A stretch of 64,000 nt of DNA from Roseovarius indicus (GTDB lineage: Bacteria > Pseudomonadota > Alphaproteobacteria > Rhodobacterales > Rhodobacteraceae): the NCBI RefSeq assembly GCF_008728195.1, contig NZ_CP031598.1, forward strand, positions 558,001 to 622,000, read 5' to 3'. The notes below the pieces were generated by a model. The model did not search any database. It worked only from the letters and a program-made list of their open reading frames with translations, and was not told where the DNA came from. Shown piece after piece: positions 1 to 64,000 of this stretch. Position numbers and translations under genes: made by a program. Each line of letters begins with the position of its first letter. Positions within the stretch are counted from its first letter, which is position 1.

Positions 1-281
1 ACTGGGCAATACTTGCCTCGGCGCACTTGGATGGCGCAAATTTCAGTAATGCCAACCTGCAAGGTGCGAACTTGATAGACGCGTCTTGCATCGGAGCGAA
101 CTTCCGGGGAGCCAACTTGGGGCGTGACAATCTTGGCGGAAGCTCAAAGCTCCAAGGTGCTGATCTGACTGCGGCTATAATGGAGGGCGCGCACCTCGAA
201 AGCGCGGAGTTTGACGAGCGTACGATTTTTCCCAAAGGCTTTGCGCCCTCGTCATATGGAATGATCGAACGAAAAGTATAG
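1..281 (+). CDS. Pentapeptide-repeat protein, 3' end only
   Basis: The reading frame is open from base 3 to the stop at 279-281, so the gene begins before the window. It encodes several A(N/D)L-x-x units (for example ANFSN, ANLQG, ANLID, ADLTA), the signature of pentapeptide-repeat proteins, which fold into a right-handed quadrilateral beta helix. The repeats end about 30 residues before the C terminus, which has no recognisable domain. The family is functionally diverse, so no role is assigned. A TTG at 27 could be mistaken for a start, but repeat-like sequence continues upstream of it. No terminator is visible after the stop. Confidence 0.75.
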   Translation, partial: WAILASAHLDGANFSNANLQGANLIDASCIGANFRGANLGRDNLGGSSKLQGADLTAAIMEGAHLESAEFDERTIFPKGFAPSSYGMIERKV

Positions 282-624
282 GCGATATTCATGTCCGTTT
301 AGGGCTCAAACCAGTCCTTCGACGCGCGAGAGGTTAGAGCCCGGGATTCCGCGCTGGTGATGCCTTGCGGTCGTCATCATAGCCTGCGCCTCTGGGGGCT
401 GAGTCGCCTTATGCGGGAGCCCTCTTGCCGACACGTTTCAAAATACATTGCAACACCACATTCCTGAAACATTTTCCCTGATGACAGTTGCAAAACGCAT
501 CAATTCAATGCCAACATCGGAGCGGCCTGAGACCCGGCGAACGGGCGGGGGAGGCTTCGGAAAGCGAAGGACGGCCCGCGCGGCAGACGCCGGGACCAGC
601 GATCTCAAGGGAGGAGACCCGAGA
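282..624. other. Intergenic region before the TRAP operon
   Basis: This 343-bp stretch has no convincing gene. The frame of dctP stays open back to 448, but that extension is low in hydrophobic residues and lies upstream of a good ribosome-binding site and signal peptide, so it is treated as leader. Two TTGCAA hexamers (about 449 and 486) lie in the most AT-rich part and could belong to a promoter or operator; no clear -35/-10 pair was identified. Confidence 0.4.
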
Positions 625-1662
625 ATGACATTTATGACGACAGCCATGCGCGCCGCGCTGGCCACTGTCGTGGCGGCCGGTATCGGCACCGCGGCGATGG
701 CGCAGGAAGTGACGCTGAAGATGCACCAGTTCCTGCCGCCGCAGGCGAACGTGCCCAAGCTGATCCTGCAGCCCTGGGCCGACCGGATCATGGAAGCCTC
801 GGACGGGCGCATCAAGATCGATCATTACCCGGCGATGCAGCTTGGCGGCAAGCCGCCCGAGCTGGCCGGCCAGGTGACCGACGGCGTGGCCGACATCATC
901 TGGACGGTGGCGGGCTATACCCCCGGCCGCTTCCCGCAGGCCGAGGTGTTCGAACTGCCGTTCATGATGACCAATGCCGAGGACACCTCGCGCGCGTTCT
1001 GGCAATATGCCGAAGCCAACATGATGGACAGCGATTTCAGCGACATCAAGGTGCTGGGCGTGTGGGTGCACGGGCCGGGCGTGATCCATTCCAGCACGCC
1101 GGTGAACGAGATCGCCGATCTCAACGGCCTGAAGGTGCGCGGCCCGACGCGGGTGATCACCGGCATGCTGACCGACCTGGGCGCCACCGCCGTGGGCCTG
1201 CCGGTGCCGGCCATTCCCGAGGCGCTGTCGAAGGGCGTGATCGATGCCTGCGTGATCCCGTGGGAGGTGACCGCCGCGCTGAAGGTGCCGGAGCTGGTGC
1301 AGAACCACACGGTGTTCGGGGGCGAGGCGCTTTACACCACCGCGTTCATCTTCGCGATGAACAAGGACAAGTACGAAAGCCTTCCGGACGACCTGAAGGC
1401 GATCATCGACGAGCACACGGGCGAGGATTTCTCGGCCATGGCCGGCAAGCTGCAGGCCGGGGCCGACGTGCCGTCGCGCCAGCTGGCCGAGGACATGGGC
1501 AACAACATCATCGACCTGTCGCCCGAACAGGTGGCCGAGTGGAAAGAGGCCGCCAGCGGGTCTGAAGCCAAGTGGATCGCCGAGATGGACGAGAAGGGCT
1601 TTGACGGGCAGGCGCTTGTCGACCAGGCGCGTGAGCTGATCGAGAAGAACACCGCCGACTGA
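625..1662 (+). CDS. dctP: TRAP transporter substrate-binding protein (DctP family)
   Basis: This is the periplasmic solute receptor of a tripartite ATP-independent transporter, about 345 residues. The ATG at 625 is chosen because a strong GGGAGGAG ribosome site precedes it and the protein then opens with a signal peptide ending at AMA before QEVTLKMHQF. The fold-typical strings PAMQLGG, ADIIWTVAGYTPGRFP and GLKVRGPTRV match the DctP family, whose conserved arginine binds the carboxylate of the substrate. It is followed by dctQ and dctM in the usual order. The substrate cannot be read from sequence; organic acids are typical. Confidence 0.93.
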   Translation: MTFMTTAMRAALATVVAAGIGTAAMAQEVTLKMHQFLPPQANVPKLILQPWADRIMEASDGRIKIDHYPAMQLGGKPPELAGQVTDGVADIIWTVAGYTPGRFPQAEVFELPFMMTNAEDTSRAFWQYAEANMMDSDFSDIKVLGVWVHGPGVIHSSTPVNEIADLNGLKVRGPTRVITGMLTDLGATAVGLPVPAIPEALSKGVIDACVIPWEVTAALKVPELVQNHTVFGGEALYTTAFIFAMNKDKYESLPDDLKAIIDEHTGEDFSAMAGKLQAGADVPSRQLAEDMGNNIIDLSPEQVAEWKEAASGSEAKWIAEMDEKGFDGQALVDQARELIEKNTAD

Positions 1663-1725
1663 TGCTGACCAGGTGCGGCGCCGGGGCGACCCGGCGCCGG
1701 CCGTATTTCCGGGGCAGATTCTGTA

Positions 1726-2310
1726 ATGCAACGACTGTTCATGGCTCTGGCCCGCATCATGGCCGTGCTCGGCGGGGTCGTCCTGACCCTCGTCATCTTC
1801 GTGACCTGTTTCTCGGTCGCGGGCCGGATGCTGAACGGGTTCCTGCATGGCAGCGTGGCGCAGGGGATGTTTCCCGAGCTCGCTGACCGGCTGATCGCCG
1901 CGGGCGTGGGCCCGCTGCTGGGGGATTTCGAGCTGGTCGAGGCGGGGGTGGCCTTTGCGATCTTCGCCTTCCTGCCGCTGTGCCAGATCACCGGGGGCCA
2001 TGCGAGCGTGGATATCTTCACCTCGGCCCTGCCGCGCATGGCGAACCGGGTGATCCAGCTGATCGTGGACTGGGTGTTCGCCGTCGTGCTGATCGTGATC
2101 GCGTGGCAGCTGTACCAGGGGATGCTGGAGAAGGTGCGTTACAACGAGACCACCTTCATGCTTCAGTTCCCGGTCTGGTGGGCCTATGCCGCGAGCCTCG
2201 TGGCCGCGACGGTGGCGGCGCTGGTGGGGCTTTACGTGGCCTGCGCCCGGGTGGGCGAGCTGGCGACGGGCCGGGTGATTTTGCATGGCAATGAAGGGGC
2301 GGACGCGTGA
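1726..2310 (+). CDS. dctQ: TRAP transporter small permease (DctQ)
   Basis: A 194-residue membrane protein with four predicted hydrophobic segments (roughly residues 10-35, 65-85, 105-125 and 150-172), the topology of the small TRAP membrane subunit. It lies 63 bp after dctP, and its TGA overlaps the GTG start of dctM by four bases, which suggests translational coupling. The motif GGHASVDIFTSALP in the middle of the protein is typical of DctQ. A second in-frame ATG at 1741 is possible but the first Met gives a normal N terminus. Confidence 0.88.
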   Translation: MQRLFMALARIMAVLGGVVLTLVIFVTCFSVAGRMLNGFLHGSVAQGMFPELADRLIAAGVGPLLGDFELVEAGVAFAIFAFLPLCQITGGHASVDIFTSALPRMANRVIQLIVDWVFAVVLIVIAWQLYQGMLEKVRYNETTFMLQFPVWWAYAASLVAATVAALVGLYVACARVGELATGRVILHGNEGADA

Positions 2311-3812
2311 CCAGTCTCGAGATCGGCCTTCTGTCCTTCCCCGTTCTGATGGGGCTTATCTTCATGCGCGTGCCGATCGGGCTCGCGATGTTCACGGTGG
2401 CCGTGGGCGGGCTTTACTTCGTCACCGACGGCATGGGCGTGGCGCTGTCGCGGCTCAAGCACGAGACGTTCTCGACCTTTTCGAGCTATTCGCTGTCGAT
2501 CGTGCCGATGTTCCTGCTGATGGGGCATTTCGCGACGCTGGGGGGCATGTCGACCGCGCTGTTCAAGGCGGCGGAGGCGTTCCTGGGCCACCGCAAGGGC
2601 GGGGTGGCGATGGCGTCGGTGGGAGCGTGCGCCGGGTTCGGGGCGATCTGCGGGTCGTCGCTGGCCACCGCCGCCACGATGAGCCAGGTCGCGCTGCCGG
2701 AGCTGAAGCGGTACGGGTATTCGGGCGGATTTTCCACGGCGACGCTGGCCGCGGGCGGCACGCTGGGCATTCTCATTCCGCCCTCGGTGATCCTGGTCAT
2801 CTACGCGATCCTGACCGAGCAGAATATTGCGAAACTGTTTCTGTCGGCGTTCATTCCCGGCATCCTGGCCGCGATCGGCTACATGATCACCATCGCGATT
2901 TACGTAAGGGTTAACCCGTCGGCCGCAGGGCTGCGCGCGCCCATCCCGATGAGCGAGCGCTTCCGGGCGTTGCTGGACGTGTGGCCGGTGCTGCTGGTCT
3001 TCCTGCTGGTCGTGGGCGGCATCTATCTTGGCTGGTTCACGCCCACGGAGGGCGCGGCCGTGGGCGCCGCGGGCACCGGGCTGATCGCGCTTCTGAACCG
3101 GGGGCTGACGCGGAAGACGCTGGTTCAGAGCTTCTATGCCACGGCGCGGAACACGGCGATGATCTTCTTCATCGTGCTGGGGGCGGCGTTCTATAACGGG
3201 TTCCTGGCGCTGACGCAGGTGCCGCAGGAGTTGTCGCAATGGGTGGTGAACCAGGGGATGAGCCCCTGGGCGGTGCTGGCCTGTATCCTGTTGCTGTACC
3301 TGGTTTTCGGCTGCCTGATGGACAGCCTGTCGATGATCCTGCTGACCATTCCGATCTTCTTTCCGATCATTTCGGAGCTGGATTTCGGCTTTGTGCACCT
3401 GGCCACGATGCAGGCGGATGCGGCAAGGGAAGCGCTGGCCGCCGGGGTGCCGGAGGGTGTTGCGCCGGAGATGATCGAGAGTATCCGGACGGCGATTGCC
3501 GGGGGTGTCGAGCTGACGCGCGACCAGATGAAGGCGATCGGGATCAACGTGACGCCGATCATGGCCAACCGGATCGCGGCCGAAGAGGTGGCGATCTGGT
3601 TCGGGATCCTCGTTCTGATCGTGGTGGAGGTCGGGCTTATCACGCCGCCGGTTGGGATGAACCTGTTTGTTATCAACTCGATGGACCCCAAGACGCGCAT
3701 GATCGACACCTACAAGGCGGTGATGCCCTTCGTGGCGTCGGACATCGTGCGGGTGGTGATCCTGGTGGCGTTTCCGGGGATCACGTTGTTCCTTTTGAGG
3801 GTGCTGCACTAG
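2307..3812 (+). CDS. dctM: TRAP transporter large permease (DctM), with an internal insertion
   Basis: This is the ion-coupled transport subunit, starting at GTG in the overlap with dctQ. Family strings include MFLLMGHFATLGGM, GFGAICGSSLATAATM, TLGILIPPSVILVIYAILTE and VEVGLITPPVGMN. At 501 residues it is longer than the usual 425-450. The extra length sits between about residues 363 and 427, where a hydrophilic, alanine- and glutamate-rich stretch separates two helices that are normally joined by a short loop. The rest aligns by eye with DctM throughout, so this is an insertion rather than a wrong start or frameshift. Confidence 0.92.
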   Translation: MTSLEIGLLSFPVLMGLIFMRVPIGLAMFTVAVGGLYFVTDGMGVALSRLKHETFSTFSSYSLSIVPMFLLMGHFATLGGMSTALFKAAEAFLGHRKGGVAMASVGACAGFGAICGSSLATAATMSQVALPELKRYGYSGGFSTATLAAGGTLGILIPPSVILVIYAILTEQNIAKLFLSAFIPGILAAIGYMITIAIYVRVNPSAAGLRAPIPMSERFRALLDVWPVLLVFLLVVGGIYLGWFTPTEGAAVGAAGTGLIALLNRGLTRKTLVQSFYATARNTAMIFFIVLGAAFYNGFLALTQVPQELSQWVVNQGMSPWAVLACILLLYLVFGCLMDSLSMILLTIPIFFPIISELDFGFVHLATMQADAAREALAAGVPEGVAPEMIESIRTAIAGGVELTRDQMKAIGINVTPIMANRIAAEEVAIWFGILVLIVVEVGLITPPVGMNLFVINSMDPKTRMIDTYKAVMPFVASDIVRVVILVAFPGITLFLLRVLH

Positions 3813-3824
3813 GGGCGTCCGGGT

Positions 3825-3842
3825 GGTGGGTTGGGACCCACC
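3825..3842. repeat. GGTGGGT-N4-ACCCACC hairpin downstream of dctM
   Basis: A perfect 7-bp stem with a 4-base loop follows dctM by 12 bases and continues CTACGGGGTTTT, so it may also act as a weak terminator. The same hairpin recurs at 3919-3936, 3977-3994 and 22332-22348. Confidence 0.7.
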
Positions 3843-3857
3843 CTACGGGGTTTTGCG

Positions 3858-3901
3858 ACGTCGGTATCACGTCGGTATGTTGTCGGTATTGCGTCGGTGT
3901 T
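3858..3901. repeat. Four tandem 11-bp GTCGGTAT units
   Basis: Four units of 11 bp begin at 3858, 3869, 3880 and 3891, each containing GTCGGT. Unit order (AC, AC, TT, GC before GTCGGT) is identical in a second copy at 22266-22309, so the four-unit block has been copied as a whole. The 11-bp period is close to one helical turn. Confidence 0.75.
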
Positions 3902-3918
3902 CTTGTCGCGGGCGGTGT

Positions 3919-3994
3919 GGTGGGTTGGCACCCACCCTACGGCTGAACGTGTCCCACGCCCGGCGGATCGACGTAGGGTGGGTGCGAACCCACC
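3919..3994. repeat. Two further GGTGGGT/ACCCACC hairpins in opposite orientation
   Basis: Hairpins at 3919-3936 and 3977-3994 each have a 7-bp stem and a 4-base loop. The CCCTACG tag lies to the right of the first and, as CGTAGGG, to the left of the second, so the two face each other. Confidence 0.7.
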
Positions 3995-4030
3995 ATGAGC
4001 GAGATCCCGGCTCGGGGCCCGGGACGCGCG

Positions 4031-4444
4031 TTAGCCGGTCGAACGGTAGCGGAAGACGCCGGTGGCGGTGGCGAGCAGGTTGCCGAGATCGTCGTGGCAG
4101 CTGCCCTCGGCGAAGAAGGTCTTGTGGCCGCCGCCGGTCTTGCGGGCCTCGGCGATGAGGCGGGTGCCTTGTGCCTGGCCGACGAAATTTACCGTCATCG
4201 ACAGGGTCAGTGCCAGCCGCATCTGGCCGGGGATGCCGGTGTAGCAGCCGGCATAGCCCATGGCGCTGTCGAGCAGCGTGGCGTGGATGCCGCCGTGGGG
4301 CAGGCCCTGGCGGTTGCCGATGAAGTCGCTGACGGGCAGTTCGACCTTCGAAAACCCCTCGCTCCAGGCGGTCATCTCCATGCCGAGATGGGCTTGCAGG
4401 GGGTAGGGGGCCTCGATGAGGTTGGGGTCGATCTCGTCTTTCAT
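4031..4444 (-). CDS. PaaI/YbgC-type hotdog thioesterase
   Basis: A 137-residue single hotdog-domain protein of the PaaI thioesterase family, expected to hydrolyse acyl-CoA or aryl-CoA thioesters in the cytoplasm. The motif GNRQGLPHGGIHATLLDSAMGYA corresponds to the HGG motif plus the acidic catalytic residue of the family. The start at 4444 (MKDEIDPN) overlaps the stop of the upstream phosphotransferase gene in an ATGA, marking the last gene of a three-gene coupled operon with an acyl-CoA synthetase. This context suggests a role in fatty or aromatic acyl-CoA turnover; the exact substrate is unknown. Confidence 0.85.
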   Translation of the reverse strand: MKDEIDPNLIEAPYPLQAHLGMEMTAWSEGFSKVELPVSDFIGNRQGLPHGGIHATLLDSAMGYAGCYTGIPGQMRLALTLSMTVNFVGQAQGTRLIAEARKTGGGHKTFFAEGSCHDDLGNLLATATGVFRYRSTG

Positions 4445-5459
4445 CGTTTCGCGGCCTCCAGCCCGGAGCGGGCGAATTCGGGGACGTATTCGCCCAGTTT
4501 CAGGCCCCGTTCCGGGTCGGAGGCGTTGCCGTCGAGGGCGCGTTTCTTCACGCCTTGCAGGATGGCTGCCATCCTGAAGAAGCAGAAAGCGAGATAGAAG
4601 TTGAAATCGCCGATGCCGGAGATGCCGCGGCGCTCGCAATAGGTGTCGATGAATTTCTGGTCGGACCAGAGGCCCAGTGCGGCGCGCTCGACCCCGCCGA
4701 GGCCGCGGCCCTCGGTGGTGGCGGGCATCGACCATTGCATGACGACGGCGGCGAGGTCGGCATAGGGGTGGCCGGTGGTCGACAGCTCCCAGTCGAGCAC
4801 GGCGAGCACGTTGGCGCTGTCCGGGGCGTAGAGCAGGTTGTCGAGCCGGTAGTCGCCGTGGACCAGCGTGCGCTGGCCGTCGTCGTCGGGCATGTTGGCC
4901 TGAAGCCACTCGATCAGCGCCTCCATGTCGGGGAGGTCTTCGGTTTGCGTGGCGTGGTATTGCTTGGTCCAGCGGTCGGTCTGGCGCTGGCAGTAATGGC
5001 CGGGCGGGCCGTAATCGGCGAGGCCCACCGCGTCGAGATCGACCGAGTGGATGGCGGCGAGGACGCGGTTCATCTCGTCGATGATGGCGGCGCGCTCGTC
5101 GGGCGTCTGCTCGGGCAGGCGGGGCTGGTCGAAGGTGCGGCCGTGGACGAGGTCCATGATGTAGAAGGCCGAGCCGATCACGTCGTCGTCTTCGCAGAGG
5201 GCGTGCATCTTGGCGACGGGCACGTCGGTATCCTGAAGCGCGGATTGCACGCGGTACTCGCGGTCGACCGCGTGGGCGGATTTCAAGAGCACCCCCGGCG
5301 GCTTGCGGCGGAGCACGTAAGACCCGTTGGGCGTGTCGAGCCGGTAGGTGGGGTTCGACTGGCCGCCCGAGAACTTGGTGGCCGTGACGGGGCCGGTGAA
5401 GCCGGGGATATTGTCTTTCGCCCAGGCCTCGACCGCTTCGACGTCGAGGGCGAGACCGC

Positions 5460-5463
<4 letters not shown>
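4441..5463 (-). CDS. APH-family phosphotransferase associated with acyl-CoA metabolism
   Basis: A 340-residue protein of the aminoglycoside phosphotransferase/choline kinase fold, of the type fused to acyl-CoA dehydrogenases in ACAD10/11. It has the Brenner-like catalytic motif LVHGDYRLDNLLY and the metal-binding motif VLDWELSTTGHPYADLA. The start at 5463 (MSGLALDVEAVEAW) overlaps the acyl-CoA synthetase stop as ATGA. ACAD10/11-type kinases are reported to phosphorylate 4-hydroxyacyl-CoA, and the adjacent synthetase and thioesterase fit such a role here, but this is inference. It is not an antibiotic-resistance gene by context. Confidence 0.85.
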
Positions 5464-7106
<1,643 letters not shown>

Positions 7107-7249
7107 GGGGCGGCGCCTTTCGCAGTCTTGTTCCTGTTCCGGCAGACGGTGGCACAAAGCCCCGGGGGGTTCAATCCGGTGCCGTCGGCCTTGACCGCGG
7201 GGCGCGGCGGGCCTAACCGGGGCCTGAGCCTTCCCAGCAGGAGACCCCC

Positions 7250-7948
7250 ATGTCGTTCGATCGTTCCATCAAGATTGCCCCGTCCATCCTTTCCGCCGAT
7301 TTCGCCAATTTCGGCGCCGAGATCCGGGCGATCGAGGACCAGGGGGCCGACTGGGTGCATATCGACGTGATGGACAACCATTTCGTGCCGAACCTGACCT
7401 TCGGGCCGCAGGCGGTGAAGGCGTTCCGGCCGCATGTGAAGACTTTCATGGACGTGCACCTGATGATCTCGCCGGTGGATGCGTCGATCGAGGCCTATGT
7501 GGATGCCGGGGCCGACATGATCACCGCGCATGTGGAGGCGGAGTGGCATATTCACCGGACGATGCAGGCGATCAAGGCGACCGGGAAGATGGCGGGCGTG
7601 TCGCTGAACCCGGCGACGCCGCTGGAGAGCGTGGAGTACCTGCTGGATGACGTGGACATGGTGCTGCTGATGACGGTGAACCCGGGATATGGCGGGCAGA
7701 AGTTCATTCAGAGCGGGGTGGAGAAGACGCGGCGGTTGCGCGAGATGATCGGCGACCGGCCGGTGCATATCCAGGTGGATGGCGGCGTGACGCCCGAGAC
7801 GGCGCCGGCGGTGGTCGAGGCCGGGGCGGATGTGCTGGTGGCCGGGTCGGCGGTGTTCAAGGGCGGGTCTGTCGAGGCGCCGGAGGTTTATGGCGCGAAC
7901 ATGAAGGCGCTGCGCGAGGCGGCGGAGAGGGCGCAAAAGGCGGGGTGA
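7250..7948 (+). CDS. rpe: Ribulose-phosphate 3-epimerase
   Basis: A 232-residue TIM-barrel enzyme interconverting D-ribulose 5-phosphate and D-xylulose 5-phosphate in the pentose phosphate or Calvin pathway. The metal and catalytic motifs [32 protein letters not shown] and [11 protein letters not shown] are intact. A CAGGAGA ribosome site lies seven bases before the ATG. It is divergent from the acyl-CoA synthetase operon and is not in an evident cbb cluster, so it is probably the housekeeping copy. Confidence 0.96.
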
Positions 7949-7962
7949 CGACTGGCACGCTT

Positions 7963-8140
7963 GCGCGGAATCAAGGGCGAAGCCCGCCGCGCATCGACGG
8001 GCCGTCCCGACGGCACGGCGATTTGGTGAGGGCAGCGCGACGTTCTTAGGGCGGAAGGCCTTGGCAGGCATAAAGTGGCATCCACAAGCGTTGGATCGCC
8101 GTACCACGGCCCGTCGATGCACGGCTTCTCAGCCGATGGA
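7963..8140. repeat. Dispersed intergenic element, copy B1
   Basis: The element opens with GCGCGGAATC and CGCGCATCGACGGGCC and closes with the complementary GGCCCGTCGATGCACGGC, so the ends form an inverted repeat around a 100-bp core. The core string CACGGCGATTTGG and GGCAGGCATAAA recur in the opposite orientation at 19300-19470. Related blocks occur at 22365-22635 and 44690-44825. No open frame is conserved between copies, so it looks non-coding. Confidence 0.7.
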
Positions 8141-8227
8141 TCTATCGATGGCGTCATCAGGTATGGCTGACCTTCCGTTGCTGGCCAAACCGGTGCTACG
8201 CTTCGCCTCAAAGGCAGGGAGCATCGC

Positions 8228-9511
8228 ATGGGTATCGCAGACAGGCTGAAGGCGGAGATCGCGGCGCGGGAGGATGATCTGGTCGCGCTGACCCAGGACC
8301 TGATCCGCATTCCCACGCTCAACCCGCCGGGGCGGGAGTATCGGACGATCTGCGACTATCTCGACCGGCGGCTGTTGCGGTCCGGCTTTCATACGGAGCT
8401 CATCCGGGCCAAGGGGGCGCTGGGGGACAGCGACAAGTACCCGCGCTGGAACATCGTGGCGCGGCGCGAGGGGAAGGCGTCGGGGCAATGCGTGCATTTC
8501 AACTCTCACATCGACGTGGTCGAGACCGGCCATGGCTGGACGGTCGACCCGTTCGGCGGCGAGGTGAAGGACGGGAAGGTCTATGGCCGGGGTGCCTGTG
8601 ACATGAAGGGGGGCCTCGCGGCGAGCATCATCGCGGCGGAGGTGTTCATCGAGCTTTGCCCCGACTATGCCGGCGCCATCGAGATATCCGGCACGGCGGA
8701 CGAGGAATCGGGCGGGTTCGGCGGTGTCGCCTACCTGGCCGAGAAGGGGTATTTCAGCCCCGAGCGGGTGCAGCACGTGATTATCCCCGAGCCGCTGAAC
8801 AAGGACCGGATCTGCCTCGGCCATCGCGGCGTCTGGTGGGCGGAGGTGGAGACCAAGGGCGAGATTGCCCATGGCTCGATGCCGTTCCTGGGCGATTGCG
8901 CGGTGCGGCATATGGGGGCGGTGTTGCAGGAGATGGAGACGAGCCTCTTCCCCGCGCTGGCCGAGAAGCGGACGGAGATGCCCGTGGTGCCCGAGGGGGC
9001 GCGGCAGTCGACGCTGAACATCAACTCGATCCATGGCGGCGAGCCGGAGCAGGAGGAGGATTATTCCGGCATGCCGAGCCCCTGCGTGCCCGACCGCTGC
9101 CGCATGGTGATCGACCGGCGCTTCCTGATCGAGGAGGATATCGAGGAGGTGCAGGCCGAGATCCGCGCCGTGCTGGAACGGGTGCGCGACGGGCGGCCGG
9201 GGTTCGATTACGAGATCACCGAGCTGTTCCGGGTGCTGCCGACGATGACCGAACGCGAGGCGCCGGTGGTGACGTCTGTTGCCGGCGCGGTGAGCGAGGT
9301 GTTCGGGCGGGAGGCCACCTATGTGGTCAGCCCCGGCACCTATGACCAGAAGCATATCGACCGGATCGGGCGGCTGAAGAACTGTATCGCGTATGGGCCG
9401 GGCATCCTCGACCTGGCGCACAAGCCGGACGAATATGTGGGGATCGAGGACATGGTGCAGTCGGCGCAGGTGATGGCGCTGGCGCTCAATGACCTGCTGG
9501 GTGGGGCCTGA
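8228..9511 (+). CDS. M20-family deacylase (ArgE/DapE type)
   Basis: A 427-residue zinc amidohydrolase related to acetylornithine deacetylase and succinyl-diaminopimelate desuccinylase. Metal-ligand motifs are present in order: NSHIDVVE (His, about residue 94), GRGACDMKGG (Asp), GTADEESGG (catalytic Glu pair), a Glu in IIPEP, and the C-terminal His in TYDQKHID. A CAGGGAG ribosome site precedes the ATG. It stands alone, with the B1 repeat upstream and an inverted-repeat block downstream. The acyl-amino acid it cleaves cannot be decided; an acetylornithine role is not supported by arginine genes nearby. Confidence 0.85.
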   Translation: MGIADRLKAEIAAREDDLVALTQDLIRIPTLNPPGREYRTICDYLDRRLLRSGFHTELIRAKGALGDSDKYPRWNIVARREGKASGQCVHFNSHIDVVETGHGWTVDPFGGEVKDGKVYGRGACDMKGGLAASIIAAEVFIELCPDYAGAIEISGTADEESGGFGGVAYLAEKGYFSPERVQHVIIPEPLNKDRICLGHRGVWWAEVETKGEIAHGSMPFLGDCAVRHMGAVLQEMETSLFPALAEKRTEMPVVPEGARQSTLNINSIHGGEPEQEEDYSGMPSPCVPDRCRMVIDRRFLIEEDIEEVQAEIRAVLERVRDGRPGFDYEITELFRVLPTMTEREAPVVTSVAGAVSEVFGREATYVVSPGTYDQKHIDRIGRLKNCIAYGPGILDLAHKPDEYVGIEDMVQSAQVMALALNDLLGGA

Positions 9512-9514
9512 GGG

Positions 9515-9664
9515 TCATCTTTCCAAAAATACTCAAATGACGGCGCCAGCGGTAAGCGCAGGATTTGAGTATTTGGAGCAAGATGAAAGTCCGGGGGTGC
9601 GCCCGGCTTTCATTGTTCCGGAAATACTCACTGCGCCGCATCTGAGTATTTGAAGAACAGTGAA
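9515..9664. repeat. Two inverted pairs of a GAGTATTTTTGG..AAGATGAA motif
   Basis: Between two convergent genes the motif TTTGAGTATTT(TT)GG-AAGATGAA occurs four times as two inverted pairs: 9515-9538 facing 9563-9587, and about 9608-9630 facing 9641-9664. Each pair can form a long imperfect hairpin and may terminate both genes. A further single copy lies at 12358-12379. Confidence 0.65.
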
Positions 9665-9678
9665 GGGGCGGGACGCGT

Positions 9679-10524
9679 TTACACCGCGATGTTGTCGATG
9701 AGGCGCACGCCGGCGAGCCAGGCGGCGGCGAAGAGGCGGGCCGGGCGCGTGGGGGCGTCGAGGAGGTGGAGGTCGTCGGCGGCGCGGAGGTCGAGATATT
9801 CGACCTTGGTGAAGCCGGTTTTTTCCAGCCGGTCGATGGCGGCGCGCTGAAGCTCGCCGAAAGGTTGGCCGGCGTTGAGGCCGGAGGCGACGGTTTCCAT
9901 TTCCTCGAAGAGGCGCGGGGCGAGGGTGCGGGCGCGGTCGGAGAGGAGCAGGTTGCGGGAGGACAGAGCCAGCCCGTCGATATCGCGGATGGTGGGACAG
10001 CCGTGGATGGTGATCTGCAAATCGAGGTCGCGGGCGAGGCGGGTGACGACCTGCAATTGCTGGAAGTCCTTTTCGCCGAAGAAGGCGTCGGTGGCCGTGG
10101 TCTGGGTGAAGAGCTTGGTGCAGACCGTGGCGACGCCGTCGAAATGGCCGGGGCGGTGGATGCCGTCCATCACGTCGGTCAGCCCCGCGACCGAGACGGT
10201 GGTGGCGAAGCCCGAGGGGTAGACCTGGTCGGGGTCGGGGACGTAGAGCGCGTCGACGCCGAAGCGGGCGAGCTTACGGGCGTCGTCCTGTTCGGTGCGG
10301 GGGTAGTTGGCGAGATCCTGCGCGTTGTTGAACTGCTTGGGGTTCACGAAGATCGTGACGATGACCCGGTCGCACCGGTCTTTCGCCGCCTGCACCAGCG
10401 AGAGGTGTCCGTCATGCAGCGCGCCCATGGTGGGCACGACGCCGATGGTTTCATGCGCGTCGTGCCAGCTGCGGGTCTTGCCGCGCAGGTCGGCGAGCGT
10501 GCGGAGGATGGGCGGCGGGGTCAT
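9679..10524 (-). CDS. panC: Pantothenate synthetase
   Basis: A 281-residue ATP-dependent ligase that joins pantoate and beta-alanine in coenzyme A synthesis. The nucleotide-binding motif PTMGALHDGHLSLV (HxGH), the FVNPKQFN segment, FFGEKDFQQL and the IRDIDGLALSSRN motif are all present. The ATG at 10524 (MTPPPILRTL) is chosen since the upstream extension to 10662 is proline/arginine-rich leader. PanB is not in the window. Downstream lies the hairpin-rich block shared with the M20 gene. Confidence 0.95.
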   Translation of the reverse strand: MTPPPILRTLADLRGKTRSWHDAHETIGVVPTMGALHDGHLSLVQAAKDRCDRVIVTIFVNPKQFNNAQDLANYPRTEQDDARKLARFGVDALYVPDPDQVYPSGFATTVSVAGLTDVMDGIHRPGHFDGVATVCTKLFTQTTATDAFFGEKDFQQLQVVTRLARDLDLQITIHGCPTIRDIDGLALSSRNLLLSDRARTLAPRLFEEMETVASGLNAGQPFGELQRAAIDRLEKTGFTKVEYLDLRAADDLHLLDAPTRPARLFAAAWLAGVRLIDNIAV

Positions 10525-10685
10525 CGGCGGGGCCTTCGTGCTGCGCGTGTCGCGCCGGGTTCTAGCCTGTGTCGCGCGGGGAATCCACCGCCTCGCGCGC
10601 GTCTTGTGGTTGATCGCGGGCCGGTTTCCGGTGAGACTTCCGGGACAGGGTGGGGAATCCACTGGGGTAAAGGAGACCTGGAAGG

Positions 10686-12161
10686 ATGAAGACGTTCCGT
10701 ATGGCCGCGCTGGCGGGCGCGATGACGATGGTGGCGGTGGCCGCGCAGGCGAAGAGCGACATCGTGGTCGGGCTGAACCTGGAGCCGCCGCATCTCGACC
10801 CCACCAGCGCCGCGGCCGGGGCCATCGACCAGGTGCTTTATGCCAATGTTTTCGAAGGCTTGACCCGGTTCGGGCCGGATGGCTCGGTGAACCCGGGGCT
10901 GGCCGAAAGCTGGGAGATTTCCGAGGACGGGCTGACCTATACGTTCCACCTGCACGAGGGGGTGACGTTTCATGACGGCTCGGCGCTCGATGCCGGGGAT
11001 GTGAAGTTCAGCCTCGACCGGGCCCATGACGAGGACAGCCAGAACGCGCAGAAGGCGCTGTTCGAGGGGATCGAGAGCGTCGAGGTCGTGGACGAGCTGA
11101 CGGTGAAGGTGACGCTCAAGGCGCCGGACGGGAGCTTCCTGTTCAACATGGCCTGGGGCGACGCGGTGATCGTGGCGCCGGAGAGCATCACCGAGATCAA
11201 GCAGGAGCCGGTGGGCACCGGCGCCTTCGTGTTCGACGACTGGGTGCAGGGCGACCGGATCACGCTGGTGAAGAACCCCGATTACTGGGGGGAGCCGGCG
11301 AAGCTGGACCGGGTGACGTTCAAGTTCATTTCCGACCCGACGGCGGCCTTCGCGGCCGTGATGGCCGAGGATGTGCATGCGTTTCCGGGCTTCCCGGCGC
11401 CCGAGAACCTGCCGCAGTTCGAGGCGGATGCGCGGTTCCAGGTGCTGGTGGGCTCGACCGAGGGCGAGACGATCCTGGCGACCAACAACAAGATGAAGCC
11501 CTTCGACGACGTGAAGGTGCGCGAGGCGCTGGCCCATGCGATCGACCGGCAGGCGATCATCGACGGGGCGATGTTTGGTTTGGGCACGCCGATCGGCACG
11601 CATTTCGCGCCGCATAACCCGGATTACGTGGATCTGACGGGCCTGTCGGAGTATGACCCGGAGAAGGCCAAGGCACTTCTGGCCGAGGCGGGCTATGCGG
11701 ACGGGTTCGAGACCACGCTGAAGCTGCCGCCGCCGTCTTATGCGCGGCGCGGGGGCGAGATCATCGCGGCGCAGTTGAGGGCCGTGGGGATCGAGGCGGA
11801 GATTTCCAACCTCGAATGGGCGCAGTGGCTGGAGCAGGTGTTCAAGGGCAAGGATTTCGGGCTGACCATCGTGAGCCATACCGAGCCCTTCGATATCGGG
11901 ATCTATGCGCGGCCGGATTACTATTTCCAGTATGACGATGCCGGGTTCCAGGAGATGAACACGGAGCTTGGCGGCGAGGCCGATCCGGCGAAGCGGTCGG
12001 ACCTGCTGGAGCGGATGCAGCGCAAGATCGCGGAGGATTACGTGAACGGGTATCTCTTCCAGCTGGCGACGCCGACGGTGGCCAATGCCAAGATCCGCGG
12101 GCTGTGGAAGGACGCGCCGACGCAGGCCACCGACCTGACGGGGGTGTATTGGGAAGACTGA
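10686..12161 (+). CDS. ABC transporter substrate-binding protein, family 5 (peptide type)
   Basis: A 491-residue periplasmic binding protein of the DppA/OppA class. A signal peptide ends at AQA before KSDIVVGL. The family 5 signature lies near AESWEISEDGLTYTFHLHEGVTFHDGSALDAGDVKFSLDRA. An AAAGGAGA ribosome site precedes the ATG. The two permeases and the fused ATPase follow on the same strand after a 232-bp hairpin-rich gap, so it is the receptor of that system. The ligand could be a di- or oligopeptide or another small solute. Confidence 0.92.
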   Translation: MKTFRMAALAGAMTMVAVAAQAKSDIVVGLNLEPPHLDPTSAAAGAIDQVLYANVFEGLTRFGPDGSVNPGLAESWEISEDGLTYTFHLHEGVTFHDGSALDAGDVKFSLDRAHDEDSQNAQKALFEGIESVEVVDELTVKVTLKAPDGSFLFNMAWGDAVIVAPESITEIKQEPVGTGAFVFDDWVQGDRITLVKNPDYWGEPAKLDRVTFKFISDPTAAFAAVMAEDVHAFPGFPAPENLPQFEADARFQVLVGSTEGETILATNNKMKPFDDVKVREALAHAIDRQAIIDGAMFGLGTPIGTHFAPHNPDYVDLTGLSEYDPEKAKALLAEAGYADGFETTLKLPPPSYARRGGEIIAAQLRAVGIEAEISNLEWAQWLEQVFKGKDFGLTIVSHTEPFDIGIYARPDYYFQYDDAGFQEMNTELGGEADPAKRSDLLERMQRKIAEDYVNGYLFQLATPTVANAKIRGLWKDAPTQATDLTGVYWED

Positions 12162-12172
12162 CCGTGGCGGCG

Positions 12173-12345
12173 CCGTTTTCCGCGCGGAAAACGGGGAAGA
12201 AAACGGGGGTTTTCTTGCCCGGAATTTTTGAAAATTCCGGGGCGCGGGCGGTGGCGGTGTGCCGCCGCCGCAACCGGGTTGCGGGACGGTGCGGGGGGCG
12301 GCGGAAAATTGGAATTTTCCGGGTCGGAATTTTGGAAAATTCCGA
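12173..12345. repeat. Array of seven consecutive hairpins between binding-protein and permease genes
   Basis: Seven inverted repeats follow one another: 12173-12194 (perfect 22-bp palindrome), 12197-12216 (8-bp stem, GGGG loop), 12218-12241 (11-bp stem), 12248-12271 (10-bp stem, one G-T pair), 12268-12284 (8-bp stem), 12302-12321 (9-bp stem) and 12324-12345 (10-bp stem). Three of them are variants of CGGAATTTT-NN-AAAATTCCG. The array occupies nearly the whole gap before the permease start at 12394, where it could end or protect the upstream transcript and lower permease expression relative to the binding protein. Confidence 0.8.
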
Positions 12346-12357
12346 TGCCTTCGGCGA

Positions 12358-12379
12358 GAGTATTTTTGGCAAGATGAAG
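12358..12379 (+). repeat. Single GAGTATTTTTGGCAAGATGAAG motif
   Basis: This matches the inverted-pair motif at 9515-9664 and lies 14 bases before the permease ATG. It may serve as part of the leader or as a remnant of the same repeat family. Confidence 0.55.
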
Positions 12380-12393
12380 CCGGGGGTGGCGTG

Positions 12394-13341
12394 ATGCTGC
12401 GCTATGTGGGGCGGCGGGTGGTGTCGCTTGCGGTCTCGCTTCTGGTGGCGTCGGTGGTGATCTTCCTGGCGCTCGAGGTCGTGCCGGGGGATCCGGCGGC
12501 CTACATGCTGGGGATCAATGCGCAGGAGGATACGCTGGCGGCCTTGCGGGCCGAGCTGGGGCTCGATCAGTCGCGGGTGGAAAGATATCTGAGCTGGGTG
12601 GGTGGCATGGTGCAGGGGGATTTCGGGACCTCCTACACCTATCGCACGCCGGTGGCGGAGATGATCGGGGACCGGTTGTGGGTGAGCCTGCCGCTGGCGG
12701 TCTATGCGCTGGTGCTGAGCACGCTGATTGCCTTTCCGGCGGGGATCTGGGCTGCGTCGCAGCGGGGCTCGGTCGTGGACTGGGGGGTGATGGGGGTGAC
12801 GCAGCTTGGCGTGGCGATCCCGAATTTCTGGTTCGCGATGCTGATGGTGCTCGTCTTTGCGATCAACCTGCAATGGTTCAGTGCCGGCGGGTTTGCCGGG
12901 TGGGAGAACGGGCTGTTGGCCGGGCTGAAGAGCCTGACATTGCCGGCTGTGGCGCTGGCGCTGCCGCAGGCGAGTATCCTGGCGCGGGTGATGCGCTCGG
13001 CGCTCCTGGATACGCTGGGGGAGGATTTCATTCGCACGGCAAGGGCGAAGGGGCTGACGCGCGGGCAGGCGCTGCGGCGGCATGCGGTCAGGAACGCGAT
13101 GATCCCGGTGCTGACGATCATCGGGCTGCAGTTTTCCTTCCTGCTGGCGGGCGTCATCATCATCGAGAACGTGTTCTTCCTGCCCGGGCTGGGGCGGCTG
13201 GTGTTCCAGGCGATTTCGGCTCGGGATTTGATCGTGGTGGAATCGGTGGTGATGTTCCTGGTCTTCGCCGTGGTGATGGTGAATTTCGTGGTGGACCTGA
13301 CCTATGCCTGGGTCGATCCGCGGCTCAGGGGGCGGCGGTGA
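12394..13341 (+). CDS. ABC transporter permease (DppB type)
   Basis: A 315-residue inner-membrane subunit of a peptide-type importer. The N-terminal LRYVGRRVVSLAVSLLVASVVIF helix and VVPGDPAAYMLG are typical of DppB/OppB. The cytoplasmic EAA loop appears as DFIRTARAKGLTRGQALRRHAVRNAMIPVLT. The ATG at 12394 is preferred; upstream sequence back to 12259 is the hairpin array. The TGA overlaps the GTG of the next permease gene by four bases. Confidence 0.93.
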   Translation: MLRYVGRRVVSLAVSLLVASVVIFLALEVVPGDPAAYMLGINAQEDTLAALRAELGLDQSRVERYLSWVGGMVQGDFGTSYTYRTPVAEMIGDRLWVSLPLAVYALVLSTLIAFPAGIWAASQRGSVVDWGVMGVTQLGVAIPNFWFAMLMVLVFAINLQWFSAGGFAGWENGLLAGLKSLTLPAVALALPQASILARVMRSALLDTLGEDFIRTARAKGLTRGQALRRHAVRNAMIPVLTIIGLQFSFLLAGVIIIENVFFLPGLGRLVFQAISARDLIVVESVVMFLVFAVVMVNFVVDLTYAWVDPRLRGRR

Positions 13342-14153
13342 GGGGGGCGCTCATCTTCGGGGCCTGCCTGTCGGCGGTGTTTGCCGGGGCGGCGGTGCTG
13401 TCCTTCCTGTGGGTGCCCTACGACATCGAGGCACTGGATATTGCCAACAAGATACAGGCGCCGTCGGGGGCGCACCCGCTGGGGACGGATCATTTCGGGC
13501 GGGATATCCTGTCGATGATCATGGTGGGCGCGCGGACCTCGATTGCCGTGGCGCTGGTGGCCGTGGGGATCGGCATGGGGCTGGGCGTGCCGCTGGGACT
13601 GGCGGCGGCGGCGCGGCGGGGGTCGTGGCTCGACGAGGTGATCAGCCGGGGGAATGACCTGATCTTCGCGTTTCCGAGCCTGCTGATCGCGATCATGATC
13701 ACCGCCGTTTTCGGGCCGAGCGCGGTGAACGCGATCATCGCCATCGGGATCTTCAACATTCCCGTCTTCGCGCGGCTGGTGCGGGGGGCGGCGATGAGCC
13801 TGTGGACTCGCGAGTATGTGCTGGCGGCACGGGTTGCGGGGAAGGGGGCGGTCAGGATTTCGTGGGAGCATATCCTGCCCAACGTGACGAACCTGCTGAT
13901 CGTGCAGGGGACGATCCAGTTCAGCTTGGGGATATTGGCGGAGGCGGGTCTGTCTTACGTGGGCCTTGGCGCGCAGCCGCCGGTGCCGAGCTGGGGCCGG
14001 ATGCTGGCGGATAGCCAGACGATGATATCCTTTGCGCCGCACATGGCGCTGTTTCCCGGCCTCGCGATCCTGCTGACGGTGCTGGGGCTGAACCTGATGG
14101 GGGACGGGTTGCGTGATCTGCTTGACCCGCGGCTTCGGAGGTTGCGGCAGTGA
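13338..14153 (+). CDS. ABC transporter permease (DppC type)
   Basis: A 271-residue second membrane subunit, starting at GTG 13338 inside the stop of the previous gene. It carries HPLGTDHFGRDILSMIMVGARTSI and the EAA-loop region EYVLAARVAGKGAVRISWEHILPNV, both hallmarks of DppC/OppC. The TGA overlaps the GTG of the ATPase gene, so dppB-, dppC- and dppDF-like genes are translated as a coupled set. It lacks the long N-terminal extension of some DppC proteins, starting straight at the first helix. Confidence 0.92.
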   Translation: MRGALIFGACLSAVFAGAAVLSFLWVPYDIEALDIANKIQAPSGAHPLGTDHFGRDILSMIMVGARTSIAVALVAVGIGMGLGVPLGLAAAARRGSWLDEVISRGNDLIFAFPSLLIAIMITAVFGPSAVNAIIAIGIFNIPVFARLVRGAAMSLWTREYVLAARVAGKGAVRISWEHILPNVTNLLIVQGTIQFSLGILAEAGLSYVGLGAQPPVPSWGRMLADSQTMISFAPHMALFPGLAILLTVLGLNLMGDGLRDLLDPRLRRLRQ

Positions 14154-15724
14154 GCTTGCTGGAGATCGACGGGCTGGGGCTGACGATCGGCAACGTGACG
14201 GTGCTGGAGGACGTGTCCTTCGCCGTCGGCAAGGGCGAGATCGTGGGGGTGATCGGCGAGTCGGGGAGCGGCAAGTCGATGACCGCGCTGAGCGTGATGC
14301 AGTTGTTGCCGAAGGGGGCGCGGTGTTCGGGCCGCGTGACGCTGGCGGGGCAGGATGTGCTGGCGATGCGGGAGCGGGACTTGTGCCGGTTGCGGGGGAA
14401 AGAGGTCGGCATGGTGTTCCAGGAGCCGATGACGGCGCTGAACCCGTTGCAGACCATCGGCGACCAGGTGGCGGAGACGGTTCTGATCCACGAGGGCGTG
14501 GGCCGGGCCGAGGCGATGGCCCGGGCGGCCGAGGCGCTGGCGCGGGTGGAGCTGCCGCAGGACAGGTTTCCGCTGGGGCGGTATCCGCATGAGTTGTCGG
14601 GCGGGCAGCGGCAAAGGGTGGGGATCGCCATGGCGATTGCGCTGCGCCCGAGCCTGCTGATTGCCGACGAGCCGACGACGGCGTTGGACGTGACGACGCA
14701 GGCGGAGGTTCTGCGGCTGCTGAAGCGGCTGGTGCAGGAGGACGGGATGGGGCTGATGCTGATCTCGCATGACCTTGGTGTCGTGGCGGGGATGGCGGAC
14801 CGGATCGTCATCATGCGGCATGGCAAGGTGATGGAGGAGGGCCGGTTCGGGGCGTTGGGCCATCCCTATTCGCTGAAGCTGCTGGAGGCGTCGGACCATG
14901 TGCCGGAACGTGAGGGGCAAGGGGGCGACGTGCCTCTGCTGGAAGTGCGGGACGTGGTCAGGGAATATGCGACGCGGCGGCAGGGATGGCTGGGCAAGCC
15001 GGGGGTGTTCCGGGCCGTGGACGGGGTGAGTTTCGAGGTGAAGCGGGGCGAGAACATTGGGTTGGTGGGCGAATCGGGCTGCGGGAAGTCGACGCTGACG
15101 CGGGCCATCCTGGGGCTGGAAGAGGTGCAGGGGGGCGAGATACGGCTGGATGGGCAGCCGGTGTTTGTCGGGCATAAGCCCAACCGGGATGTCCGGCGGC
15201 GGATGCAGGTGGTGTTCCAGGACCCCTATGGCAGCTTCAACCCGCGTCACAAGGTGGGGCGGCTGGTGGCGGAGCCGTTTCACCTGCTGGACGATGCGCC
15301 GAAGGGGGCGGAGTTGGAGGCCGCGATTGCGGAGGCGCTGGAGAGCGTGGGGCTGCAAGCGGGCGACCGGGACAAATATATTCACGAGTTCAGCGGCGGG
15401 CAGCGGCAGCGGATCGCCATTGCCCGGGCGCTGATCATCCGGCCGGAGCTGATCATCCTCGACGAGGCGGTGAGCGCGCTCGACGTGCAGGTCAGGGCAC
15501 GGATACTTGATTTGCTGGCGGGGTTGTCGGACCGGCTTGGCCTGACCTATCTTTTCATCAGCCATGACCTTTCGGTCGTGCGGAACGTGACCGACCGGGT
15601 GCTGGTGATGCAGGCGGGACGGATCGTGGAGCAGGGCGAGACGGAAGAGGTGGTCGCCCGCCCGCAACATGACTACACCAAGCAGCTTATCGCGGCGGTG
15701 CCGCGGCTGCCGAGGTCGGCATAG
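14150..15724 (+). CDS. Fused dual ABC ATPase (DppD-DppF type)
   Basis: A 524-residue protein with two complete nucleotide-binding domains in one chain. Domain 1 has Walker A GESGSGKS (about residue 37), signature LSGGQRQR (about 150) and Walker B LLIADEPT. Domain 2 has Walker A GESGCGKS (about 307), signature FSGGQRQR (about 413) and Walker B LIILDEA. These energise the two upstream permeases. Fusion of the two ATPases is known for some glutathione- and peptide-type importers (GsiA/YejF-like). The start is GTG 14150 in a four-base overlap. Confidence 0.94.
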   Translation: MSLLEIDGLGLTIGNVTVLEDVSFAVGKGEIVGVIGESGSGKSMTALSVMQLLPKGARCSGRVTLAGQDVLAMRERDLCRLRGKEVGMVFQEPMTALNPLQTIGDQVAETVLIHEGVGRAEAMARAAEALARVELPQDRFPLGRYPHELSGGQRQRVGIAMAIALRPSLLIADEPTTALDVTTQAEVLRLLKRLVQEDGMGLMLISHDLGVVAGMADRIVIMRHGKVMEEGRFGALGHPYSLKLLEASDHVPEREGQGGDVPLLEVRDVVREYATRRQGWLGKPGVFRAVDGVSFEVKRGENIGLVGESGCGKSTLTRAILGLEEVQGGEIRLDGQPVFVGHKPNRDVRRRMQVVFQDPYGSFNPRHKVGRLVAEPFHLLDDAPKGAELEAAIAEALESVGLQAGDRDKYIHEFSGGQRQRIAIARALIIRPELIILDEAVSALDVQVRARILDLLAGLSDRLGLTYLFISHDLSVVRNVTDRVLVMQAGRIVEQGETEEVVARPQHDYTKQLIAAVPRLPRSA

Positions 15725-15780
15725 CCATTCGTGCCTGCCTCGCCTACAACGGACCCTGAGACCCGACCCGGGAGACCATC

Positions 15781-16566
15781 TTGCGCCTGATCCTTGCCCT
15801 TTTCCTGAGCCTTGCGCTCTGGCCCGCCGCCACGCCCGCCGCACCGCAGGGGGGCGATATCGTGGTGACCAAGCAGGATATCATGCGGCTTCTGGCGCAG
15901 ATCCCCGAGATCGCGCCGGTGCGCGAGGATATGCGCAGGCTGGGCTTTCGGGGCGAGAACCTCGAGCTGGCGGTGGCGCAGAACCGGGCGTTCTATACGG
16001 ACCCGGTGATTGCGGGGTTCATCGCCGAGCAGGTGATGATGGCCTATGCCAGCCCCGGCCAGCCGGGGCAGGCGCAGGGGCTGATCTGGCCGCTGATCGA
16101 CCGGGGGCTGGGGCATCTGCCGATGCGGAAGCTGAAGTATTACTACGAGGTCGAGGAGACGATGATCGACGCGTTGCCGGTGGCGCAATGCGGGCGGATC
16201 ATTCGCAACGACCTGTCGGCCGAGGCGCATTCGGACACGATGAGCCGGATGGCGGCGCGGCTGAATCCGCCAGCGCTGAAGGAATATTACGAGATCCAGC
16301 TGACCGCCGCCCGGCTGGGCGCGCAGCGGGGGCCGGTGCGGCTGTCGCGGTCGCAGTTCGACCGGGTGCGCGCCGGGCTCGACCGGGAGATGGACGTGCT
16401 GGTGGCCGGCACGCCCCGGCCGGCCGAGATCATCGACGCGATGCGCGACCTGCGGCATGCCGACAACCGGCGGGCCTGTGTCATCGGGCGGCTGATGTAT
16501 GACGCGGTGATGCGGCTGGAGGGGCAGACGCTGCGCGATGCGCTGATCTTCATGAGTTCCCCGTGA
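15781..16566 (+). CDS. Secreted protein of unknown function (DUF2059-like length)
   Basis: A 261-residue protein with an N-terminal signal peptide (RLILALFLSLALWPAATPA). The only start that keeps it is a TTG at 15781, preceded by GGGAGA. The mature part is mostly helical with the strings KYYYEVEETMIDALPVAQCGRIIRNDLS and NPPALKEYYEIQLTAARLG. Two cysteines (in AQCGR and RACVIG) could form a disulfide. I do not recognise the family with confidence. Its stop overlaps the GTG of the next gene, so it is cotranscribed with the YcaQ-like gene, although a functional link is not evident. Confidence 0.7.
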   Translation: MRLILALFLSLALWPAATPAAPQGGDIVVTKQDIMRLLAQIPEIAPVREDMRRLGFRGENLELAVAQNRAFYTDPVIAGFIAEQVMMAYASPGQPGQAQGLIWPLIDRGLGHLPMRKLKYYYEVEETMIDALPVAQCGRIIRNDLSAEAHSDTMSRMAARLNPPALKEYYEIQLTAARLGAQRGPVRLSRSQFDRVRAGLDREMDVLVAGTPRPAEIIDAMRDLRHADNRRACVIGRLMYDAVMRLEGQTLRDALIFMSSP

Positions 16567-17729
16567 CAGCGCCGCTTCGGATCGGCAACCGCGAGGCGCG
16601 GCGGCTGTGGCTGTGGACGAACGGCCTGTCGGGCACGCCGGTGGGGCCGGTCGACGTGATGGGGATGATCCGGGCGTTGGGCTTCGTGCAGATCGACACG
16701 ATCCGGAACGTGACGCGGGCGCATCATCACATCCTGTGGAGCCGGAACCAGAATTACCGGGAAAAGATGCTGTGGCCGCTGCTCAGGCAACGGGAGATCT
16801 TCGAGCATTTCACCCATGACGCTTCGCTTATCCCGATGGACGTGCTGCCGATGTGGCAGCGCCAGTTCCGGCGGCTGGGCGAGAAGGCCGCGCGGCATGA
16901 CTGGTACCAGTCGGGGCTGGGGCAGGAGCAGATTGCGAGCATAAGGGAGCGGATCGCGGCGGAAGGGGCGCTGTCGACCCATGCGTTCGAGACCAAGGCG
17001 GAGAGCCGCGAGATGTGGGCTCGCCCGCCGCACAAGAAGGCGCTGGACCAGATGTGGTATTCCGGCGAGCTGGCGACCTGTCACCGCGAGAATTTCGTGA
17101 AATTCTATGACCTTGGGGAACGGGTGTTCCCGGCGCAGCTGCGCGAGGGGCCGGGGGAGGCGGAGAGCGCGCTGTGGCTGTGCGATGCCGCTTTGGACCG
17201 GCTGAGCGTCGGGACGACGGGCGAGGTGCAGCGCTTCTGGGAGGCGATGGACGCGGGCGAGGCGAAGAGCTGGGCCGAGGCCAGGCAGCCGGTGCCGGTG
17301 GAGGTGCAGGGGGCTGACGGGTCATGGCGGGCGGCCTGGGGCGCGCCGGATATCGAAGAGCGGCTCGCGCGGGCGCCGGGGGCGACGAGCCGCTTGAGGA
17401 TATTGAACCCGTTCGACCCGGCGATCCGGGATCGGGTGCGGCTGGAGCGGCTGTTCGGGTTTGCCTATCGCAACGAGATGTTCGTGCCGAAGGACAAGCG
17501 GCTCTGGGGGTATTACGTCTATCCGCTGCTCGAGGGCGACCGGTTCGTGGGGCGCTGCGAGCTGAAGGCGGACCGGGCGGCGGGGTGGCTGCGGGTGACC
17601 GGGTTCTGGCCGGAGCGGGGCGTGAAATGGGGGCCGGCACGGGTGGAGAAGCTTGAGGCGGAGCTGGCCAGGTTCGCGCGGCTGGCCGGGATCCGGGAGA
17701 TTCACTGGGACGTGGCGCGGCCGGGGTAG
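16563..17729 (+). CDS. YcaQ-like (HTH_42) DNA glycosylase
   Basis: A 388-residue member of the winged-helix YcaQ/AlkZ family (PF06224), which includes DNA glycosylases acting on bulky alkyl adducts and interstrand cross-links. Residues 43-45 read Q-I-D in GFVQIDTIRNV; a Q-x-D motif is characteristic of the YcaQ-like branch, whereas AlkZ itself has Q-x-Q. The family string RAHHHILWSRNQNY and the C-terminal LRILNPFDPAIRDR follow. GTG start at 16563 is set by overlap with the previous gene. Function would be repair of endogenous or antibiotic-induced DNA damage, inferred from the family. Confidence 0.82.
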   Translation: MTAPLRIGNREARRLWLWTNGLSGTPVGPVDVMGMIRALGFVQIDTIRNVTRAHHHILWSRNQNYREKMLWPLLRQREIFEHFTHDASLIPMDVLPMWQRQFRRLGEKAARHDWYQSGLGQEQIASIRERIAAEGALSTHAFETKAESREMWARPPHKKALDQMWYSGELATCHRENFVKFYDLGERVFPAQLREGPGEAESALWLCDAALDRLSVGTTGEVQRFWEAMDAGEAKSWAEARQPVPVEVQGADGSWRAAWGAPDIEERLARAPGATSRLRILNPFDPAIRDRVRLERLFGFAYRNEMFVPKDKRLWGYYVYPLLEGDRFVGRCELKADRAAGWLRVTGFWPERGVKWGPARVEKLEAELARFARLAGIREIHWDVARPG

Positions 17730-17776
17730 TGGGATGGTCGCGCCCCGGCCTTGAGCCGGAGCCTCGGAGGCACGAG

Positions 17777-17797
17777 GTCCCGGGTCAGGCCCGGGAC
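17777..17797. repeat. GTCCCGGG-N5-CCCGGGAC hairpin between convergent genes
   Basis: A perfect 8-bp stem lies between the converging YcaQ-like and isochorismatase genes. Similar CCGGG palindromes occur at 22171-22189. It has no T-run and resembles a REP-type palindrome more than an intrinsic terminator. Confidence 0.55.
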
Positions 17798-17825
17798 GGG
17801 TGGTATTGTTAGCCGCAGACTTGCC

Positions 17826-18446
17826 TTACTCGTTGCCCTGTACTCGCGTGAGGTCAGGTGCGTCGCCCTTCGTCAGCGCAAGCGCCTGATCTGTCGAGAT
17901 CGCCGTGCAGAACTCCCCGTGCAGGGACGCCACCGACAGCGCGTGCACCGTCTCGGGGTCGTGATCCGTGCCGTCCGGGCCGACGCGGTTGGTCGTCGCG
18001 CAGGCATCCGGAACCAGGTAGGTGTCGTAGCCCATGTTGCCGGCCATCCGCGTCGAGGTTTCCACGCAGAAATTGGTGAAGAAGCCGACGATCACCAGCC
18101 GGGTGATGCCGTGCTGGCGCATGCGAAGCTCGATGTCGGTGCCGATGAAGGCGGAGTTCACGTCTTTGCGGATGACGATTTCGCCGGCGGCCGGCTCGAA
18201 CCCCTCGATCATCGCGCCGGTGGGCAGGGAGAGCTTCAGCGGCGAGGCGGCCTCGCGTGAATCGTGCTGGGTGTAGATCACCGGCAGGCCCGCGTCGCGC
18301 CAGGCCGCCAGCAGGCCGGCCATCTCGGCCTCGGCGCCGGGGTTGTTGCGGCGGCCGGTGGGCCCGCCCCAATGCTCGAGCACGTTGACGCCCTTTTGCA
18401 CGTCGATGAGGAGGAGGGCGGTTTCGGGGCCGAACTGGCGGATCAT
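17826..18446 (-). CDS. Isochorismatase-family cysteine hydrolase
   Basis: A 206-residue cytoplasmic hydrolase with the catalytic triad of the family: Asp15 in LLLIDVQKG, Lys in VIRKDVNSAF and Cys in VGFFTNFCVETSTR. The cis-peptide segment before the cysteine is preserved. The start at 18446 (MIRQFGPE) is chosen because the upstream extension is not protein-like. Family members hydrolyse isochorismate, nicotinamide, N-carbamoyl amines and similar substrates; no neighbouring gene points to one. It diverges from the SDR gene with a 97-bp spacer. Confidence 0.85.
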   Translation of the reverse strand: MIRQFGPETALLLIDVQKGVNVLEHWGGPTGRRNNPGAEAEMAGLLAAWRDAGLPVIYTQHDSREAASPLKLSLPTGAMIEGFEPAAGEIVIRKDVNSAFIGTDIELRMRQHGITRLVIVGFFTNFCVETSTRMAGNMGYDTYLVPDACATTNRVGPDGTDHDPETVHALSVASLHGEFCTAISTDQALALTKGDAPDLTRVQGNE

Positions 18447-18543
18447 GGGCTGTCCTTTGCAAAGGGGTGTTCCTGCAAACTGGTACAGCCGGGACAAAGG
18501 CGTTAGCAAGTGTCGCAGACAGGCAATTGCGGAGGAGACAGCC

Positions 18544-19284
18544 ATGCGGCTTGAGGGGAAGACAGCCATCGTGACCGGCGGCGCGAGCGGGTTCGGCGAG
18601 GGGATCGTGCGGAAGTTCCTGGCCGAGGGGGCGGAGGTGATGATCGCCGACCTGAACGGCGAGAAGGCCGCGGCGCTGGCGGAAGAGCTGGGGTGCTATG
18701 CCTGCGCGGTCGATGTCTCGGACTGGGGCAGCGTGCAGGGGATGGCGCTGGCGGCCGACAAGACGTTCGGTGTGGCGGATATCCTGGTGAACAACGCGGG
18801 CGTCACGCATCTTCCGCAGGCGATGGAGGATGTGACGGAGGAGGATTTCGACCGGGTCATCGCTGTGAACTGCAAGTCGATCTACCTGATGGCGCGGGCC
18901 TTGGTGCCGGGGATGAAGGAACGCGGCTCGGGCGCGATCCTCAACATGGCCTCGACCGCCGGGGTGAGCCCGCGGCCGAAGCTGAACTGGTACAACGCCT
19001 CGAAGGGCTGGGTGAACACGGCGACACGGACCATGGCGGTGGAGCTGGCGCCCGAGGGCATCAGGGTGAACGCGCTGAACCCTGTGGCGGGGGAGACGCC
19101 CCTGCTGAAATCCTTCATGGGCGAGGACACGCCGGAGATGCGGGCGAAGTTCCTGTCGACCATTCCGATCGGGCGGTTTTCGACGCCGGAGGATATGGGG
19201 AACGCGGCCTGTTACCTGTGCTCGGACGAGGCGGGGATGGTGACGGGGGTGTGCATGGAGGTCGATGGGGGGCGGTGTATCTGA
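18544..19284 (+). CDS. Short-chain dehydrogenase/reductase
   Basis: A 246-residue NAD(P)-dependent oxidoreductase with the Rossmann motif TGGASGFGEG, the NNAG motif and the catalytic YNASK with an upstream serine in MASTAG. Asp-Leu-Asn after the second strand (IADLNGEK) suggests NAD preference. A GGAGGAG ribosome site lies before the ATG at 18544. The protein ends in VCMEVDGGRCI, typical of classical SDRs such as 3-ketoacyl-ACP reductase relatives and cyclohexanol- or sugar-alcohol dehydrogenases. The substrate is not defined. Confidence 0.88.
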   Translation: MRLEGKTAIVTGGASGFGEGIVRKFLAEGAEVMIADLNGEKAAALAEELGCYACAVDVSDWGSVQGMALAADKTFGVADILVNNAGVTHLPQAMEDVTEEDFDRVIAVNCKSIYLMARALVPGMKERGSGAILNMASTAGVSPRPKLNWYNASKGWVNTATRTMAVELAPEGIRVNALNPVAGETPLLKSFMGEDTPEMRAKFLSTIPIGRFSTPEDMGNAACYLCSDEAGMVTGVCMEVDGGRCI

Positions 19285-19299
19285 GGGGGGTCGCTTAGG

Positions 19300-19470
19300 G
19301 TGAGAAGCCGCGTATCGTCGGGCCGTGGTGCGGCGAACCGACGGTGGTGATGGGCAGTTTATGCCTGCCAAGTACATTCATCCTTCGTGCGTGGCACTCC
19401 ATTCGCCAAATCGCCGTGCCGTGGGGCGGCCCGTCGATGCGCGGCGGGCTTCGCCCTCGATTCCGCGCAT
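19300..19470. repeat. Dispersed intergenic element, copy B2 (inverted relative to B1)
   Basis: Read on the minus strand, this block parallels 7963-8140: both have the sequence GCGCATCGACGGGCC, CACGGCACGGCGATTTGG-like core, TTGGCAGGCATAAA and a closing GGCCCGnCGATnCnCGGCTTCTCA. It lies between the SDR gene and gmd. The two copies are similar along their whole length with scattered differences, implying spread of a defined unit. Confidence 0.7.
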
Positions 19471-19579
19471 ACGTGTGTCGGCAAACGCGGGAATGGCCGG
19501 GCACCTCCCCGCCCAACCCCCTTTTCAAGCGGGCGGGAAGGCTTTATCGGGTGAACCCCGAAGCCAAGGCGAGACAGAC

Positions 19580-20626
19580 ATGAGCCAGAAGACAGCACTC
19601 ATCACCGGCGTCACCGGTCAGGACGGCGCGTACCTGGCGGAGTTTCTGCTCGACAAGGGCTATGCCGTGCATGGCATCAAGCGGCGCACCTCGCTGTTCA
19701 ATACCGCCCGGATCGATCACCTGATCGAGGGGGAGCCGGGCCGCGAGGGGCGGTTCGTGCTGCATCACGGCGACATGACCGACAGCTCGTCGCTGACCCA
19801 TATCCTGCAGAAGGTGAAGCCCGACGAGGTCTATAACCTCGCGGCGCAAAGCCACGTGGCGGTGTCGTTCGAGGAGCCGGAATATACCGCCAATTCCGAC
19901 GCCATGGGCGCGCTGCGGCTGTTGGAGGCGATCCGGTTCCTGGGGCTGGGCGAGAAGACGCGGTTCTACCAGGCGTCGACCTCGGAATTGTACGGCCTTG
20001 TGCAGGAGGTGCCGCAGCGGGAGACGACGCCGTTTCACCCGCGCTCGCCTTACGCCGTGGCGAAGCTCTATGCCTACTGGATCACGGTGAATTATCGCGA
20101 GGCCTACGGGCTTTACGCCTGCAACGGCACGCTTTTCAACCATGAAAGCCCGCTGCGGGGCGAGACCTTCGTCACCCGAAAGATCACCCGCGCGCTTGCG
20201 CGGATCAAGCTGGGCACGCAGAGCGAACTGCGGCTGGGCAACATGGATGCCAAGCGCGACTGGGGCCATGCGCGGGATTACGTCAAGATGATGTGGCTGA
20301 TGCTGCAGCAGGACAAGCCCGAGGATTACGTGATCGCCACGGGCGAGCAGTATTCGGTGCGGGAGTTCGTGGCGCGTGCGGCCGAGGTGCTGGGGATGTC
20401 CATCACCTTCGAAGGCGAAGGTGTCGACGAGGTCGGCCGTGACGAGTCCGGCCGGGTGATCGTGCGGGTCGATCCGCAGTATTTCCGCCCGGCGGAGGTC
20501 GAGACGCTTCTGGGCGATGCCTCTAAGGCACGGCAGGAACTGGGCTGGACCCCCGAGACGAGCTTTGACGAGCTGGTGCGGGAGATGGTCGAGAGCGATC
20601 TGGAAGAGGCGAAGCGGAATGGCTGA
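19580..20626 (+). CDS. gmd: GDP-mannose 4,6-dehydratase
   Basis: A 348-residue extended SDR that converts GDP-D-mannose to GDP-4-keto-6-deoxy-D-mannose. The motif [17 protein letters not shown] binds NADP, and [17 protein letters not shown], the catalytic Thr-Ser-Glu in STSELYG and the Y-x3-K in [12 protein letters not shown] are present. The start at 19580 (MSQKTAL) follows GGCGAGACAG; the frame upstream is the B2 repeat. The stop overlaps the next gene by eight bases. With fcl it supplies GDP-L-fucose for surface polysaccharide. Confidence 0.96.
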
Positions 20627-21569
20627 GCCGGTCTATGCGCTTCGCGGCAAGCGGGTCTACGTGGCCGGGCACCGGGGCATGGTGGGGCAGGCGATCTGTC
20701 GGCGGCTGGAGCGGGAGGACTGCACGGTTCTGACCGCCGGGCGCCGCGACGCCGACCTGACGCGGCAGGCGGAGGCGGAGGCGTGGATCGCCGACAACAA
20801 GCCGGATGCCGTGTTCGTGGCGGCGGCGAAGGTGGGCGGGATCCTCGCCAATGACACCTATCCGGCGGACTTCCTTTATGAAAACCTGATGATCGAGGCC
20901 AATGTCATCCACGCCGCGCATCGGTCGGGTGTCGAAAAGCTGATGTTCCTCGGGTCGAGCTGCATTTACCCGAAGCTGGCCGATCAGCCGATGCGGGAGG
21001 ATGCGTTGCTGACCGGGCCGCTGGAGCCGACGAACGAGTGGTATGCGATCGCCAAGATCGCGGGCATCAAGCTGTGCCAGGCCTATCGCAAGCAGCACGG
21101 GGCGGATTTCATCTCGGCGATGCCGACGAACCTGTATGGCACGGGCGACAATTACGATCTCGAGACCAGTCATGTTCTGCCGGCGCTGATCCGCAAGATG
21201 GTGGAAGCGCGGGGCGAGGGGCGCGAGGAAGTGGTGATGTGGGGCACGGGCAGCCCGCTCAGGGAGTTCATGCATGCCGATGACCTGGCCGATGCGCTGA
21301 TCTTTTTGATGCAGCATTATTCCGGGTATGAGCATGTGAATGTCGGGAGTGGCCAGGAGATTTCGATCCGGGCTCTGGGCGAGACGATTGCCGAGGCGGC
21401 AGGGTACAAGGGCCGGATCGTGCAGGACACGTCGAAGCCCGATGGCACGCCGCGGAAGCTGATGGATAGCAGCCGTTTGCACGGGCTGGGATGGCGGCCG
21501 AAGATCTCCCTCGACGAGGGGATTGCGCGGTGTGTGAGAGAATTCGAAGAGATGCGCGCGACCGCGTGA
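20619..21569 (+). CDS. fcl: GDP-L-fucose synthase
   Basis: A 316-residue epimerase/reductase that turns GDP-4-keto-6-deoxymannose into GDP-L-fucose. It has the NADP motif [12 protein letters not shown], the catalytic serine in [10 protein letters not shown] and the Y-x3-K in [10 protein letters not shown], then the family string [25 protein letters not shown]. It begins eight bases before the gmd stop, so translation is coupled. Length is normal for the family (about 310-320). Confidence 0.95.
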
Positions 21570-21580
21570 AGGAGAGCCTT

Positions 21581-22132
21581 ATGGGACAATATGACAAGAT
21601 CCACCTTGGCTGCGGCGTCAAGCATCTGCCCGGCTGGTTTCATGTGGATGCGCTGAATTACGACCATGTCGACCATGTTGGCCGGGTCGAGGACCTCTCG
21701 TTCATTCCGGACAATTCGGCCAAGCTGATCTATGCCTGCCACGTGCTCGAGCATTTCGGGCGGAACACCTACAAGGCGGCGCTGGCCGAGTGGTGCCGGG
21801 TGCTGGAGCCCGGCGGGGTGCTGCGGCTGGCGGTGCCGGATTTCGGAGCGGCCGCAAAGCTTTACATGTCGGGCATCCTGCCGCGGGGGATCGAGGATGT
21901 GCGCGGGCTGGTGACCGGGGGGCAGCGGGACCAGTATGATTTCCACGGGATGATCTTCGACGAGGCGGCCTTGTCGGAGGCGTTGAAGGAAGTGGGGTTT
22001 TCCGAGACGCGGCTGTGGGATTGGCGGGAGACCGAGCATTCGCACATGGACGATTATTCCCAGGCCTATCTGCCGCATATGGACAAGGAGAACGGGGTTC
22101 TCGTGTCGTTGAATATCGAGGCGGTGAAGTAG
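21581..22132 (+). CDS. SAM-dependent methyltransferase (class I, short)
   Basis: A 183-residue protein with a compact Rossmann-type methyltransferase core: motif I is IHLGCGVKHLPGWFHVDA, followed by IYACHVLEHFG and LEPGGVLRLAVPDF, which are characteristic of sugar-linked methyltransferases found in polysaccharide clusters. A GAAGGAG ribosome site lies 9 bases before the ATG at 21581, 11 bases after fcl. Its position suggests methylation of a glycan or a sugar donor; the acceptor is unknown. Confidence 0.82.
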   Translation: MGQYDKIHLGCGVKHLPGWFHVDALNYDHVDHVGRVEDLSFIPDNSAKLIYACHVLEHFGRNTYKAALAEWCRVLEPGGVLRLAVPDFGAAAKLYMSGILPRGIEDVRGLVTGGQRDQYDFHGMIFDEAALSEALKEVGFSETRLWDWRETEHSHMDDYSQAYLPHMDKENGVLVSLNIEAVK

Positions 22133-22170
22133 GGGCTTCGGCCACCAAGCGGAGATATTGAACGTGCCCG

Positions 22171-22227
22171 CCCCGGACTTGATCCGGGGCCGTTGGTGGT
22201 TCGAGGTTCCGGCTCGGGGGCCGGAAC
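22171..22227. repeat. Two adjacent CCGG-rich hairpins
   Basis: CCCCGG-N7-CCGGGG occupies 22171-22189 and GTTCCGGC-N6-GCCGGAAC occupies 22206-22227. They sit just after the methyltransferase gene and resemble the palindrome at 17777-17797. Confidence 0.6.
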
Positions 22228-22265
22228 GGGGCGTGTCGTGCCGAGCCGATTTCCGGGGAAATGCA

Positions 22266-22348
22266 ACGTCGGTATAACGTCGGTATTTTGTCGGTATTGC
22301 GTCGGTGCGGGAGGTACGTGGTGTTGGGGGTGGTGGGTTTCACCCACC
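22266..22348. repeat. Second copy of the 11-bp GTCGGTAT tandem block plus hairpin
   Basis: Four 11-bp units begin at 22266, 22277, 22288 and 22299 with the same unit order as 3858-3901, and GGTGGGT-N3-ACCCACC with the CCTACG tag follows at 22332-22348. The spacing between block and hairpin is similar in both loci, so block and hairpin appear to travel together. Confidence 0.75.
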
Positions 22349-22364
22349 CTACGATTTGCACACG

Positions 22365-22635
22365 CCCGGAATCGAGACCGAAGGCCGCCGGGCTCTCGGC
22401 GATTGCAGGCAATCGCCTGCCGCAAGTGAATTGCGCTGCAATTCACGATAGGCGAGCGGTCGTTCATTGAGGCGCCATTGGTTCAAGCCCAATGGACGAC
22501 GCCGTCCCGGCGGGCAGGCGCTTTGGCAACGTAGCGCGACGTCTCGATGAAAGATGTGAGTGGCGCCATAAAGTGCCATCCACATCCGTTGCGGCGCCTC
22601 CCCACGGGCCGGCGCTCGCCCGGCTTCGTCAGAGG
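22365..22635. repeat. Diverged dispersed element, copy B3
   Basis: The right half shares AGCGCGACGT, CCATAAAGTG-CATCCACA-CGTTG and a GGGCCGGCGCTCGCCCGGC string with other copies; the first two match B1 near 8035-8095 and the last matches B4 near 44700. The left half (GGAATCGAG-CCGAAGGCCGCCGGGC) echoes the B1/B2 end. Additional inverted repeats (CAATCGCCTGC-like, GTGAATTGCGCTGCAATTCAC) interrupt the match. Confidence 0.55.
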
Positions 22636-22663
22636 GCCCGGGGCGGGGGTCCTGGAGGGCGCG

Positions 22664-23623
22664 TCAGGCCACCCCGGCCCGCAGGGCATCGTGGATGTGG
22701 ACGAGGCCGACGAGGTGGTTGTCGGCATCCGTCACCAGCAGCACGGTGCGCTTGTTGGCGTTCATGACGCCGAGCGCCTCGACCAGCAGGGTATCCGGCG
22801 CGGTGACCAGCGGGGAGCGGGTGGCGACCTCGCCGGCGGTGCGGGTCATCAGGCCGTCCATGTTGCGGCGGAGGTCGCCGTCGGTGATGACGCCGGTGAG
22901 GCGACCGTCGGCGACGACGGCGGCTACGCCGAAGCTTTTGTGGGTCATCTCGACCAGCGCCTCGCCCATGGGCGTGTCCTCGGCCACGACGGGCAGCTCG
23001 TCGCCCTTGTGCATCACCGCCGAGACCAGGAGGAGCTGTGCGCCCAAAGTGCCGCCGGGGTGGTAGGCGAGGTAGCTGTCCTTGTCGAAGCCTCGCAGGC
23101 GCATCAGGGCCACGGCGAGCGCGTCGCCCAGGGCCAGCGTGCAGGTCGTGGAGGTGGTGGGGGCCATGCCGATGGCGCAGGCCTCGGGCGCGTCGGGGAG
23201 GGGCAGGACATGGTCGGCCTGCCGGCCGAGCGTGCTGTCGGGGTTCTTGGTGATGGCGATCATCGGGATGGCGAAGCGGCGGGTGTGACCGATGATGTCG
23301 GCCAGTTCGCGGGTTTCGCCGGAATTGGAAATGAGGATCACCGCATCGGCGCTGGTGATCATGCCCATGTCGCCGTGGCTGGCCTCGCCGGGGTGCACAT
23401 ATTGCGCGGGCGTGCCGGTGCTGGCCATGGTGGCGGCGATCTTGGCGGCGATATGGCCCGACTTGCCCATGCCCGAGACGATCACCCGGCCGGGCACGTT
23501 CAGCAGCAGGTCGGCGACAATGTCGAAGCTTTCCGGCATCTCGTCGCGCAGGCGGGCGAGCGCCGCGCCCTCGATGTCGAGCACGTCGCGGGCGATATCG
23601 GTCGGGCGTTGCGAGGGGGTCAT
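22664..23623 (-). CDS. kdsD: Arabinose-5-phosphate isomerase (KpsF/GutQ/KdsD family)
   Basis: A 319-residue protein with an N-terminal SIS domain (GRVIVSGMGKSGHIAAKIAATMASTGTP, ISNSGETREL) and two C-terminal CBS domains beginning near MHKGDELPVV and VTAPDTLLVEA. It interconverts D-ribulose 5-phosphate and D-arabinose 5-phosphate, the first step to Kdo for lipopolysaccharide or capsule. The ATG at 23623 gives a standard length. It points towards the GDP-fucose genes across a repeat-filled gap and is divergent from the MFS gene. Whether it is the main KdsD or a capsule-specific KpsF is undecided. Confidence 0.93.
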   Translation of the reverse strand: MTPSQRPTDIARDVLDIEGAALARLRDEMPESFDIVADLLLNVPGRVIVSGMGKSGHIAAKIAATMASTGTPAQYVHPGEASHGDMGMITSADAVILISNSGETRELADIIGHTRRFAIPMIAITKNPDSTLGRQADHVLPLPDAPEACAIGMAPTTSTTCTLALGDALAVALMRLRGFDKDSYLAYHPGGTLGAQLLLVSAVMHKGDELPVVAEDTPMGEALVEMTHKSFGVAAVVADGRLTGVITDGDLRRNMDGLMTRTAGEVATRSPLVTAPDTLLVEALGVMNANKRTVLLVTDADNHLVGLVHIHDALRAGVA

Positions 23624-23739
23624 CTGGCCGGCTCCGGAACGTTGCGGGTTGCGCAGCCATAACCCGCTGTCGGGCCAAGGCCAAGCCCTGCCGGTTTTCG
23701 CGCTGGCATAGGCCGCGGCGCGGGACTAACGTCGCGCCC

Positions 23740-24960
23740 ATGACCGGACCCGATGTACTCGACAGCCGCTACGCCTGGACGCGCCTTGCCATCTCGCTTC
23801 TGATTGCGACGGTGGGCAATGTCGGCATGTGGGCGATCATCGTGGTGATGCCGGCGGTGCAGGCCGAGTTCGGCGTCGACCGGGCGGATGCGTCGCTGCC
23901 CTATACGCTGACGATGGTGGGGTTCGCGCTGGGCAATTTCGCCGTCGGGCGGATCGTCGACCGCTGGGGAATCACCGCCGCGCTGGTGATGGCGGCGGCG
24001 ATGATCGCGGCGGGGATGAGCCTGTCGGCGCTGAGCCCGTCGGTGACGCTTCTGGCCGCCGCGCAACTTCTGGTGGGCTTCGGGACGGCGGCGAGTTTCG
24101 GGCCGCTGATTGCCGATGTTTCGCTGTGGTTCCTGAAGCGGCGGGGGATCGCCGTGGCGATCACCGCGAGCGGGAATTACCTGTCGGGGGCGATCTGGCC
24201 GGTGATCCTGGCGGGCGTGCTGGCCGAGCAGGGCTGGCGGGCGGTGTACCTGGCGCTGGCGGTGATCACGGTGGCGGTGGTCATTCCGCTGTCGATGTTC
24301 CTGCGCCGTCGGGTGCCGCTGGAGGCGCGGGCGAAGGCCGACGCGGCGTCGGACCTGCGGGCCAAGGCGGCCGGGTTCCGGCCGATGACGCTGGCCGTGC
24401 TGCTGGGCGTGGCCGGGATCGGGTGCTGCGTGGCGATGTCGATGCCGCAGGTGCATATCGTGGCCTTCTGCGTCGACCTTGGCTATGGCCCGGCCGTGGG
24501 CGGGCAGATGCTGTCGCTGATGCTGCTGGGGGGCGTGGTCTCGCGGCTGATATCGGGGCTGGTGGCCGACAGGCTGGGCGGGGTGATGACGCTGCTGATC
24601 GGCTCGGCGCTGCAATGCCTGGCGCTGTTTCTCTACCTGCCGTCGGGGGGCATGACCTCGCTTTACATCGTGAGCCTTGTCTTCGGGCTGGCGCAGGGGG
24701 GGATCGTGCCGAGCTATGCGCTGGTGGTCCGGGAATACATGCCGAGCGCCGAGGCGGGCCGCTGGGTGGGGTTCGTGCTGATGTCGACGATCTTCGGCAT
24801 GGCGCTGGGCGGCTGGATGTCGGGCTGGATCTATGACGTGACGGGGAGCTATTACATGGCGTTCGTCAACGGGATCGTGTGGAATTTCCTGAATATCGGG
24901 ATCATGGTGATGATCCTGATGCGCACGCGGCCGCGGCGGCCGGAGGCCGTGGCGGCCTGA
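23740..24960 (+). CDS. MFS transporter
   Basis: A 406-residue integral membrane protein with about twelve hydrophobic segments. The motif-A region between helices 2 and 3 reads GNFAVGRIVDRWGITAA, and the corresponding second-half loop is SGLVADRLGGVMTLL. The loop AGRWVGFVLMSTIFGMALGGWMSG is typical of the oxalate/formate and monocarboxylate branches of the superfamily, but the substrate is unknown. It is divergent from kdsD with a 116-bp shared upstream region. Confidence 0.87.
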   Translation: MTGPDVLDSRYAWTRLAISLLIATVGNVGMWAIIVVMPAVQAEFGVDRADASLPYTLTMVGFALGNFAVGRIVDRWGITAALVMAAAMIAAGMSLSALSPSVTLLAAAQLLVGFGTAASFGPLIADVSLWFLKRRGIAVAITASGNYLSGAIWPVILAGVLAEQGWRAVYLALAVITVAVVIPLSMFLRRRVPLEARAKADAASDLRAKAAGFRPMTLAVLLGVAGIGCCVAMSMPQVHIVAFCVDLGYGPAVGGQMLSLMLLGGVVSRLISGLVADRLGGVMTLLIGSALQCLALFLYLPSGGMTSLYIVSLVFGLAQGGIVPSYALVVREYMPSAEAGRWVGFVLMSTIFGMALGGWMSGWIYDVTGSYYMAFVNGIVWNFLNIGIMVMILMRTRPRRPEAVAA

Positions 24961-25001
24961 CGGGGCGTGCTCGTCAGCCCTTGCGGGCTGCCTCGCCAGT
25001 T

Positions 25002-25916
25002 TCAGTCTTCGTGGACGATCCGGATGTGTTTCTCGCCGCGGGCCTCGGCCAGCGCCATCTGTTTCTGGCGTTCGCGGAAGCGGGCCTTGTCGTCGTCAGA
25101 GGTTTCCGCAAAGCACTGGTGGCAGGAGACGCCGTGTTCGTATTCGGGGCGGTCCCTGTCTTCGGGCAGGATCGGGCGGCGGCAGGCGAAGCAGAGCTCG
25201 TGCGGGCCTTCCTTGAGCCCGTGGCCGACCGAGACGCGGTTGTCGAAGACGAAGCACTCGCCTTGCCAGGTGCTTTCCGTCTCGGGCACCTCTTCGAGGT
25301 ATTTCAGGATACCGCCCTTGAGGTGGTAGACATCCTCGACCCCCTGCCCCAGCAGGTAGTTGGTGGATTTCTCGCAGCGGATGCCGCCGGTGCAGAACAT
25401 GGCGATGCGCTTGTTGTGGAAGCGGTGCTTGTTGGCCTCCCACCAGGCGGGGAAGTCGCGGAAGCTGTCGGTTTGCGGGTCGATGGCGTTTTGAAACGTG
25501 CCGATGGCGACCTCGTAGTCGTTGCGCGTGTCGATGACGGCGACGTCGGGCGACTGGATGAGTTCGTTCCAGTCCTGCGGCTCGACGTAATGGCCGACGC
25601 GGGCCTTGGGGTCGACATCCGGCTGGCCCATGGTGACGATTTCCTTCTTCAGCCGCACCTTGAGTCGGCGGAAGGGCTGGTGATCGCTGGTGCTTTCCTT
25701 CCAGTCGAGGCCGGCACAGCCGGGCAGGGCGCGGATATGGGCCAGCACCGCGTCGATGCCTGCGCGGGGGCCGGCGATGGTGCCGTTGATGCCCTCATGG
25801 GCCAGCAGGAGGGAGCCGGAGATCTTTTCCCGCTCGCACAGGGCCAGCAGCGGCGCCTGGATGGCGGCCGGGTCGTCGAAACGGGTGAAGTGGTAGAGGG
25901 CGGCGATGGTGTACAT
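25002..25916 (-). CDS. trhO: tRNA uridine(34) hydroxylase TrhO (UPF0176, rhodanese domain)
   Basis: A 304-residue protein of the YceA/TrhO family, which forms 5-hydroxyuridine at tRNA position 34 using molecular oxygen. It opens with MYTIAALYHFTRFDD, has the N-terminal acylphosphatase-like region GSLLLAHEGINGTIAG, then a rhodanese domain with the active cysteine in MFCTGGIRCEKS, and a cysteine-rich C-terminal end (CFACRRPI, SCHQCF). The start at 25916 is preferred because the longer frame reads into another gene. Confidence 0.93.
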   Translation of the reverse strand: MYTIAALYHFTRFDDPAAIQAPLLALCEREKISGSLLLAHEGINGTIAGPRAGIDAVLAHIRALPGCAGLDWKESTSDHQPFRRLKVRLKKEIVTMGQPDVDPKARVGHYVEPQDWNELIQSPDVAVIDTRNDYEVAIGTFQNAIDPQTDSFRDFPAWWEANKHRFHNKRIAMFCTGGIRCEKSTNYLLGQGVEDVYHLKGGILKYLEEVPETESTWQGECFVFDNRVSVGHGLKEGPHELCFACRRPILPEDRDRPEYEHGVSCHQCFAETSDDDKARFRERQKQMALAEARGEKHIRIVHED

Positions 25917-25972
25917 GGGCCGTTCCTCTAGCCCCTTGCCCGGGGTCGGGCAAGAGGCCGGAATGCCGCGTG

Positions 25973-26521
25973 TCAGCCGCGGATGCGGTTGGCGAGGCGC
26001 GAGAGGTTGTCGGCGATGAACTCTTTCGTGTTGTCGTGGGTGAGCTTGCCGTCGTTGATCTTGTCGGGGGAACTGCTGATCGAGATTTCGAAGCCCGGCA
26101 CGATCTCGGTGTTGATGACCGAGAGCATCTTGCGCAGGTCGTATTGCGCGCAAAGCCCGCCGGTGCCGCTGGGCGACTGGGTGATGATCAGGGTGGGTTT
26201 GCCCGAGAAGGGGGAGTTCGGTTCCTTCGACATCCAGTCGATCGTGTTCTTCAGCACGCCCGAGGTGCCGCGGTTGTATTCCGGCGAGCAGATGACGACG
26301 CCGTCGGCCTCCTTGATCTTGGCGGCCAGCGTGCGGACCGGGTCGGGGGAGGTGTCGCCCGACTTGAGGTCTTCGTTGTAGAAGGGGATGTCGTCGATGG
26401 AGAGATGCTCGACGGCGACGCCTTCGGGCACGAGGTCGGCCAGGGATTGGGCGACCTTGGTGGAATAGCTTTCCTTGCGGAGCGAGCCGCTGATGACGGC
26501 GAAGATGAGGTCTTTTGCCAT
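25973..26521 (-). CDS. NADPH-dependent FMN reductase
   Basis: A 182-residue flavodoxin-like protein. The phosphate-binding loop ISGSLRKESYSTK and the SPEYNRGTSGVLKNTIDWMS motif define the NAD(P)H:FMN reductase/azoreductase (ChrR/YieF) family. It would reduce flavin, quinones or other electrophiles in the cytoplasm. It lies between trhO and the divergent pncA with no overlap, and probably forms its own transcription unit. Confidence 0.9.
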   Translation of the reverse strand: MAKDLIFAVISGSLRKESYSTKVAQSLADLVPEGVAVEHLSIDDIPFYNEDLKSGDTSPDPVRTLAAKIKEADGVVICSPEYNRGTSGVLKNTIDWMSKEPNSPFSGKPTLIITQSPSGTGGLCAQYDLRKMLSVINTEIVPGFEISISSSPDKINDGKLTHDNTKEFIADNLSRLANRIRG

Positions 26522-26650
26522 GGGTCTTTGTCCTTTGTCCGGTGTCGGTTTGGTAGGCCAACGCGCTGCGGCGCAGAAAGTTCACCGGCGGTGCGACGTT
26601 GACGGGGGCTGCCGGCCCGCTTAGGTCTTTGGGAAACGGAGGGTGGACCG

Positions 26651-27247
26651 ATGACCGAAGCGCTGATCGTGATCGACATGCAGTATGATTTCTGCCCCGG
26701 CGGAGCGCTGGCGGTGGAGGAGGGCGACCTGATCGTGCCCGGGATCAACGCGCTGATCGACGAGTTCCCGGCGGTGATCCTGACGCAGGACTGGCACCCG
26801 GCCGGGCATTCCTCCTTCGCGTCGAGCTACAAGGACAAGGCGCCGTTCGACACAGTCGAGATGTCCTATGGCACGCAGGTTCTGTGGCCGGATCATTGCA
26901 TACAGGGCAGCGAGGGGGCTGCGTTTCACGCCGATCTCGACACCGACAGCGCCGACATGATCGTGCGCAAGGGGTTCAACCCGTCGATCGACAGTTATTC
27001 GGCCTTCTTCGAGAACGATCACGAGACGCCCACGGGGCTGCATGGCTATTTGCAGACGCGGGGGATCGAACAGCTGACCATGGTGGGGCTGGCCACCGAT
27101 TTCTGCGTGAACTTCTCGGCGGTGGATGCGGCGAAGCTGGGTTATGACGTGACGGTTCTGACGGAACTGTGCCGGGGGATCGACCTTGACGGGTCGCTGG
27201 CCGCGGCGCTCGAGGGGATGAAGGGCGCGGGCGTCAAGGTGCTCTGA
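26651..27247 (+). CDS. pncA: Nicotinamidase
   Basis: A 198-residue member of the isochorismatase fold that converts nicotinamide to nicotinate in NAD salvage. The triad is Asp9 (LIVIDMQYDF), Lys (IVRKGFNP) and Cys (LATDFCVNFS); the metal site is in TQDWHPAGHSSF. The string LWPDHCIQGSEGA is diagnostic for PncA as against other family members. It is followed directly by the UDG-like gene, whose ATG comes right after its stop. Confidence 0.95.
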   Translation: MTEALIVIDMQYDFCPGGALAVEEGDLIVPGINALIDEFPAVILTQDWHPAGHSSFASSYKDKAPFDTVEMSYGTQVLWPDHCIQGSEGAAFHADLDTDSADMIVRKGFNPSIDSYSAFFENDHETPTGLHGYLQTRGIEQLTMVGLATDFCVNFSAVDAAKLGYDVTVLTELCRGIDLDGSLAAALEGMKGAGVKVL

Positions 27248-27835
27248 ATGGCCGGGCTTGCCCGTGAAATCGCGGCCTGCCGGATATGTGCGCAGCGATT
27301 TGCCGAGACGGCGACGGGGCACGAGCCGCGCCCGGTGGTGTGGTTCCGGCCCGGGGCGCGGATGCTGATTGCCGGGCAGGCGCCGGGGGCGCGGGTGCAT
27401 CAATCGGGCAAGCCGTTCGACGACCCCTCGGGCGACCGGCTGCGCGACTGGCTGGGGCTTTCGGCCCACGAGTTCTACGATACCGCACGGGTGGCGATCG
27501 TGCCGATGGCCTTCTGTTTTCCGGGATACGATGCGAAAGGGTCCGACCTGCCGCCGCCCAAGGTCTGCGGGCAGACATGGCATGACCGGGTGATGCAGGA
27601 GCTGGCCCAAGTGCGGCTGACCGTGCTTGTGGGGGGCTATGCGCACAAGTATCACCTTGGGGTGAAAACCGGGGTGACCGAGACGGTGAAGGCGTGGCGC
27701 GAGCGGGCGCCGGAGGTGTTTACCCTGCCGCACCCGTCGTGGCGGAATACCGCGTGGTTGCGGAAGAACCCGTGGTTCGAGGCGGAGGTGCTGCCGGCGC
27801 TGCGGGCAAGGGTGAAAGAGGTGATGGATGAGTGA
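27248..27835 (+). CDS. Uracil-DNA glycosylase superfamily protein with probable 4Fe-4S cluster
   Basis: A 195-residue protein of the UDG fold. Cysteines 11, 14, 90 and 107 follow the C-x2-C ... C-x16-C arrangement that holds the iron-sulfur cluster in family 4 and 5 enzymes. Motif A reads GQAPGARVHQSGKPFDD rather than the GEAPG or GLAPA of those families, and the closing motif is LPHPSWRN instead of HPA. So a cluster is likely, but the active site is not a standard one. The gene starts at the base after the pncA stop and overlaps the next gene by eight bases. Confidence 0.78.
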   Translation: MAGLAREIAACRICAQRFAETATGHEPRPVVWFRPGARMLIAGQAPGARVHQSGKPFDDPSGDRLRDWLGLSAHEFYDTARVAIVPMAFCFPGYDAKGSDLPPPKVCGQTWHDRVMQELAQVRLTVLVGGYAHKYHLGVKTGVTETVKAWRERAPEVFTLPHPSWRNTAWLRKNPWFEAEVLPALRARVKEVMDE

Positions 27836-28619
27836 CCTGACACGGCTCGATGCCGCACATGCGGCGATGGAGGCGGCGCCGGAGGATGAGGGCGCGCGGC
27901 TCGACTTCTATGCGCAGCTGGCGGCGTCGGAGCTGTTTCTTCTGCTGGACAAGGAGGCGGAGGGCGAGAGCGTGACGCCGCGGACCTTCGAGGTGGAAGG
28001 GCAGAGTTACGTGCTGGTCTTCGACGGCGAGGACCGGCTGGCGCGGTTTGCCGGGGGCGAGGCGCCCTATGCGGCGCTGTCGGGCCGGGCCGTTGCGGGC
28101 ATGCTGGCGCCGGCGGGGCTGGGGCTGGGGTTGAACCTCGACGTGGCGCCCTCGGCGATGATCCTGCCGCCCGACGCGGTGGCGTGGCTGGCCGGGACGC
28201 TGGAGCAGGGGCCGCGCGAGGTGGAGACGAAGGTGAGTGCCTTTACCGCGCCGGGCGGGTTGCCCGAGCGGCTTTTGACCGCGCTCGATGCGCGGCTGGC
28301 GAGTGCGGCGGGGCTGGCGTCGAGCGCCTATCTTGTGGGCGTCGAGTACGAGAACGGGGCCGAGGGCCACATGCTGGGCGTGATCGACCCGGTGCCGGGG
28401 GCCGAGGGGGCGCTGGCGCGGGCGGTGTCGGACCTGTTGCAGTTTTCCGGGCTGGAGGCGGCGGCGCTGGACGTGGCGTTCTTCCGGGCCGAAGATGCGG
28501 CGGCGGCAAGGCTGGCAAGGGTCGGGCTGCGGTTCGATCTGCCGGAGCCGGAGGCTGTGGCGGAGGTGCCGGGCGCCGCGCCGGGGATGGACCCCGCGAA
28601 GCCGCCGCGGCTGAGATAG
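27828..28619 (+). CDS. SseB-like protein
   Basis: A 263-residue protein with the SseB N-terminal domain (residues about 30-120: ASELFLLLDKEAEGESVTPRTFEVEGQ, YVLVFDGEDRLARFAG) and a C-terminal domain in which a YLVGVEYENGAEGHMLGVID strand pair is typical. In enterobacteria the SseB family includes a rhodanese-linked protein, and the domain is widespread with unknown function. It is coupled to the UDG-like gene. The final 30 residues are proline- and alanine-rich. No function is assigned. Confidence 0.75.
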   Translation: MSDLTRLDAAHAAMEAAPEDEGARLDFYAQLAASELFLLLDKEAEGESVTPRTFEVEGQSYVLVFDGEDRLARFAGGEAPYAALSGRAVAGMLAPAGLGLGLNLDVAPSAMILPPDAVAWLAGTLEQGPREVETKVSAFTAPGGLPERLLTALDARLASAAGLASSAYLVGVEYENGAEGHMLGVIDPVPGAEGALARAVSDLLQFSGLEAAALDVAFFRAEDAAAARLARVGLRFDLPEPEAVAEVPGAAPGMDPAKPPRLR

Positions 28620-28675
28620 GCCGGCGCGGTCACGGGGCGATTGACCGGGGCGGAAAGCGAGGCGATAAATCCTGC

Positions 28676-29353
28676 ATGATACGGATTTTCTTCACACTTC
28701 TGCTGATGGCCCTGCCTGTGACCCTCTCTGCGCAGGAGCTGACCCTGCCGCCGGTGGACGAGGCGGAGGAAGACGAAAGCTTCGTGGCCTATCGCGACCG
28801 GCTGATCGCGGCCGTGGTGGCGCGGGATATCGAGGCCATCGTCGCGATGTCGGCCGAGGATATCCGGCTGAGCTTCGGCGGCGCCTCGGGGCATGCGGCC
28901 TTGCGCGAGTACCTGACGGTCGACCCGAAGACCTTCCCCGAAGGCCAGCGGCACGAGGCGCCGGCGCTGCGCCAGCGCAACTGGGCCGACCTGGAAACCG
29001 TGCTGCGGATGGGGGGCGTCTTCGACGGCGACGGGCAATTCGTGGCGCCCTATACGTGGTCGTTCCAGACACCGGATGACATGGACCCGTTCGAGGTGAT
29101 GTTCGTGACCGGCACGGGCGTGGCGATGCGCGACCGGCCGATCAGGTATGGCAACGTGACCGCGTGGCTCGACCATGACGTGGTGCGCCATCTCGACTGG
29201 GTCAGCGGCACGCCCTACGTGAAGGTCGCGCGGGCGGACGAGACGGAAGGCTATGTGCACCGCGACTACCTGCGCGCGCTGGTGGATTACCGGGCGTATT
29301 TCGAGAAGCGGGAGGGTGAGTGGAAGATGATCACCTTCATCGCGGGGGATTGA
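28676..29353 (+). CDS. Secreted SH3-like protein of unknown function
   Basis: A 225-residue protein with a signal peptide (MIRIFFTLLLMALPVTLSA) starting at 28676. Residues about 35-75 resemble a small helical NTF2-like segment (AYRDRLIAAVVARDIEAIVAMSAEDIRLSFGG). The C-terminal 100 residues (GTGVAMRDRPIRYGNVTAWLDHDVV ... YVKVARADETEGYVHRDYLRALVDYRAYFEKREGEWKMITFI) look like an SH3b-type domain, often a peptidoglycan-binding module in the periplasm. The assignment to a named family is uncertain. Confidence 0.7.
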   Translation: MIRIFFTLLLMALPVTLSAQELTLPPVDEAEEDESFVAYRDRLIAAVVARDIEAIVAMSAEDIRLSFGGASGHAALREYLTVDPKTFPEGQRHEAPALRQRNWADLETVLRMGGVFDGDGQFVAPYTWSFQTPDDMDPFEVMFVTGTGVAMRDRPIRYGNVTAWLDHDVVRHLDWVSGTPYVKVARADETEGYVHRDYLRALVDYRAYFEKREGEWKMITFIAGD

Positions 29354-29418
29354 GCCCGGGCGAATGCCGGATGGCAGAAGGCGGCACTTTTGCAATTCGT
29401 TCACCTTTTTGGGTGATA

Positions 29419-29446
29419 TTGACATTATGAGGCCGGGAACCATAAC
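29419..29446 (+). promoter_or_regulatory. Candidate sigma-70 promoter for hicBA
   Basis: TTGACA at 29419-29424 is a perfect -35, and CATAAC at 29441-29446 is a 4/6 match to the -10 with a 16-bp spacer. A short inverted repeat TCACC ... GGTGA (29401-29416) lies directly upstream and may be an operator or the end of the preceding gene. The region is visibly richer in AT than the flanking genes. Confidence 0.55.
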
Positions 29447-29474
29447 TAGGGAAGTCATTCGCCAAGGAGGGCAC

Positions 29475-29723
29475 ATGAAGCACGTGTCTATTATTGTGCG
29501 GGCGGAATGGGACGAAGAAGCCCAGGTTTGGGTCGCCACCAGCAAGGATATCGACGGTCTGGCTGTTGAGGCCGAGAGCTTTGAAGCGCTCCAGCCCAAG
29601 GTTCTGGCCGCTGTGACGGACCTTGTGGAATTGAACGGCTTTGAAGGCGATGGTTCTCTGCCGGATATTCCGGTTCACATCATGACCGATCAGTTGACCC
29701 GCATCCCCAACCCCTGTCACTGA
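29475..29723 (+). CDS. hicB: HicB-family antitoxin (DUF1902 type)
   Basis: An 82-residue protein with the partial RNase H fold of HicB-like antitoxins: VSIIVRAEWDEEAQVWVATSKDIDGLAVEAES matches the DUF1902 domain. An AAGGAGG ribosome site lies before the ATG at 29475. The toxin gene follows after three bases. In the family, HicB neutralises HicA and represses its own operon, but this form lacks an evident C-terminal DNA-binding helix, so repression could depend on the complex. Lower GC and usage of TTT, ATT and GAT codons suggest transfer. Confidence 0.85.
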   Translation: MKHVSIIVRAEWDEEAQVWVATSKDIDGLAVEAESFEALQPKVLAAVTDLVELNGFEGDGSLPDIPVHIMTDQLTRIPNPCH

Positions 29724-29726
29724 CAC

Positions 29727-29921
29727 TTGGCCGGCTTCTATCGGGACCTGATCAAGATACTCAAGGAAGCCGGTTGTGAATTCGTGCGCGAAGGGCGCGG
29801 GGATCACGAGATCTGGAAGAGCCCCGTCAACAACAAGTTCTTCACCGTCGATCACGGGACCAAATCCCGCCACACGGCGAATGAGTCTCTGAAGCAGGCT
29901 GGTCTTCCCAAGGCGTTCTGA
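29727..29921 (+). CDS. hicA: HicA-family toxin
   Basis: A 64-residue dsRBD-like protein with the HicA pattern: YRDLIKILKEAGCEFVREGRGDHEIWKSP, in which the histidine of GDHEIW corresponds to the catalytic histidine of the GSHH motif, followed by the basic C-terminal turn (TKSRHTANESLKQAGL). HicA is an mRNA interferase. The start is a TTG at 29727, the only one that gives a complete fold; a TTG start may keep toxin output below antitoxin. The antitoxin-first order is opposite to the classical hicAB but common with DUF1902 partners. Confidence 0.85.
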   Translation: MAGFYRDLIKILKEAGCEFVREGRGDHEIWKSPVNNKFFTVDHGTKSRHTANESLKQAGLPKAF

Positions 29922-29951
29922 GGCTGAGCCGCCTCTCTGGGGGCTGGCCCC

Positions 29952-30884
29952 TCAATACCCCTGGTCGCGGTCGGCGAGATACAGGAATGGTTCGCCCGCC
30001 TCGCCTCGGCGGATGTTCTCGGCGATGACGCGGGCCGAGGTGGTGGGGCGGGTTTCGGCGGCGATGTGGGGCGTGACGGTGACCCGGTCGTGGTGCCAGT
30101 AGGGGTGATCCTCGGGGAGGGGTTCGACGCGGAAGACATCGAGCGTGGCGTGCTTGATCTTGCCGAGGTCGAGGGCGGCGAGGAGCGCGTCGTCGTCGAT
30201 GAGCGGCCCGCGGCCCGGGTTGATGATGACGGCGTCGTCGGGCAGGAGCGCCAGCGTTTCGGGGTTGATGATGTTCGTGGTGGCCGGCGTGTCGGGCAGC
30301 AGGAGGACGAGGATTTCCGCCCGTTTCAGCGCCTCGATCAGCCCGTCGTCGCCCGAGAGGCAGGTGATGCCCTCGATGTCTTTCTGGGTGCGGCTCCAGC
30401 CGGTGATGGGGAAGCCGAGGGGGAGGAGCGTTTCGGCGCAGGCCTGGCCCAGCTCGCCCAGCCCGAGGATCGTCACGCCGCGTTCGGAGGCGAGCGGGGG
30501 CATGTGCGGGGTCCAGTCGCCCGGCGCGCGGTTCACGTCGAGATCGGTGTCGAGGTGGTGGCGCAGGACGTGGCCCGTCACCCATTCGCGCATCCCTTCG
30601 GAAAGCCCGTCATCGACCATGCGGGTCAGGGGCTGGGTGATGGTGTCGTTGCCGACGACCTTTTCGACCCCGGCCCAGAGGCTCATCACCGCCTTGCAGT
30701 TCGTGTAGGGGGTGAAATCCTGCACCGGGCCCTTGGGGGAATAGACCACGTAATCGACCGTTTCGGGCGCATGGTCGGTGGAAAGGTCGACGTCGAGCCC
30801 CTGCGCCTTGAACGCGTCGTTGAGCGGGCCTTCGAAGATCGTCCACCGCTTTGGGGTGTCCGAGAACTGTACGTTGAGGGTCAT
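29952..30884 (-). CDS. ghrA: Glyoxylate/hydroxypyruvate reductase A
   Basis: A 310-residue D-2-hydroxyacid dehydrogenase of the GhrA type, reducing glyoxylate and hydroxypyruvate with NADPH. The Rossmann motif GLGELGQACAETL, the arginine loop INPGRGPLIDD, the acid VEPLPEDHPYW and the catalytic histidine TPHIAAET are all intact. The N-terminal VVYSPKGPVQDFTPYTNCKAVMSLWAGVEKV segment is typical of GhrA. Three bases separate it from rodA on the same strand, so it may be the last gene of the mre-rodA transcript. Confidence 0.93.
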   Translation of the reverse strand: MTLNVQFSDTPKRWTIFEGPLNDAFKAQGLDVDLSTDHAPETVDYVVYSPKGPVQDFTPYTNCKAVMSLWAGVEKVVGNDTITQPLTRMVDDGLSEGMREWVTGHVLRHHLDTDLDVNRAPGDWTPHMPPLASERGVTILGLGELGQACAETLLPLGFPITGWSRTQKDIEGITCLSGDDGLIEALKRAEILVLLLPDTPATTNIINPETLALLPDDAVIINPGRGPLIDDDALLAALDLGKIKHATLDVFRVEPLPEDHPYWHHDRVTVTPHIAAETRPTTSARVIAENIRRGEAGEPFLYLADRDQGY

Positions 30885-30887
30885 GGA

Positions 30888-32027
30888 TTACCTTGGTCTG
30901 TGGATGTGAGCGCTTTGCACGAGGCCGAAGCCCAGCATCAGGATCAGCATGGCCGAGCCGCCGTAGCTGACCAGCGGGAGGGGCACGCCGACGACGGGGG
31001 CGAGGCCCATGACCATCGACATGTTGACCGCGAAGAACAGGAAGAAGGTCACCGCCACGCCGAGCGTCAGCAGCGAGGCGAAGCGGTCGCGGTTGGTCAT
31101 GGCCGAGGAGATGCAGAACACGATGATGAGCGCGTAGAGCGCCAGCAGCGACACCGCGCCGACGAAGCCGAATTCCTCGGCCAGGGTGGTGAAGATGAAG
31201 TCGGTGTGCTTCTCGGGCAGGAAGTTCAGCCGAGACTGGGTGCCCTGCATGAAGCCGCGCCCTGTCCAGCCGCCGGAGCCGAGGGCGATTTTCGACTGGG
31301 TGATGTGGTAGCCCGCGCCGAGCGGGTCCGAGGCCGGGTCGAGGAAGGTGTCGATGCGGCGGTACTGGTAGTCGGCCAGCATCTGCCAGTCGGTGCCGCG
31401 GCTTTTGAAGACCGCTGTCACAAGCCCGCCGATGGCCCCGATCACGACCGCGAAATAGGCCCAGTGGACGCCCGCGATGAACATCAGCGCGCCGCCGCCC
31501 ATGATCAGCAGGATCGAGGTGCCGAGGTCGGGCTGGCGCAGCACGAGGGCGACGGGCACGAGGATCAGGATCACCGGGAAGATCACCCAGAGCGGCCGCG
31601 ACAGCCGCGACATGGGCAGCCAGTCGTAATAGGCCGCGAGCACCATGATGAGGGTGATCTTCATCAGTTCCGAGGGTTGCAGGCGCATGACGCCGAGGTC
31701 GATCCAGCGCTGGGCGCCCTTGCCTTCGGTGCCCACCAGCTCCACCGCCACCAGCAGGATGACCGAGACGAGATAGGCGAGCACGGACATGTTGCGCCAG
31801 AACCAGATCGGCACCATGCCGATCATGAACATCGCCACGAAGCCCAGCGCATAGCGCTTCATCTGAGGTTCGGCCCACGGGTTGAACGAGCCGCCGGCGA
31901 CCGAGTAGAGCATCAGGAAGCCGATACCCGCAACGGCGGTGAGCAGGATGGCCAGGCCCCAGTTGAAGTAGAGCACCTTGCGGATGCCCGCGGGCGTGGT
32001 CTTGACCGTGTACTCGAGATAACTCAT
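30888..32027 (-). CDS. rodA: Rod-shape SEDS glycosyltransferase RodA
   Basis: A 379-residue SEDS-family peptidoglycan polymerase with about ten transmembrane helices. Family strings include GKGAQRWIDLGVMRLQPSELMKI, RQPDLGTSILLIMGGG, GSGGWTGRGFMQGTQSRLNFLPEKHTDFIFTTLAEEFG and the C-terminal GVPLPLVSYGGSAMLILMLGFG. RodA pairs with PBP2 (the next gene upstream in the transcript) in the elongasome. Its start overlaps the mrdA stop as ATGA. Confidence 0.96.
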   Translation of the reverse strand: MSYLEYTVKTTPAGIRKVLYFNWGLAILLTAVAGIGFLMLYSVAGGSFNPWAEPQMKRYALGFVAMFMIGMVPIWFWRNMSVLAYLVSVILLVAVELVGTEGKGAQRWIDLGVMRLQPSELMKITLIMVLAAYYDWLPMSRLSRPLWVIFPVILILVPVALVLRQPDLGTSILLIMGGGALMFIAGVHWAYFAVVIGAIGGLVTAVFKSRGTDWQMLADYQYRRIDTFLDPASDPLGAGYHITQSKIALGSGGWTGRGFMQGTQSRLNFLPEKHTDFIFTTLAEEFGFVGAVSLLALYALIIVFCISSAMTNRDRFASLLTLGVAVTFFLFFAVNMSMVMGLAPVVGVPLPLVSYGGSAMLILMLGFGLVQSAHIHRPR

Positions 32028-33967
32028 GCGCGGTCGCTCTCGTCACCGGTCGGGCCGGGGCTGTACTGGCGCAGCTGTTCCTGCTGGGTCTTGATGCGGC
32101 CGCGGTCCTTCGAAGGGTAAGCCGCGAGGGGCGGGTCTTCGCCATAGAGCGCCTGCAGGGTGATGTCGCGGGCGATGGGCGCCGCCGCGGTCGAGCCGCC
32201 GCCGCCATGTTCCACCACCACCGCGACCGCAACCTTGGGGTTGTCCATCGGGGCGAAGTCGACGAAGAGCGCGTGGTCGCGCTGGCGCCAGGGCAGGTCT
32301 TCGTTGCGGCGCACGCCGGTGGCGCGTTCGCCCGACGAGATGTTGCGCACCTGGCTGGTGCCGGTCTTGCCGGCCATGCGGAAGGCATCCTCGATGATGC
32401 GGCTGGAATAGGCCGTGCCGCGCCGGTCGTTCGAGACGGCGAACATGGCCTTGCGCACCTCGCGCAGGTGGTTCTCGTTGATCCCCAGCGTGTCGCCGAC
32501 GCCCGAGGGCTGTTCGACCCCGTCGATCGACTTGATGACGCGGGGTTTCACCTCGCGGCCGGTGGCGATGCGGGCCGACATGATGGCCAGCTGCAAGGGC
32601 GAGGCCAGCACGAAGCCCTGGCCGATGGCGGCGTTGACGCTGTCGCCGATGACCCATTCGGCGCTGCGGTTGATGAGCTTCCATTCCTTGGTGGGGGCAA
32701 GCCCCGAGGCGACGGAGGTCAGCGGCAGTTCGTGTTCGATGCCGATGCCGAGCTTGCGGGCCATTTCCGAGATCTTCTCGATGCCGACGCGCAGGGCCAT
32801 GTCGTAATAGAACACGTCGCAGCTTTCGCGGAGCGAACGGTGCAGGTCGACATTACCGTGGCCCGCGCGTTTCCAGCAGTGGAAGCGGCGGTTGCTGACT
32901 TCGAGATGGCCGGGGCAATAGACGGTTTCGGTGAGGTCCAGCTCGCCCGCTTCCAGCGCGGCGAGCGCCACGACCATCTTGAAGGTCGAGCCCGGAGGGT
33001 AGATGCCCTGCACCGCCTTGTTGGGCAGGGGACGGTATTCGTTTTCGAGAAGCGCGTTGTAATTGGCGACCGAGATGCCCCGCACGAAGAGGTTGGGGTC
33101 GAAGCTGGGCGCCGAGGCGCTGGCCAGAAGGTCGCCGCTTTCGCAATCGACCACCACCGCCGCCGCGCTTTCGCCGGCAAGGCGGGCGTGGCAGTAGGTT
33201 TGCAGGTTGTTGTCGATCGAGATCTGGATGTCCTTGCCGGAGGTGCCCTCCTGCCGTTCCAGTTCGCGCATCACGCGGCCGGCGGCGTTGACCTCGACCC
33301 GCTTGGTGCCAGCCTCGCCGCGCAGGAGTTCCTCCTGCCGGGCCTCGAGGCCGATCTTGCCGATCTGGAAGCGCGGGATGAGCAGCAGCGCGTCGGGCGC
33401 GTCGATGCGTTCGAGATCGCGGTCGCTGACCGGCCCCACGTAGCCCACGAGGTGGGCATAGGCCTCGCCTTGCGGGTAGCGGCGAGACAGGCCCACGTCG
33501 GGCGTGACGCCGGGCAGGGCGGGCGTGTTCACCGCGATGCGGCTGATATCTTCCCAGCTGACGCGGTCGGCGAGGGTGACGGGCGTGTCGCCGCGCAGGC
33601 GTTCGAGGTCGCGGCGGGCGCGGTCGAGCTCCTCGGGGTCGAGGGTGACCAGCTTGGAAAGCCGGGCGATCACCTCTTCGACGTCGCCCGCCTCCTCGCG
33701 CACCATGGTGATGCGGTAGCTGGGCACGTTCTCGGCGACGGTGGTGCCGTTGCGGTCGAAGATGCGGCCGCGCGTCGGCGGAATCAGGCGGATGTTGATG
33801 CGGTTCTCGTCGGCGAGCAGGCGGAACTGGTCGGCCTGTTCGACCTGCAGGTAGCGCATGCGCAGCGCCAGCGTGCCGACGATGGCGGACATGCCGCCGC
33901 CGATGATCAGCCCGCGGCGGGTGATCTTGCGGTAGCTTTCGGCGGTATCGCGTGTCGGGCGTCTCAT
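32024..33967 (-). CDS. mrdA: Penicillin-binding protein 2
   Basis: A 647-residue elongation-specific transpeptidase. It has an N-terminal membrane anchor (about residues 18-38), the PBP dimerisation region with RGRIFDRNGTTVAENVPSYRIT, and the transpeptidase domain with the active serine in YPPGSTFKM (about residue 325), the second-motif region SCDVFYYDMA and KTGTSQV. The start at 33967 (MRRPTRDTAESYRK) overlaps the mreD stop by one base. A frame extension to 34180 is antisense-like and rejected. Confidence 0.95.
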   Translation of the reverse strand: MRRPTRDTAESYRKITRRGLIIGGGMSAIVGTLALRMRYLQVEQADQFRLLADENRINIRLIPPTRGRIFDRNGTTVAENVPSYRITMVREEAGDVEEVIARLSKLVTLDPEELDRARRDLERLRGDTPVTLADRVSWEDISRIAVNTPALPGVTPDVGLSRRYPQGEAYAHLVGYVGPVSDRDLERIDAPDALLLIPRFQIGKIGLEARQEELLRGEAGTKRVEVNAAGRVMRELERQEGTSGKDIQISIDNNLQTYCHARLAGESAAAVVVDCESGDLLASASAPSFDPNLFVRGISVANYNALLENEYRPLPNKAVQGIYPPGSTFKMVVALAALEAGELDLTETVYCPGHLEVSNRRFHCWKRAGHGNVDLHRSLRESCDVFYYDMALRVGIEKISEMARKLGIGIEHELPLTSVASGLAPTKEWKLINRSAEWVIGDSVNAAIGQGFVLASPLQLAIMSARIATGREVKPRVIKSIDGVEQPSGVGDTLGINENHLREVRKAMFAVSNDRRGTAYSSRIIEDAFRMAGKTGTSQVRNISSGERATGVRRNEDLPWRQRDHALFVDFAPMDNPKVAVAVVVEHGGGGSTAAAPIARDITLQALYGEDPPLAAYPSKDRGRIKTQQEQLRQYSPGPTGDESDRA

Positions 33968-34503
33968 CAGCCGGGCCTCATCGCGTCGAGCTCGCCCGGG
34001 GCGACCTTGCGCACGCCGAGCAGGGATTGCGAGACCAGCACCACCACCGGGTAGGCGATGAGGGTCATGACCATTTCCATCAGGCTCAGCCCGAGGGGGG
34101 CCTGGTCGACCATCAGCAGCCCGAGGATCAGCCGGTAGCCGATGGTCATCGCCACCAATGTGGTGGCGACGCTGACCCATTCAACGGGGAAGGTGAGGTC
34201 GCGCAGGTCGGGGGCGCGGGCGCGGAGGGTCTGGCTGCCGATCAGCACCAGCGCCGCCCAGAGGCCGGGCGGGCGGTGGAACAGCAGGTCGCAGAGCAGG
34301 AAGACGAGGGCCACCAGCAGCGGCGGCACGAATTCCGGGCGGCGCAGGCCCCAGGCGAGGGTGAAGGCGAGGATGAAGTCGGGCCCCGCCCAGCCGCGCG
34401 GCAGGGTGTCGAGCGGCAGCAGGCGCAGGAACACGAACAGCGTGCAGATGCCGACGAAGAGGGCGCGCATGGCCCAGAGATATGTCTGGCTGCGCTCAGC
34501 CAT
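33967..34503 (-). CDS. mreD: Rod shape-determining protein MreD
   Basis: A 178-residue, highly hydrophobic protein with about five membrane helices (FVGICTLFVFLRLLPLDTLPRGWAGPDFILAFTLAWGLRRPEF and following segments match MreD). It is the membrane partner linking MreC to the elongasome. The start at 34503 overlaps the mreC stop by eight bases, and its stop shares a base with the mrdA start. Confidence 0.9.
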   Translation of the reverse strand: MAERSQTYLWAMRALFVGICTLFVFLRLLPLDTLPRGWAGPDFILAFTLAWGLRRPEFVPPLLVALVFLLCDLLFHRPPGLWAALVLIGSQTLRARAPDLRDLTFPVEWVSVATTLVAMTIGYRLILGLLMVDQAPLGLSLMEMVMTLIAYPVVVLVSQSLLGVRKVAPGELDAMRPG

Positions 34504-35428
34504 CGGCGGGCTCTCCGACGACGCTGTCCTCGGCGGTGTTTTCCGGCTCGATCGGGTTGGGGATCGGCCCGAACGGCGTGACGAGGCCGCCCGGGTCGGA
34601 AATCCGCTCGTCGCGCCAGTTGCGCAGGACGCGGAGGAATTCGAGGCGTTCGTAATCGGCCGAGAGGCGCACGCGCAGGCGGCCGCCGGGGTCTTTCGTG
34701 AGTTGACCCACGTGCAGGTCGGCGGGGAAGACGCCGCCATCTCCCGAGGTGATCACCCGGTCGCCGGGGCGCACCCGGTCGGGGGCTTCGAGGAAGCTGA
34801 CGATGGGCGAAGGCGTGTTGTCGCCCGAGACCAGCGCCTGTTGGCCCGAGGGTTCGATGGTGACGGGGATGCGGCTGGAAGTGTCGGTGAGCAGGATGAC
34901 GCGCGCGGTGTTGTTGCCCACGCCCGAGATGCGGCCGACGAGGCCGAGACCATCCATCGCCGCCCAGCCGTCGACGATGCCGTCGCGGGCGCCGACGTTG
35001 ATCAGCACCGATTGCCGGAAGGGCGAGCCGCTGTCGGCCAGCACCACGCCGGTGACGAAGGTCAGGCGCGGGTCGAGCTGCACGTTGTTGAGGTCGAGCA
35101 GGCGGGCGTTTTCCTGTTCGAGCTGAAGCGCCGCTTCCTTCCACGCCTTCATCTGTTGCAGTTCGCGGCGGAGTTCCTGGTTCTGCTGGTAGATGCGCTG
35201 GTAGCTCTGGAAATCGTGGACGATGTTGACCGCGCCCGTGACCGGCGCCATCGCCCAGTCGAAGCTGGGTACGACCCGGTCGATCACCTGGGCGCGGAAG
35301 CGTTCGATGCGGGGGCTGTCGATGCGCCAGACCAGGAACAGGCCGAACAGGCACAGGAGCAGCACGCCCACCAGCAGACGGCGAAGCTGGCCGGAGTAGT
35401 CGCCTTCCTGGTTTCTGTCCTTTGCCAA
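34496..35428 (-). CDS. mreC: Rod shape-determining protein MreC
   Basis: A 310-residue periplasmic scaffold with one N-terminal transmembrane helix (about residues 18-36), a coiled coil (QSYQRIYQQNQELRRELQQMKAWKEAALQLEQENARL) and the MreC beta-barrel domain (VLADSGSPFRQSVLINVGARDGIVDGWAAMDGLGLVGRIS, VRPGDRVITSGDGGVFPADLHVGQL). An acidic proline-rich tail of about 25 residues ends the protein. It follows mreB after 146 bp. Confidence 0.95.
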   Translation of the reverse strand: MAKDRNQEGDYSGQLRRLLVGVLLLCLFGLFLVWRIDSPRIERFRAQVIDRVVPSFDWAMAPVTGAVNIVHDFQSYQRIYQQNQELRRELQQMKAWKEAALQLEQENARLLDLNNVQLDPRLTFVTGVVLADSGSPFRQSVLINVGARDGIVDGWAAMDGLGLVGRISGVGNNTARVILLTDTSSRIPVTIEPSGQQALVSGDNTPSPIVSFLEAPDRVRPGDRVITSGDGGVFPADLHVGQLTKDPGGRLRVRLSADYERLEFLRVLRNWRDERISDPGGLVTPFGPIPNPIEPENTAEDSVVGEPADG

Positions 35429-35574
35429 CGGCTGCCCCTTCGTCAGACAGGTGGATGGCGTGGAGTGGCCGGAATGTCAGCCGGGTATCGGCCCGGATCC
35501 CGATCCGCCTTCAACATCAATACGTTCCGGGCGGTCCGCGCCAGTGTTTCCGTGCGAGGATAGCGCAAATCGCC

Positions 35575-36726
<1,152 letters not shown>

Positions 36727-36742
36727 TCAAACGGCGTAAGCG

Positions 36743-37579
36743 TTATCCTGCCGGGGCGGTGGGGGCCGGGGTGGATTTGCCGCTTTCCTGTGCGGGCGTT
36801 TCCGGCCCCATGGCCGAGAGCATGCCGTTTTCCAGCCAGCGGCGGAGGGTGCCGCCCATGCGGGCGGCGGTGGTGTCGGGTTCACCCATCATGGAAGCGA
36901 CCTCGCAGAGATGGGCGAAGGTGCTGCCCCGGGCGGCGAGGTCGAGGAGGGTGCCTTCCTCGGGCGTCAGTTCCATGTGGTGGCTTCTCAGGTCGCGGCG
37001 CCACGCGACGATCCACCGCACGCTGTCCTGTTCTGCGGGGGGCGGCGGGGTCTGCCCGGCGCGCAGGGCGAGGAAGATGTCGTAGGCGTTGGTTTGCGTG
37101 GGGATCAGAGTGAGGCCGGGGTGAAGGGTGAAGACGGCCGTCTCAACATGATCGGCGATGGTGGCGAGGTCTTCGGGGGCGGCCACGGGGGCATCGGGCG
37201 CGTCGAAGGCATCGCGGATGGCGCGTTCCATAAGGGCGAGCTCGGGCAGAACGGGAACCTGTGCGCCGATGGGATGCCGGGCGAGATAGGCCGGGAATTC
37301 ATGGCCCACCCACCGGGCATTGCGCGAGGTGGAGGGATTGTCGCGCAGGTAGCCGGTGGCAAGCTCGTGGAAGGTGGCATCGCCCACGAAGGTCCAGAGC
37401 GTGTCGTAATCCTCGCCCAGGATGTTCACGAGGCGGATTTCATAGGCGTTCTGGTAGACGGCGAGGCGGCTTTCGGCGCTGGTGCCTTGCGGCACGGAAA
37501 GGCTGTCGCGCGTGGTGGACTGGCGATGCAGCACGTCGTTCTGCAGCGCGGCCTGAAGCTCGGCGAGGGTGCGGGGCAT
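36743..37579 (-). CDS. bufC: DUF2063 protein, partner of the MNIO enzyme (BufC-like)
   Basis: A 278-residue protein with the DUF2063 putative DNA-binding domain at the N terminus (ELQAALQNDVLHRQ, SRLAVYQNAYEIRLVNILGEDYDTLWTFVGDATFHELATGYLRDNPSTSRNARWVGHEFPAYL) and a C-terminal winged-helix-like part (ELTPEEGTLLDLAARGSTFAHLCEVA). In methanobactin and bufferin systems proteins of this kind act as substrate-recognition partners of the DUF692 oxidase. It lies four bases after the DUF692 gene. The name is by context and family resemblance. Confidence 0.85.
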   Translation of the reverse strand: MPRTLAELQAALQNDVLHRQSTTRDSLSVPQGTSAESRLAVYQNAYEIRLVNILGEDYDTLWTFVGDATFHELATGYLRDNPSTSRNARWVGHEFPAYLARHPIGAQVPVLPELALMERAIRDAFDAPDAPVAAPEDLATIADHVETAVFTLHPGLTLIPTQTNAYDIFLALRAGQTPPPPAEQDSVRWIVAWRRDLRSHHMELTPEEGTLLDLAARGSTFAHLCEVASMMGEPDTTAARMGGTLRRWLENGMLSAMGPETPAQESGKSTPAPTAPAG

Positions 37580-37582
37580 GGG

Positions 37583-38437
37583 TCAGGCCACTTTCAACTG
37601 GCCGGGCGCGAGGGTTTCCGCGGCAATCTGGCGGGCGCGGGCGAGTTCGGCGAGCAGTTCCGCCAAGGGCGGGATGTTGTCGTCGCGCTCGATCATCGTC
37701 GAGATCGGGCCGAAATGGCCGATGGCGCGGCGGTAGAGCTCGAACACCTCGTCGCAGACCGGCTGGTCATGGGTGTCGATCAGGCAGTCGGCGCCTTCGC
37801 TGTGGCCCGCGAGGTGGAATTGCACGACGCGGTCTGTCGGGATGGCCTCGATGAAGGCGTTCCCATCGAACCGGTGGTTCTGGCCGGAAACGAAGACGTT
37901 GTTCACGTCGAGCAGCAGCCAGCAATCGGCACGGCGGGCCAGCTCGCCCACGAATTCCCACTCGGTCATCTCCGACTCGGCAAACTCGATGTAGGAGGAA
38001 ACGTTCTCGATGGCGATGCGGCGGCCGAGATAGTCCTGCACGCGGGCGATGCGGGCGGTGATGTGGGTCAGCGCTTCCTCGGTATAGGCGACGGGCATGA
38101 GGTCATGCAGGTTGATGCCATGCACGCCTGTCCAGCAGAGGTGGTCGGAGATCCACTTGGGCTGGACATGGTCGGCGAGGGATTTCAGGCGTTCGAGATA
38201 ACCCCAGTCGAGCGGAGAGGTGGAGGCGATGGACATCGACACGCCGTGCATCACCAGCGGGTAGCGGTCTTTTACGCGGTCGAGCATGTGGCGGGGGCGG
38301 CCGCCGGCCTCCATGTAGTTCTCGGAAATGATCTCGAACCAGTCGATGGGCGGGGGCGTGTCGGCCTCGAGGATCTCGGTGTAATGCTGGGGCCTGAGGC
38401 CAAGGCCGAAGCCAAGGAACGGGGGGCGGTCGACCAT
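37583..38437 (-). CDS. bufB: DUF692 multinuclear iron oxidase (MNIO, BufB-like)
   Basis: A 284-residue TIM-barrel enzyme of the DUF692 family, which includes MbnB and TglH and modifies cysteines in ribosomally made peptides. Probable iron ligands are in VMHGVSMSI, WISDHLCWTG, AIENVSSY, LLLDVNNVFV, QFHLAGHSEGADCLIDTHD and STMIERDD. Tandem ATGs occur at 38440 and 38437; the second has better spacing from AGGAGG. It sits between a cysteine-rich secreted peptide and a DUF2063 protein, the composition of a bufferin operon. Confidence 0.9.
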   Translation of the reverse strand: MVDRPPFLGFGLGLRPQHYTEILEADTPPPIDWFEIISENYMEAGGRPRHMLDRVKDRYPLVMHGVSMSIASTSPLDWGYLERLKSLADHVQPKWISDHLCWTGVHGINLHDLMPVAYTEEALTHITARIARVQDYLGRRIAIENVSSYIEFAESEMTEWEFVGELARRADCWLLLDVNNVFVSGQNHRFDGNAFIEAIPTDRVVQFHLAGHSEGADCLIDTHDQPVCDEVFELYRRAIGHFGPISTMIERDDNIPPLAELLAELARARQIAAETLAPGQLKVA

Positions 38438-38477
38438 CATGCTCCTCCTGTGACGGTGCCGGCAGTGTAACGGCAAA

Positions 38478-38512
38478 CCGGGCCCCTGTCCGCCTTGGCG
38501 GACGAGGCCCGG
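38478..38512 (-). promoter_or_regulatory. Stem-loop between bufA and bufB
   Basis: Two nested 7-bp stems (CCGGGCC/GGCCCGG and GTCCGCC/GGCGGAC) form a 14-bp helix with a small internal loop, immediately after the precursor gene. On the minus strand it is followed by TTTG only, so it would be a leaky terminator or an mRNA-stabilising structure giving more precursor than enzyme. Confidence 0.65.
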
Positions 38513-38531
38513 GGTTGTTTGGAGGGGGCGG

Positions 38532-38795
38532 TCAGCTTTCGACGGTACCGCCGGCCTCGTCGCATTCGGCCTTGGTCATCGACAGGAAGCCCTGGCCCTT
38601 GCAGCTGTTCTGCCCGGCGCAAGAGTTGCTGGCGGTGGCGCAGTCGCTGGTGCCGGCGCAGGTGTTGACGCCCATGCAGTGGATCTTGGCCTCGTCCGCG
38701 GTGGCGGCCGAGGGGGCAAGGGCGGCGGGGCCCGAGAGGGCAAGGGCGAAGGCGGCGGAGGCGATCGCAGTTCCGGATTTGGTGGCGTGTTTCAT
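38532..38795 (-). CDS. bufA: Cysteine-rich secreted bufferin-type RiPP precursor
   Basis: An 87-residue protein with a long signal peptide (about residues 1-33, ending near ATA before DEAK) and a short mature part carrying six cysteines at 40, 46, 52, 59, 65 and 78. The pattern C-MGVNT-C ... C-ATASNS-C-AGQNS-C-KGQGF matches the second class of bufferins (Buf2-like), whose cysteines are converted by an MNIO enzyme to copper-binding groups. A GAGGAG ribosome site precedes the ATG. A role in periplasmic copper buffering is inferred from family and gene order. Confidence 0.87.
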   Translation of the reverse strand: MKHATKSGTAIASAAFALALSGPAALAPSAATADEAKIHCMGVNTCAGTSDCATASNSCAGQNSCKGQGFLSMTKAECDEAGGTVES

Positions 38796-38903
38796 CGTTA
38801 AGCTCCTCTTCTTGTACGATGGATTGCAAAGCGACCATCGGGCGGAATGTCTGTCACGGGCAACTAAACTTATCGTTACGCGACGTCAGTTTGGGGGGAG
38901 CCG

Positions 38904-39806
38904 TCACCGCTGGATGTCCCAGACGGGGCCGTAACTTCGGAAGCTGGGCACAAGGGGCCGGCCGGAACGGCGCTGCAGCCAGTCGACGAGGAGGGAGACC
39001 GACGTGGCGAAGACCGTGATGAGGACGAGAATGTAGATCGGGATGAAGTCACCGAAGCTGAGCAGGGTCATGTTTCGCACGGCGGTGCCCCCGATGGACG
39101 CCAGCGGAAAGGGCACGCCCATGCCGAAGACCGACATCGCGACCTCGGTCAGGAAGGCGATGTTGAAGACGATGCCGAACATGGCCGCCAGAAGCACGCC
39201 TTCGTTGCGGAGGAGGGCCGTCACGAGACGGAGGACGGGCAGGCGGGAGCGGGAGGCGGCGAGGGCGTCGCGCTGGCTGGCCGGCATGGTTTCGGTGCTG
39301 CACAGCCGGAAGACCCGTGGCGCCAGTGCCAGGGTCAAGGCCGTGATCAGGGTCGGGCCCGACGGGGGGAAGACGGCGATGATGAAGAAGGCCCAGTAGA
39401 AGGCCGGGAACGTGGACAGGGCCTGGGCCAGGAGGAAAAGGATGGCGGCGGGCCATGTCCCGAGGGCCGTGGCGAGCGCGCTGGCGGCCACGCCGATGGA
39501 GAGCGACAGGACGGCCACGGCAAGCGCGAGCCCGACGCTGTTGCGCAGGCCGTAGATGATGCGCGTCACGAAATCCCGCCCGAAGGCGTCGGTTCCGAGA
39601 AGGTGGGTTTCGTCGGGCGGCTGGAAGGGCTGGCCCACGATCTCCGTCTGGCCGAACGGGGCGATCAGGGGCGCGAGGGCCGTCACGAGCAGGACGGCGA
39701 GCGTGATGGCCAGGGGGATGGCGACGGCGAAACGGGCCGGGGGGCGGATGCTATCGGGATTGGGGGCGGGGTGATGAAGTGGAACTTCGTGGAAAATCTG
39801 CTTCAT
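38904..39806 (-). CDS. Orphan ABC transporter permease (DppC-like)
   Basis: A 300-residue inner-membrane protein with one N-terminal and about five further helices. The string HLLGTDAFGRDFVTRIIYGLRNSVGLALAVAVLSLSIG is the DppC/OppC hallmark. The EAA loop region (MPASQRDALAASRSRLPVLRLVTALLRNEGVLL) is weaker than in the intact system at 13338-14153. No binding protein, second permease or ATPase is adjacent. It might be a remnant, or part of a system scattered elsewhere. The start at 39806 (MKQIFHEVPL) is chosen over the longer frame to 39944. Confidence 0.8.
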   Translation of the reverse strand: MKQIFHEVPLHHPAPNPDSIRPPARFAVAIPLAITLAVLLVTALAPLIAPFGQTEIVGQPFQPPDETHLLGTDAFGRDFVTRIIYGLRNSVGLALAVAVLSLSIGVAASALATALGTWPAAILFLLAQALSTFPAFYWAFFIIAVFPPSGPTLITALTLALAPRVFRLCSTETMPASQRDALAASRSRLPVLRLVTALLRNEGVLLAAMFGIVFNIAFLTEVAMSVFGMGVPFPLASIGGTAVRNMTLLSFGDFIPIYILVLITVFATSVSLLVDWLQRRSGRPLVPSFRSYGPVWDIQR

Positions 39807-40112
39807 GACACGGCTCCGTTGCAATGCGGGAACCGTAGGCGCAGGACATTGCCGGGTAAACCGTAGACGGGCGTTGGGCGACGGTGGCGAGTTGTATTCC
39901 CGGTTGTCACAGGGCGGCGGGAAGAGACGCGGCGAAGGTCGCAATCGTGTCCATGAGCGGACCTATCGACGAAGCGCCTGTGCGGACTCGAGACCGTGGG
40001 GTGCGACGACCGCCTCGTTCGCACTGCGGTCATTTCGACATTGGCTGCCCCTGTTCGGGCGCACCGCGTCGGATGAAAGCCGCAGGGCTGTCCGGCAATG
40101 TTCGGGAGGGAC
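39807..40112. other. 306-bp intergenic region between the orphan permease and tRNA-Thr
   Basis: Short frames occur on both strands but none has a ribosome site, codon bias or recognisable motif. The sequence around 40010-40095 (CGCACTGCGGTCATTTCGACATTGGC and GAAAGCCGCAGGGCTGTCC, given here as landmarks in two parts) has the look of a degraded intergenic repeat. No integrase or direct repeat of the tRNA end was seen. Confidence 0.45.
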
Positions 40113-40187
40113 TGGTGCTGCTGGGGAGGATTGAACTCCCGACCTCACCCTTACCAAGGGTGCGCTCTACCACTGAGCTACAGCAGC
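40113..40187 (-). tRNA. tRNA-Thr (anticodon GGT)
   Basis: A complete 75-nt cloverleaf on the minus strand. The acceptor stem pairs GCTGCTG with CAGCAGC, with discriminator A and an encoded CCA at 40113-40115. The D arm is GCTC-AGTGGTA-GAGC, the anticodon arm CACCC-TTGGTAA-GGGTG with anticodon GGT, and the T arm GGGAG-TTCAATC-CTCCC. It reads ACC (and ACT) codons. Confidence 0.97.
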
Positions 40188-40388
40188 CTCGTCGATGGCG
40201 GGCCTCTTAGACCGATCCGCGCCGCCGCGCAAGGGCTATCTGGCCGGGATTTTCACCCATTTGCCGGTTGGCGGGGAAAAACCGCGGAACCGGGATTTTG
40301 CACGGCCCCTTCCCCTGTTATATACGCCGCTTGCTGTTTCGCCGTCTTGATTTCTGGGCTACAACGCGGAACACAGTAGGACGGCACG

Positions 40389-40550
40389 ATGACGAAGAAA
40401 CACCCCGACAAGGCGCCCCCCGCCAAGAAGGACAGCCGGGAAGACCGGTTGAAGGCCGCGCTGAAGGCCAACATGGCGCGGCGCAAGGCGCAGATGCGGG
40501 GCAGAAAAAGTGCCGCCGGGGCGGATGAGGCAGACGAGGACAAGGGCTGA
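40389..40550 (+). CDS. Small basic protein upstream of murA
   Basis: A 53-residue, strongly charged protein ([20 protein letters not shown], then [18 protein letters not shown] and an acidic tail). Its TGA shares a base with the murA ATG (TGATG), which supports translation. It is too short for most gene finders. I recognise no domain; a nucleic-acid-binding role would fit the composition but is not shown. Confidence 0.65.
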
Positions 40551-41818
40551 TGGATTCGATACTTGTAAGGGGCAATGGCCAGCTGAACGGGGATATCCCG
40601 ATCGCCGGGGCCAAGAATGCCTGTCTGACGCTGATGCCGGCGACGCTTCTGAGCGAGGAGCCGCTGACGCTGACCAATGCGCCGCGGCTGTCGGATATCC
40701 GCACGATGAGCCTTCTGCTGCAGAGCCTGGGCGCCGAGGTGATGGGCATGCAGGAGGGCAAGGTTCTGACCATGTCGAGCCATGACCTGAAGAGCCACGT
40801 GGCCGATTACGACATCGTGCGGAAGATGCGCGCGTCGATCCTGGTACTCGGCCCGCTTCTGGCGCGCGACGGGCATGCCGTGGTGTCGTTGCCGGGCGGC
40901 TGTGCCATCGGGGCGCGTCCGGTCGACCTGCATCTGAAGGCGCTCGAGGCGATGGGCGCGGAGCTGGAGCTGAAGGACGGCTACGTGCACGCCACCGCCA
41001 AGGGCGGGCTGGCCGGCGGCGTGGTGGAGTTTCCGCTGGTGTCGGTGGGCGCGACGGAAAACGCGCTTCTGGCCGCGACGCTGGCCAAGGGCACGACGGT
41101 TCTGAAGAACGCCGCGCGCGAGCCCGAGATCGTCGACCTGGCGCGCTGCCTGCGGAAGATGGGCGCGCAGATCGAGGGCGAGGGCACCAGCGAGATCACC
41201 ATCCAGGGGGTCGACCGGCTGAACGGCGCGACGCACCCCGTCGTGCCCGACCGGATCGAGCTGGGCACCTACATGCTGGCGCCTGCCATGTGCGGCGGGG
41301 CCGTGGAATGCCTGGGCGGCCGGCTGGAGCTGGTCGAGGCGTTCAGCGAGAAGCTAGACGAGGCCGGCATCACCGTCGAGGAAACCGAGCGCGGCGTGAA
41401 GGTGTCGCGCGGCAACGGGCGGGTGAAGGCGGTCGATGTGACGACAGAGCCGTTCCCCGGCTTCCCGACCGATTTGCAGGCCCAGATGATGGCGCTGATG
41501 TGCACCGCCGAGGGGACGAGCGTTCTGGAAGAGAAGATCTTCGAGAACCGCTTCATGCATGCGCCGGAACTGATGCGGATGGGCGCGAAGATCGACGTGC
41601 AGGGCGGCACCGCAAAGGTGACGGGTGTCGAGCGGCTGAAGGGCGCGCCGGTGATGGCGACCGACCTGCGGGCGTCGGTGTCGCTGATCCTTGCCGGGCT
41701 CGCGGCCGAGGGCGAGACGCTGGTCAACCGGGTCTATCACCTTGACCGCGGCTACGAGAGCGTCGAGGAAAAGCTGGGCAACGTGGGCGCACAGATCGAA
41801 AGGGTGAAGGGCTCGTGA
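40550..41818 (+). CDS. murA: UDP-N-acetylglucosamine 1-carboxyvinyltransferase
   Basis: A 422-residue enzyme for the first committed step of peptidoglycan synthesis. It opens [26 protein letters not shown]. The catalytic cysteine that fosfomycin alkylates is in [17 protein letters not shown], and the KMR/R120-region and C-terminal [17 protein letters not shown] match the family. It is coupled to the small upstream ORF and overlaps the DUF2948 gene by four bases. Confidence 0.97.
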
Positions 41819-42285
41819 GCGATGATGCGAGATTCGAGGATGGGCGCGAGGCGCCGCTGAACCTTGGGGCCTTCGACCCGGAGGACCTTCAGGTTCTGTC
41901 GTCGCTGGTGCAGGACGCGGTCTTTCCCGTGACCGAGATGACCTGGCGCCCACGCGAGCGGCGCTTTGCCCTGCTGCTGAACCGCTTCCGCTGGGAGGAC
42001 CAGGGCCGCGACCGGCACGGTGCCGAGCGGGTGCAGTCGGTTCTGGCCATCGATCACGTTCTGAAAGTGTCGAGCCAGGGCATCGACCGGAGCGAGAAGG
42101 ACATGGTTCTGTCGCTGCTGGCGGTGGAGTTCGAGCCGGGCGAGGATGGCACCGGTTACGTCATGCTGACGCTGGCGGGCGATGGGGCGATCCGGCTGGC
42201 GGTCGAGGCGCTGGAGGTGTCGATGAAGGATGTCACCCGGCCCTACAAGGCGCCGTCGGGCAAGGCGCCCGATCACGGGGACTGA
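41815..42285 (+). CDS. DUF2948 family protein
   Basis: A 156-residue protein of a family almost confined to alphaproteobacteria. Strings [34 protein letters not shown] and [20 protein letters not shown] are typical. The GTG start overlaps the murA stop. In related genomes it is also found between murA and hisD, so it is a conserved neighbour of unknown function. It appears cytoplasmic. Confidence 0.85.
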
Positions 42286-42290
42286 CGGCG

Positions 42291-42761
42291 ATGGAACGTG
42301 TGCGCGCCGCCCGACCCGAGGATGCGCCGCGGATCAGCGCCGTGCTGATCGCCTCGATCAGGGAGCTGTGCGCGCCCGATCACGAGGGCGATGTCGCCGC
42401 CATAGACGCCTGGATTGCCAACAAGACACCCGAACAGGTGGCCGTCTGGCTGGAAGGCGAGCATGGTGTGCGTGTCGCGGTCGAGGGGGGCGAGATTGCC
42501 GCCGTCGGTGCGGTGTCGGGCGCGGGCGAGGTTCTGTTGCTTTACGTCGCGCCCGAGTATCGCGGCCGGGGCCACAGCGCCGCCTTGCTGGAGGTGCTGG
42601 AGGCCGAGCTGTCCGAGGCGGGCCATGACGAGGCGCGCCTTGTCAGCACCAAGACGGCGCATGGCTTCTACCTGCGCCATGGCTGGCGCAATGACGGGCC
42701 CGAGGTGGCCTGTTTCCGCACCCGGGGCCAGCCTATGCGCAAACCGCTCGGGCCGGCCTGA
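42291..42761 (+). CDS. GNAT-family N-acetyltransferase
   Basis: A 156-residue single-domain acetyltransferase. The acetyl-CoA-binding motif is LLLYVAPEYRGRGHSAALLEVLEAEL (R/Q-x-x-G-x-A/G), followed by HGFYLRHGWRNDG near the C terminus. It starts five bases after the DUF2948 gene and is probably cotranscribed with it. The substrate is unknown. It is convergent with the cytochrome c gene, leaving only nine bases between the stops. Confidence 0.87.
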   Translation: MERVRAARPEDAPRISAVLIASIRELCAPDHEGDVAAIDAWIANKTPEQVAVWLEGEHGVRVAVEGGEIAAVGAVSGAGEVLLLYVAPEYRGRGHSAALLEVLEAELSEAGHDEARLVSTKTAHGFYLRHGWRNDGPEVACFRTRGQPMRKPLGPA

Positions 42762-42770
42762 AAGGCCCGG

Positions 42771-43166
42771 TTATTCCTGTAGGCTTTCGAGGTAATAGGC
42801 GATCGACAGGATGCGGCCGCGGATGATTTCCTCGGAGCCGTAATCGTCGGTGTCGAGATCGCGGGCGAGGCGCTTGCCCCAGACCGGCATCGGGTAGCCG
42901 TGGCCGCGCGTGCCCTGCCGCCCGTCGATCGTCTGGATGACCTTGAGCATCGGGAATTCGCCCTCGTTCGCCGCCGACAGGCCGGTGAGGGCCGGCACGC
43001 CGACCGTCATCAATTCGGCCAGAGGCCCGTCTCCGGCGGCGCTTTCGCCGTGACAGGTGGCGCAGGAGTTCATGTAAAGGTCCTTGCCGAGATCGTCGGC
43101 AAAGGCGGCACCGGTCAGCAGAAGGCCGCCCAGGGCGCCTGCGATCGTCGATTTCATGCCGGTCAT
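42771..43166 (-). CDS. Periplasmic class I cytochrome c
   Basis: A 131-residue secreted protein with a signal peptide (MTGMKSTIAGALGGLLLTGAAFA) and one heme-binding motif CATCH (about residues 35-39). The axial methionine is probably in GYPMPVWG. The start at 43166 has GGAGACTG upstream; a second Met three codons in is possible. It is a monoheme electron carrier resembling subunits associated with sulfur or alcohol oxidation, but no partner enzyme lies near. Confidence 0.9.
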   Translation of the reverse strand: MTGMKSTIAGALGGLLLTGAAFADDLGKDLYMNSCATCHGESAAGDGPLAELMTVGVPALTGLSAANEGEFPMLKVIQTIDGRQGTRGHGYPMPVWGKRLARDLDTDDYGSEEIIRGRILSIAYYLESLQE

Positions 43167-43340
43167 GTCAGTCTCCGTGGCTGATTTCTGGGTTCAACGG
43201 GGTCATCCCGTTGTTTTTGCCTAGCATGCGGGCCATCTGGAGGAGTTGACGCAAGTTAACCGGCCGCCGGCCGGCCTGGCGGCGGCGCTTGTGGCCCGGG
43301 CCGCAAAGCCTTATGCGAGGCCCCGTCAAGGAGAGTTGCC

Positions 43341-44645
43341 ATGCCCCATTTTCTGAACGCCGCGGATGCCGGTTTCGAGGAAGACTTCGCCGCCCTGCTG
43401 GGGGCCAAGCGCGAAGAGGCGCAGGATGTGGACGATGCGGTGGCCGCGATCATCGCCGATGTGCGCGAGCGGGGCGATCAGGCGCTGATCGAGCTGACGG
43501 CGAAGTTCGACCGGATGGAGCTGTCGCCCGAGCGGATGCGCTTCACCACCGCGGAGGTCGACGATCTGGTGGCCCAGGTTTCCCCCGAGGACCGCGCGGC
43601 GCTGGAACATGCCGCGGGTCGCATCCGGGGCTATCACGCGCGGCAGATGCCCAAGGACGAAAGCTGGACCGACCCGGAAGGGGCGACTCTGGGCTGGCGC
43701 TGGACGCCGGTGTCGGCGGCCGGGCTCTACGTTCCGGGCGGGCTGGCGTCGTACCCGTCTTCCGTCTTGATGAACGCCATCCCCGCCAAGGTGGCCGGGG
43801 TGGAGCGGCTGGCGATCACCGTGCCGACGCCCGATGGGGTGGCCAACCCGCTGGTGCTGCTGGCGGCGCGCATCGCCGGGGTGGACGAGATCTACCGCGT
43901 GGGCGGCGCACAGGCCGTGGCCGCGCTGGCCTATGGCACCGAGAGCATCGCGCCGGTCGACAAGATCACCGGGCCGGGCAACGCCTATGTGGCGGCGGCC
44001 AAGCGGCGGGTCTTCGGGCGGGTCGGGATCGACATGATCGCGGGGCCGTCGGAGATATTGGTGATCGCGGATGCCGACAACGACCCCGACTGGATCGCCG
44101 TGGATATGCTGAGCCAGGCCGAGCACGACGAGAGCGCGCAGGCGATCCTGATCACCGACGATGCGGGGTTCGGCGAGAAGGTGACCGCGGCCGTCGAAAA
44201 ACGGCTGGAGACGCTGGAGCGGCGCGAGATCGCAGGCGCAAGCTGGCGTGATTTCGGAGCTGTGATCGTGGTGCCGGACCTGGAGATGGCGGCGCAACTG
44301 GCCGACCGGATCGCGCCTGAGCACCTGGAACTGTGCGTGGCCGACCCCGAAGGCCTGTCGGTCAGGATCCGCCATGCCGGGGCGATTTTCCTGGGCGCCT
44401 GGACGCCCGAGGCGATCGGCGATTACGTGGGCGGGCCGAACCACGTGCTGCCGACGGCGCGCTCGGCACGGTTCTCCTCCGGCCTGTCGGTGATGGATTT
44501 CCTCAAGCGGACGACGCTGGCCAAGATGACGCCCGAGGCGCTGAAGGCCATCGGCCCGGCGGCGGAGCGGCTGGCGATTGCCGAGAGCCTGGAAGCGCAC
44601 GGGCTGAGCGTGCGGGCAAGGCTGGATCGGTTGAACGAGGGGTAG
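43341..44645 (+). CDS. hisD: Histidinol dehydrogenase
   Basis: A 434-residue zinc enzyme that oxidises histidinol to histidine in two steps. It has PVSAAGLYVPGGLASYPSSVLMNAIPAKVAGV, YRVGGAQAVAALAYGT, the glycine-rich GPGNAYVAAAKR, the catalytic Glu-His of IAPEHLEL and the zinc ligands around MLSQAEHDESAQ. AAGGAGAG lies before the ATG. Length is typical. Confidence 0.97.
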   Translation: MPHFLNAADAGFEEDFAALLGAKREEAQDVDDAVAAIIADVRERGDQALIELTAKFDRMELSPERMRFTTAEVDDLVAQVSPEDRAALEHAAGRIRGYHARQMPKDESWTDPEGATLGWRWTPVSAAGLYVPGGLASYPSSVLMNAIPAKVAGVERLAITVPTPDGVANPLVLLAARIAGVDEIYRVGGAQAVAALAYGTESIAPVDKITGPGNAYVAAAKRRVFGRVGIDMIAGPSEILVIADADNDPDWIAVDMLSQAEHDESAQAILITDDAGFGEKVTAAVEKRLETLERREIAGASWRDFGAVIVVPDLEMAAQLADRIAPEHLELCVADPEGLSVRIRHAGAIFLGAWTPEAIGDYVGGPNHVLPTARSARFSSGLSVMDFLKRTTLAKMTPEALKAIGPAAERLAIAESLEAHGLSVRARLDRLNEG

Positions 44646-44972
44646 CAATTCTCTTTTCGAGGAGGATTGTCGCGCGCTCTTGAGATGATCCGCCGGGACG
44701 GGCCGGCGCTCGCCCGGCGCCGCGCCAGGGCGCGGCTTTGCTCCGGGCGTGTGCCAAGCCGCGACGATGGACTCCCAGATCGCGCCGCCCGCCCCGCGGC
44801 CCGTCGATGCGCGGCTTCTTGACCGCCCGGGAAAGATGCCGCCATCTTGCGCAGGTCCCAAGCCCCTTTCCGCCACACCGCCGCAAAATCGCCATGCCCC
44901 GTCGCTTGGCCGCATTGCCGAGCCGGTTCGGCTGGGCTAGGCAAGGCCACGCGAATAGACGGAAAGACAGTC
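44646..44972. other. 327-bp gap between hisD and UPF0262 gene, with repeat
   Basis: Most of the gap is a member of the dispersed B element (listed at 44690-44825) followed by about 150 bases without recognisable features. The UPF0262 frame is open back to 44847, but that part reads as repeat and has no ribosome site. Confidence 0.5.
44690..44825. repeat. Dispersed intergenic element, copy B4
   Basis: The block runs from GACGGGCCGGCGCTCGCCCGG to GCGGCCCGTCGATGCGCGGC and TTCTTGACC. The left end shares GGGCCGGCGCTCGCCCGGC with B3 and the right end shares GGCCCGTCGATGC-CGGCTTCT with B1 and B2, linking the four blocks as one family. Confidence 0.6.
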
Positions 44973-45455
44973 ATGATGAGCCGCATCTGCCACATCGAAC
45001 TGGACGACGCGAACTTGCCGCCGCCCACACCCGAAATCGAACAGGAGCGCAAGGTCGCCATGTTCGACCTGATCGAGGAGAACTCGTTCAACCTGCCCAA
45101 GCGGGATGACCGGGTTGTGCCCGAGGGGCCCTATCGCGTCGGCCTGTCGATCCGGGAAAAACGGCTGGTCTTCGATATCCGCACCGAGGATGGCGAGCCG
45201 GCGGCGGAGTTTCACCTGTCGCTGTCGCCCTTCCGGCAGGTGGTCAAGGATTACTGGTCGATCTGCGAAAGCTATTTCGATGCCGTGAAGAACCTGCCGC
45301 CGAGCCAGATCGAGACCATCGACATGGCCCGCCGCGGCATTCACAACGAGGGCGCCCGGGTGCTCGAGGAACGGCTCGAGGGCAAGGCGGATGTCGACAG
45401 CGACACCGCGCGGCGCCTGTTCACGCTGATCTGCGTCCTGCATTACGGAGGGTGA
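44973..45455 (+). CDS. UPF0262 family protein
   Basis: A 160-residue cytoplasmic protein of the alphaproteobacterial UPF0262 family. RICHIELDD near the N terminus, EIEQERKVAMFDLIEENSFNLP, GPYRVGLSIREKRLVFDI and the C-terminal DTARRLFTLICVLHYGG are typical. It normally follows hisD and precedes a low-molecular-weight phosphatase gene, as here. Function is unknown. Two adjacent ATGs (44973, 44976) exist; the first is used. Confidence 0.9.
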   Translation: MMSRICHIELDDANLPPPTPEIEQERKVAMFDLIEENSFNLPKRDDRVVPEGPYRVGLSIREKRLVFDIRTEDGEPAAEFHLSLSPFRQVVKDYWSICESYFDAVKNLPPSQIETIDMARRGIHNEGARVLEERLEGKADVDSDTARRLFTLICVLHYGG

Positions 45456-45459
45456 CGCG

Positions 45460-45921
45460 GTGGTGCAGGAGCTTCCACAATCGGTGCTCTTCTGCTGCGA
45501 CCACAATGCCGTGCGCTCGCCCATGGCCGAGGGCATCATGAAGAAGCTCTACGGCACCGACACCTATGTGCAGTCGGCGGGCGTCAAGAGCGACATGGAT
45601 ATCGACGGCTTTTCGATTGCCGTCTGCCGCGAGCTGGGGGTCGAGCTTGACCGCCACCGCACACGAAGCTTCGACGAGATGGAGCAATGGGGCGACGACC
45701 TGTCGTCGTTCGACCTGATCGTCGCGCTCAGCCCCGCCAGCCAGCGCAAGGCGCTTGACCTGACGCGGCTGTTTCACCTCGACGTGGTCTACTGGCCGAT
45801 CATGGACCCGACCGGCCTTGGCGAAACGCGGGAGGCCAAGCTGAACGCCTATCGCCAGACACGCGACCAGATCATCAAGCACCTCAAGGACAGATGGGGC
45901 GACCCGGGGATTGGATTATGA
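45460..45921 (+). CDS. Low-molecular-weight protein phosphatase/arsenate reductase-like protein
   Basis: A 153-residue protein of the LMW-PTP fold. The P-loop is CDHNAVRS (Cys13-x5-Arg19), and the acidic loop near WPIMDPTG supplies a possible general acid. It starts at GTG 45460, four bases after the UPF0262 stop, and overlaps the next gene by four bases. In related genomes this gene lies before infA; here a SnoaL-like gene takes that place. Substrate unknown. Confidence 0.87.
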   Translation: MVQELPQSVLFCCDHNAVRSPMAEGIMKKLYGTDTYVQSAGVKSDMDIDGFSIAVCRELGVELDRHRTRSFDEMEQWGDDLSSFDLIVALSPASQRKALDLTRLFHLDVVYWPIMDPTGLGETREAKLNAYRQTRDQIIKHLKDRWGDPGIGL

Positions 45922-46313
45922 ACGAGACCGTCAAAGCCTATTTCGACGCATTCAACAACGGCGACACCGCCGCGATGCTGGCCTGTTTGAGCGATGACGT
46001 GGCGCATCACGTCAACGAGGGGCAGGTGCGCGTGGGCAAGGACAAGTTCCGCGCCTTCTGCGACCACATGAGCCGCTGCTACCGCGAAGAGCTGACCGAC
46101 ATGGTGATCTTCGAGGCCGAGAAGGGCACCCGCGCGGCTGCCGAATACGTGGTGAACGGCACGTATCTGCAGACCGACGAGGGGCTGCCCGAGGCCGAGG
46201 GGCAGAGCTATCGCCTGCCCGCCGGTTCGTTCTTTTCGCTGAAGGACGGGCTGATCACGCGCGTCGTCACCTATTACAACCTCGCCGACTGGACGCGCCA
46301 GGTGTCGCAGTGA
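45918..46313 (+). CDS. SnoaL/NTF2-like protein
   Basis: A 131-residue cone-shaped NTF2-fold protein. VKAYFDAFNNGDTAAMLACLSDDVAHHVNEGQVRVGKDKFRAFCDHM and FFSLKDGLITRVVTYYNLADW match the SnoaL-like family. The ATG at 45918 overlaps the upstream stop as ATGA, and its stop overlaps the GTG of the GNAT gene. Enzymatic role and ligand are not known. Confidence 0.85.
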   Translation: MNETVKAYFDAFNNGDTAAMLACLSDDVAHHVNEGQVRVGKDKFRAFCDHMSRCYREELTDMVIFEAEKGTRAAAEYVVNGTYLQTDEGLPEAEGQSYRLPAGSFFSLKDGLITRVVTYYNLADWTRQVSQ

Positions 46314-46894
46314 TCCAAGTCGAGCGGCTGACGGGTCAGGCGCTGGCCGACGCGCTGGACGACGTGGCGCGTTTGCGGATCGAGGTGTTCCGGGCGTGGC
46401 CGTATCTCTATGACGGGGATGCGGGGTACGAGGCGGAGTATCTGCAGACCTACCGCGAGAGTGCGGATGCGATCCTGGTTGGCGCGTTCGACGGCGATCG
46501 GCTGGTGGGGGCATCCACCGGCACGCCGATGGAGGATCACGCCGAGGATTTCGGGGCGGCCTTCGCGGGGCAGGGCATCGCGCTCAAGGATATCTTCTAC
46601 TGTGCCGAAAGCGTGCTGTTGCCGGAGTATCGGGGGCACGGGCTGGGGCACCGGTTCTTCGACGCGCGCGAGGCCCATGCGCGGGGGCTGGGGCGCAGCT
46701 ACAGCGCGTTCTGCGGGGTGGTGCGGCCCGATGATCATCCCTTGAGGCCTGCCGACTATCGCCCGCTCGACGGGTTCTGGCGCAAGCGGGGCTATGAGAA
46801 GGTCGAGGGCGCGGTGGCGGAGTTCAGCTGGAAGGATCTCGACCGGGAGGAGGAAACCGTGCATCCGCTGCAATTCTGGATGCGGCGGCTCTGA
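46310..46894 (+). CDS. GNAT-family acetyltransferase
   Basis: A 194-residue acetyltransferase with the core KDIFYCAESVLLPEYRGHGLGHRFFDAREAHARGLG, where RGHGLG is the acetyl-CoA loop. The N-terminal VARLRIEVFRAWPYLYDGD segment is typical of a subgroup of unknown substrate. GTG start in a four-base overlap; it is the last gene of the hisD-proximal string and ends at a strong terminator. Confidence 0.85.
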   Translation: MIQVERLTGQALADALDDVARLRIEVFRAWPYLYDGDAGYEAEYLQTYRESADAILVGAFDGDRLVGASTGTPMEDHAEDFGAAFAGQGIALKDIFYCAESVLLPEYRGHGLGHRFFDAREAHARGLGRSYSAFCGVVRPDDHPLRPADYRPLDGFWRKRGYEKVEGAVAEFSWKDLDREEETVHPLQFWMRRL

Positions 46895-46914
46895 GTTGGT
46901 CCCCCGACATGCAG

Positions 46915-46943
46915 AAAGGCCCGCCTTTTTGGCGGGCCTTTTT
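46915..46943. terminator. Bidirectional intrinsic terminator
   Basis: An 11-bp perfect stem (AAAGGCCCGCC/GGCGGGCCTTT) with a TTTTT loop is followed by TTGTTT on the plus strand. It ends the GNAT gene and, read in reverse, the secreted peptide gene at 46963-47184. Its core GGCCCGCC/GGCGGGCC is shared with the terminator at 47537-47562. Confidence 0.9.
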
Positions 46944-46962
46944 GTTTGGGGTTTGGGTGTGA

Positions 46963-47184
46963 TCAGTAGCACTGCCATACGGTGACCCAGTTGCCCCAGT
47001 AGTCGTAGACGGTGATCCACTCGCAGTAGTAGGCGGTGTCGACGGCGGCCTCTTCGGCGACGGTTTGCGAGGCGGCGGGAGGGGTGAGGCTGGAGGTGTC
47101 GATGTCGAAGCTGTCGGAGATGGAGGCCTGGGCGTTTGCGGCGATGAGGGCGAAGGCGGCGGCGGTGAGGAGTTTCTTGAACAT
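46963..47184 (-). CDS. Small secreted aromatic-rich peptide, copy 1
   Basis: A 73-residue protein: a 20-residue signal peptide (ending ANAQA) and a 53-residue mature part that begins SISDSFDIDTSSLTPP. The last 22 residues contain two cysteines (mature positions 34 and 52) enclosing a tryptophan- and tyrosine-rich stretch with a WGN turn, which suggests a disulfide-closed beta hairpin. The gene has an AAAGGA ribosome site and its own promoter and terminator. It is 48/53 identical in the mature part to the copy at 47604-47825. I recognise no family. Confidence 0.85.
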   Translation of the reverse strand: MFKKLLTAAAFALIAANAQASISDSFDIDTSSLTPPAASQTVAEEAAVDTAYYCEWITVYDYWGNWVTVWQCY

Positions 47185-47240
47185 TGTCTTGGTCCTTTCG
47201 GTGTGGTGTTGTGTGTGTGGCGGTGTTGCCGTGTCTTGGT

Positions 47241-47281
47241 GGTGTATATATGACACCAAGTATTAGTGTTGTAAAGACACT
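47241..47281 (-). promoter_or_regulatory. Promoter and four-half-site operator of secreted peptide copy 1
   Basis: On the minus strand a -35 TTTACA (47270-47275) and -10 CATATA (47247-47252) are separated by 17 bp. Four alternating half-sites overlap them, each separated by seven bases: AGTGT, ACACT, GGTGT, ACACC. The pattern is repeated at 47882-47922. Confidence 0.75.
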
Positions 47282-47536
47282 TAATGGTCGATTGCGGCGC
47301 TTATCGCGTAAGCCATTGGAATCCAACGATTCAAATTTGGATGCTGGCGGGGAATAGCGACACGAACCAGCGAGATGCCCCCGGACTCATGGACAGGACC
47401 CAGGCCGAGTCGGGCGGGTTTCCACGAGCGGCAGGGCAATTCGCCTTCCGAGTGCTGGTATTCACGGCCAATATCCGACGCGGACAGCACAGGGCTCTGT
47501 GAGGCCCCCGCTATTCCCCTAAGCGATGCCAGGACG
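47282..47536. other. 255-bp spacer between the duplicated peptide genes
   Basis: Frames of 72 and 69 codons exist on either strand (47284-47502 and 47281-47490), but neither has a ribosome site or a recognisable domain, and the composition is unlike neighbouring genes. It may be debris from the duplication or an insertion. Confidence 0.4.
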
Positions 47537-47562
47537 AAAAAAGGCCCGCCGATTGGCGGGCC
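47537..47562 (-). terminator. Intrinsic terminator of secreted peptide copy 2
   Basis: Read on the minus strand, GGCCCGCC-AATC-GGCGGGCC is followed by TTTTTT. It lies 41 bases after the stop of the peptide gene. Confidence 0.9.
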
Positions 47563-47603
47563 AGGTGCTCTGGGAGGAGGGAGGGAGGTTCAGGAGCGAA
47601 AGA

Positions 47604-47825
47604 TCAGTAGCACTGCCACAGGGTGACCCAGTTGCCGTAGTAGTCGTAGACGGTGACCCATTCGCAGTAATAGGCGGTGTCGATGGCGGCCTCTTCGGTG
47701 ACGGTTTGCGATGCGGCCGGGGGGGTGAGGCTGGAGGTGTCGATGTCGAAGCTGTCGGAGATGGAGGCGTTTGCGGTGGCTGCGACGGTTGCGAAGAGGG
47801 CGGCGGTGATGATGGTCTTGAACAT
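47604..47825 (-). CDS. Small secreted aromatic-rich peptide, copy 2
   Basis: A 73-residue paralogue of the gene at 46963-47184, with the same length, signal-peptide length (20 residues, ending ATANA) and cysteine positions. The signal peptides match at about 12 of 20 positions, while the mature parts match at 48 of 53; differences are conservative (for example Ile/Val, Trp/Tyr). So the mature sequence appears constrained. Ribosome site AAAGGA; promoter 47882-47922; terminator 47537-47562. The function is unknown: a structural, signalling or antimicrobial peptide are all possible. Confidence 0.85.
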   Translation of the reverse strand: MFKTIITAALFATVAATANASISDSFDIDTSSLTPPAASQTVTEEAAIDTAYYCEWVTVYDYYGNWVTLWQCY

Positions 47826-47881
47826 TGTTTCGATCCTTTGTGTGTGGTCTTGTGTGTTTGGCGGTGTTGCCGTGTTTCGAT

Positions 47882-47922
47882 GGTGTAGTTATGACACTAA
47901 CAATAAGTGTTGTAAATACACT
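47882..47922 (-). promoter_or_regulatory. Promoter and four-half-site operator of secreted peptide copy 2
   Basis: On the minus strand, -35 TTTACA (47911-47916), 17-bp spacer, -10 CATAAC (47888-47893). Half-sites AGTGT, ACACT, AGTGT and ACACC alternate with exactly seven bases between each. Bases outside the half-sites differ from copy 1, while the half-sites are kept. Confidence 0.75.
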
Positions 47923-48120
47923 TAATGACGTTTACGCACCAGATCCCCGCAAGGCATTGGTTTGGAAAGATTCTTTTTTTATTTTATGTTGCCAGACCGG
48001 CATGCCTTGGCGCGATCTCGGTCGAAAACGCCCGTTGCAAGAGGCCGGCTAGGGCCGATTCCCACCCCTCCTGACGCAGCTTTTTGCGCGCATTCCGAAA
48101 AACTTTGCCCGCCCCCCGTG
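47923..48120. other. Intergenic region between peptide copy 2 and the NUDIX regulator
   Basis: A short AT-rich stretch (about 47970-47990, with a run of seven or more T) is present but has no adjoining hairpin. No gene is supported. Divergent transcription leaves this region as shared upstream DNA. Confidence 0.4.
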
Positions 48121-48162
48121 TTTACAACCGGCGCCGTACCTATATAGTGTCCGCAATACACG
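48121..48162 (+). promoter_or_regulatory. Promoter and candidate operator of the NUDIX regulator gene
   Basis: A -35 TTTACA (48121-48126) and -10 TATAGT (48143-48148) with a 16-bp spacer precede the ATG at 48174. AGTGT at 48146-48150 and ACACG at 48158-48162 are separated by seven bases and overlap the -10, the same arrangement as in the peptide promoters. This suggests autoregulation. Confidence 0.65.
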
Positions 48163-48173
48163 TAAGAGCGATC

Positions 48174-48863
48174 ATGACATACCAGTACGAATACCCGCAT
48201 CCCGCCGTCACCACCGACACGGCGGTGTTTTCCATCATCGAGGGGCGGCTGAACGTCGCCCTGATCGAACGGGCCGGCGAACCCTACAAGGGGCACTGGG
48301 CCTTGCCCGGCGGCTTTGTCCAGATGGACGAAGACCTTGAAACCGGCGCCCGGCGCGAGCTGGCCGAGGAGGCCGGGGTCACGCCCGCGCAGCTGGAAGG
48401 GCTGCCCTTCCTGCAGATCGGCGCCTATGGCCGGCCCGACCGTGACCCGCGCGAGCGGGTGATCACGGTGGTCTACCTGACGCTGGTGCCGATGGACCGG
48501 CTGAAGCTGGTGGCCTCGACCGACGCCGCCAAGGCCGAGTGGTTTTCCTTCGACAACCTGCCCGAGCTGGCGTTCGACCATGCGAAGATTCTCGACGATG
48601 CGCGGAACGCGCTGGCCAAGCTCGTGTCGACCGACCTGGGGGATGACGCCTCGGTGGTGTTTTCCTTCCTGCCCGAGGAATTCACCCTCTCACAGGCGCA
48701 GGTGGCCTTCGAGACGATCAAGGGCGAGCCCTTGGAGAAGCGGAATTTCCGCAAGTGGATCAATGCGCACTGGGATCTCGAAGACCTCGAGAAGAAGACC
48801 ACCGGCGGGCGGCACCGGCCGGCGAGCCTGTACAAGCTGAAGGGGCCGAAGAAGGCGGCTTGA
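48174..48863 (+). CDS. NUDIX-domain transcriptional regulator (NrtR-like)
   Basis: A 229-residue protein with an N-terminal NUDIX domain and a C-terminal winged-helix region (FTLSQAQVAFETIKGEPLEKRNFRKWI, then KTTGGRHRPASLYKLK), the architecture of NrtR regulators that sense ADP-ribose or related nucleotides. The Nudix box GFVQMDEDLETGARRELAEEAG keeps all consensus acidic residues, so hydrolase activity may be retained. The ATG at 48174 is used rather than the longer frame. It is divergent from the two peptide genes and no NAD biosynthesis operon is adjacent. Confidence 0.87.
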   Translation: MTYQYEYPHPAVTTDTAVFSIIEGRLNVALIERAGEPYKGHWALPGGFVQMDEDLETGARRELAEEAGVTPAQLEGLPFLQIGAYGRPDRDPRERVITVVYLTLVPMDRLKLVASTDAAKAEWFSFDNLPELAFDHAKILDDARNALAKLVSTDLGDDASVVFSFLPEEFTLSQAQVAFETIKGEPLEKRNFRKWINAHWDLEDLEKKTTGGRHRPASLYKLKGPKKAA

Positions 48864-48877
48864 GAGGGGGCGGCGCC

Positions 48878-49576
48878 TCAGACCCCCAGCCAGCGGGCAT
48901 GCGCTTGGTCGTCGGCCTTCAGCGCAGCCGCATCGCCGCGCCAGACGATCTGGCCGCGGCCCATCAGGCTGATATCGTCGGCCAGGCCAAGGGCGAAGTT
49001 CAGGTTCTGCTCGACCAGCAGGATGGTCAGACCCGATGCCTTCAGCTCCTTCAGCTTGCCGAAGATCTGCTGGATGATGATCGGGGCCAGCCCTTCTGTC
49101 GGCTCGTCGAGCATCAGGATGCGCGGCGAGGCCATCAGGGCGCGGCCCACCGCCAGCATCTGCTGCTCGCCGCCCGACAGCTCGTGCCCGCCATTGTTCA
49201 GCCGCTCGGCCAGGTTGGGGAAGAACGCCACGATCCTGTCGACCGTCCAGTCGGCCCCGGGCCCCGCCAGCCGGCCGGCGAGTTCGAGGTTCTCGCGCAC
49301 CGTCAGGGCGCCGAAGATATCCCGCGTCTCGGGCACATAGGCCACGCCCAGCCGGGCGATGTCATGGGGCAACCGGCCGGAAATCTGCTGACCGGCCAGC
49401 CGCACGGTGCCGACCGTCACCGGCAACTGCCCGATTACCGATTTCAGCGTGGTCGACTTGCCCACCCCGTTGCGGCCCAGAAGCGCGTGCACCGTGCCCT
49501 CGCGCACCGTCAGGTCGAGCCCGTGCACCACGCGGGTCTCGCCATAGCCGGTCTCGATGCCTTCCAGCTCAAGCAT
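48878..49576 (-). CDS. livF: Branched-chain-type ABC transporter ATPase (LivF)
   Basis: A 232-residue ATPase with Walker A GRNGVGKST, signature LSGGEQQM and Walker B ILMLDEPTEGLAP, the last typical of LivF. It is the last gene of a five-gene importer transcribed away from the benzoate operon. The start overlaps the livG stop by eight bases. Uptake of benzoate or a related aromatic acid is more likely than of amino acids, by context. Confidence 0.9.
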   Translation of the reverse strand: MLELEGIETGYGETRVVHGLDLTVREGTVHALLGRNGVGKSTTLKSVIGQLPVTVGTVRLAGQQISGRLPHDIARLGVAYVPETRDIFGALTVRENLELAGRLAGPGADWTVDRIVAFFPNLAERLNNGGHELSGGEQQMLAVGRALMASPRILMLDEPTEGLAPIIIQQIFGKLKELKASGLTILLVEQNLNFALGLADDISLMGRGQIVWRGDAAALKADDQAHARWLGV

Positions 49577-50315
49577 TCTCTTGCCAGTCCCCCAGGTAAA
49601 TGTCGCGCACGACCTTGTTGCCGCGGGTTTCCTCCGGCGTGCCCTCGAACACGACCTCGCCGAAATTCAGCACGGTGATCCGGTCGGCCACGTCGAAGGC
49701 AAGGTCCATGTCATGCTCGATGATCAGCACGGTCAGGTCTTCGGGCAGCGATTTGAGCAGGCGGTGAAAGCCCTCGATCATCGACGGGCCGACGCCCGAG
49801 GTGGGCTCGTCCATCAAGAGAAGCTTGGGCCGGGTCGCCAGGGCGATGCCGACCTCGAGCTGCCGCCGGTTGCCGTAGGAGGCGGCTTTCACGGGCGTAT
49901 CCAGCAGGTCGGTGAGGGAGACCAGTTCGGCGGCTTCTTCGACCGCTTCCTTGACCCCTCGGTCGCGGAAGCTGTCCTTCACCAGCCAGGCGATCTTGCC
50001 CTGTGCGGCGGCGGCGGCCAGCGTCAGGTTTTCCCGCACGGTGAGGTCCTCGAAGAGGTTGTTCTTCTGGTAGCTGCGTGACAGCCCCATGCGCGAGCGC
50101 TGGCTGACGCTCAGCCCCGATACCGACACGCCGTCGATCAGGATATCGCCGCCACTCGGGGTCAGCTCGCCCACCAGCAGGTTGAAGAGCGTGGTCTTGC
50201 CCGCCCCGTTGGGCCCGAGGATCACCCGGCGTTCGCCCTTTGCCAGCTTGAACGAGACGTTCCGCGTGACCTGGATGCCGCCGAAGGCCTTGGAGAGGTT
50301 GTGCACGTCAAGCAT
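49569..50315 (-). CDS. livG: Branched-chain-type ABC transporter ATPase (LivG)
   Basis: A 248-residue ATPase: Walker A GPNGAGKTT, Q-loop near SRSYQKNNLFEDLTVREN, Walker B LLLMDEPTSGVGP, switch IIEHDMDLAF. The canonical LSGGQ signature is replaced by SYGNRRQLE, in the expected position; this S/YG-x-RR form is common in LivG. The start at 50315 (MLDVHNLSKAF) is chosen by the overlap with livM. Confidence 0.9.
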   Translation of the reverse strand: MLDVHNLSKAFGGIQVTRNVSFKLAKGERRVILGPNGAGKTTLFNLLVGELTPSGGDILIDGVSVSGLSVSQRSRMGLSRSYQKNNLFEDLTVRENLTLAAAAAQGKIAWLVKDSFRDRGVKEAVEEAAELVSLTDLLDTPVKAASYGNRRQLEVGIALATRPKLLLMDEPTSGVGPSMIEGFHRLLKSLPEDLTVLIIEHDMDLAFDVADRITVLNFGEVVFEGTPEETRGNKVVRDIYLGDWQENA

Positions 50316-51276
50316 TCCGCGCCGCCCCCTCGGGCCGCCGGCGGCCCATCCAGTGCTCGATCTGCCCGTAAAGGCCGCGTCCGCCCGCCAGCACCGTGGC
50401 AATGAGGACAAGGCCCACCACGATATGCCAGTGATCGGTGTAATCGCTCAGCTCGTGTTTCAGCAGGACAAAGGCGATGGCCCCGATCATCGGCCCGATC
50501 AGCGTGCCGAGCCCGCCGAGGATGACGACGATGAGCGCCTCGCCCGAGACGGTCCAGAACAGGAGTTCGGGCGAGATATACTGGATATGCTGCGCCGCCA
50601 CGATGCCCGCCACGCCCGCCAGCAGACCGGAAAAGCCCATGGCGCGGGCGCGGTGCATGACGGTGCTGACGCCGATCGCGCGCATCCTCGGTTCGTTGGA
50701 ATGGATGCCGCAGAGCGTGCGCCCGAAGGCCGAGCGCATGACCCAGGCGGCGGCCACGTAACAGGCGAAGATGGCGAGCACCGCGAAAAGCGCGAAGGGC
50801 AGCGACTTGTTCATCGCGATACCGGCCCAGTCGAGGTCGAACCGGGGCAGGCCGCCCATGCCGTCGTCGCCGCCCAGCCAGCGCGACTTGAAGATCACGG
50901 TATAGGCCATCTGCCCGAAGGCGAGGGTGGCCATGATGAAATAGATGCCGGTGGTGCGGGCGGTGATCCAGCCGACGACGGTGCCGAAGACCGCTGCCGC
51001 CGCGATGGCCGCCACGGCCGAGGGCAGGGCGGGATAGCCCAGCTTGGCCGTCAGGATGCCGTAGGTATAGGCCGAGACGCCGAGAATGGCGCCGTGGCAC
51101 AGCGAGACCATGCCGCCGAAGCCCGCCACCACGTCGAGGCTGATGGCGAGGATGGCGAGGATGGCGATCTCGATCACGATCTCGCGGGCGAAATAGCCGC
51201 CGTATATGGCATAGAGCGCCAGCCCCACCAGCGCGGCGACCAGGAAGACGGAACGGGTCGGGGATTGGTGAAACAT
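50308..51276 (-). CDS. livM: Branched-chain-type ABC transporter permease (LivM)
   Basis: A 322-residue membrane subunit with about nine helices. Strings MVSLCHGAILGVSAYTYGILTAKLG, GIYFIMATLAFGQMAYTVIFKSRWLGG and VVILGGLGTLIGPMIGAIAF are typical of LivM. It starts four bases after livH ends and overlaps livG by eight bases. Confidence 0.92.
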   Translation of the reverse strand: MFHQSPTRSVFLVAALVGLALYAIYGGYFAREIVIEIAILAILAISLDVVAGFGGMVSLCHGAILGVSAYTYGILTAKLGYPALPSAVAAIAAAAVFGTVVGWITARTTGIYFIMATLAFGQMAYTVIFKSRWLGGDDGMGGLPRFDLDWAGIAMNKSLPFALFAVLAIFACYVAAAWVMRSAFGRTLCGIHSNEPRMRAIGVSTVMHRARAMGFSGLLAGVAGIVAAQHIQYISPELLFWTVSGEALIVVILGGLGTLIGPMIGAIAFVLLKHELSDYTDHWHIVVGLVLIATVLAGGRGLYGQIEHWMGRRRPEGAARNA

Positions 51277-51280
51277 CTGC

Positions 51281-52150
51281 TCACGAGCCTCGCGCGGGGA
51301 TCAGCCCTTGCGGGCGCAGAACAAGGACGGCGGCCAGCAGCAGGTAGCTTGCCACGGCGGCAAAGCTGGGCAGGAAGGCCGCGCCGACGGTTTCGATGAA
51401 GCCGATGATGAGCGAGCCGACGATGGCGCCCTGCAGGCTGCCGAGCCCGCCGATGACGACGACGATCAGGGTGGGGATCAGGATCGAGATGCCCATGCCG
51501 GTGGTCGCCGAAAAGACCGGTGCGGCCACGACCCCCGCCAGCCCCGCCAGCGCGCAGCCGACGCAGAAGACGGCGAAGAAGAGGCGGCCGACATTGATGC
51601 CCATCGCGGCGGCCATGTCGCCGTTTTCCACGCTGGCACGGATCATCGCGCCGATCTGGGTGCGCGACAGCATCAGCCACAGCGCCGCCATGACGATGGC
51701 CCCCAGCGCGATGATGAACAGCCGGTAGGTGGGGTAGGCCACGCCCAGAAGGTTGGACGTGCCCGACAGCCCCTCGGGCGCGCTGAGCCCCAGCGCCACG
51801 TCGCCCCAGCCGATGCGGGCGAGATCGAGAAAGACGAAGATCAACCCGAAGGTCACCAGCACCTGGTTCATCGGGCCGGCCCCGCGCAGCCGGTCGATCA
51901 GGGTGAAATAGAGGATGGCGCCGATCACCGTCACGCCCAGCGGCGCCAGGATGAAGGCACCCCAGAAGCTGCCGGTCAGCGCCGCGGCCGAGATGCCCAG
52001 ATAGGCGCCCATCATGTAAAGCGCCCCGTGGGCGAGGTTGACGAAATGCAGCAGCCCGAAGATCACCGTCAGCCCGATCGACAGCAGGAACAGCAGCATC
52101 GAGTATTGCAGCGCATTCAGGAACTGAAGAACCCAGAAACCCGCATCCAT
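51281..52150 (-). CDS. livH: Branched-chain-type ABC transporter permease (LivH)
   Basis: A 289-residue membrane subunit with about eight helices: LTVIFGLLHFVNLAHGALYMMGAYLG, DNGDMAAAMGINVGRLFF-like loop (read as VENGDMAAAMGINVGRL) and VVVIGGLGSLQGAIVGSLIIG. The start is at 52150 (MDAGFWVLQ). It is separated by 79 bp and a stem-loop from the binding-protein gene. Confidence 0.92.
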   Translation of the reverse strand: MDAGFWVLQFLNALQYSMLLFLLSIGLTVIFGLLHFVNLAHGALYMMGAYLGISAAALTGSFWGAFILAPLGVTVIGAILYFTLIDRLRGAGPMNQVLVTFGLIFVFLDLARIGWGDVALGLSAPEGLSGTSNLLGVAYPTYRLFIIALGAIVMAALWLMLSRTQIGAMIRASVENGDMAAAMGINVGRLFFAVFCVGCALAGLAGVVAAPVFSATTGMGISILIPTLIVVVIGGLGSLQGAIVGSLIIGFIETVGAAFLPSFAAVASYLLLAAVLVLRPQGLIPARGS

Positions 52151-52188
52151 GACCGGCCCCTTTTCATCCCGGCGTTGGAGACAACCGC

Positions 52189-52213
52189 GCCCCCGGCCTT
52201 GCGGACCGGGGGC
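52189..52213 (-). promoter_or_regulatory. Stem-loop between binding-protein and permease genes
   Basis: A perfect 8-bp stem GCCCCCGG/CCGGGGGC with a nine-base loop lies in the gap after the binding-protein gene. No T-run follows on the minus strand. As in many importers, it may stabilise the upstream message so that more binding protein is made. Confidence 0.55.
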
Positions 52214-52229
52214 GGGCAGGAAGGTTGCG

Positions 52230-53381
52230 TCAGTCGAGTTCGCAGCCGTTCGGCTCGTCGCGGACGGCCTTGATCGTGCCAAGGATCTTCTGGGTCAGGC
52301 CTTCGCCCTCTTTCACCGTCTCGTAGATATAGACGTCGTGGACGATGTTGTTGGTGGCGGCGTCGATCTCGACCGGGCCGCGCGGGCTGTCGAATTTCAG
52401 GCCCCGCAGCGCCTTGGCGATCGAGGCGCGGTCGCTGGCGCCCGAGTCGATGGCGGCCATCAGCGCCTTGGCGGCGTCATAGCCCTGGATGGTGAATTCC
52501 GACGGGGCCTTGCCCTGCGCTTCCTTGTAGGTCGCCACGAAAGCGTTGTTGGTCTCGTTGTCGACGGTCGGGACATAGTGCAATGCCGCGACCACGCCCA
52601 CGGCGGCGTCACCCTCTGCGGCCACGTAAAGCGGCGAGGTCACGAAGCCCGAGCCGTAAAGCGGCAGGTCCTTCGCAAGGTCGAACGAGCCGTATTGCTT
52701 GACGAAGCTGATCGCCTCGCCGCCCGCGTAGAAGACGAACAGCGCCTCGGCGCCCGACGACTTGGCATTGGTCAGGTAGGGGCCGAAATCGCTGGTCTGG
52801 CCGAAGGGCGTGAACTCGCCGCCCAGAACCTCGCCACCGCCTTCGGTGAATTTCTCGGTGAAGGCCTCGACCATCTGGTGGCCGGCGGCATAGTCGGGGG
52901 CCAGGGTGTAGGCCGTCTTGACGCCCTGCTGGGCCAGCCATTCGCCCATGGGGCCCGAAACCTGCCGGTTCGAGAACGACACGCGCGAGATATAGGGCGA
53001 GCAGTTCGCGCCGGTGGCCTCGTCATTGCCGGCGTTTGCCACGATCAGCGGCACTTCCGCCCCGTCGACGAAATCGCGCACCGCGCCGAGCACGCCGGAG
53101 GACACGAGGCCCATGATCACGTCGACCTCGTCTTCCAGCACCAGCTTGCGGGCCTTGGCAAGGCCCACGGGCGGCTTCGCCTCCGTGTCTTCCTTGACCA
53201 TCTCGAATTCGCCCGTGCGCCCGGCCTCCTCCAGCGCCATGTTGAACCCGAGGGTAATCTCGTTTCCAAGCGCTGCGTAGGTGCCCGAATAGGGCAGCAG
53301 CACGCCAACCTTGGTCTGTGCGCTCGCCCCGGTCACGGCAAGCAGTGACGCCGCCGCAGCGGCCATGAACAGTTTCTTCAT
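52230..53381 (-). CDS. ABC transporter substrate-binding protein (aromatic acid type)
   Basis: A 383-residue periplasmic protein of the LivJ/Leu-Ile-Val fold. Signal peptide MKKLFMAAAAASLLAVTGASA, then QTKVGVLLPYSGTYAALGNEITLGFNMALEE. The GTTG... motif of amino-acid receptors is not obvious, and related receptors in box clusters bind benzoate. GGGAGG precedes the ATG at 53381. The gene heads the minus-strand importer operon and shares its promoter region with the benzoate operon. Confidence 0.9.
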   Translation of the reverse strand: MKKLFMAAAAASLLAVTGASAQTKVGVLLPYSGTYAALGNEITLGFNMALEEAGRTGEFEMVKEDTEAKPPVGLAKARKLVLEDEVDVIMGLVSSGVLGAVRDFVDGAEVPLIVANAGNDEATGANCSPYISRVSFSNRQVSGPMGEWLAQQGVKTAYTLAPDYAAGHQMVEAFTEKFTEGGGEVLGGEFTPFGQTSDFGPYLTNAKSSGAEALFVFYAGGEAISFVKQYGSFDLAKDLPLYGSGFVTSPLYVAAEGDAAVGVVAALHYVPTVDNETNNAFVATYKEAQGKAPSEFTIQGYDAAKALMAAIDSGASDRASIAKALRGLKFDSPRGPVEIDAATNNIVHDVYIYETVKEGEGLTQKILGTIKAVRDEPNGCELD

Positions 53382-53440
53382 TGGTATCCTCCCTAGCGAT
53401 AACCTTCCCAAGGGTAAGGGCAGGTATCGATTCCAGTCTA

Positions 53441-53486
53441 TGCACAAAAGTGCAGTCAGTAAAGGTGAATGTTGCAATATTGCGCA
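53441..53486. promoter_or_regulatory. Candidate BoxR operators in the divergent box/importer promoter
   Basis: TGCA-N6-TGCA lies at 53441-53454 and TGCA-N6-CGCA at 53473-53486, in the 172-bp region between the divergent operons. A third TGCA is at 53492. BoxR/BzdR-type regulators are known to bind TGCA repeats of this kind, so the region is a likely target for the boxR product. Confidence 0.6.
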
Positions 53487-53553
53487 ACAAGTGCAGTATA
53501 GGGCCAAATTGCTCAAATCGATTCTGTCGTGGCCAATTCGGGAGGAGGCTCAC

Positions 53554-54021
53554 ATGTCGCAGGAACGTTTCGAGGCGTTGGTCGGGGAGGTTGCGGAGGC
53601 CATCAGGGGCAAGCCGCTCGATTCCGGGCTTGCCGGGTATCTCAACCAGACATGGCCCAAGGAGGGGCCGGCCTTCACCGAACTGCGCGATCTTTGCGCG
53701 GAAGGCGAGCGCGACGGCTGGCTGATGTCGCGCGAGGCGGGTGGCATCCGCTTTGGCCGGGCGGTCAAGCCGGGCGGGGCCGCGGGCGATTTCAGCGTCG
53801 ACGTGGTGCGCATGAAGGATGTGCGCGGGCCGCATCACATTCACCCCACGGGCGAGATCGGGGCGGTCATGGGCCTCGAGGGCCAGCCGCATTTCGATGG
53901 CTTCGCCGAGGGCTGGTATGTCTACGAGCCCGGCACCGACCATCACCCCACTGTCACCGGGGGCGATGCCTACGTGCTCTACCTGCTGCCGCAGGGCGCG
54001 ATCGAGTTTACCGGCAGATAA
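53554..54021 (+). CDS. DUF4863 protein (hydroxylaminobenzoate lyase-like)
   Basis: A 155-residue protein with a compact beta fold. The histidine-rich stretch VRGPHHIHPTGEIGAVM and GTDHHPTVTGGDAYVLYLLPQG could bind a metal as in cupins. The family includes p-hydroxylaminobenzoate lyase and is also seen in benzoate (box) clusters, where its role is not established. GGGAGGAGG lies before the ATG. It is the first gene of the plus-strand operon, 47 bases before the ligase. Confidence 0.78.
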   Translation: MSQERFEALVGEVAEAIRGKPLDSGLAGYLNQTWPKEGPAFTELRDLCAEGERDGWLMSREAGGIRFGRAVKPGGAAGDFSVDVVRMKDVRGPHHIHPTGEIGAVMGLEGQPHFDGFAEGWYVYEPGTDHHPTVTGGDAYVLYLLPQGAIEFTGR

Positions 54022-54068
54022 GCCGGGCACGCCGGGCCGTGCGCCCGGTGACGGGAGGAGGACCCAAC

Positions 54069-55601
54069 ATGAACGATAATGCCGCAGTCTATTTCGTGGA
54101 CCGCCATATCGCGGAAGGCCGCGCCGACAAGGTGGCCTTCCGCGAGGCCGACGGCGCGAAGCGCAGCCTGACCTACGGACAGCTCGCGAGGGAGGCCGCC
54201 CGCTTTGGCGGCGCGCTCGACCGGCACGGCGTGAGGCGCGAGGAGCGCATCGCCATGATCGTGCAGGACCAGATCGAATTCCCGGTGATCTTCTGGGGCG
54301 CGCTCAAGGCCGGCGCCATCCCGGTGCCGCTCAATACCCTGCTGTCGACGCAGGTCTATGACAGCATCCTCTCCGACAGCCGCGCCTCGATCCTGGTGGT
54401 GTCGGAATGCCTGTGGGAGACGGTCGCGCCCATCGTGCAGGACAACCGCTACCTTCGCGCCGTTCTGGTGATCGGCGACGCGCCCGAGGGCACCGAAAGC
54501 TACCAGGCCTTCTGCAAGGACGCCCCCGAGATCGAGACGGTCGAGGCCAGCGCCGACGAGCTGGCCTTCTGGCTCTATTCTTCCGGTTCCACCGGCGCGC
54601 CCAAGGGCGTGCGGCACGTGCATTCCAGCCTGCAGGCCACCGCCGAATGTTTCGGCCGCGACGTGCTGGGCATCACCGAAGACGATACCATTTATTCGGT
54701 GGCCAAGATGTTCTTCGCCTACGGGCTCGGCAACGCGATGTCCTTCCCGATGGCGGTGGGTGCGACCACGGTGATCGCCGCCGGGCGGCCGACGCCGGAC
54801 CTGGTCTTCCACATCATGAAGGAGGAGCGGCCGACGATCTTCTGCGGCGTGCCGACGCTTTATGCCGCGCTGGTCTTCGAGCAGGAGAAGGCGGGCACGC
54901 CGCCCGAGCATTGCATCCGCCTCTGCACCTCGGCCGGCGAGGCGCTGCCGCGCGAGGTGGGCGAGCGGTGGCACCGGCTCTGGAACGCGCATATCGTCGA
55001 TGGCGTCGGCTCGACCGAGATGCTGCACATCTTCCTGTCGAACCGGCCCGACGATATCGTCTACGGCACCTCGGGCACCGCGGTGCCCGGCTACGAGGTG
55101 CGGCTGGTCGACGAGCATGACGAGGACGTGGCCGAGGGCGAGGTGGGCGAGCTTCTGGTGCGCGGCCCGTCGAGCGCCGAGGGCTACTGGAACCGCCGCA
55201 ACAAATCGATGTCGACCTTCGCCGGCCACTGGACCCGCACGGGCGACAAGTACGAACGCACCCCCGAGGGTCGCTATGTCTACTGCGGGCGCACCGACGA
55301 CATGTTCAAGGTCTCGGGCATCTGGGTCAGCCCCTTCGAGGTGGAGCAGACGCTGGTCGAGCATCCTTCAATCCTGGAAGCGGCGGTGATCGGCCGGGCC
55401 GACGATCAGGACCTGATCAAGCCCGCGGCCTACGTCGTGTTGAAGGACGGGGCCGAAAAGGTCGATGCCGACACGCTCAAGGGCTACGTGAAGGACAAGA
55501 TCGGCATGTGGAAATACCCCCGCTGGATCGAGGTGGTCGACGAGTTGCCGAAAACCGCCACCGGAAAGATCCAACGGTTCAAACTGAGGGAGAGCGCGTG
55601 A
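54069..55601 (+). CDS. bclA: Benzoate-CoA ligase
   Basis: A 510-residue ANL ligase that makes benzoyl-CoA from benzoate, ATP and CoA. It has YSSGSTGAPKGVRHVHSS, the DGVGSTEMLHIFLSN motif characteristic of the benzoate/4-hydroxybenzoate subgroup, GRTDDMFKVSGIWVSP and the C-terminal lysine in PKTATGKIQR. GGGAGGAGG precedes the ATG at 54069. It is the entry enzyme for the box pathway. Confidence 0.94.
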   Translation: MNDNAAVYFVDRHIAEGRADKVAFREADGAKRSLTYGQLAREAARFGGALDRHGVRREERIAMIVQDQIEFPVIFWGALKAGAIPVPLNTLLSTQVYDSILSDSRASILVVSECLWETVAPIVQDNRYLRAVLVIGDAPEGTESYQAFCKDAPEIETVEASADELAFWLYSSGSTGAPKGVRHVHSSLQATAECFGRDVLGITEDDTIYSVAKMFFAYGLGNAMSFPMAVGATTVIAAGRPTPDLVFHIMKEERPTIFCGVPTLYAALVFEQEKAGTPPEHCIRLCTSAGEALPREVGERWHRLWNAHIVDGVGSTEMLHIFLSNRPDDIVYGTSGTAVPGYEVRLVDEHDEDVAEGEVGELLVRGPSSAEGYWNRRNKSMSTFAGHWTRTGDKYERTPEGRYVYCGRTDDMFKVSGIWVSPFEVEQTLVEHPSILEAAVIGRADDQDLIKPAAYVVLKDGAEKVDADTLKGYVKDKIGMWKYPRWIEVVDELPKTATGKIQRFKLRESA

Positions 55602-56422
55602 TGAGCATCGACTGGACAACTGGCAAGGGCACGCTGACGGCGGGCGGCAAATCGTTGGAATGGGCCGCGTTCGGCGACGCGCCGGGCGAAAACCCCGTCA
55701 TCGTCATGCTGCACGAGGGGCTGGGCTGTCTCGCCCTCTGGCGCGACTTCCCCGAGCGGGTGGCACAGGCCACGGGTTGCCCCGTCCTTGCGTATTCCCG
55801 CGCGGGTTATGGCCAGTCGGACCCCGCCGACCTGCCCCGGCCACTGGATTACATGACGCGCGAGGCGGTGGATGTTCTGCCCGATGTGCTGGATGCGCTG
55901 GGCGAGGGGCCGGTGATCCTGTTCGGCCATTCCGACGGCGCCACTATCGCCGCCGAATATGCCGGGCGGGTGGAGGATTACCGCGTGCGCGGCCTGATCC
56001 TGATGGCGCCGCATTTCTTCACCGAGGAGATGGGCCTGGCCGAGATCGCCAAGGCGCGGGAGGCGTTTGCCGAGGGGGACATGAAAACCCGCATGGCCAA
56101 GTACCACCGCGACCCCGAGGCCACCTTCCGCGGATGGAACGACGCCTGGCTCGACCCGGGCTTCGAGGCTTGGAACGTGGCCGAGGTGATCGATTACCTG
56201 CGCATCCCCGCGCTGGTGATCCAGGGGCGGGAAGACCAGTACGGCACGCTGGCGCAGGTCGAGGAGGTCGAGACGCGCAGCTATGCGCCGGTCGACGTGG
56301 CCGTGCTCGACGATTGCAGGCATTCGCCGCACATGGACCAGCCCGAGCGGGTGCTCGAAGCGGTGGCCGAGTTCACCGCCCGCCTGACTAGGATCGAAGC
56401 GGCCGAGGTCGAAATCGCGTGA
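55601..56422 (+). CDS. Alpha/beta hydrolase
   Basis: A 273-residue hydrolase. The nucleophile elbow is FGHSDGAT (G-x-S-x-G), the oxyanion region VIVMLHEGLGCLALWRDFP, the acid in QGREDQYGT and the histidine in CRHSPHMDQP. Its ATG shares a base with the ligase stop. Homologues occur in other box clusters; it may hydrolyse a thioester or lactone side product, or release benzoate from an ester. Confidence 0.85.
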   Translation: MSIDWTTGKGTLTAGGKSLEWAAFGDAPGENPVIVMLHEGLGCLALWRDFPERVAQATGCPVLAYSRAGYGQSDPADLPRPLDYMTREAVDVLPDVLDALGEGPVILFGHSDGATIAAEYAGRVEDYRVRGLILMAPHFFTEEMGLAEIAKAREAFAEGDMKTRMAKYHRDPEATFRGWNDAWLDPGFEAWNVAEVIDYLRIPALVIQGREDQYGTLAQVEEVETRSYAPVDVAVLDDCRHSPHMDQPERVLEAVAEFTARLTRIEAAEVEIA

Positions 56423-56432
56423 TGCGCGCGCC

Positions 56433-56873
56433 GTGACCCGTGCCCTGACCCTGCCGCCCCGGCCCTATCTTCCCGGCAAGACCGAGCGCCCCGACGAGGC
56501 GATTTTCGAGCCGCTGAAGGAAGGGTTGGCGCCGGGGATGGCGCCGGAGGATCTGGCGCAAAGTGCGGCCTTCCTCGGCGGGATGCAGGCGTTCGAGCAG
56601 GGCTATTTCTGGGAGGCCCACGAGCTGTGGGAGGCCGTCTGGATGGTCCTGCCCCCCGCCAGCGCCGAGCGCCACCTGCTGCGGGGCGTGATCCAGCTGG
56701 CCAATGGCGGGCTGAAGGCGCGGATGGGGCGCGAGAACGCCGCCCGCCGCATCGCCGGGCTGGCCGACACGGCCCTGCGCGAGGCCTTCCTGCAGGGCCA
56801 GGACAGGTTGATGGGGTTGGGCCCGGAAGACGTGGAGAAGATGAGGAATCGGGCGCGAAATTTTGCATCCTGA
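56433..56873 (+). CDS. DUF309 protein
   Basis: A 146-residue helical protein with the DUF309 motif FLGGMQAFEQGYFWEAHELWEAVWMVLPPASAERHLLRGVIQLANGGLKARMG, which has a histidine-rich putative metal site. A GTG at 56433 is used as start, 10 bases after the hydrolase. It ends the first part of the operon; an AT-rich 178-bp gap with TGCA sites follows. No function is known for the family. Confidence 0.82.
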   Translation: MTRALTLPPRPYLPGKTERPDEAIFEPLKEGLAPGMAPEDLAQSAAFLGGMQAFEQGYFWEAHELWEAVWMVLPPASAERHLLRGVIQLANGGLKARMGRENAARRIAGLADTALREAFLQGQDRLMGLGPEDVEKMRNRARNFAS

Positions 56874-56880
56874 AGGGATA

Positions 56881-57017
56881 TGCAAAATAATGCCAAATAT
56901 GCCATGATTGGCAAGATCACGCCATATGTCTGATAAATAAGGCGCTTTATGGTGCATAATTCCGGGGTTTTTCCGTTTACACGACACGCCCTGAGCACTA
57001 TGATGCATCTTAACGCA
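56881..57017. promoter_or_regulatory. Candidate BoxR operators upstream of boxC
   Basis: TGCA-N6-TGCC at 56881-56894 and TGCA-N6-CGCA at 57004-57017 lie in an AT-rich gap after the DUF309 gene. An internal promoter for boxC-boxB-boxA is likely here. Other TGCA tetramers (about 56863 and 56954) add to the density. Confidence 0.5.
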
Positions 57018-57051
57018 AGACAGGATTGGCCCAAGCCGGGAGGACGCCGCG

Positions 57052-58710
57052 GTGACCAAACTCATAGATTTCCGAACCGACCCGTCGAAATACCGCCACT
57101 GGCGGGTCGATTATGACGGCGACGTCGCCAACCTCTACATGGATGTCGACGAAGACGGCGGCCTGTTCGACGGTTACCAGCTGAAGCTCAATTCCTACGA
57201 CCTCGGCGTCGATATCGAGCTGTCGGATATCGTGCAGCGCATGCGGTTCGAGCACCCCGAGGTGAAGGTCGTTGTCATGCAGTCGGGCAAGGACAAGGTG
57301 TTCTGCGCCGGCGCCAACATCCGCATGCTGGGCGGCGCGGCGCACAGCCACAAGGTCAACTTCTGCAAGTTCACCAACGAGACCCGCAATACGTATGAGG
57401 CGGCCGAGGCGGACTCGGGCCAGAAATACATCGCCGCCGTGAAGGGCTCCTGCGCGGGCGGCGGGTACGAGCTGGCGATTGCCTGCAATCACATCATGCT
57501 GACCGATGACAGCACGTCCTCGGTCGCGCTGCCCGAGGTGCCGCTGCTGGCCGTGCTGCCCGGCACCGGCGGCCTGACCCGCGTCACCGACAAGCGCAAG
57601 GTGCGCCGCGACCTCGCCGACGTGTTCTGCTCGATCGAGGAGGGCGTGCGCGGCAAGCGGGCGAAGGATTGGGATCTCGTCGACGAGGTGATCCCCAACT
57701 CGAAATTCGACGCGACCGTGCAGGAACGCGCCAAGGAGTTCGCCGCGGCCTCGAAGAAGGCCACCGGCACCGGCATCACGCTCGGCCTTATCGACCGCAC
57801 CATCGGCGAGGACGGCTCGCTCAGCTATTCGCTGGTCGAGGTGGAGCTTGACCGAGAGCGCCGCCGCGCCACGATCACGATCAAGGGCCCCGAGGGCGAG
57901 CCGCCCGCCGACGCCGCCGCGCTGGAGGGGCAGGGCGATCAATCCTACCTGCTGAAGCTCGCCCGCGAGCTGGACGACGCCATCCTGCACCTGCGCCTCA
58001 ACGAGGCCGAGCTGGGCCTGCTGATCTTCCGCACCCAGGGCGACCCCGAGGCGGTGCTGGCCCATGAAAAACTGCTGCTCGACAACAAGGACAACTGGCT
58101 CGCCAACGAGATCCTGCAATACTGGAAGCGCGTCCTGAAACGGATCGACGTGACCTCGCGCAGCCTTGTCGCGCTGGTCGAGCACGGCTCCTGCTTTGCC
58201 GGGGTTCTGGCCGAGCTGCTCTGGGCCGTCGACCGCTCCTACATGATGGAGGACGAGTTCGAGGGCGACAACCGCCCCGTCGCCACCGTCACGATGAGCG
58301 ACGGCAATTTCGGCCAATACCCGATGGGCAACGACCTCACCCGCCTCGAAACCCGCTTCCTCGGCCAGCCCGGCCACGTGGCGGAGCTGAAGGCAAAGAC
58401 CGGCGAGCCACTCGAGGCCGAGGACGCCAAGGAGGCGGGCCTCGTGACCTTCGCCTATGACGATATCGACTGGGAGGACGAAATCCGCATCTTCATGGAA
58501 GAGCGCGCCTCGTTCAGCCCGGATGCGATGACGGGGATGGAAGCCAACCTGCGCTTTGCCGGCCCCGAAACGATGGAAACTCGTATCTTCGGGCGACTCA
58601 CCGCCTGGCAGAACTGGATTTTCAACCGTCCGAACGCCGTCGGCGAGGAGGGCGCATTGCAGCGCTACGGAAGCGGCGTTCGCGGCAAGTACAACATGGA
58701 ACGCGTCTGA
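57052..58710 (+). CDS. boxC: Benzoyl-CoA-dihydrodiol lyase (BoxC)
   Basis: A 552-residue crotonase-superfamily enzyme that cleaves 2,3-epoxybenzoyl-CoA to 3,4-dehydroadipyl-CoA semialdehyde and formate. The N-terminal domain has FCAGANIRMLGG and SCAGGGYELAIACNHIMLTD, which form the oxyanion hole; a second crotonase-like domain contains LVEHGSCFAGVLAELLWAVDRSYMM. GGGAGGACG precedes the GTG start. Length is as expected (about 550). Confidence 0.95.
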   Translation: MTKLIDFRTDPSKYRHWRVDYDGDVANLYMDVDEDGGLFDGYQLKLNSYDLGVDIELSDIVQRMRFEHPEVKVVVMQSGKDKVFCAGANIRMLGGAAHSHKVNFCKFTNETRNTYEAAEADSGQKYIAAVKGSCAGGGYELAIACNHIMLTDDSTSSVALPEVPLLAVLPGTGGLTRVTDKRKVRRDLADVFCSIEEGVRGKRAKDWDLVDEVIPNSKFDATVQERAKEFAAASKKATGTGITLGLIDRTIGEDGSLSYSLVEVELDRERRRATITIKGPEGEPPADAAALEGQGDQSYLLKLARELDDAILHLRLNEAELGLLIFRTQGDPEAVLAHEKLLLDNKDNWLANEILQYWKRVLKRIDVTSRSLVALVEHGSCFAGVLAELLWAVDRSYMMEDEFEGDNRPVATVTMSDGNFGQYPMGNDLTRLETRFLGQPGHVAELKAKTGEPLEAEDAKEAGLVTFAYDDIDWEDEIRIFMEERASFSPDAMTGMEANLRFAGPETMETRIFGRLTAWQNWIFNRPNAVGEEGALQRYGSGVRGKYNMERV

Positions 58711-58735
58711 CCGGCGCAACTGGGAGACTTACATC

Positions 58736-60187
58736 ATGCTCGATCTCATCAATGTCAGTTACGACACGCAGATTCCCAACAACGTGAATCTGTCCTCGGA
58801 CAAGCGCGTTCTGAAGGCGCTGGAAAAGTGGCACCCGGGCTATATCAACTGGTGGAACGACCTGATCCCCGACAATTTCCAGCAATCGCTGGTCTACCTG
58901 CGCACCGCCGTCAGCGTCGACCCGAAAGGCTGGGCCAAGTTTGACTACGTCAAGATGCCCGAATACCGCTGGGGCGTGCTGCTGGCCCCGCAGGTCGAAG
59001 ACCGCAAGATCCCCTGCGGCGAACATGCCGGTCAGCCCGCGTGGCAGGAAGTGCCCGGCGAATACCGCAACATGATGAAGCGCCTGATCGTCATCCAGGG
59101 CGATACAGAGCCGGCTTCGGTCGAGCAACAGCGCTTCCTCGCGCTCACCGCGCCGTCGCTCTACGACATGCGCAATCTTTTCCAGGTGAACGTGGAAGAA
59201 GGCCGCCACCTGTGGGCGATGGTCTACCTGCTGCACAAGTATTTCGGCGCCGATGGCCGGGAAGAGGCCGACGACCTGCTGCGCCGGTCCTCGGGGTCCG
59301 AAGAGGCGCCGCGGATGCTCGGCGCGTTCAACGAGGAAACGCCCGACTGGCTGTCGTTCTTCATGTTCACCTACTTCACCGACCGCGACGGCAAGATGCA
59401 GCTGGAAAGCCTTGCGCAGTCGGGCTTCGACCCGCTGTCGCGCACCTGCCGCTTCATGCTGACCGAGGAAGCGCATCACATGTTCGTGGGTGAAACCGGC
59501 GTCGGCCGCACGATCGAGCGCACCTGCCAGGTGATGAAGGAAAACGGCATCGACGACCCCTATGACATCGACAAGATCCGCGCGCTGGGCGTGATCGACC
59601 TGCCGACCGTGCAGAAGAAGCTGAACCTGCACTACACGCTGTCGCTCGACCTCTTCGGTCAGGAAGTGTCGACCAACGCCGCCAATGCGTTCAACGCCGG
59701 CATCAAGGGTCGCTACCACGAGCACCGTATCGACGACGACCACAAGCTCGAGGGCGACACCTATACCGTGTGGGATTTCGAGAACGGGCAGGCGGTGCAG
59801 AAAGAGGTGCCGGCGCTGACCGCCATCAACATGCGCCTGCGCGACGACTACACCCGCGACGCTTCGGGCGGGATCGGCCGGTGGAACAAGATCATCGAGA
59901 AAGCCGGCGTCGATTTCAAGCTCAAGCTGCCGCATGAAAGCTTCAACCGCCAGATCGGCGTCTTCGCCGGGCACAACTTCAACCCCGAGGGCGAGATCGT
60001 GTCGGGCGCCGAGTATGACAAGGGCATGGCCGACTGGCTGCCGACCCATGCCGACGGCGACTTCATCCAGTCGCTGATGGAGCAGGTCACCGAGCCCGGC
60101 AAATACGCCGGCTGGATCGCCCCGCCGAAGGTCGGCATCGACAACAAGCCGGGCGACTTCGAATACGTCAAACTGCACATGGCGTAA
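58736..60187 (+). CDS. boxB: Benzoyl-CoA 2,3-epoxidase, oxygenase subunit (BoxB)
   Basis: A 483-residue non-heme diiron oxygenase that epoxidises benzoyl-CoA with electrons from BoxA. Diiron ligands are probably in VNVEEGRHLWAMVYLL and LTEEAHHMFVGE, each with Glu-x2-His. GGGAGA lies before the ATG at 58736, 25 bases after boxC. A 10-bp stem-loop follows the stop. Confidence 0.95.
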   Translation: MLDLINVSYDTQIPNNVNLSSDKRVLKALEKWHPGYINWWNDLIPDNFQQSLVYLRTAVSVDPKGWAKFDYVKMPEYRWGVLLAPQVEDRKIPCGEHAGQPAWQEVPGEYRNMMKRLIVIQGDTEPASVEQQRFLALTAPSLYDMRNLFQVNVEEGRHLWAMVYLLHKYFGADGREEADDLLRRSSGSEEAPRMLGAFNEETPDWLSFFMFTYFTDRDGKMQLESLAQSGFDPLSRTCRFMLTEEAHHMFVGETGVGRTIERTCQVMKENGIDDPYDIDKIRALGVIDLPTVQKKLNLHYTLSLDLFGQEVSTNAANAFNAGIKGRYHEHRIDDDHKLEGDTYTVWDFENGQAVQKEVPALTAINMRLRDDYTRDASGGIGRWNKIIEKAGVDFKLKLPHESFNRQIGVFAGHNFNPEGEIVSGAEYDKGMADWLPTHADGDFIQSLMEQVTEPGKYAGWIAPPKVGIDNKPGDFEYVKLHMA

Positions 60188-60199
60188 CCCGCCATAAGA

Positions 60200-60225
60200 C
60201 CCCGGCCCCATTTGCGGGGCCGGGG
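60200..60225 (+). promoter_or_regulatory. Stem-loop after boxB
   Basis: CCCCGGCCCC-N6-GGGGCCGGGG, a perfect 10-bp stem with a six-base loop, lies between the boxB stop and the small ferredoxin-like gene. It has no T-run, so it is more likely a 3' stabiliser of the boxC-boxB message than a full terminator. Confidence 0.65.
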
Positions 60226-60248
60226 CCCGCAACCCGAGGGAGGTCACC

Positions 60249-60419
60249 ATGCAAATCAACCGTCATATCGGCCACAAGCCCAACATGAGCGTCCTGGGAG
60301 ACGAACTGGCCTCCCTGCGCGGCAACTGCATCGGCTGTACGGGCTGCAAGGGGCCCTGCGCGGCGCTGCTCGAGGCGCTGGCCCTGCCGGGCTACGTGCT
60401 GAAAGGGGGAGAGGCGTGA
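60249..60419 (+). CDS. 56-residue Cx2Cx2Cx3C protein between boxB and boxA
   Basis: A small protein, not found by a 60-codon cut-off. Residues 27-37 read C-IG-C-TG-C-KGP-C, the spacing of a 4Fe-4S ferredoxin half-motif. It starts at ATG 60249 after GAGGGAGGTC, and its TGA overlaps the boxA GTG start by four bases (GTGA), so translation of the two is coupled. The rest is a short helix (SVLGDELASLR) and a hydrophobic tail. An electron-transfer or cluster-delivery role for BoxA/BoxB is inferred. Confidence 0.85.
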   Translation: MQINRHIGHKPNMSVLGDELASLRGNCIGCTGCKGPCAALLEALALPGYVLKGGEA

Positions 60420-61612
60420 CCCAGCCGATCAAGCAACACCTGATCGACCCGGAAATCTGCATCCGCTGCTATACCTGCGAGATGACCTGCCCGATCGAGG
60501 CGATCACCCATGACGACAACAACGTCGTGGTCGACCCCGACAAGTGCGACTATTGCATGGCCTGCATCCCGGTCTGCCCCACCGGCAGCATCGACGAATG
60601 GCGCGTGGTCAAGGAGCCCTATTCGCTGGACGAGCAATTCTCGTGGGAGGAACTGCCCGAGCAGGAAGAGATCGAGGCGGCCGGCGCCGGCACCGGTGGT
60701 GATATCGAGGCGCTGGACGATGCGATGGCCGCCCTGCTGGCCGAGGCCCACAAGGGGGCCGGCGGCAAGTCGAAGGCGCCCGCCTCTGCGGCGAAGCCTA
60801 CCGTCAACCTCTACAACCTCGCCAACCCGGTCGAGGCGACGGTGCAGGGCAATTACCAACTGACCCATGACGAAAGCGGCTCGGATGTCCGCCACATCAT
60901 CCTGAATTTCGAGGGCAAGCCCTTCCCCGTGCTGGAGGGTCAGTCGATCGGCATCATCGCCCCCGGCGAGGACGCCGAGGGCAAGCCCCACCTGCCGCGG
61001 CTCTATTCCGTCTCGAGCCCGCGCGACGGCGAGCGGCCGAACTACAACAACGTCTCGCTCACCGTGAAGCGGGAGGAGCATGGCGTCTGTTCCAACTATG
61101 TCTGCGACCTCAAGACCGGCGACAAGGTCAAGGTCACCGGCCCCTTCGGCGCCACCTTCCTTCTGCCCGACGACCCCGAGGCGCGGCTTCTGCTGGTCTG
61201 CACCGGCACCGGCTCGGCGCCGATGCGGGCCTTCACCATGCGCCGCCAGCGCGCGGTGGGCGAGAAATCGGGCGGCATGACCATGTTCTTCGGTGCCCGC
61301 ACGCCCGAAAGCCTTCCCTATTTCGGCCCCTTGCGGAAAGTGCCCGACACCCTTCTGCAAAAGCACCTCGTCTTCAGCCGCCTGCCCGACAAGCCGCTCG
61401 AATACGTGCAGGACAGGATGGCCAGGGAAGAAGAGGTCGTGGCCGACCTGCTGCAGGATCCGAAAACCCATATCTACATCTGCGGCCTGCGCGGGATGGA
61501 GGAAGGCGTCGAACACGCCTTCGCCAACATCGCCGAAAGCATCGGCCAGCCCTGGCACGACCTGCGCGACACCATGCGCGACGAAGGCCGCTATCACGTG
61601 GAGACCTATTAG
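60416..61612 (+). CDS. boxA: Benzoyl-CoA 2,3-epoxidase, reductase subunit (BoxA)
   Basis: A 398-residue flavoprotein passing electrons from NADPH to BoxB. Two 4Fe-4S motifs (Cys15/18/21/25 and Cys44/47/50/54) are followed by a low-complexity alanine-rich linker and a ferredoxin-NADP reductase domain with the FAD motif RLYSVSSP, the NADP-binding LLVCTGTGSAPMRAF and the C-terminal aromatic tyrosine (RYHVETY). GTG start in overlap with the small Cys-rich gene. Length is close to other BoxA proteins. Confidence 0.94.
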   Translation: MTQPIKQHLIDPEICIRCYTCEMTCPIEAITHDDNNVVVDPDKCDYCMACIPVCPTGSIDEWRVVKEPYSLDEQFSWEELPEQEEIEAAGAGTGGDIEALDDAMAALLAEAHKGAGGKSKAPASAAKPTVNLYNLANPVEATVQGNYQLTHDESGSDVRHIILNFEGKPFPVLEGQSIGIIAPGEDAEGKPHLPRLYSVSSPRDGERPNYNNVSLTVKREEHGVCSNYVCDLKTGDKVKVTGPFGATFLLPDDPEARLLLVCTGTGSAPMRAFTMRRQRAVGEKSGGMTMFFGARTPESLPYFGPLRKVPDTLLQKHLVFSRLPDKPLEYVQDRMAREEEVVADLLQDPKTHIYICGLRGMEEGVEHAFANIAESIGQPWHDLRDTMRDEGRYHVETY

Positions 61613-61616
61613 CACG

Positions 61617-62060
61617 ATGGAAGACCAGGGCGGGCCGGGCGACGCCGCTATCTACGAACACGAGATCCGCGTCACCTGGGCCGATTGCGACCCGGCGCGC
61701 ATCGCCTATACCGGCCGCATCCCCAACTTCGCCCTCGACGCCATCAACGGCTGGTGGGAACATCACCTGGGCGATGGCTGGTTCCAGATGGAGATCGACC
61801 GCAACCTCGGCACGCCCTTCGTGTCGATGTCGCTTCAGTTCTCCTCGCCGATCACGCCCCGTCACCGGCTGATCTGCCGGGTCTGGCCCAACCGGCTGGG
61901 CGAAACCTCGATCGGTTTCCATGTCGAGGGGGTTCAGGACGGCACGCTCTGTTTCACCGGCGATTTCGTCAGTGTCTTCATAACCGCCGACGAATTCAGG
62001 AAATCTCCGCCGCCGCATGAAATTCGGGCACTTGTGCAGCGCCACCTTGTGCCTGCCTGA
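61617..62060 (+). CDS. Acyl-CoA thioesterase (4HBT type)
   Basis: A 147-residue hotdog thioesterase with the catalytic aspartate region IRVTWADCDPARIAYTGR, the DxxGH-like signature of 4-hydroxybenzoyl-CoA thioesterases. It starts four bases after the boxA stop. A benzoyl-CoA thioesterase could relieve CoA depletion or excess benzoyl-CoA in the pathway; this is inference from context. Confidence 0.87.
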   Translation: MEDQGGPGDAAIYEHEIRVTWADCDPARIAYTGRIPNFALDAINGWWEHHLGDGWFQMEIDRNLGTPFVSMSLQFSSPITPRHRLICRVWPNRLGETSIGFHVEGVQDGTLCFTGDFVSVFITADEFRKSPPPHEIRALVQRHLVPA

Positions 62061-62115
62061 CAGCCTCTGCTAACACCCTCTGATACGCGGCAGGCAGGTG
62101 GTCTGCGGGGCAACC

Positions 62116-62129
62116 TGCACCATATTGCC
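62116..62129. promoter_or_regulatory. Candidate BoxR operator upstream of boxR
   Basis: TGCA-N6-TGCC in the 138-bp gap before boxR, the same form as at 56881-56894. Another TGCA lies at about 62171. This suggests autoregulation. Confidence 0.45.
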
Positions 62130-62198
62130 AACCTACAGGGTTGTTTTCGACCCGTTTTGCGGTAAAATTCTGCACTATATTTCTAAAAGGCGGGCAGC

Positions 62199-63128
62199 AT
62201 GGCCGAGATCACCAATTTCCGGGGCGAAGTCGCGGCCAATGCGCCGAAGGACAGCCTCGACCTCGAGGTGGAAGACCTGATGCAGCGCGTCGGGATGCGT
62301 GTTCGCAAGGCGCGCGAGCTGAAGGGCGTGCCGCGGCGCGTGGTCTCGGAACGCTCTGGCGTCTCGCCTCGCTACCTGGCCCAGCTCGAGGCGGGCGAGG
62401 GGAACATCTCCATCGGGCTGTTGCAGCGCGTCGCCTCCGCCCTCGACCACCGGATCGAATGGTTCGTGGGCCAGGACGACCCCTGGACCTCCGACGCGCT
62501 GCGCATCGCCGATCTCTACCGCGCCGCCACCGCCGAGAAGCGGCAGGCCGCGATGGAGGCGCTCAGCACCCACAGCCCCGCCCAGCTGCGCGCCCGCCGC
62601 ATCTGCCTGATCGGGCTGCGCGGCGCCGGCAAGTCGACGCTTGGCGCCATGGCGGGGCAGATGCTGCACACGCCCTTCCTCGAACTGAATATCGAGATCG
62701 AGGAACATGCCGGCATGCCCGTGGCCGAGGTCGTGGCGCTTTACGGCCAGGAAGGCTATCGCGAGCTTGAATCGCAGGCGCTCAGCCGCATCATCGCCAC
62801 CCATGACACGGTGGTCCTTGCCGCCGCCGGCGGCATCGTCGCCGAGCCGGATACGTTCAAGACCCTTCTGGCCCATTTCCACACCATCTGGATCCAGGCC
62901 CGCCCCGAAGAGCACATGAGCCGTGTCCGCAACCAGGGTGACACGCGGCCCATGGCCGGCAACCCCGAGGCGATGGAACAGCTCCGCAGCATCCTGAAAA
63001 GCCGCGAAGCCCTTTATGAACAGGCCGAAGCGCAACTCGATACCACCGGCAAGGCGCTTCACGCCTCGGCCGAGGAACTGGTCGACCTGATCCGCGCCCG
63101 CGGCTTCCTCGACGAACCCCCGGCCTGA
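62199..63128 (+). CDS. boxR: BoxR-type transcriptional repressor
   Basis: A 309-residue regulator with an N-terminal XRE helix-turn-helix (RVGMRVRKARELKGVPRRVVSERSGVSPRYLAQLEAGEGNISI) and a C-terminal shikimate kinase-like domain (P-loop GLRGAGKST about residue 140). This domain pair is characteristic of BzdR/BoxR, where benzoyl-CoA binds the kinase-like domain and releases DNA. It follows the thioesterase and has its own TGCA site. It is not a shikimate kinase by context. Confidence 0.93.
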   Translation: MAEITNFRGEVAANAPKDSLDLEVEDLMQRVGMRVRKARELKGVPRRVVSERSGVSPRYLAQLEAGEGNISIGLLQRVASALDHRIEWFVGQDDPWTSDALRIADLYRAATAEKRQAAMEALSTHSPAQLRARRICLIGLRGAGKSTLGAMAGQMLHTPFLELNIEIEEHAGMPVAEVVALYGQEGYRELESQALSRIIATHDTVVLAAAGGIVAEPDTFKTLLAHFHTIWIQARPEEHMSRVRNQGDTRPMAGNPEAMEQLRSILKSREALYEQAEAQLDTTGKALHASAEELVDLIRARGFLDEPPA

Positions 63129-63213
63129 GGCCCGTGCCGCAGGGGGTTTGCCCCCGGCGGTCATCGTATTATGTCCTTTCCAGGCTGCTTGGAGGGGGCA
63201 GAAAGGGTCAGGC

Positions 63214-64000
63214 ATGGTTGTCCATACGCGCCGGGAGGGGGCGACCGGGTATGTTGAGCTCGACACCCCGCCCGTCAACGCCATGGGGCACGAATTCCGG
63301 CAAGGTCTTCTGGACGCGGTCGACTGGGTCGAGGCAGAGGGATTGGAACGTGTCATCGTCTCCGGCCGGGGGCGGCTTTTCTCGGCCGGGGGTGATGCCC
63401 GCGAATTCGACGACATGCTGCCCGAGCCCAGCCTGCCCGACATCCTCAACCGAATCGAGCAGGGCCCGGTACCGTGGATCGCCGCGGCCCATGGCGCGGC
63501 GCTGGGCGGCGGGCTGGAGCTGATGCTCGCCTGCCGCTACCGCGTCGCCGCGCCGGGCACGCAGCTGGGCCTGCCCGAGGTGACGCTCGGCGTCGTGCCG
63601 GGCGCGGGCGGCACGCAGCGCCTGCCGCGTCTCGTCGGCCTCGAGCGGGCGCTCGCCCTGATCCCCACGGGCCGCGCCATTCCCGCCGAAGAGGCCCGCG
63701 CCATCGGCCTGATCGACGAGATCGACGCCGACCCGGTGGCGTTCGCCGAGCTGGCCAACCCCGAATGGCTGGCCATGAAGGTCCCGGTGAGCGAGCTCAA
63801 CTCTGGCGAGCTTCCGGCCGAAACCTTCGAGGCCGCCCGCCGCGCCACCGCCGTAACCATGCCGGGCCAGACCGCCCCGCAGCGCGCCATCGACCTGATC
63901 GAGGCCTCGCAGCACATGCCCATCGAGGCCGGGCTGATCCAGGAACGCGCGGCCTTCCTCGAAACCCGCAGGTCGGCCCAGGCCAAGGCCCTGCGCCACG
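63214..64000 (+). CDS. Enoyl-CoA hydratase / probable bifunctional 3-hydroxyacyl-CoA dehydrogenase (N-terminal part)
   Basis: The frame is open from ATG 63214 to the window end, at least 262 residues. It begins MVVHTRREGATGYVELDTPPVNAMG and has the crotonase oxyanion motifs RLFSAGGDAREF and AAAHGAALGGGLELMLACRYRVAAPGTQLGLPEVTLGVVPGAGGTQRLPRLVGL, with both catalytic glutamates. Extension past 250 residues with the IEAGLIQERAAF segment suggests a FadB/FadJ-like fusion, whose dehydrogenase half would lie beyond the window. It fits the dehydroadipyl-CoA steps after BoxC. Confidence 0.88.
   Translation, partial: MVVHTRREGATGYVELDTPPVNAMGHEFRQGLLDAVDWVEAEGLERVIVSGRGRLFSAGGDAREFDDMLPEPSLPDILNRIEQGPVPWIAAAHGAALGGGLELMLACRYRVAAPGTQLGLPEVTLGVVPGAGGTQRLPRLVGLERALALIPTGRAIPAEEARAIGLIDEIDADPVAFAELANPEWLAMKVPVSELNSGELPAETFEAARRATAVTMPGQTAPQRAIDLIEASQHMPIEAGLIQERAAFLETRRSAQAKALRH

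What the first reader, a model, noticed from the sequence alone, without database searches (positions are those of the whole stretch)
47241..48162. Shared alternating AGTGT/ACACT half-site array links the peptides to a NUDIX regulator
Both peptide promoters carry four 5-bp half-sites in alternating orientation, every pair separated by exactly 7 bp (12-bp period), covering -35 to past -10. Between the copies intervening bases vary while half-sites persist. The NUDIX regulator promoter has one AGTGT-N7-ACACG at its -10. This suggests one regulator controlling itself and both peptides, with strong cooperative binding on the peptides. The regulator keeps a full Nudix box, so a nucleotide signal (ADP-ribose-like) may control secretion of the peptides.
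Basis: partly seen in the sequence, partly recalled or inferred. Interest (0 to 1): 0.8.

Follow-up and report, generated by a model that had tools for sequence, protein, structure and literature searches.

The report
TIR-linked switch for secreted peptides
Repeated DNA sites suggest that a nucleotide-sensing repressor switches small secreted peptides on and off in a marine bacterium, and in relatives the same switch often sits beside an immune-type (TIR) membrane protein that may make the repressor's signal, which points to a bacterial alarm circuit that still needs bench tests.

Summary
Two peptide promoters carry four half-sites, (A/G)GTGT-N7-ACAC(T/C) twice, in an exact 12-bp register, with -35 and -10 boxes in the two dyad centres; the regulator's -10 carries one dyad. 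Two more arrays precede two further peptide copies 3.7 Mb away. The regulator is an NrtR-family protein. A 14-member NrtR clade, mostly Rhodobacterales, keeps the operator, an unannotated anionic secreted peptide (predicted beta-hairpin) or another secreted protein, and a TIR protein with one predicted membrane span and variable C-terminal domain (nSTAND, TPR, WD40, FGE). In 11 of the 14 a TIR gene lies within about 250 bp of an array, peptide or nrtR; in 3 its place could not be read; 0 of 24 genomes with other NrtRs have one near NrtR. The Nudix box is intact in 16 of 16 clade and near-clade proteins, 1 of 22 others. Best reading: the TIR receptor cleaves NAD+, an ADP-ribose-type product lifts NrtR off the arrays, secreted peptides are made, and the Nudix site may erase the signal. 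Operator control is strongly supported by comparison; signal, NADase activity and peptide function are inferred. The papers I could search describe no such circuit.

The parts
47882..47922 (-). Operator array of peptide gene 2: four half-sites, 12-bp register; -35 TTTACA (47911-47916) and -10 CATAAC (47888-47893) in the two dyad centres
47604..47825 (-). Peptide gene 2: 73 aa, Sec-type signal sequence (by eye and helix 2-17 of the model), 53-aa anionic mature peptide ending CEWVTVYDYYGNWVTLWQCY
   Evidence: no Pfam or NCBIfam match
47241..47281 (-). Operator array of peptide gene 1: four half-sites, 12-bp register; -35 TTTACA (47270-47275) and -10 CATATA (47247-47252) in the dyad centres
46963..47184 (-). 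Peptide gene 1: 73 aa, paralogue of peptide 2 (82% identical)
48146..48162 (+). Single operator dyad AGTGT-N7-ACACG over the -10 of nrtR
48121..48148 (+). nrtR promoter TTTACA-N16-TATAGT (consensus match by eye)
48174..48863 (+). NrtR-family regulator: Nudix domain with intact Nudix box plus NrtR winged-helix domain; the only PF21906 protein found in the genome

Best explanation
A TIR-NrtR-peptide alarm circuit. (1) A TIR protein anchored by one membrane span, with TIR (and in some an nSTAND NTPase) in the cytoplasm and a variable C-terminal domain outside, senses an unknown cue and cleaves NAD+ to ADP-ribose or a derivative. (2) NrtR, a dimeric repressor, occupies the dyads over -35 and -10 of the secreted-peptide genes and the single dyad at its own -10. 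The exact 12-bp register lets two dimers lie side by side, so repression is tight at the peptides and looser on nrtR itself. (3) The nucleotide binds the Nudix pocket, NrtR leaves, and the anionic hairpin peptides (at two loci instead a beta-sandwich secreted protein) are made and exported. (4) The intact Nudix site hydrolyses the nucleotide and resets the switch. Supported by comparison: operator, regulator and output in (2), and the TIR linkage. Inferred: repression, NADase activity, signal identity, hydrolysis, cooperativity, topology. Unknown: whether the peptide acts back on the receptor's outer domain or on other cells; I lean to the receptor.
For: Operator: 16 arrays, all in 12-bp register, half-sites AGTGT, ACACT, RGTGT, ACAYY exact in 15, 13, 11 and 14 of 16. 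Dyad within 400 bp before nrtR in 10 of 14 clade loci and in cousin L088 (11 of 15); in the four without (L020, L021, L022, L053) nrtR follows peptide genes; 0 of 22 other NrtR loci, some with less than 400 bp held. Exact array pattern in 3 of 255 family genomes, all three clade genomes. L088, with a different partner gene (Q_salvage), carries the same dyad at its nrtR start, so the motif follows NrtR, not the peptide. Co-occurrence: of 60 genus genomes the same 4 hold the peptide and the clade NrtR (a fifth peptide hit, E 7e-4, covers only the signal sequence and was dropped); of 394 family genomes the 3 with the peptide are among the 6 with the clade NrtR. TIR: within about 250 bp of array, peptide or nrtR in 8 of 9 clade genomes searched (ninth at a contig edge) and in L019, L021, L022; none near NrtR in 24 control genomes, 11 of which have TIRs. 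One strong hydrophobic span after a K/R-rich stretch and a C-x2-E glutamate in 10 of 10 TIRs examined. Nudix box 16 of 16 against 1 of 22; the 14 NrtRs form one clade, support 99/97. Precedent in Pseudomonas: an NAD-depleting toxin derepresses an NrtR target (PMC11535050, passages); MsNrtR binds a palindrome with the same N7 spacer and is released by ADP-ribose (PMC6800001, passages).
Against: No biochemistry. In the window's genome the TIR gene is 3.7 Mb from nrtR, beside the other peptide pair; no TIR lies in the window. In G816, G819 and G050 too it is beside a peptide or array on another contig than nrtR. Three of 14 clade members are undetermined (G815, L018, L020), and none of these shows a TIR in the DNA held beside nrtR. 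In L056 and L060 the array is followed by no evident gene before nrtR. The exact array pattern misses 3 of the 6 clade genomes in the family draw (G186, G208, G243), and its reversed control hits one genome (G167); with up to 2 mismatches the reversed control has 6 hits in the nine clade genomes, none in G000. The single dyad is common by chance genome-wide. TIR domains can lack NADase activity, and Nudix-HTH regulators can bind other ligands (AraR binds arabinose, PMC4666351 passages). Co-occurrence counts do not correct for relatedness.
Confidence: 0.62

Rival explanations
1. NrtR controls itself and the peptides through the arrays, but responds to general NAD turnover; the TIR gene is a separate defence gene that shares the neighbourhood and does not feed the switch.
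For: NrtRs are known NAD-metabolism regulators relieved by ADP-ribose. TIR genes lie in several orientations to the array, and in the window's genome far from nrtR.
Against: TIR within about 250 bp of array, peptide or nrtR in 11 of 14 clade members (3 undetermined), with four different C-terminal architectures, and none near NrtR in 24 other genomes. In the window's genome, G816 and G819 the TIR gene is beside the peptides even where nrtR is not.
Confidence: 0.2
2. The peptide is an off-switch: TIR activity threatens the cell by NAD+ loss, ADP-ribose relieves NrtR, and the exported peptide binds the receptor's outer domain and shuts it down (negative feedback, antitoxin-like). This shares the circuit with the best explanation and differs in peptide role.
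For: Peptide and receptor C-terminal domain are predicted to be in the same compartment. Peptide copies are multiplied under the same operator. Two unrelated secreted proteins fill the same place.
Against: The hairpin is strongly conserved while receptor C-terminal domains are of four unrelated kinds, which is odd for a binder of that domain.
Confidence: 0.25
3. A different transcription factor binds the arrays and nrtR merely shares that regulon.
For: No binding test exists; short half-sites could suit other factors. I did not search the loci systematically for another shared regulator.
Against: The motif follows NrtR into a locus with another partner gene, is absent near 22 other NrtRs, and the N7 spacer equals that of MsNrtR.
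Confidence: 0.05

Closest known systems
NrtR regulators of NAD metabolism (Shewanella, Mycobacterium smegmatis, Pseudomonas)
   Same: Nudix plus NrtR winged helix; autoregulation and palindrome with N7 spacer in MsNrtR; ADP-ribose relieves binding
   Different: Output is a secreted peptide, no NAD gene among the operator hits; intact Nudix box in 16 of 16, whereas it is described as impaired in NAD-type NrtRs (PMC4666351 passage); four-half-site array; TIR partner
Thoeris (ThsB TIR with ThsA) and other TIR signalling systems
   Same: TIR domain turns NAD+ into an ADP-ribose-type signal read by a second protein (PMC9503650 passages)
   Different: The proposed reader here is a transcription factor, the output secreted; TIR is predicted membrane-anchored; PADLOC models match only weakly, to the TIR part
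ARG-centred conflict systems with Nudix-HTH regulators
   Same: Nudix-HTH repressor predicted to sense ADP-ribose moieties and release an operon (PMC9503650 passages)
   Different: Built on ADP-ribosylglycohydrolases, not on TIR receptors and secreted peptides
Actinobacterial peptide-processing conflict systems (FxSxx type)
   Same: A small diverging peptide gene near a TIR-AP-ATPase gene; peptide proposed as toxin or amplifying signal (PMC7159879 section 24)
   Different: Those have a metallopeptidase, radical SAM enzyme and vWA partners; here Sec-type signal sequence and NrtR control; such partners were not systematically searched
NatR-NatT toxin with NrtR response in Pseudomonas aeruginosa
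   Same: NAD-consuming enzyme leads to derepression of an NrtR target (PMC11535050 passages)
   Different: Output there is NAD salvage; RES-domain toxin, not TIR

Membership tests
NrtR family | Nudix domain followed by NrtR winged-helix domain | tested here: met
   PF00293 78.3 bits and PF21906 72.6 bits, both over cut-off
NrtR family | Autoregulatory palindrome at own promoter | tested here: met
   Sequence only: dyad before nrtR in 10 of 14 clade loci plus L088; in the other four nrtR follows peptide genes. Binding not tested
NrtR family | ADP-ribose as effector | not testable with these tools
   Residues aligned by hand count with SoNrtR Arg41 and Arg98 (R33, R93) are invariant in 13 of 13 (SoNrtR roles; that 3gz5 is SoNrtR is recalled)
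NrtR regulators of NAD biosynthesis | Operators before NAD biosynthesis or salvage genes | tested here: not met
   The 12 dyad rows in the genome lie at the two peptide loci, nrtR and two lone places, one beside a flavin-reductase-like ORF (label by eye), one upstream of an ammonium transporter; only this exact pattern was tested
NCBIfam NF050029 (ADPR responsive repressor equivalog) | Score over the curated cut-off of 400 | tested here: not met
   133.7 bits
TIR NADases | TIR_2 domain over the Pfam cut-off | tested here: met
   10 of 10 proteins scanned: 7, 3; L019 was found by phmmer only
TIR NADases | Catalytic-type glutamate | tested here: met
   C-x2-E invariant in 10 of 10 rows; its catalytic role is recalled from other TIRs; the Toll-like-receptor TIR matched has the same glutamate
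TIR NADases | NAD+ cleavage | not testable with these tools
   none
Thoeris | ThsA partner (SIR2/SLOG or Macro) beside the TIR gene | not tested
   Only four TIR proteins, NrtR and one peptide were scanned with PADLOC; not every neighbour

The most novel reading that the evidence does not exclude
A bacterial receptor-to-gene immune pathway: a transmembrane TIR receptor with an interchangeable outer sensor makes an NAD+-derived second messenger that a transcription factor, itself an active Nudix hydrolase that erases the message, converts into production of secreted hairpin peptides acting on the receptor or on neighbouring cells, in effect a bacterial counterpart of TIR signalling that ends in induced secreted defence peptides.
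Probability: 0.35. Interest if true: 0.95.

Novelty: new variant of a known kind. Interest (0 to 1): 0.83.

Why it matters
The bacterial TIR systems I recall end in a directly activated effector. Here a TIR protein appears to be wired to transcription through an NAD-metabolite repressor and to a secreted output. That would make a TIR second messenger measurable with a simple promoter reporter, would give a function to an NrtR branch that kept its enzyme site, and would name a role for an unannotated secreted peptide family (89 hits in a search of 5.8 billion proteins, none with a listed Pfam domain).

Tried and rejected
Genome-wide scan of the single dyad as sole proof: rejected, since the reversed control is as frequent (12 rows against 11). 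NAD-gene regulon: no operator at a NAD gene among the hits. Peptides as cationic antimicrobial peptides: rejected, both mature parts have 8 D/E and no K/R; 44 of 65 family rows have no K/R and none has 3 or more. Phage or plasmid origin: peptide has no match in the plasmid collection; NrtR matches in plasmids (97 records) and phages (80 records) are all under 60% identity; the peptide was not run against phages. PDB search with the TIR domains: nothing for the nSTAND type, two weak TIR hits for the WD40 type. PADLOC: only weak matches, to TIR parts and one to the Nudix part. PHROGs: a MutT/NUDIX family at 5e-22 for the regulator, weaker Nudix families, one match of the nSTAND part, none for the peptide or the L055 secreted protein. 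That secreted protein gave a confident beta-sandwich-like model (mean pLDDT 85.1) with only weak PDB matches, among them subtilase, CUB, pre-peptidase C-terminal and collagen-binding domains. Literature: eight searches; no TIR-NrtR-peptide locus in the listings or in the passages I opened; the library lacks most subscription papers. The original NrtR papers (Rodionov 2008, Huang 2009) were not held; what I say of SoNrtR comes from passages of PMC4666351.

Full report
WHAT IS IN THE SEQUENCE. In gene direction array 1 is AGTGT-ctttaca-ACACT-aatactt-GGTGT-catatat-ACACC and array 2 is AGTGT-atttaca-ACACT-tattgtt-AGTGT-cataact-ACACC. TTTACA-N17-CATATA/CATAAC puts the -35 inside the first dyad and the -10 inside the second, 62 nt before the start codon. 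The nrtR dyad overlaps the -10 of TTTACA-N16-TATAGT (by eye). In the window AGTGT-N7-ACAC has 6 rows against 0.07 expected; the four-half-site array was never met in 2,000 local and 60 whole-window Markov draws. Genome-wide, the single dyad is not informative (12 rows, 11 for the reversed control). A longer array pattern with 0 mismatches hits four places in the genome, the two here and two at C1:4314127-4314799. With up to 2 mismatches three further rows appear, two of them opposite-strand readings of these arrays and one at C3:96530; the reversed control has no hit in G000 but 6 in the other eight clade genomes, and G819 has no array hit.

SECOND LOCUS. 3.7 Mb away (L014/L073) two further peptide copies lie head to tail behind the same arrays. 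The first copy is frameshifted; intact near-identical copies exist in the protein collection (P0002). A TIR-nSTAND gene starts about 145 bp after the second copy.

THE REGULATOR. 48174-48863 has a Nudix domain and an NrtR winged helix and is the only PF21906 hit in the genome. The best PDB matches are 5bs6 (AraR), 2fml and 3gz5 (that 3gz5 is SoNrtR is recalled). A 13-row alignment keeps every fixed residue of the Nudix box. With further rows the box is intact in 16 of 16, the 14 clade members plus L024 and L088, against 1 of 22 other NrtR-type loci (L072), five of which match NrtR only weakly. Chang et al. (PMC4666351, passages) state that the box is impaired in NAD-type NrtRs and not conserved in AraR, that SoNrtR Arg41 and Arg98 contact ADP-ribose, and that BtAraR has Gly at the latter place. 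By the alignment these fall on R33 and R93 here, invariant in 13 of 13 (my hand count of the register).

THE PEPTIDES. Each has a Sec-type signal sequence (by eye) and a 53-aa mature part with 8 acidic and no basic residues, ending in C-E-W-x4-D-x2-G-N-W-x5-C plus one residue. AlphaFold2 with 65 rows gives a signal helix (2-17), a low-confidence middle and a beta-hairpin (54-60, 66-72) with block means of 84-92 pLDDT; overall 69.8. A disulphide between the two cysteines is my inference. The single-sequence search found 13 relatives, the alignment search 89, none with a listed Pfam domain. Several draft contigs end inside or just before peptide genes, as expected for repeated near-identical copies.

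CONSERVED OPERATOR. In 14 arrays, extended to 16, every array keeps the 12-bp register; half-sites AGTGT, ACACT, RGTGT and ACAYY are exact in 15, 13, 11 and 14 of 16, and TTTACA stands in the centre of dyad 1 in 12 of 16. L071 has lost the proximal dyad and L054 half of it. A dyad lies within 400 bp before nrtR in 10 of 14 clade loci and in the cousin L088. In the other four (L020, L021, L022, L053) nrtR follows peptide genes; the array is seen upstream of the peptides in L021, while the contigs of L020, L022 and L053 are cut. None of 22 other NrtR loci has the dyad, some with less than 400 bp held. L088, from another family, has AGTGT-N7-ACACT at its nrtR start and an operon partner matching PF10343 Q_salvage, so the motif travels with the regulator. 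An exact-array scan of 255 family genomes hit only G000, G036 and G050, all clade genomes; it missed the other three clade genomes of that draw (G186, G208, G243), and its reversed control hit G167 once. The pattern was drawn from known arrays, so it is a test of specificity only.

CO-OCCURRENCE. Genus draw: clade NrtR (E below 1e-100) in 4 of 60 and peptide in the same 4; three more genomes hold other NrtRs (E about 1e-45) and no peptide; a fifth peptide hit, G777, E 7e-4, matches only the signal sequence and was dropped. Family draw: PF21906 in 21 of 394, 6 of them of the clade (G348 not classified), and the peptide in 3, all within those 6. If genomes were independent the odds would be about 2e-6 each; they are related, so this is a guide only.

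THE TIR LINK. phmmer and Pfam found TIR_2 proteins beside these loci. Genome-wide PF13676 placed 30 TIRs in 33 genomes. Of 11 in the nine clade genomes, 8 lie within about 250 bp of an array, peptide or nrtR: G000, G816, G819, G208, G036, G243, G186, G050. One (G815) runs off a contig edge and is undetermined, and two are second TIRs elsewhere in G000 and G819. Three further loci from named records add Maritimibacter (L019), Pararhodobacter (L021) and a RHODO2 MAG (L022): 11 of 14 clade members. In seven of these the TIR gene is at the nrtR locus itself; in G000, G816, G819 and G050 it is at a peptide or array on another contig or place. L018, L020 and G815 are cut and show no TIR in the DNA held beside nrtR (6 kb downstream in L018 and L020; a 3.7-kb contig in G815). 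Of 24 genomes with other NrtRs, 11 have TIRs (19 in all); none is near NrtR, and the nearest on the same contig is about 140 kb away. C-terminal parts are nSTAND1 (L014, L108; L019 similar by phmmer), TPR (L021, L022, L138), WD40 (L054, L055, L056, L060) and FGE (L109). FGE is named a C-type-lectin subtype in targets of diversity-generating retroelements proposed to sense invasion (PMC10907252, passages). All ten TIR proteins examined have one strong hydrophobic span after a K/R-rich stretch and a C-x2-E glutamate; the topology is my inference from the positive-inside rule. TIR genes are divergent, convergent or co-directional to the array, so they probably have their own promoters.

OTHER OUTPUTS. 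In L054 and L055 the array precedes a different secreted protein, modelled as beta-rich (mean pLDDT 85.1) with weak resemblance to subtilase, CUB and pre-peptidase C-terminal domains. In G208 (the L054 genome) peptides sit elsewhere, under a partly degenerate array, next to histidine-biosynthesis-like genes (labels by eye). In L056 and L060 about 200 nt with a terminator-like repeat and no evident ORF follow the array. Against a strict one-peptide model, the recurring element is an array with a secreted product beside a TIR gene.

MECHANISM. The simplest account is NAD+ cleavage by TIR, an ADP-ribose-type ligand for NrtR, release of arrays, secreted output, and Nudix reset. MsNrtR binds an N7-spaced palindrome and is released by ADP-ribose (PMC6800001, passages); in Pseudomonas an NAD-depleting toxin induces an NrtR target in part of the cells (PMC11535050, passages). 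Known relatives are TIR-to-effector systems and Nudix-HTH-controlled ARG systems (PMC9503650, passages) and actinobacterial peptide systems near TIR-AP-ATPases (PMC7159879 section 24). What I saw of these does not combine the parts found here. The eight literature searches showed no such description; subscription journals are mostly not held.

VERDICT. The organism is a Roseovarius relative: the nrtR contig of its same-genus relative G816 has the length of a Roseovarius record (105,585 bases).

Noticed in passing
L014:4225-4442 (G000:C1:4314224-4314441): First peptide copy of the second locus is frameshifted; the array before it is intact, and intact near-identical copies exist in the protein collection.
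   Followed up: partly
L088:5278-6920 (G515): A cousin NrtR with intact Nudix box and the same AGTGT-N7-ACACT dyad is in an operon with a queuosine salvage protein (PF10343), a possible further NrtR regulon.
   Followed up: partly
L016:2197-2212 (G000:C1:2332696): A lone AGTGT-N7-ACAC dyad about 70 bp upstream of an ammonium transporter gene; probably chance at this frequency.
   Followed up: partly
L109:5262-6710 (G819): TIR protein with a C-terminal FGE-sulfatase (C-type-lectin-like) domain beside a peptide gene; whether a diversity-generating retroelement is nearby was not checked.
   Followed up: no
L056:6860-7050 and L060:6985-7170: Array followed by about 200 nt with a GC-rich inverted repeat and no evident ORF: lost gene or an untranslated RNA.
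   Followed up: no
L072 (G172): The one control NrtR with an intact Nudix box; no NGTGN-N7-NCACN dyad in the 1.4 kb around its start, partner genes not studied.
   Followed up: no
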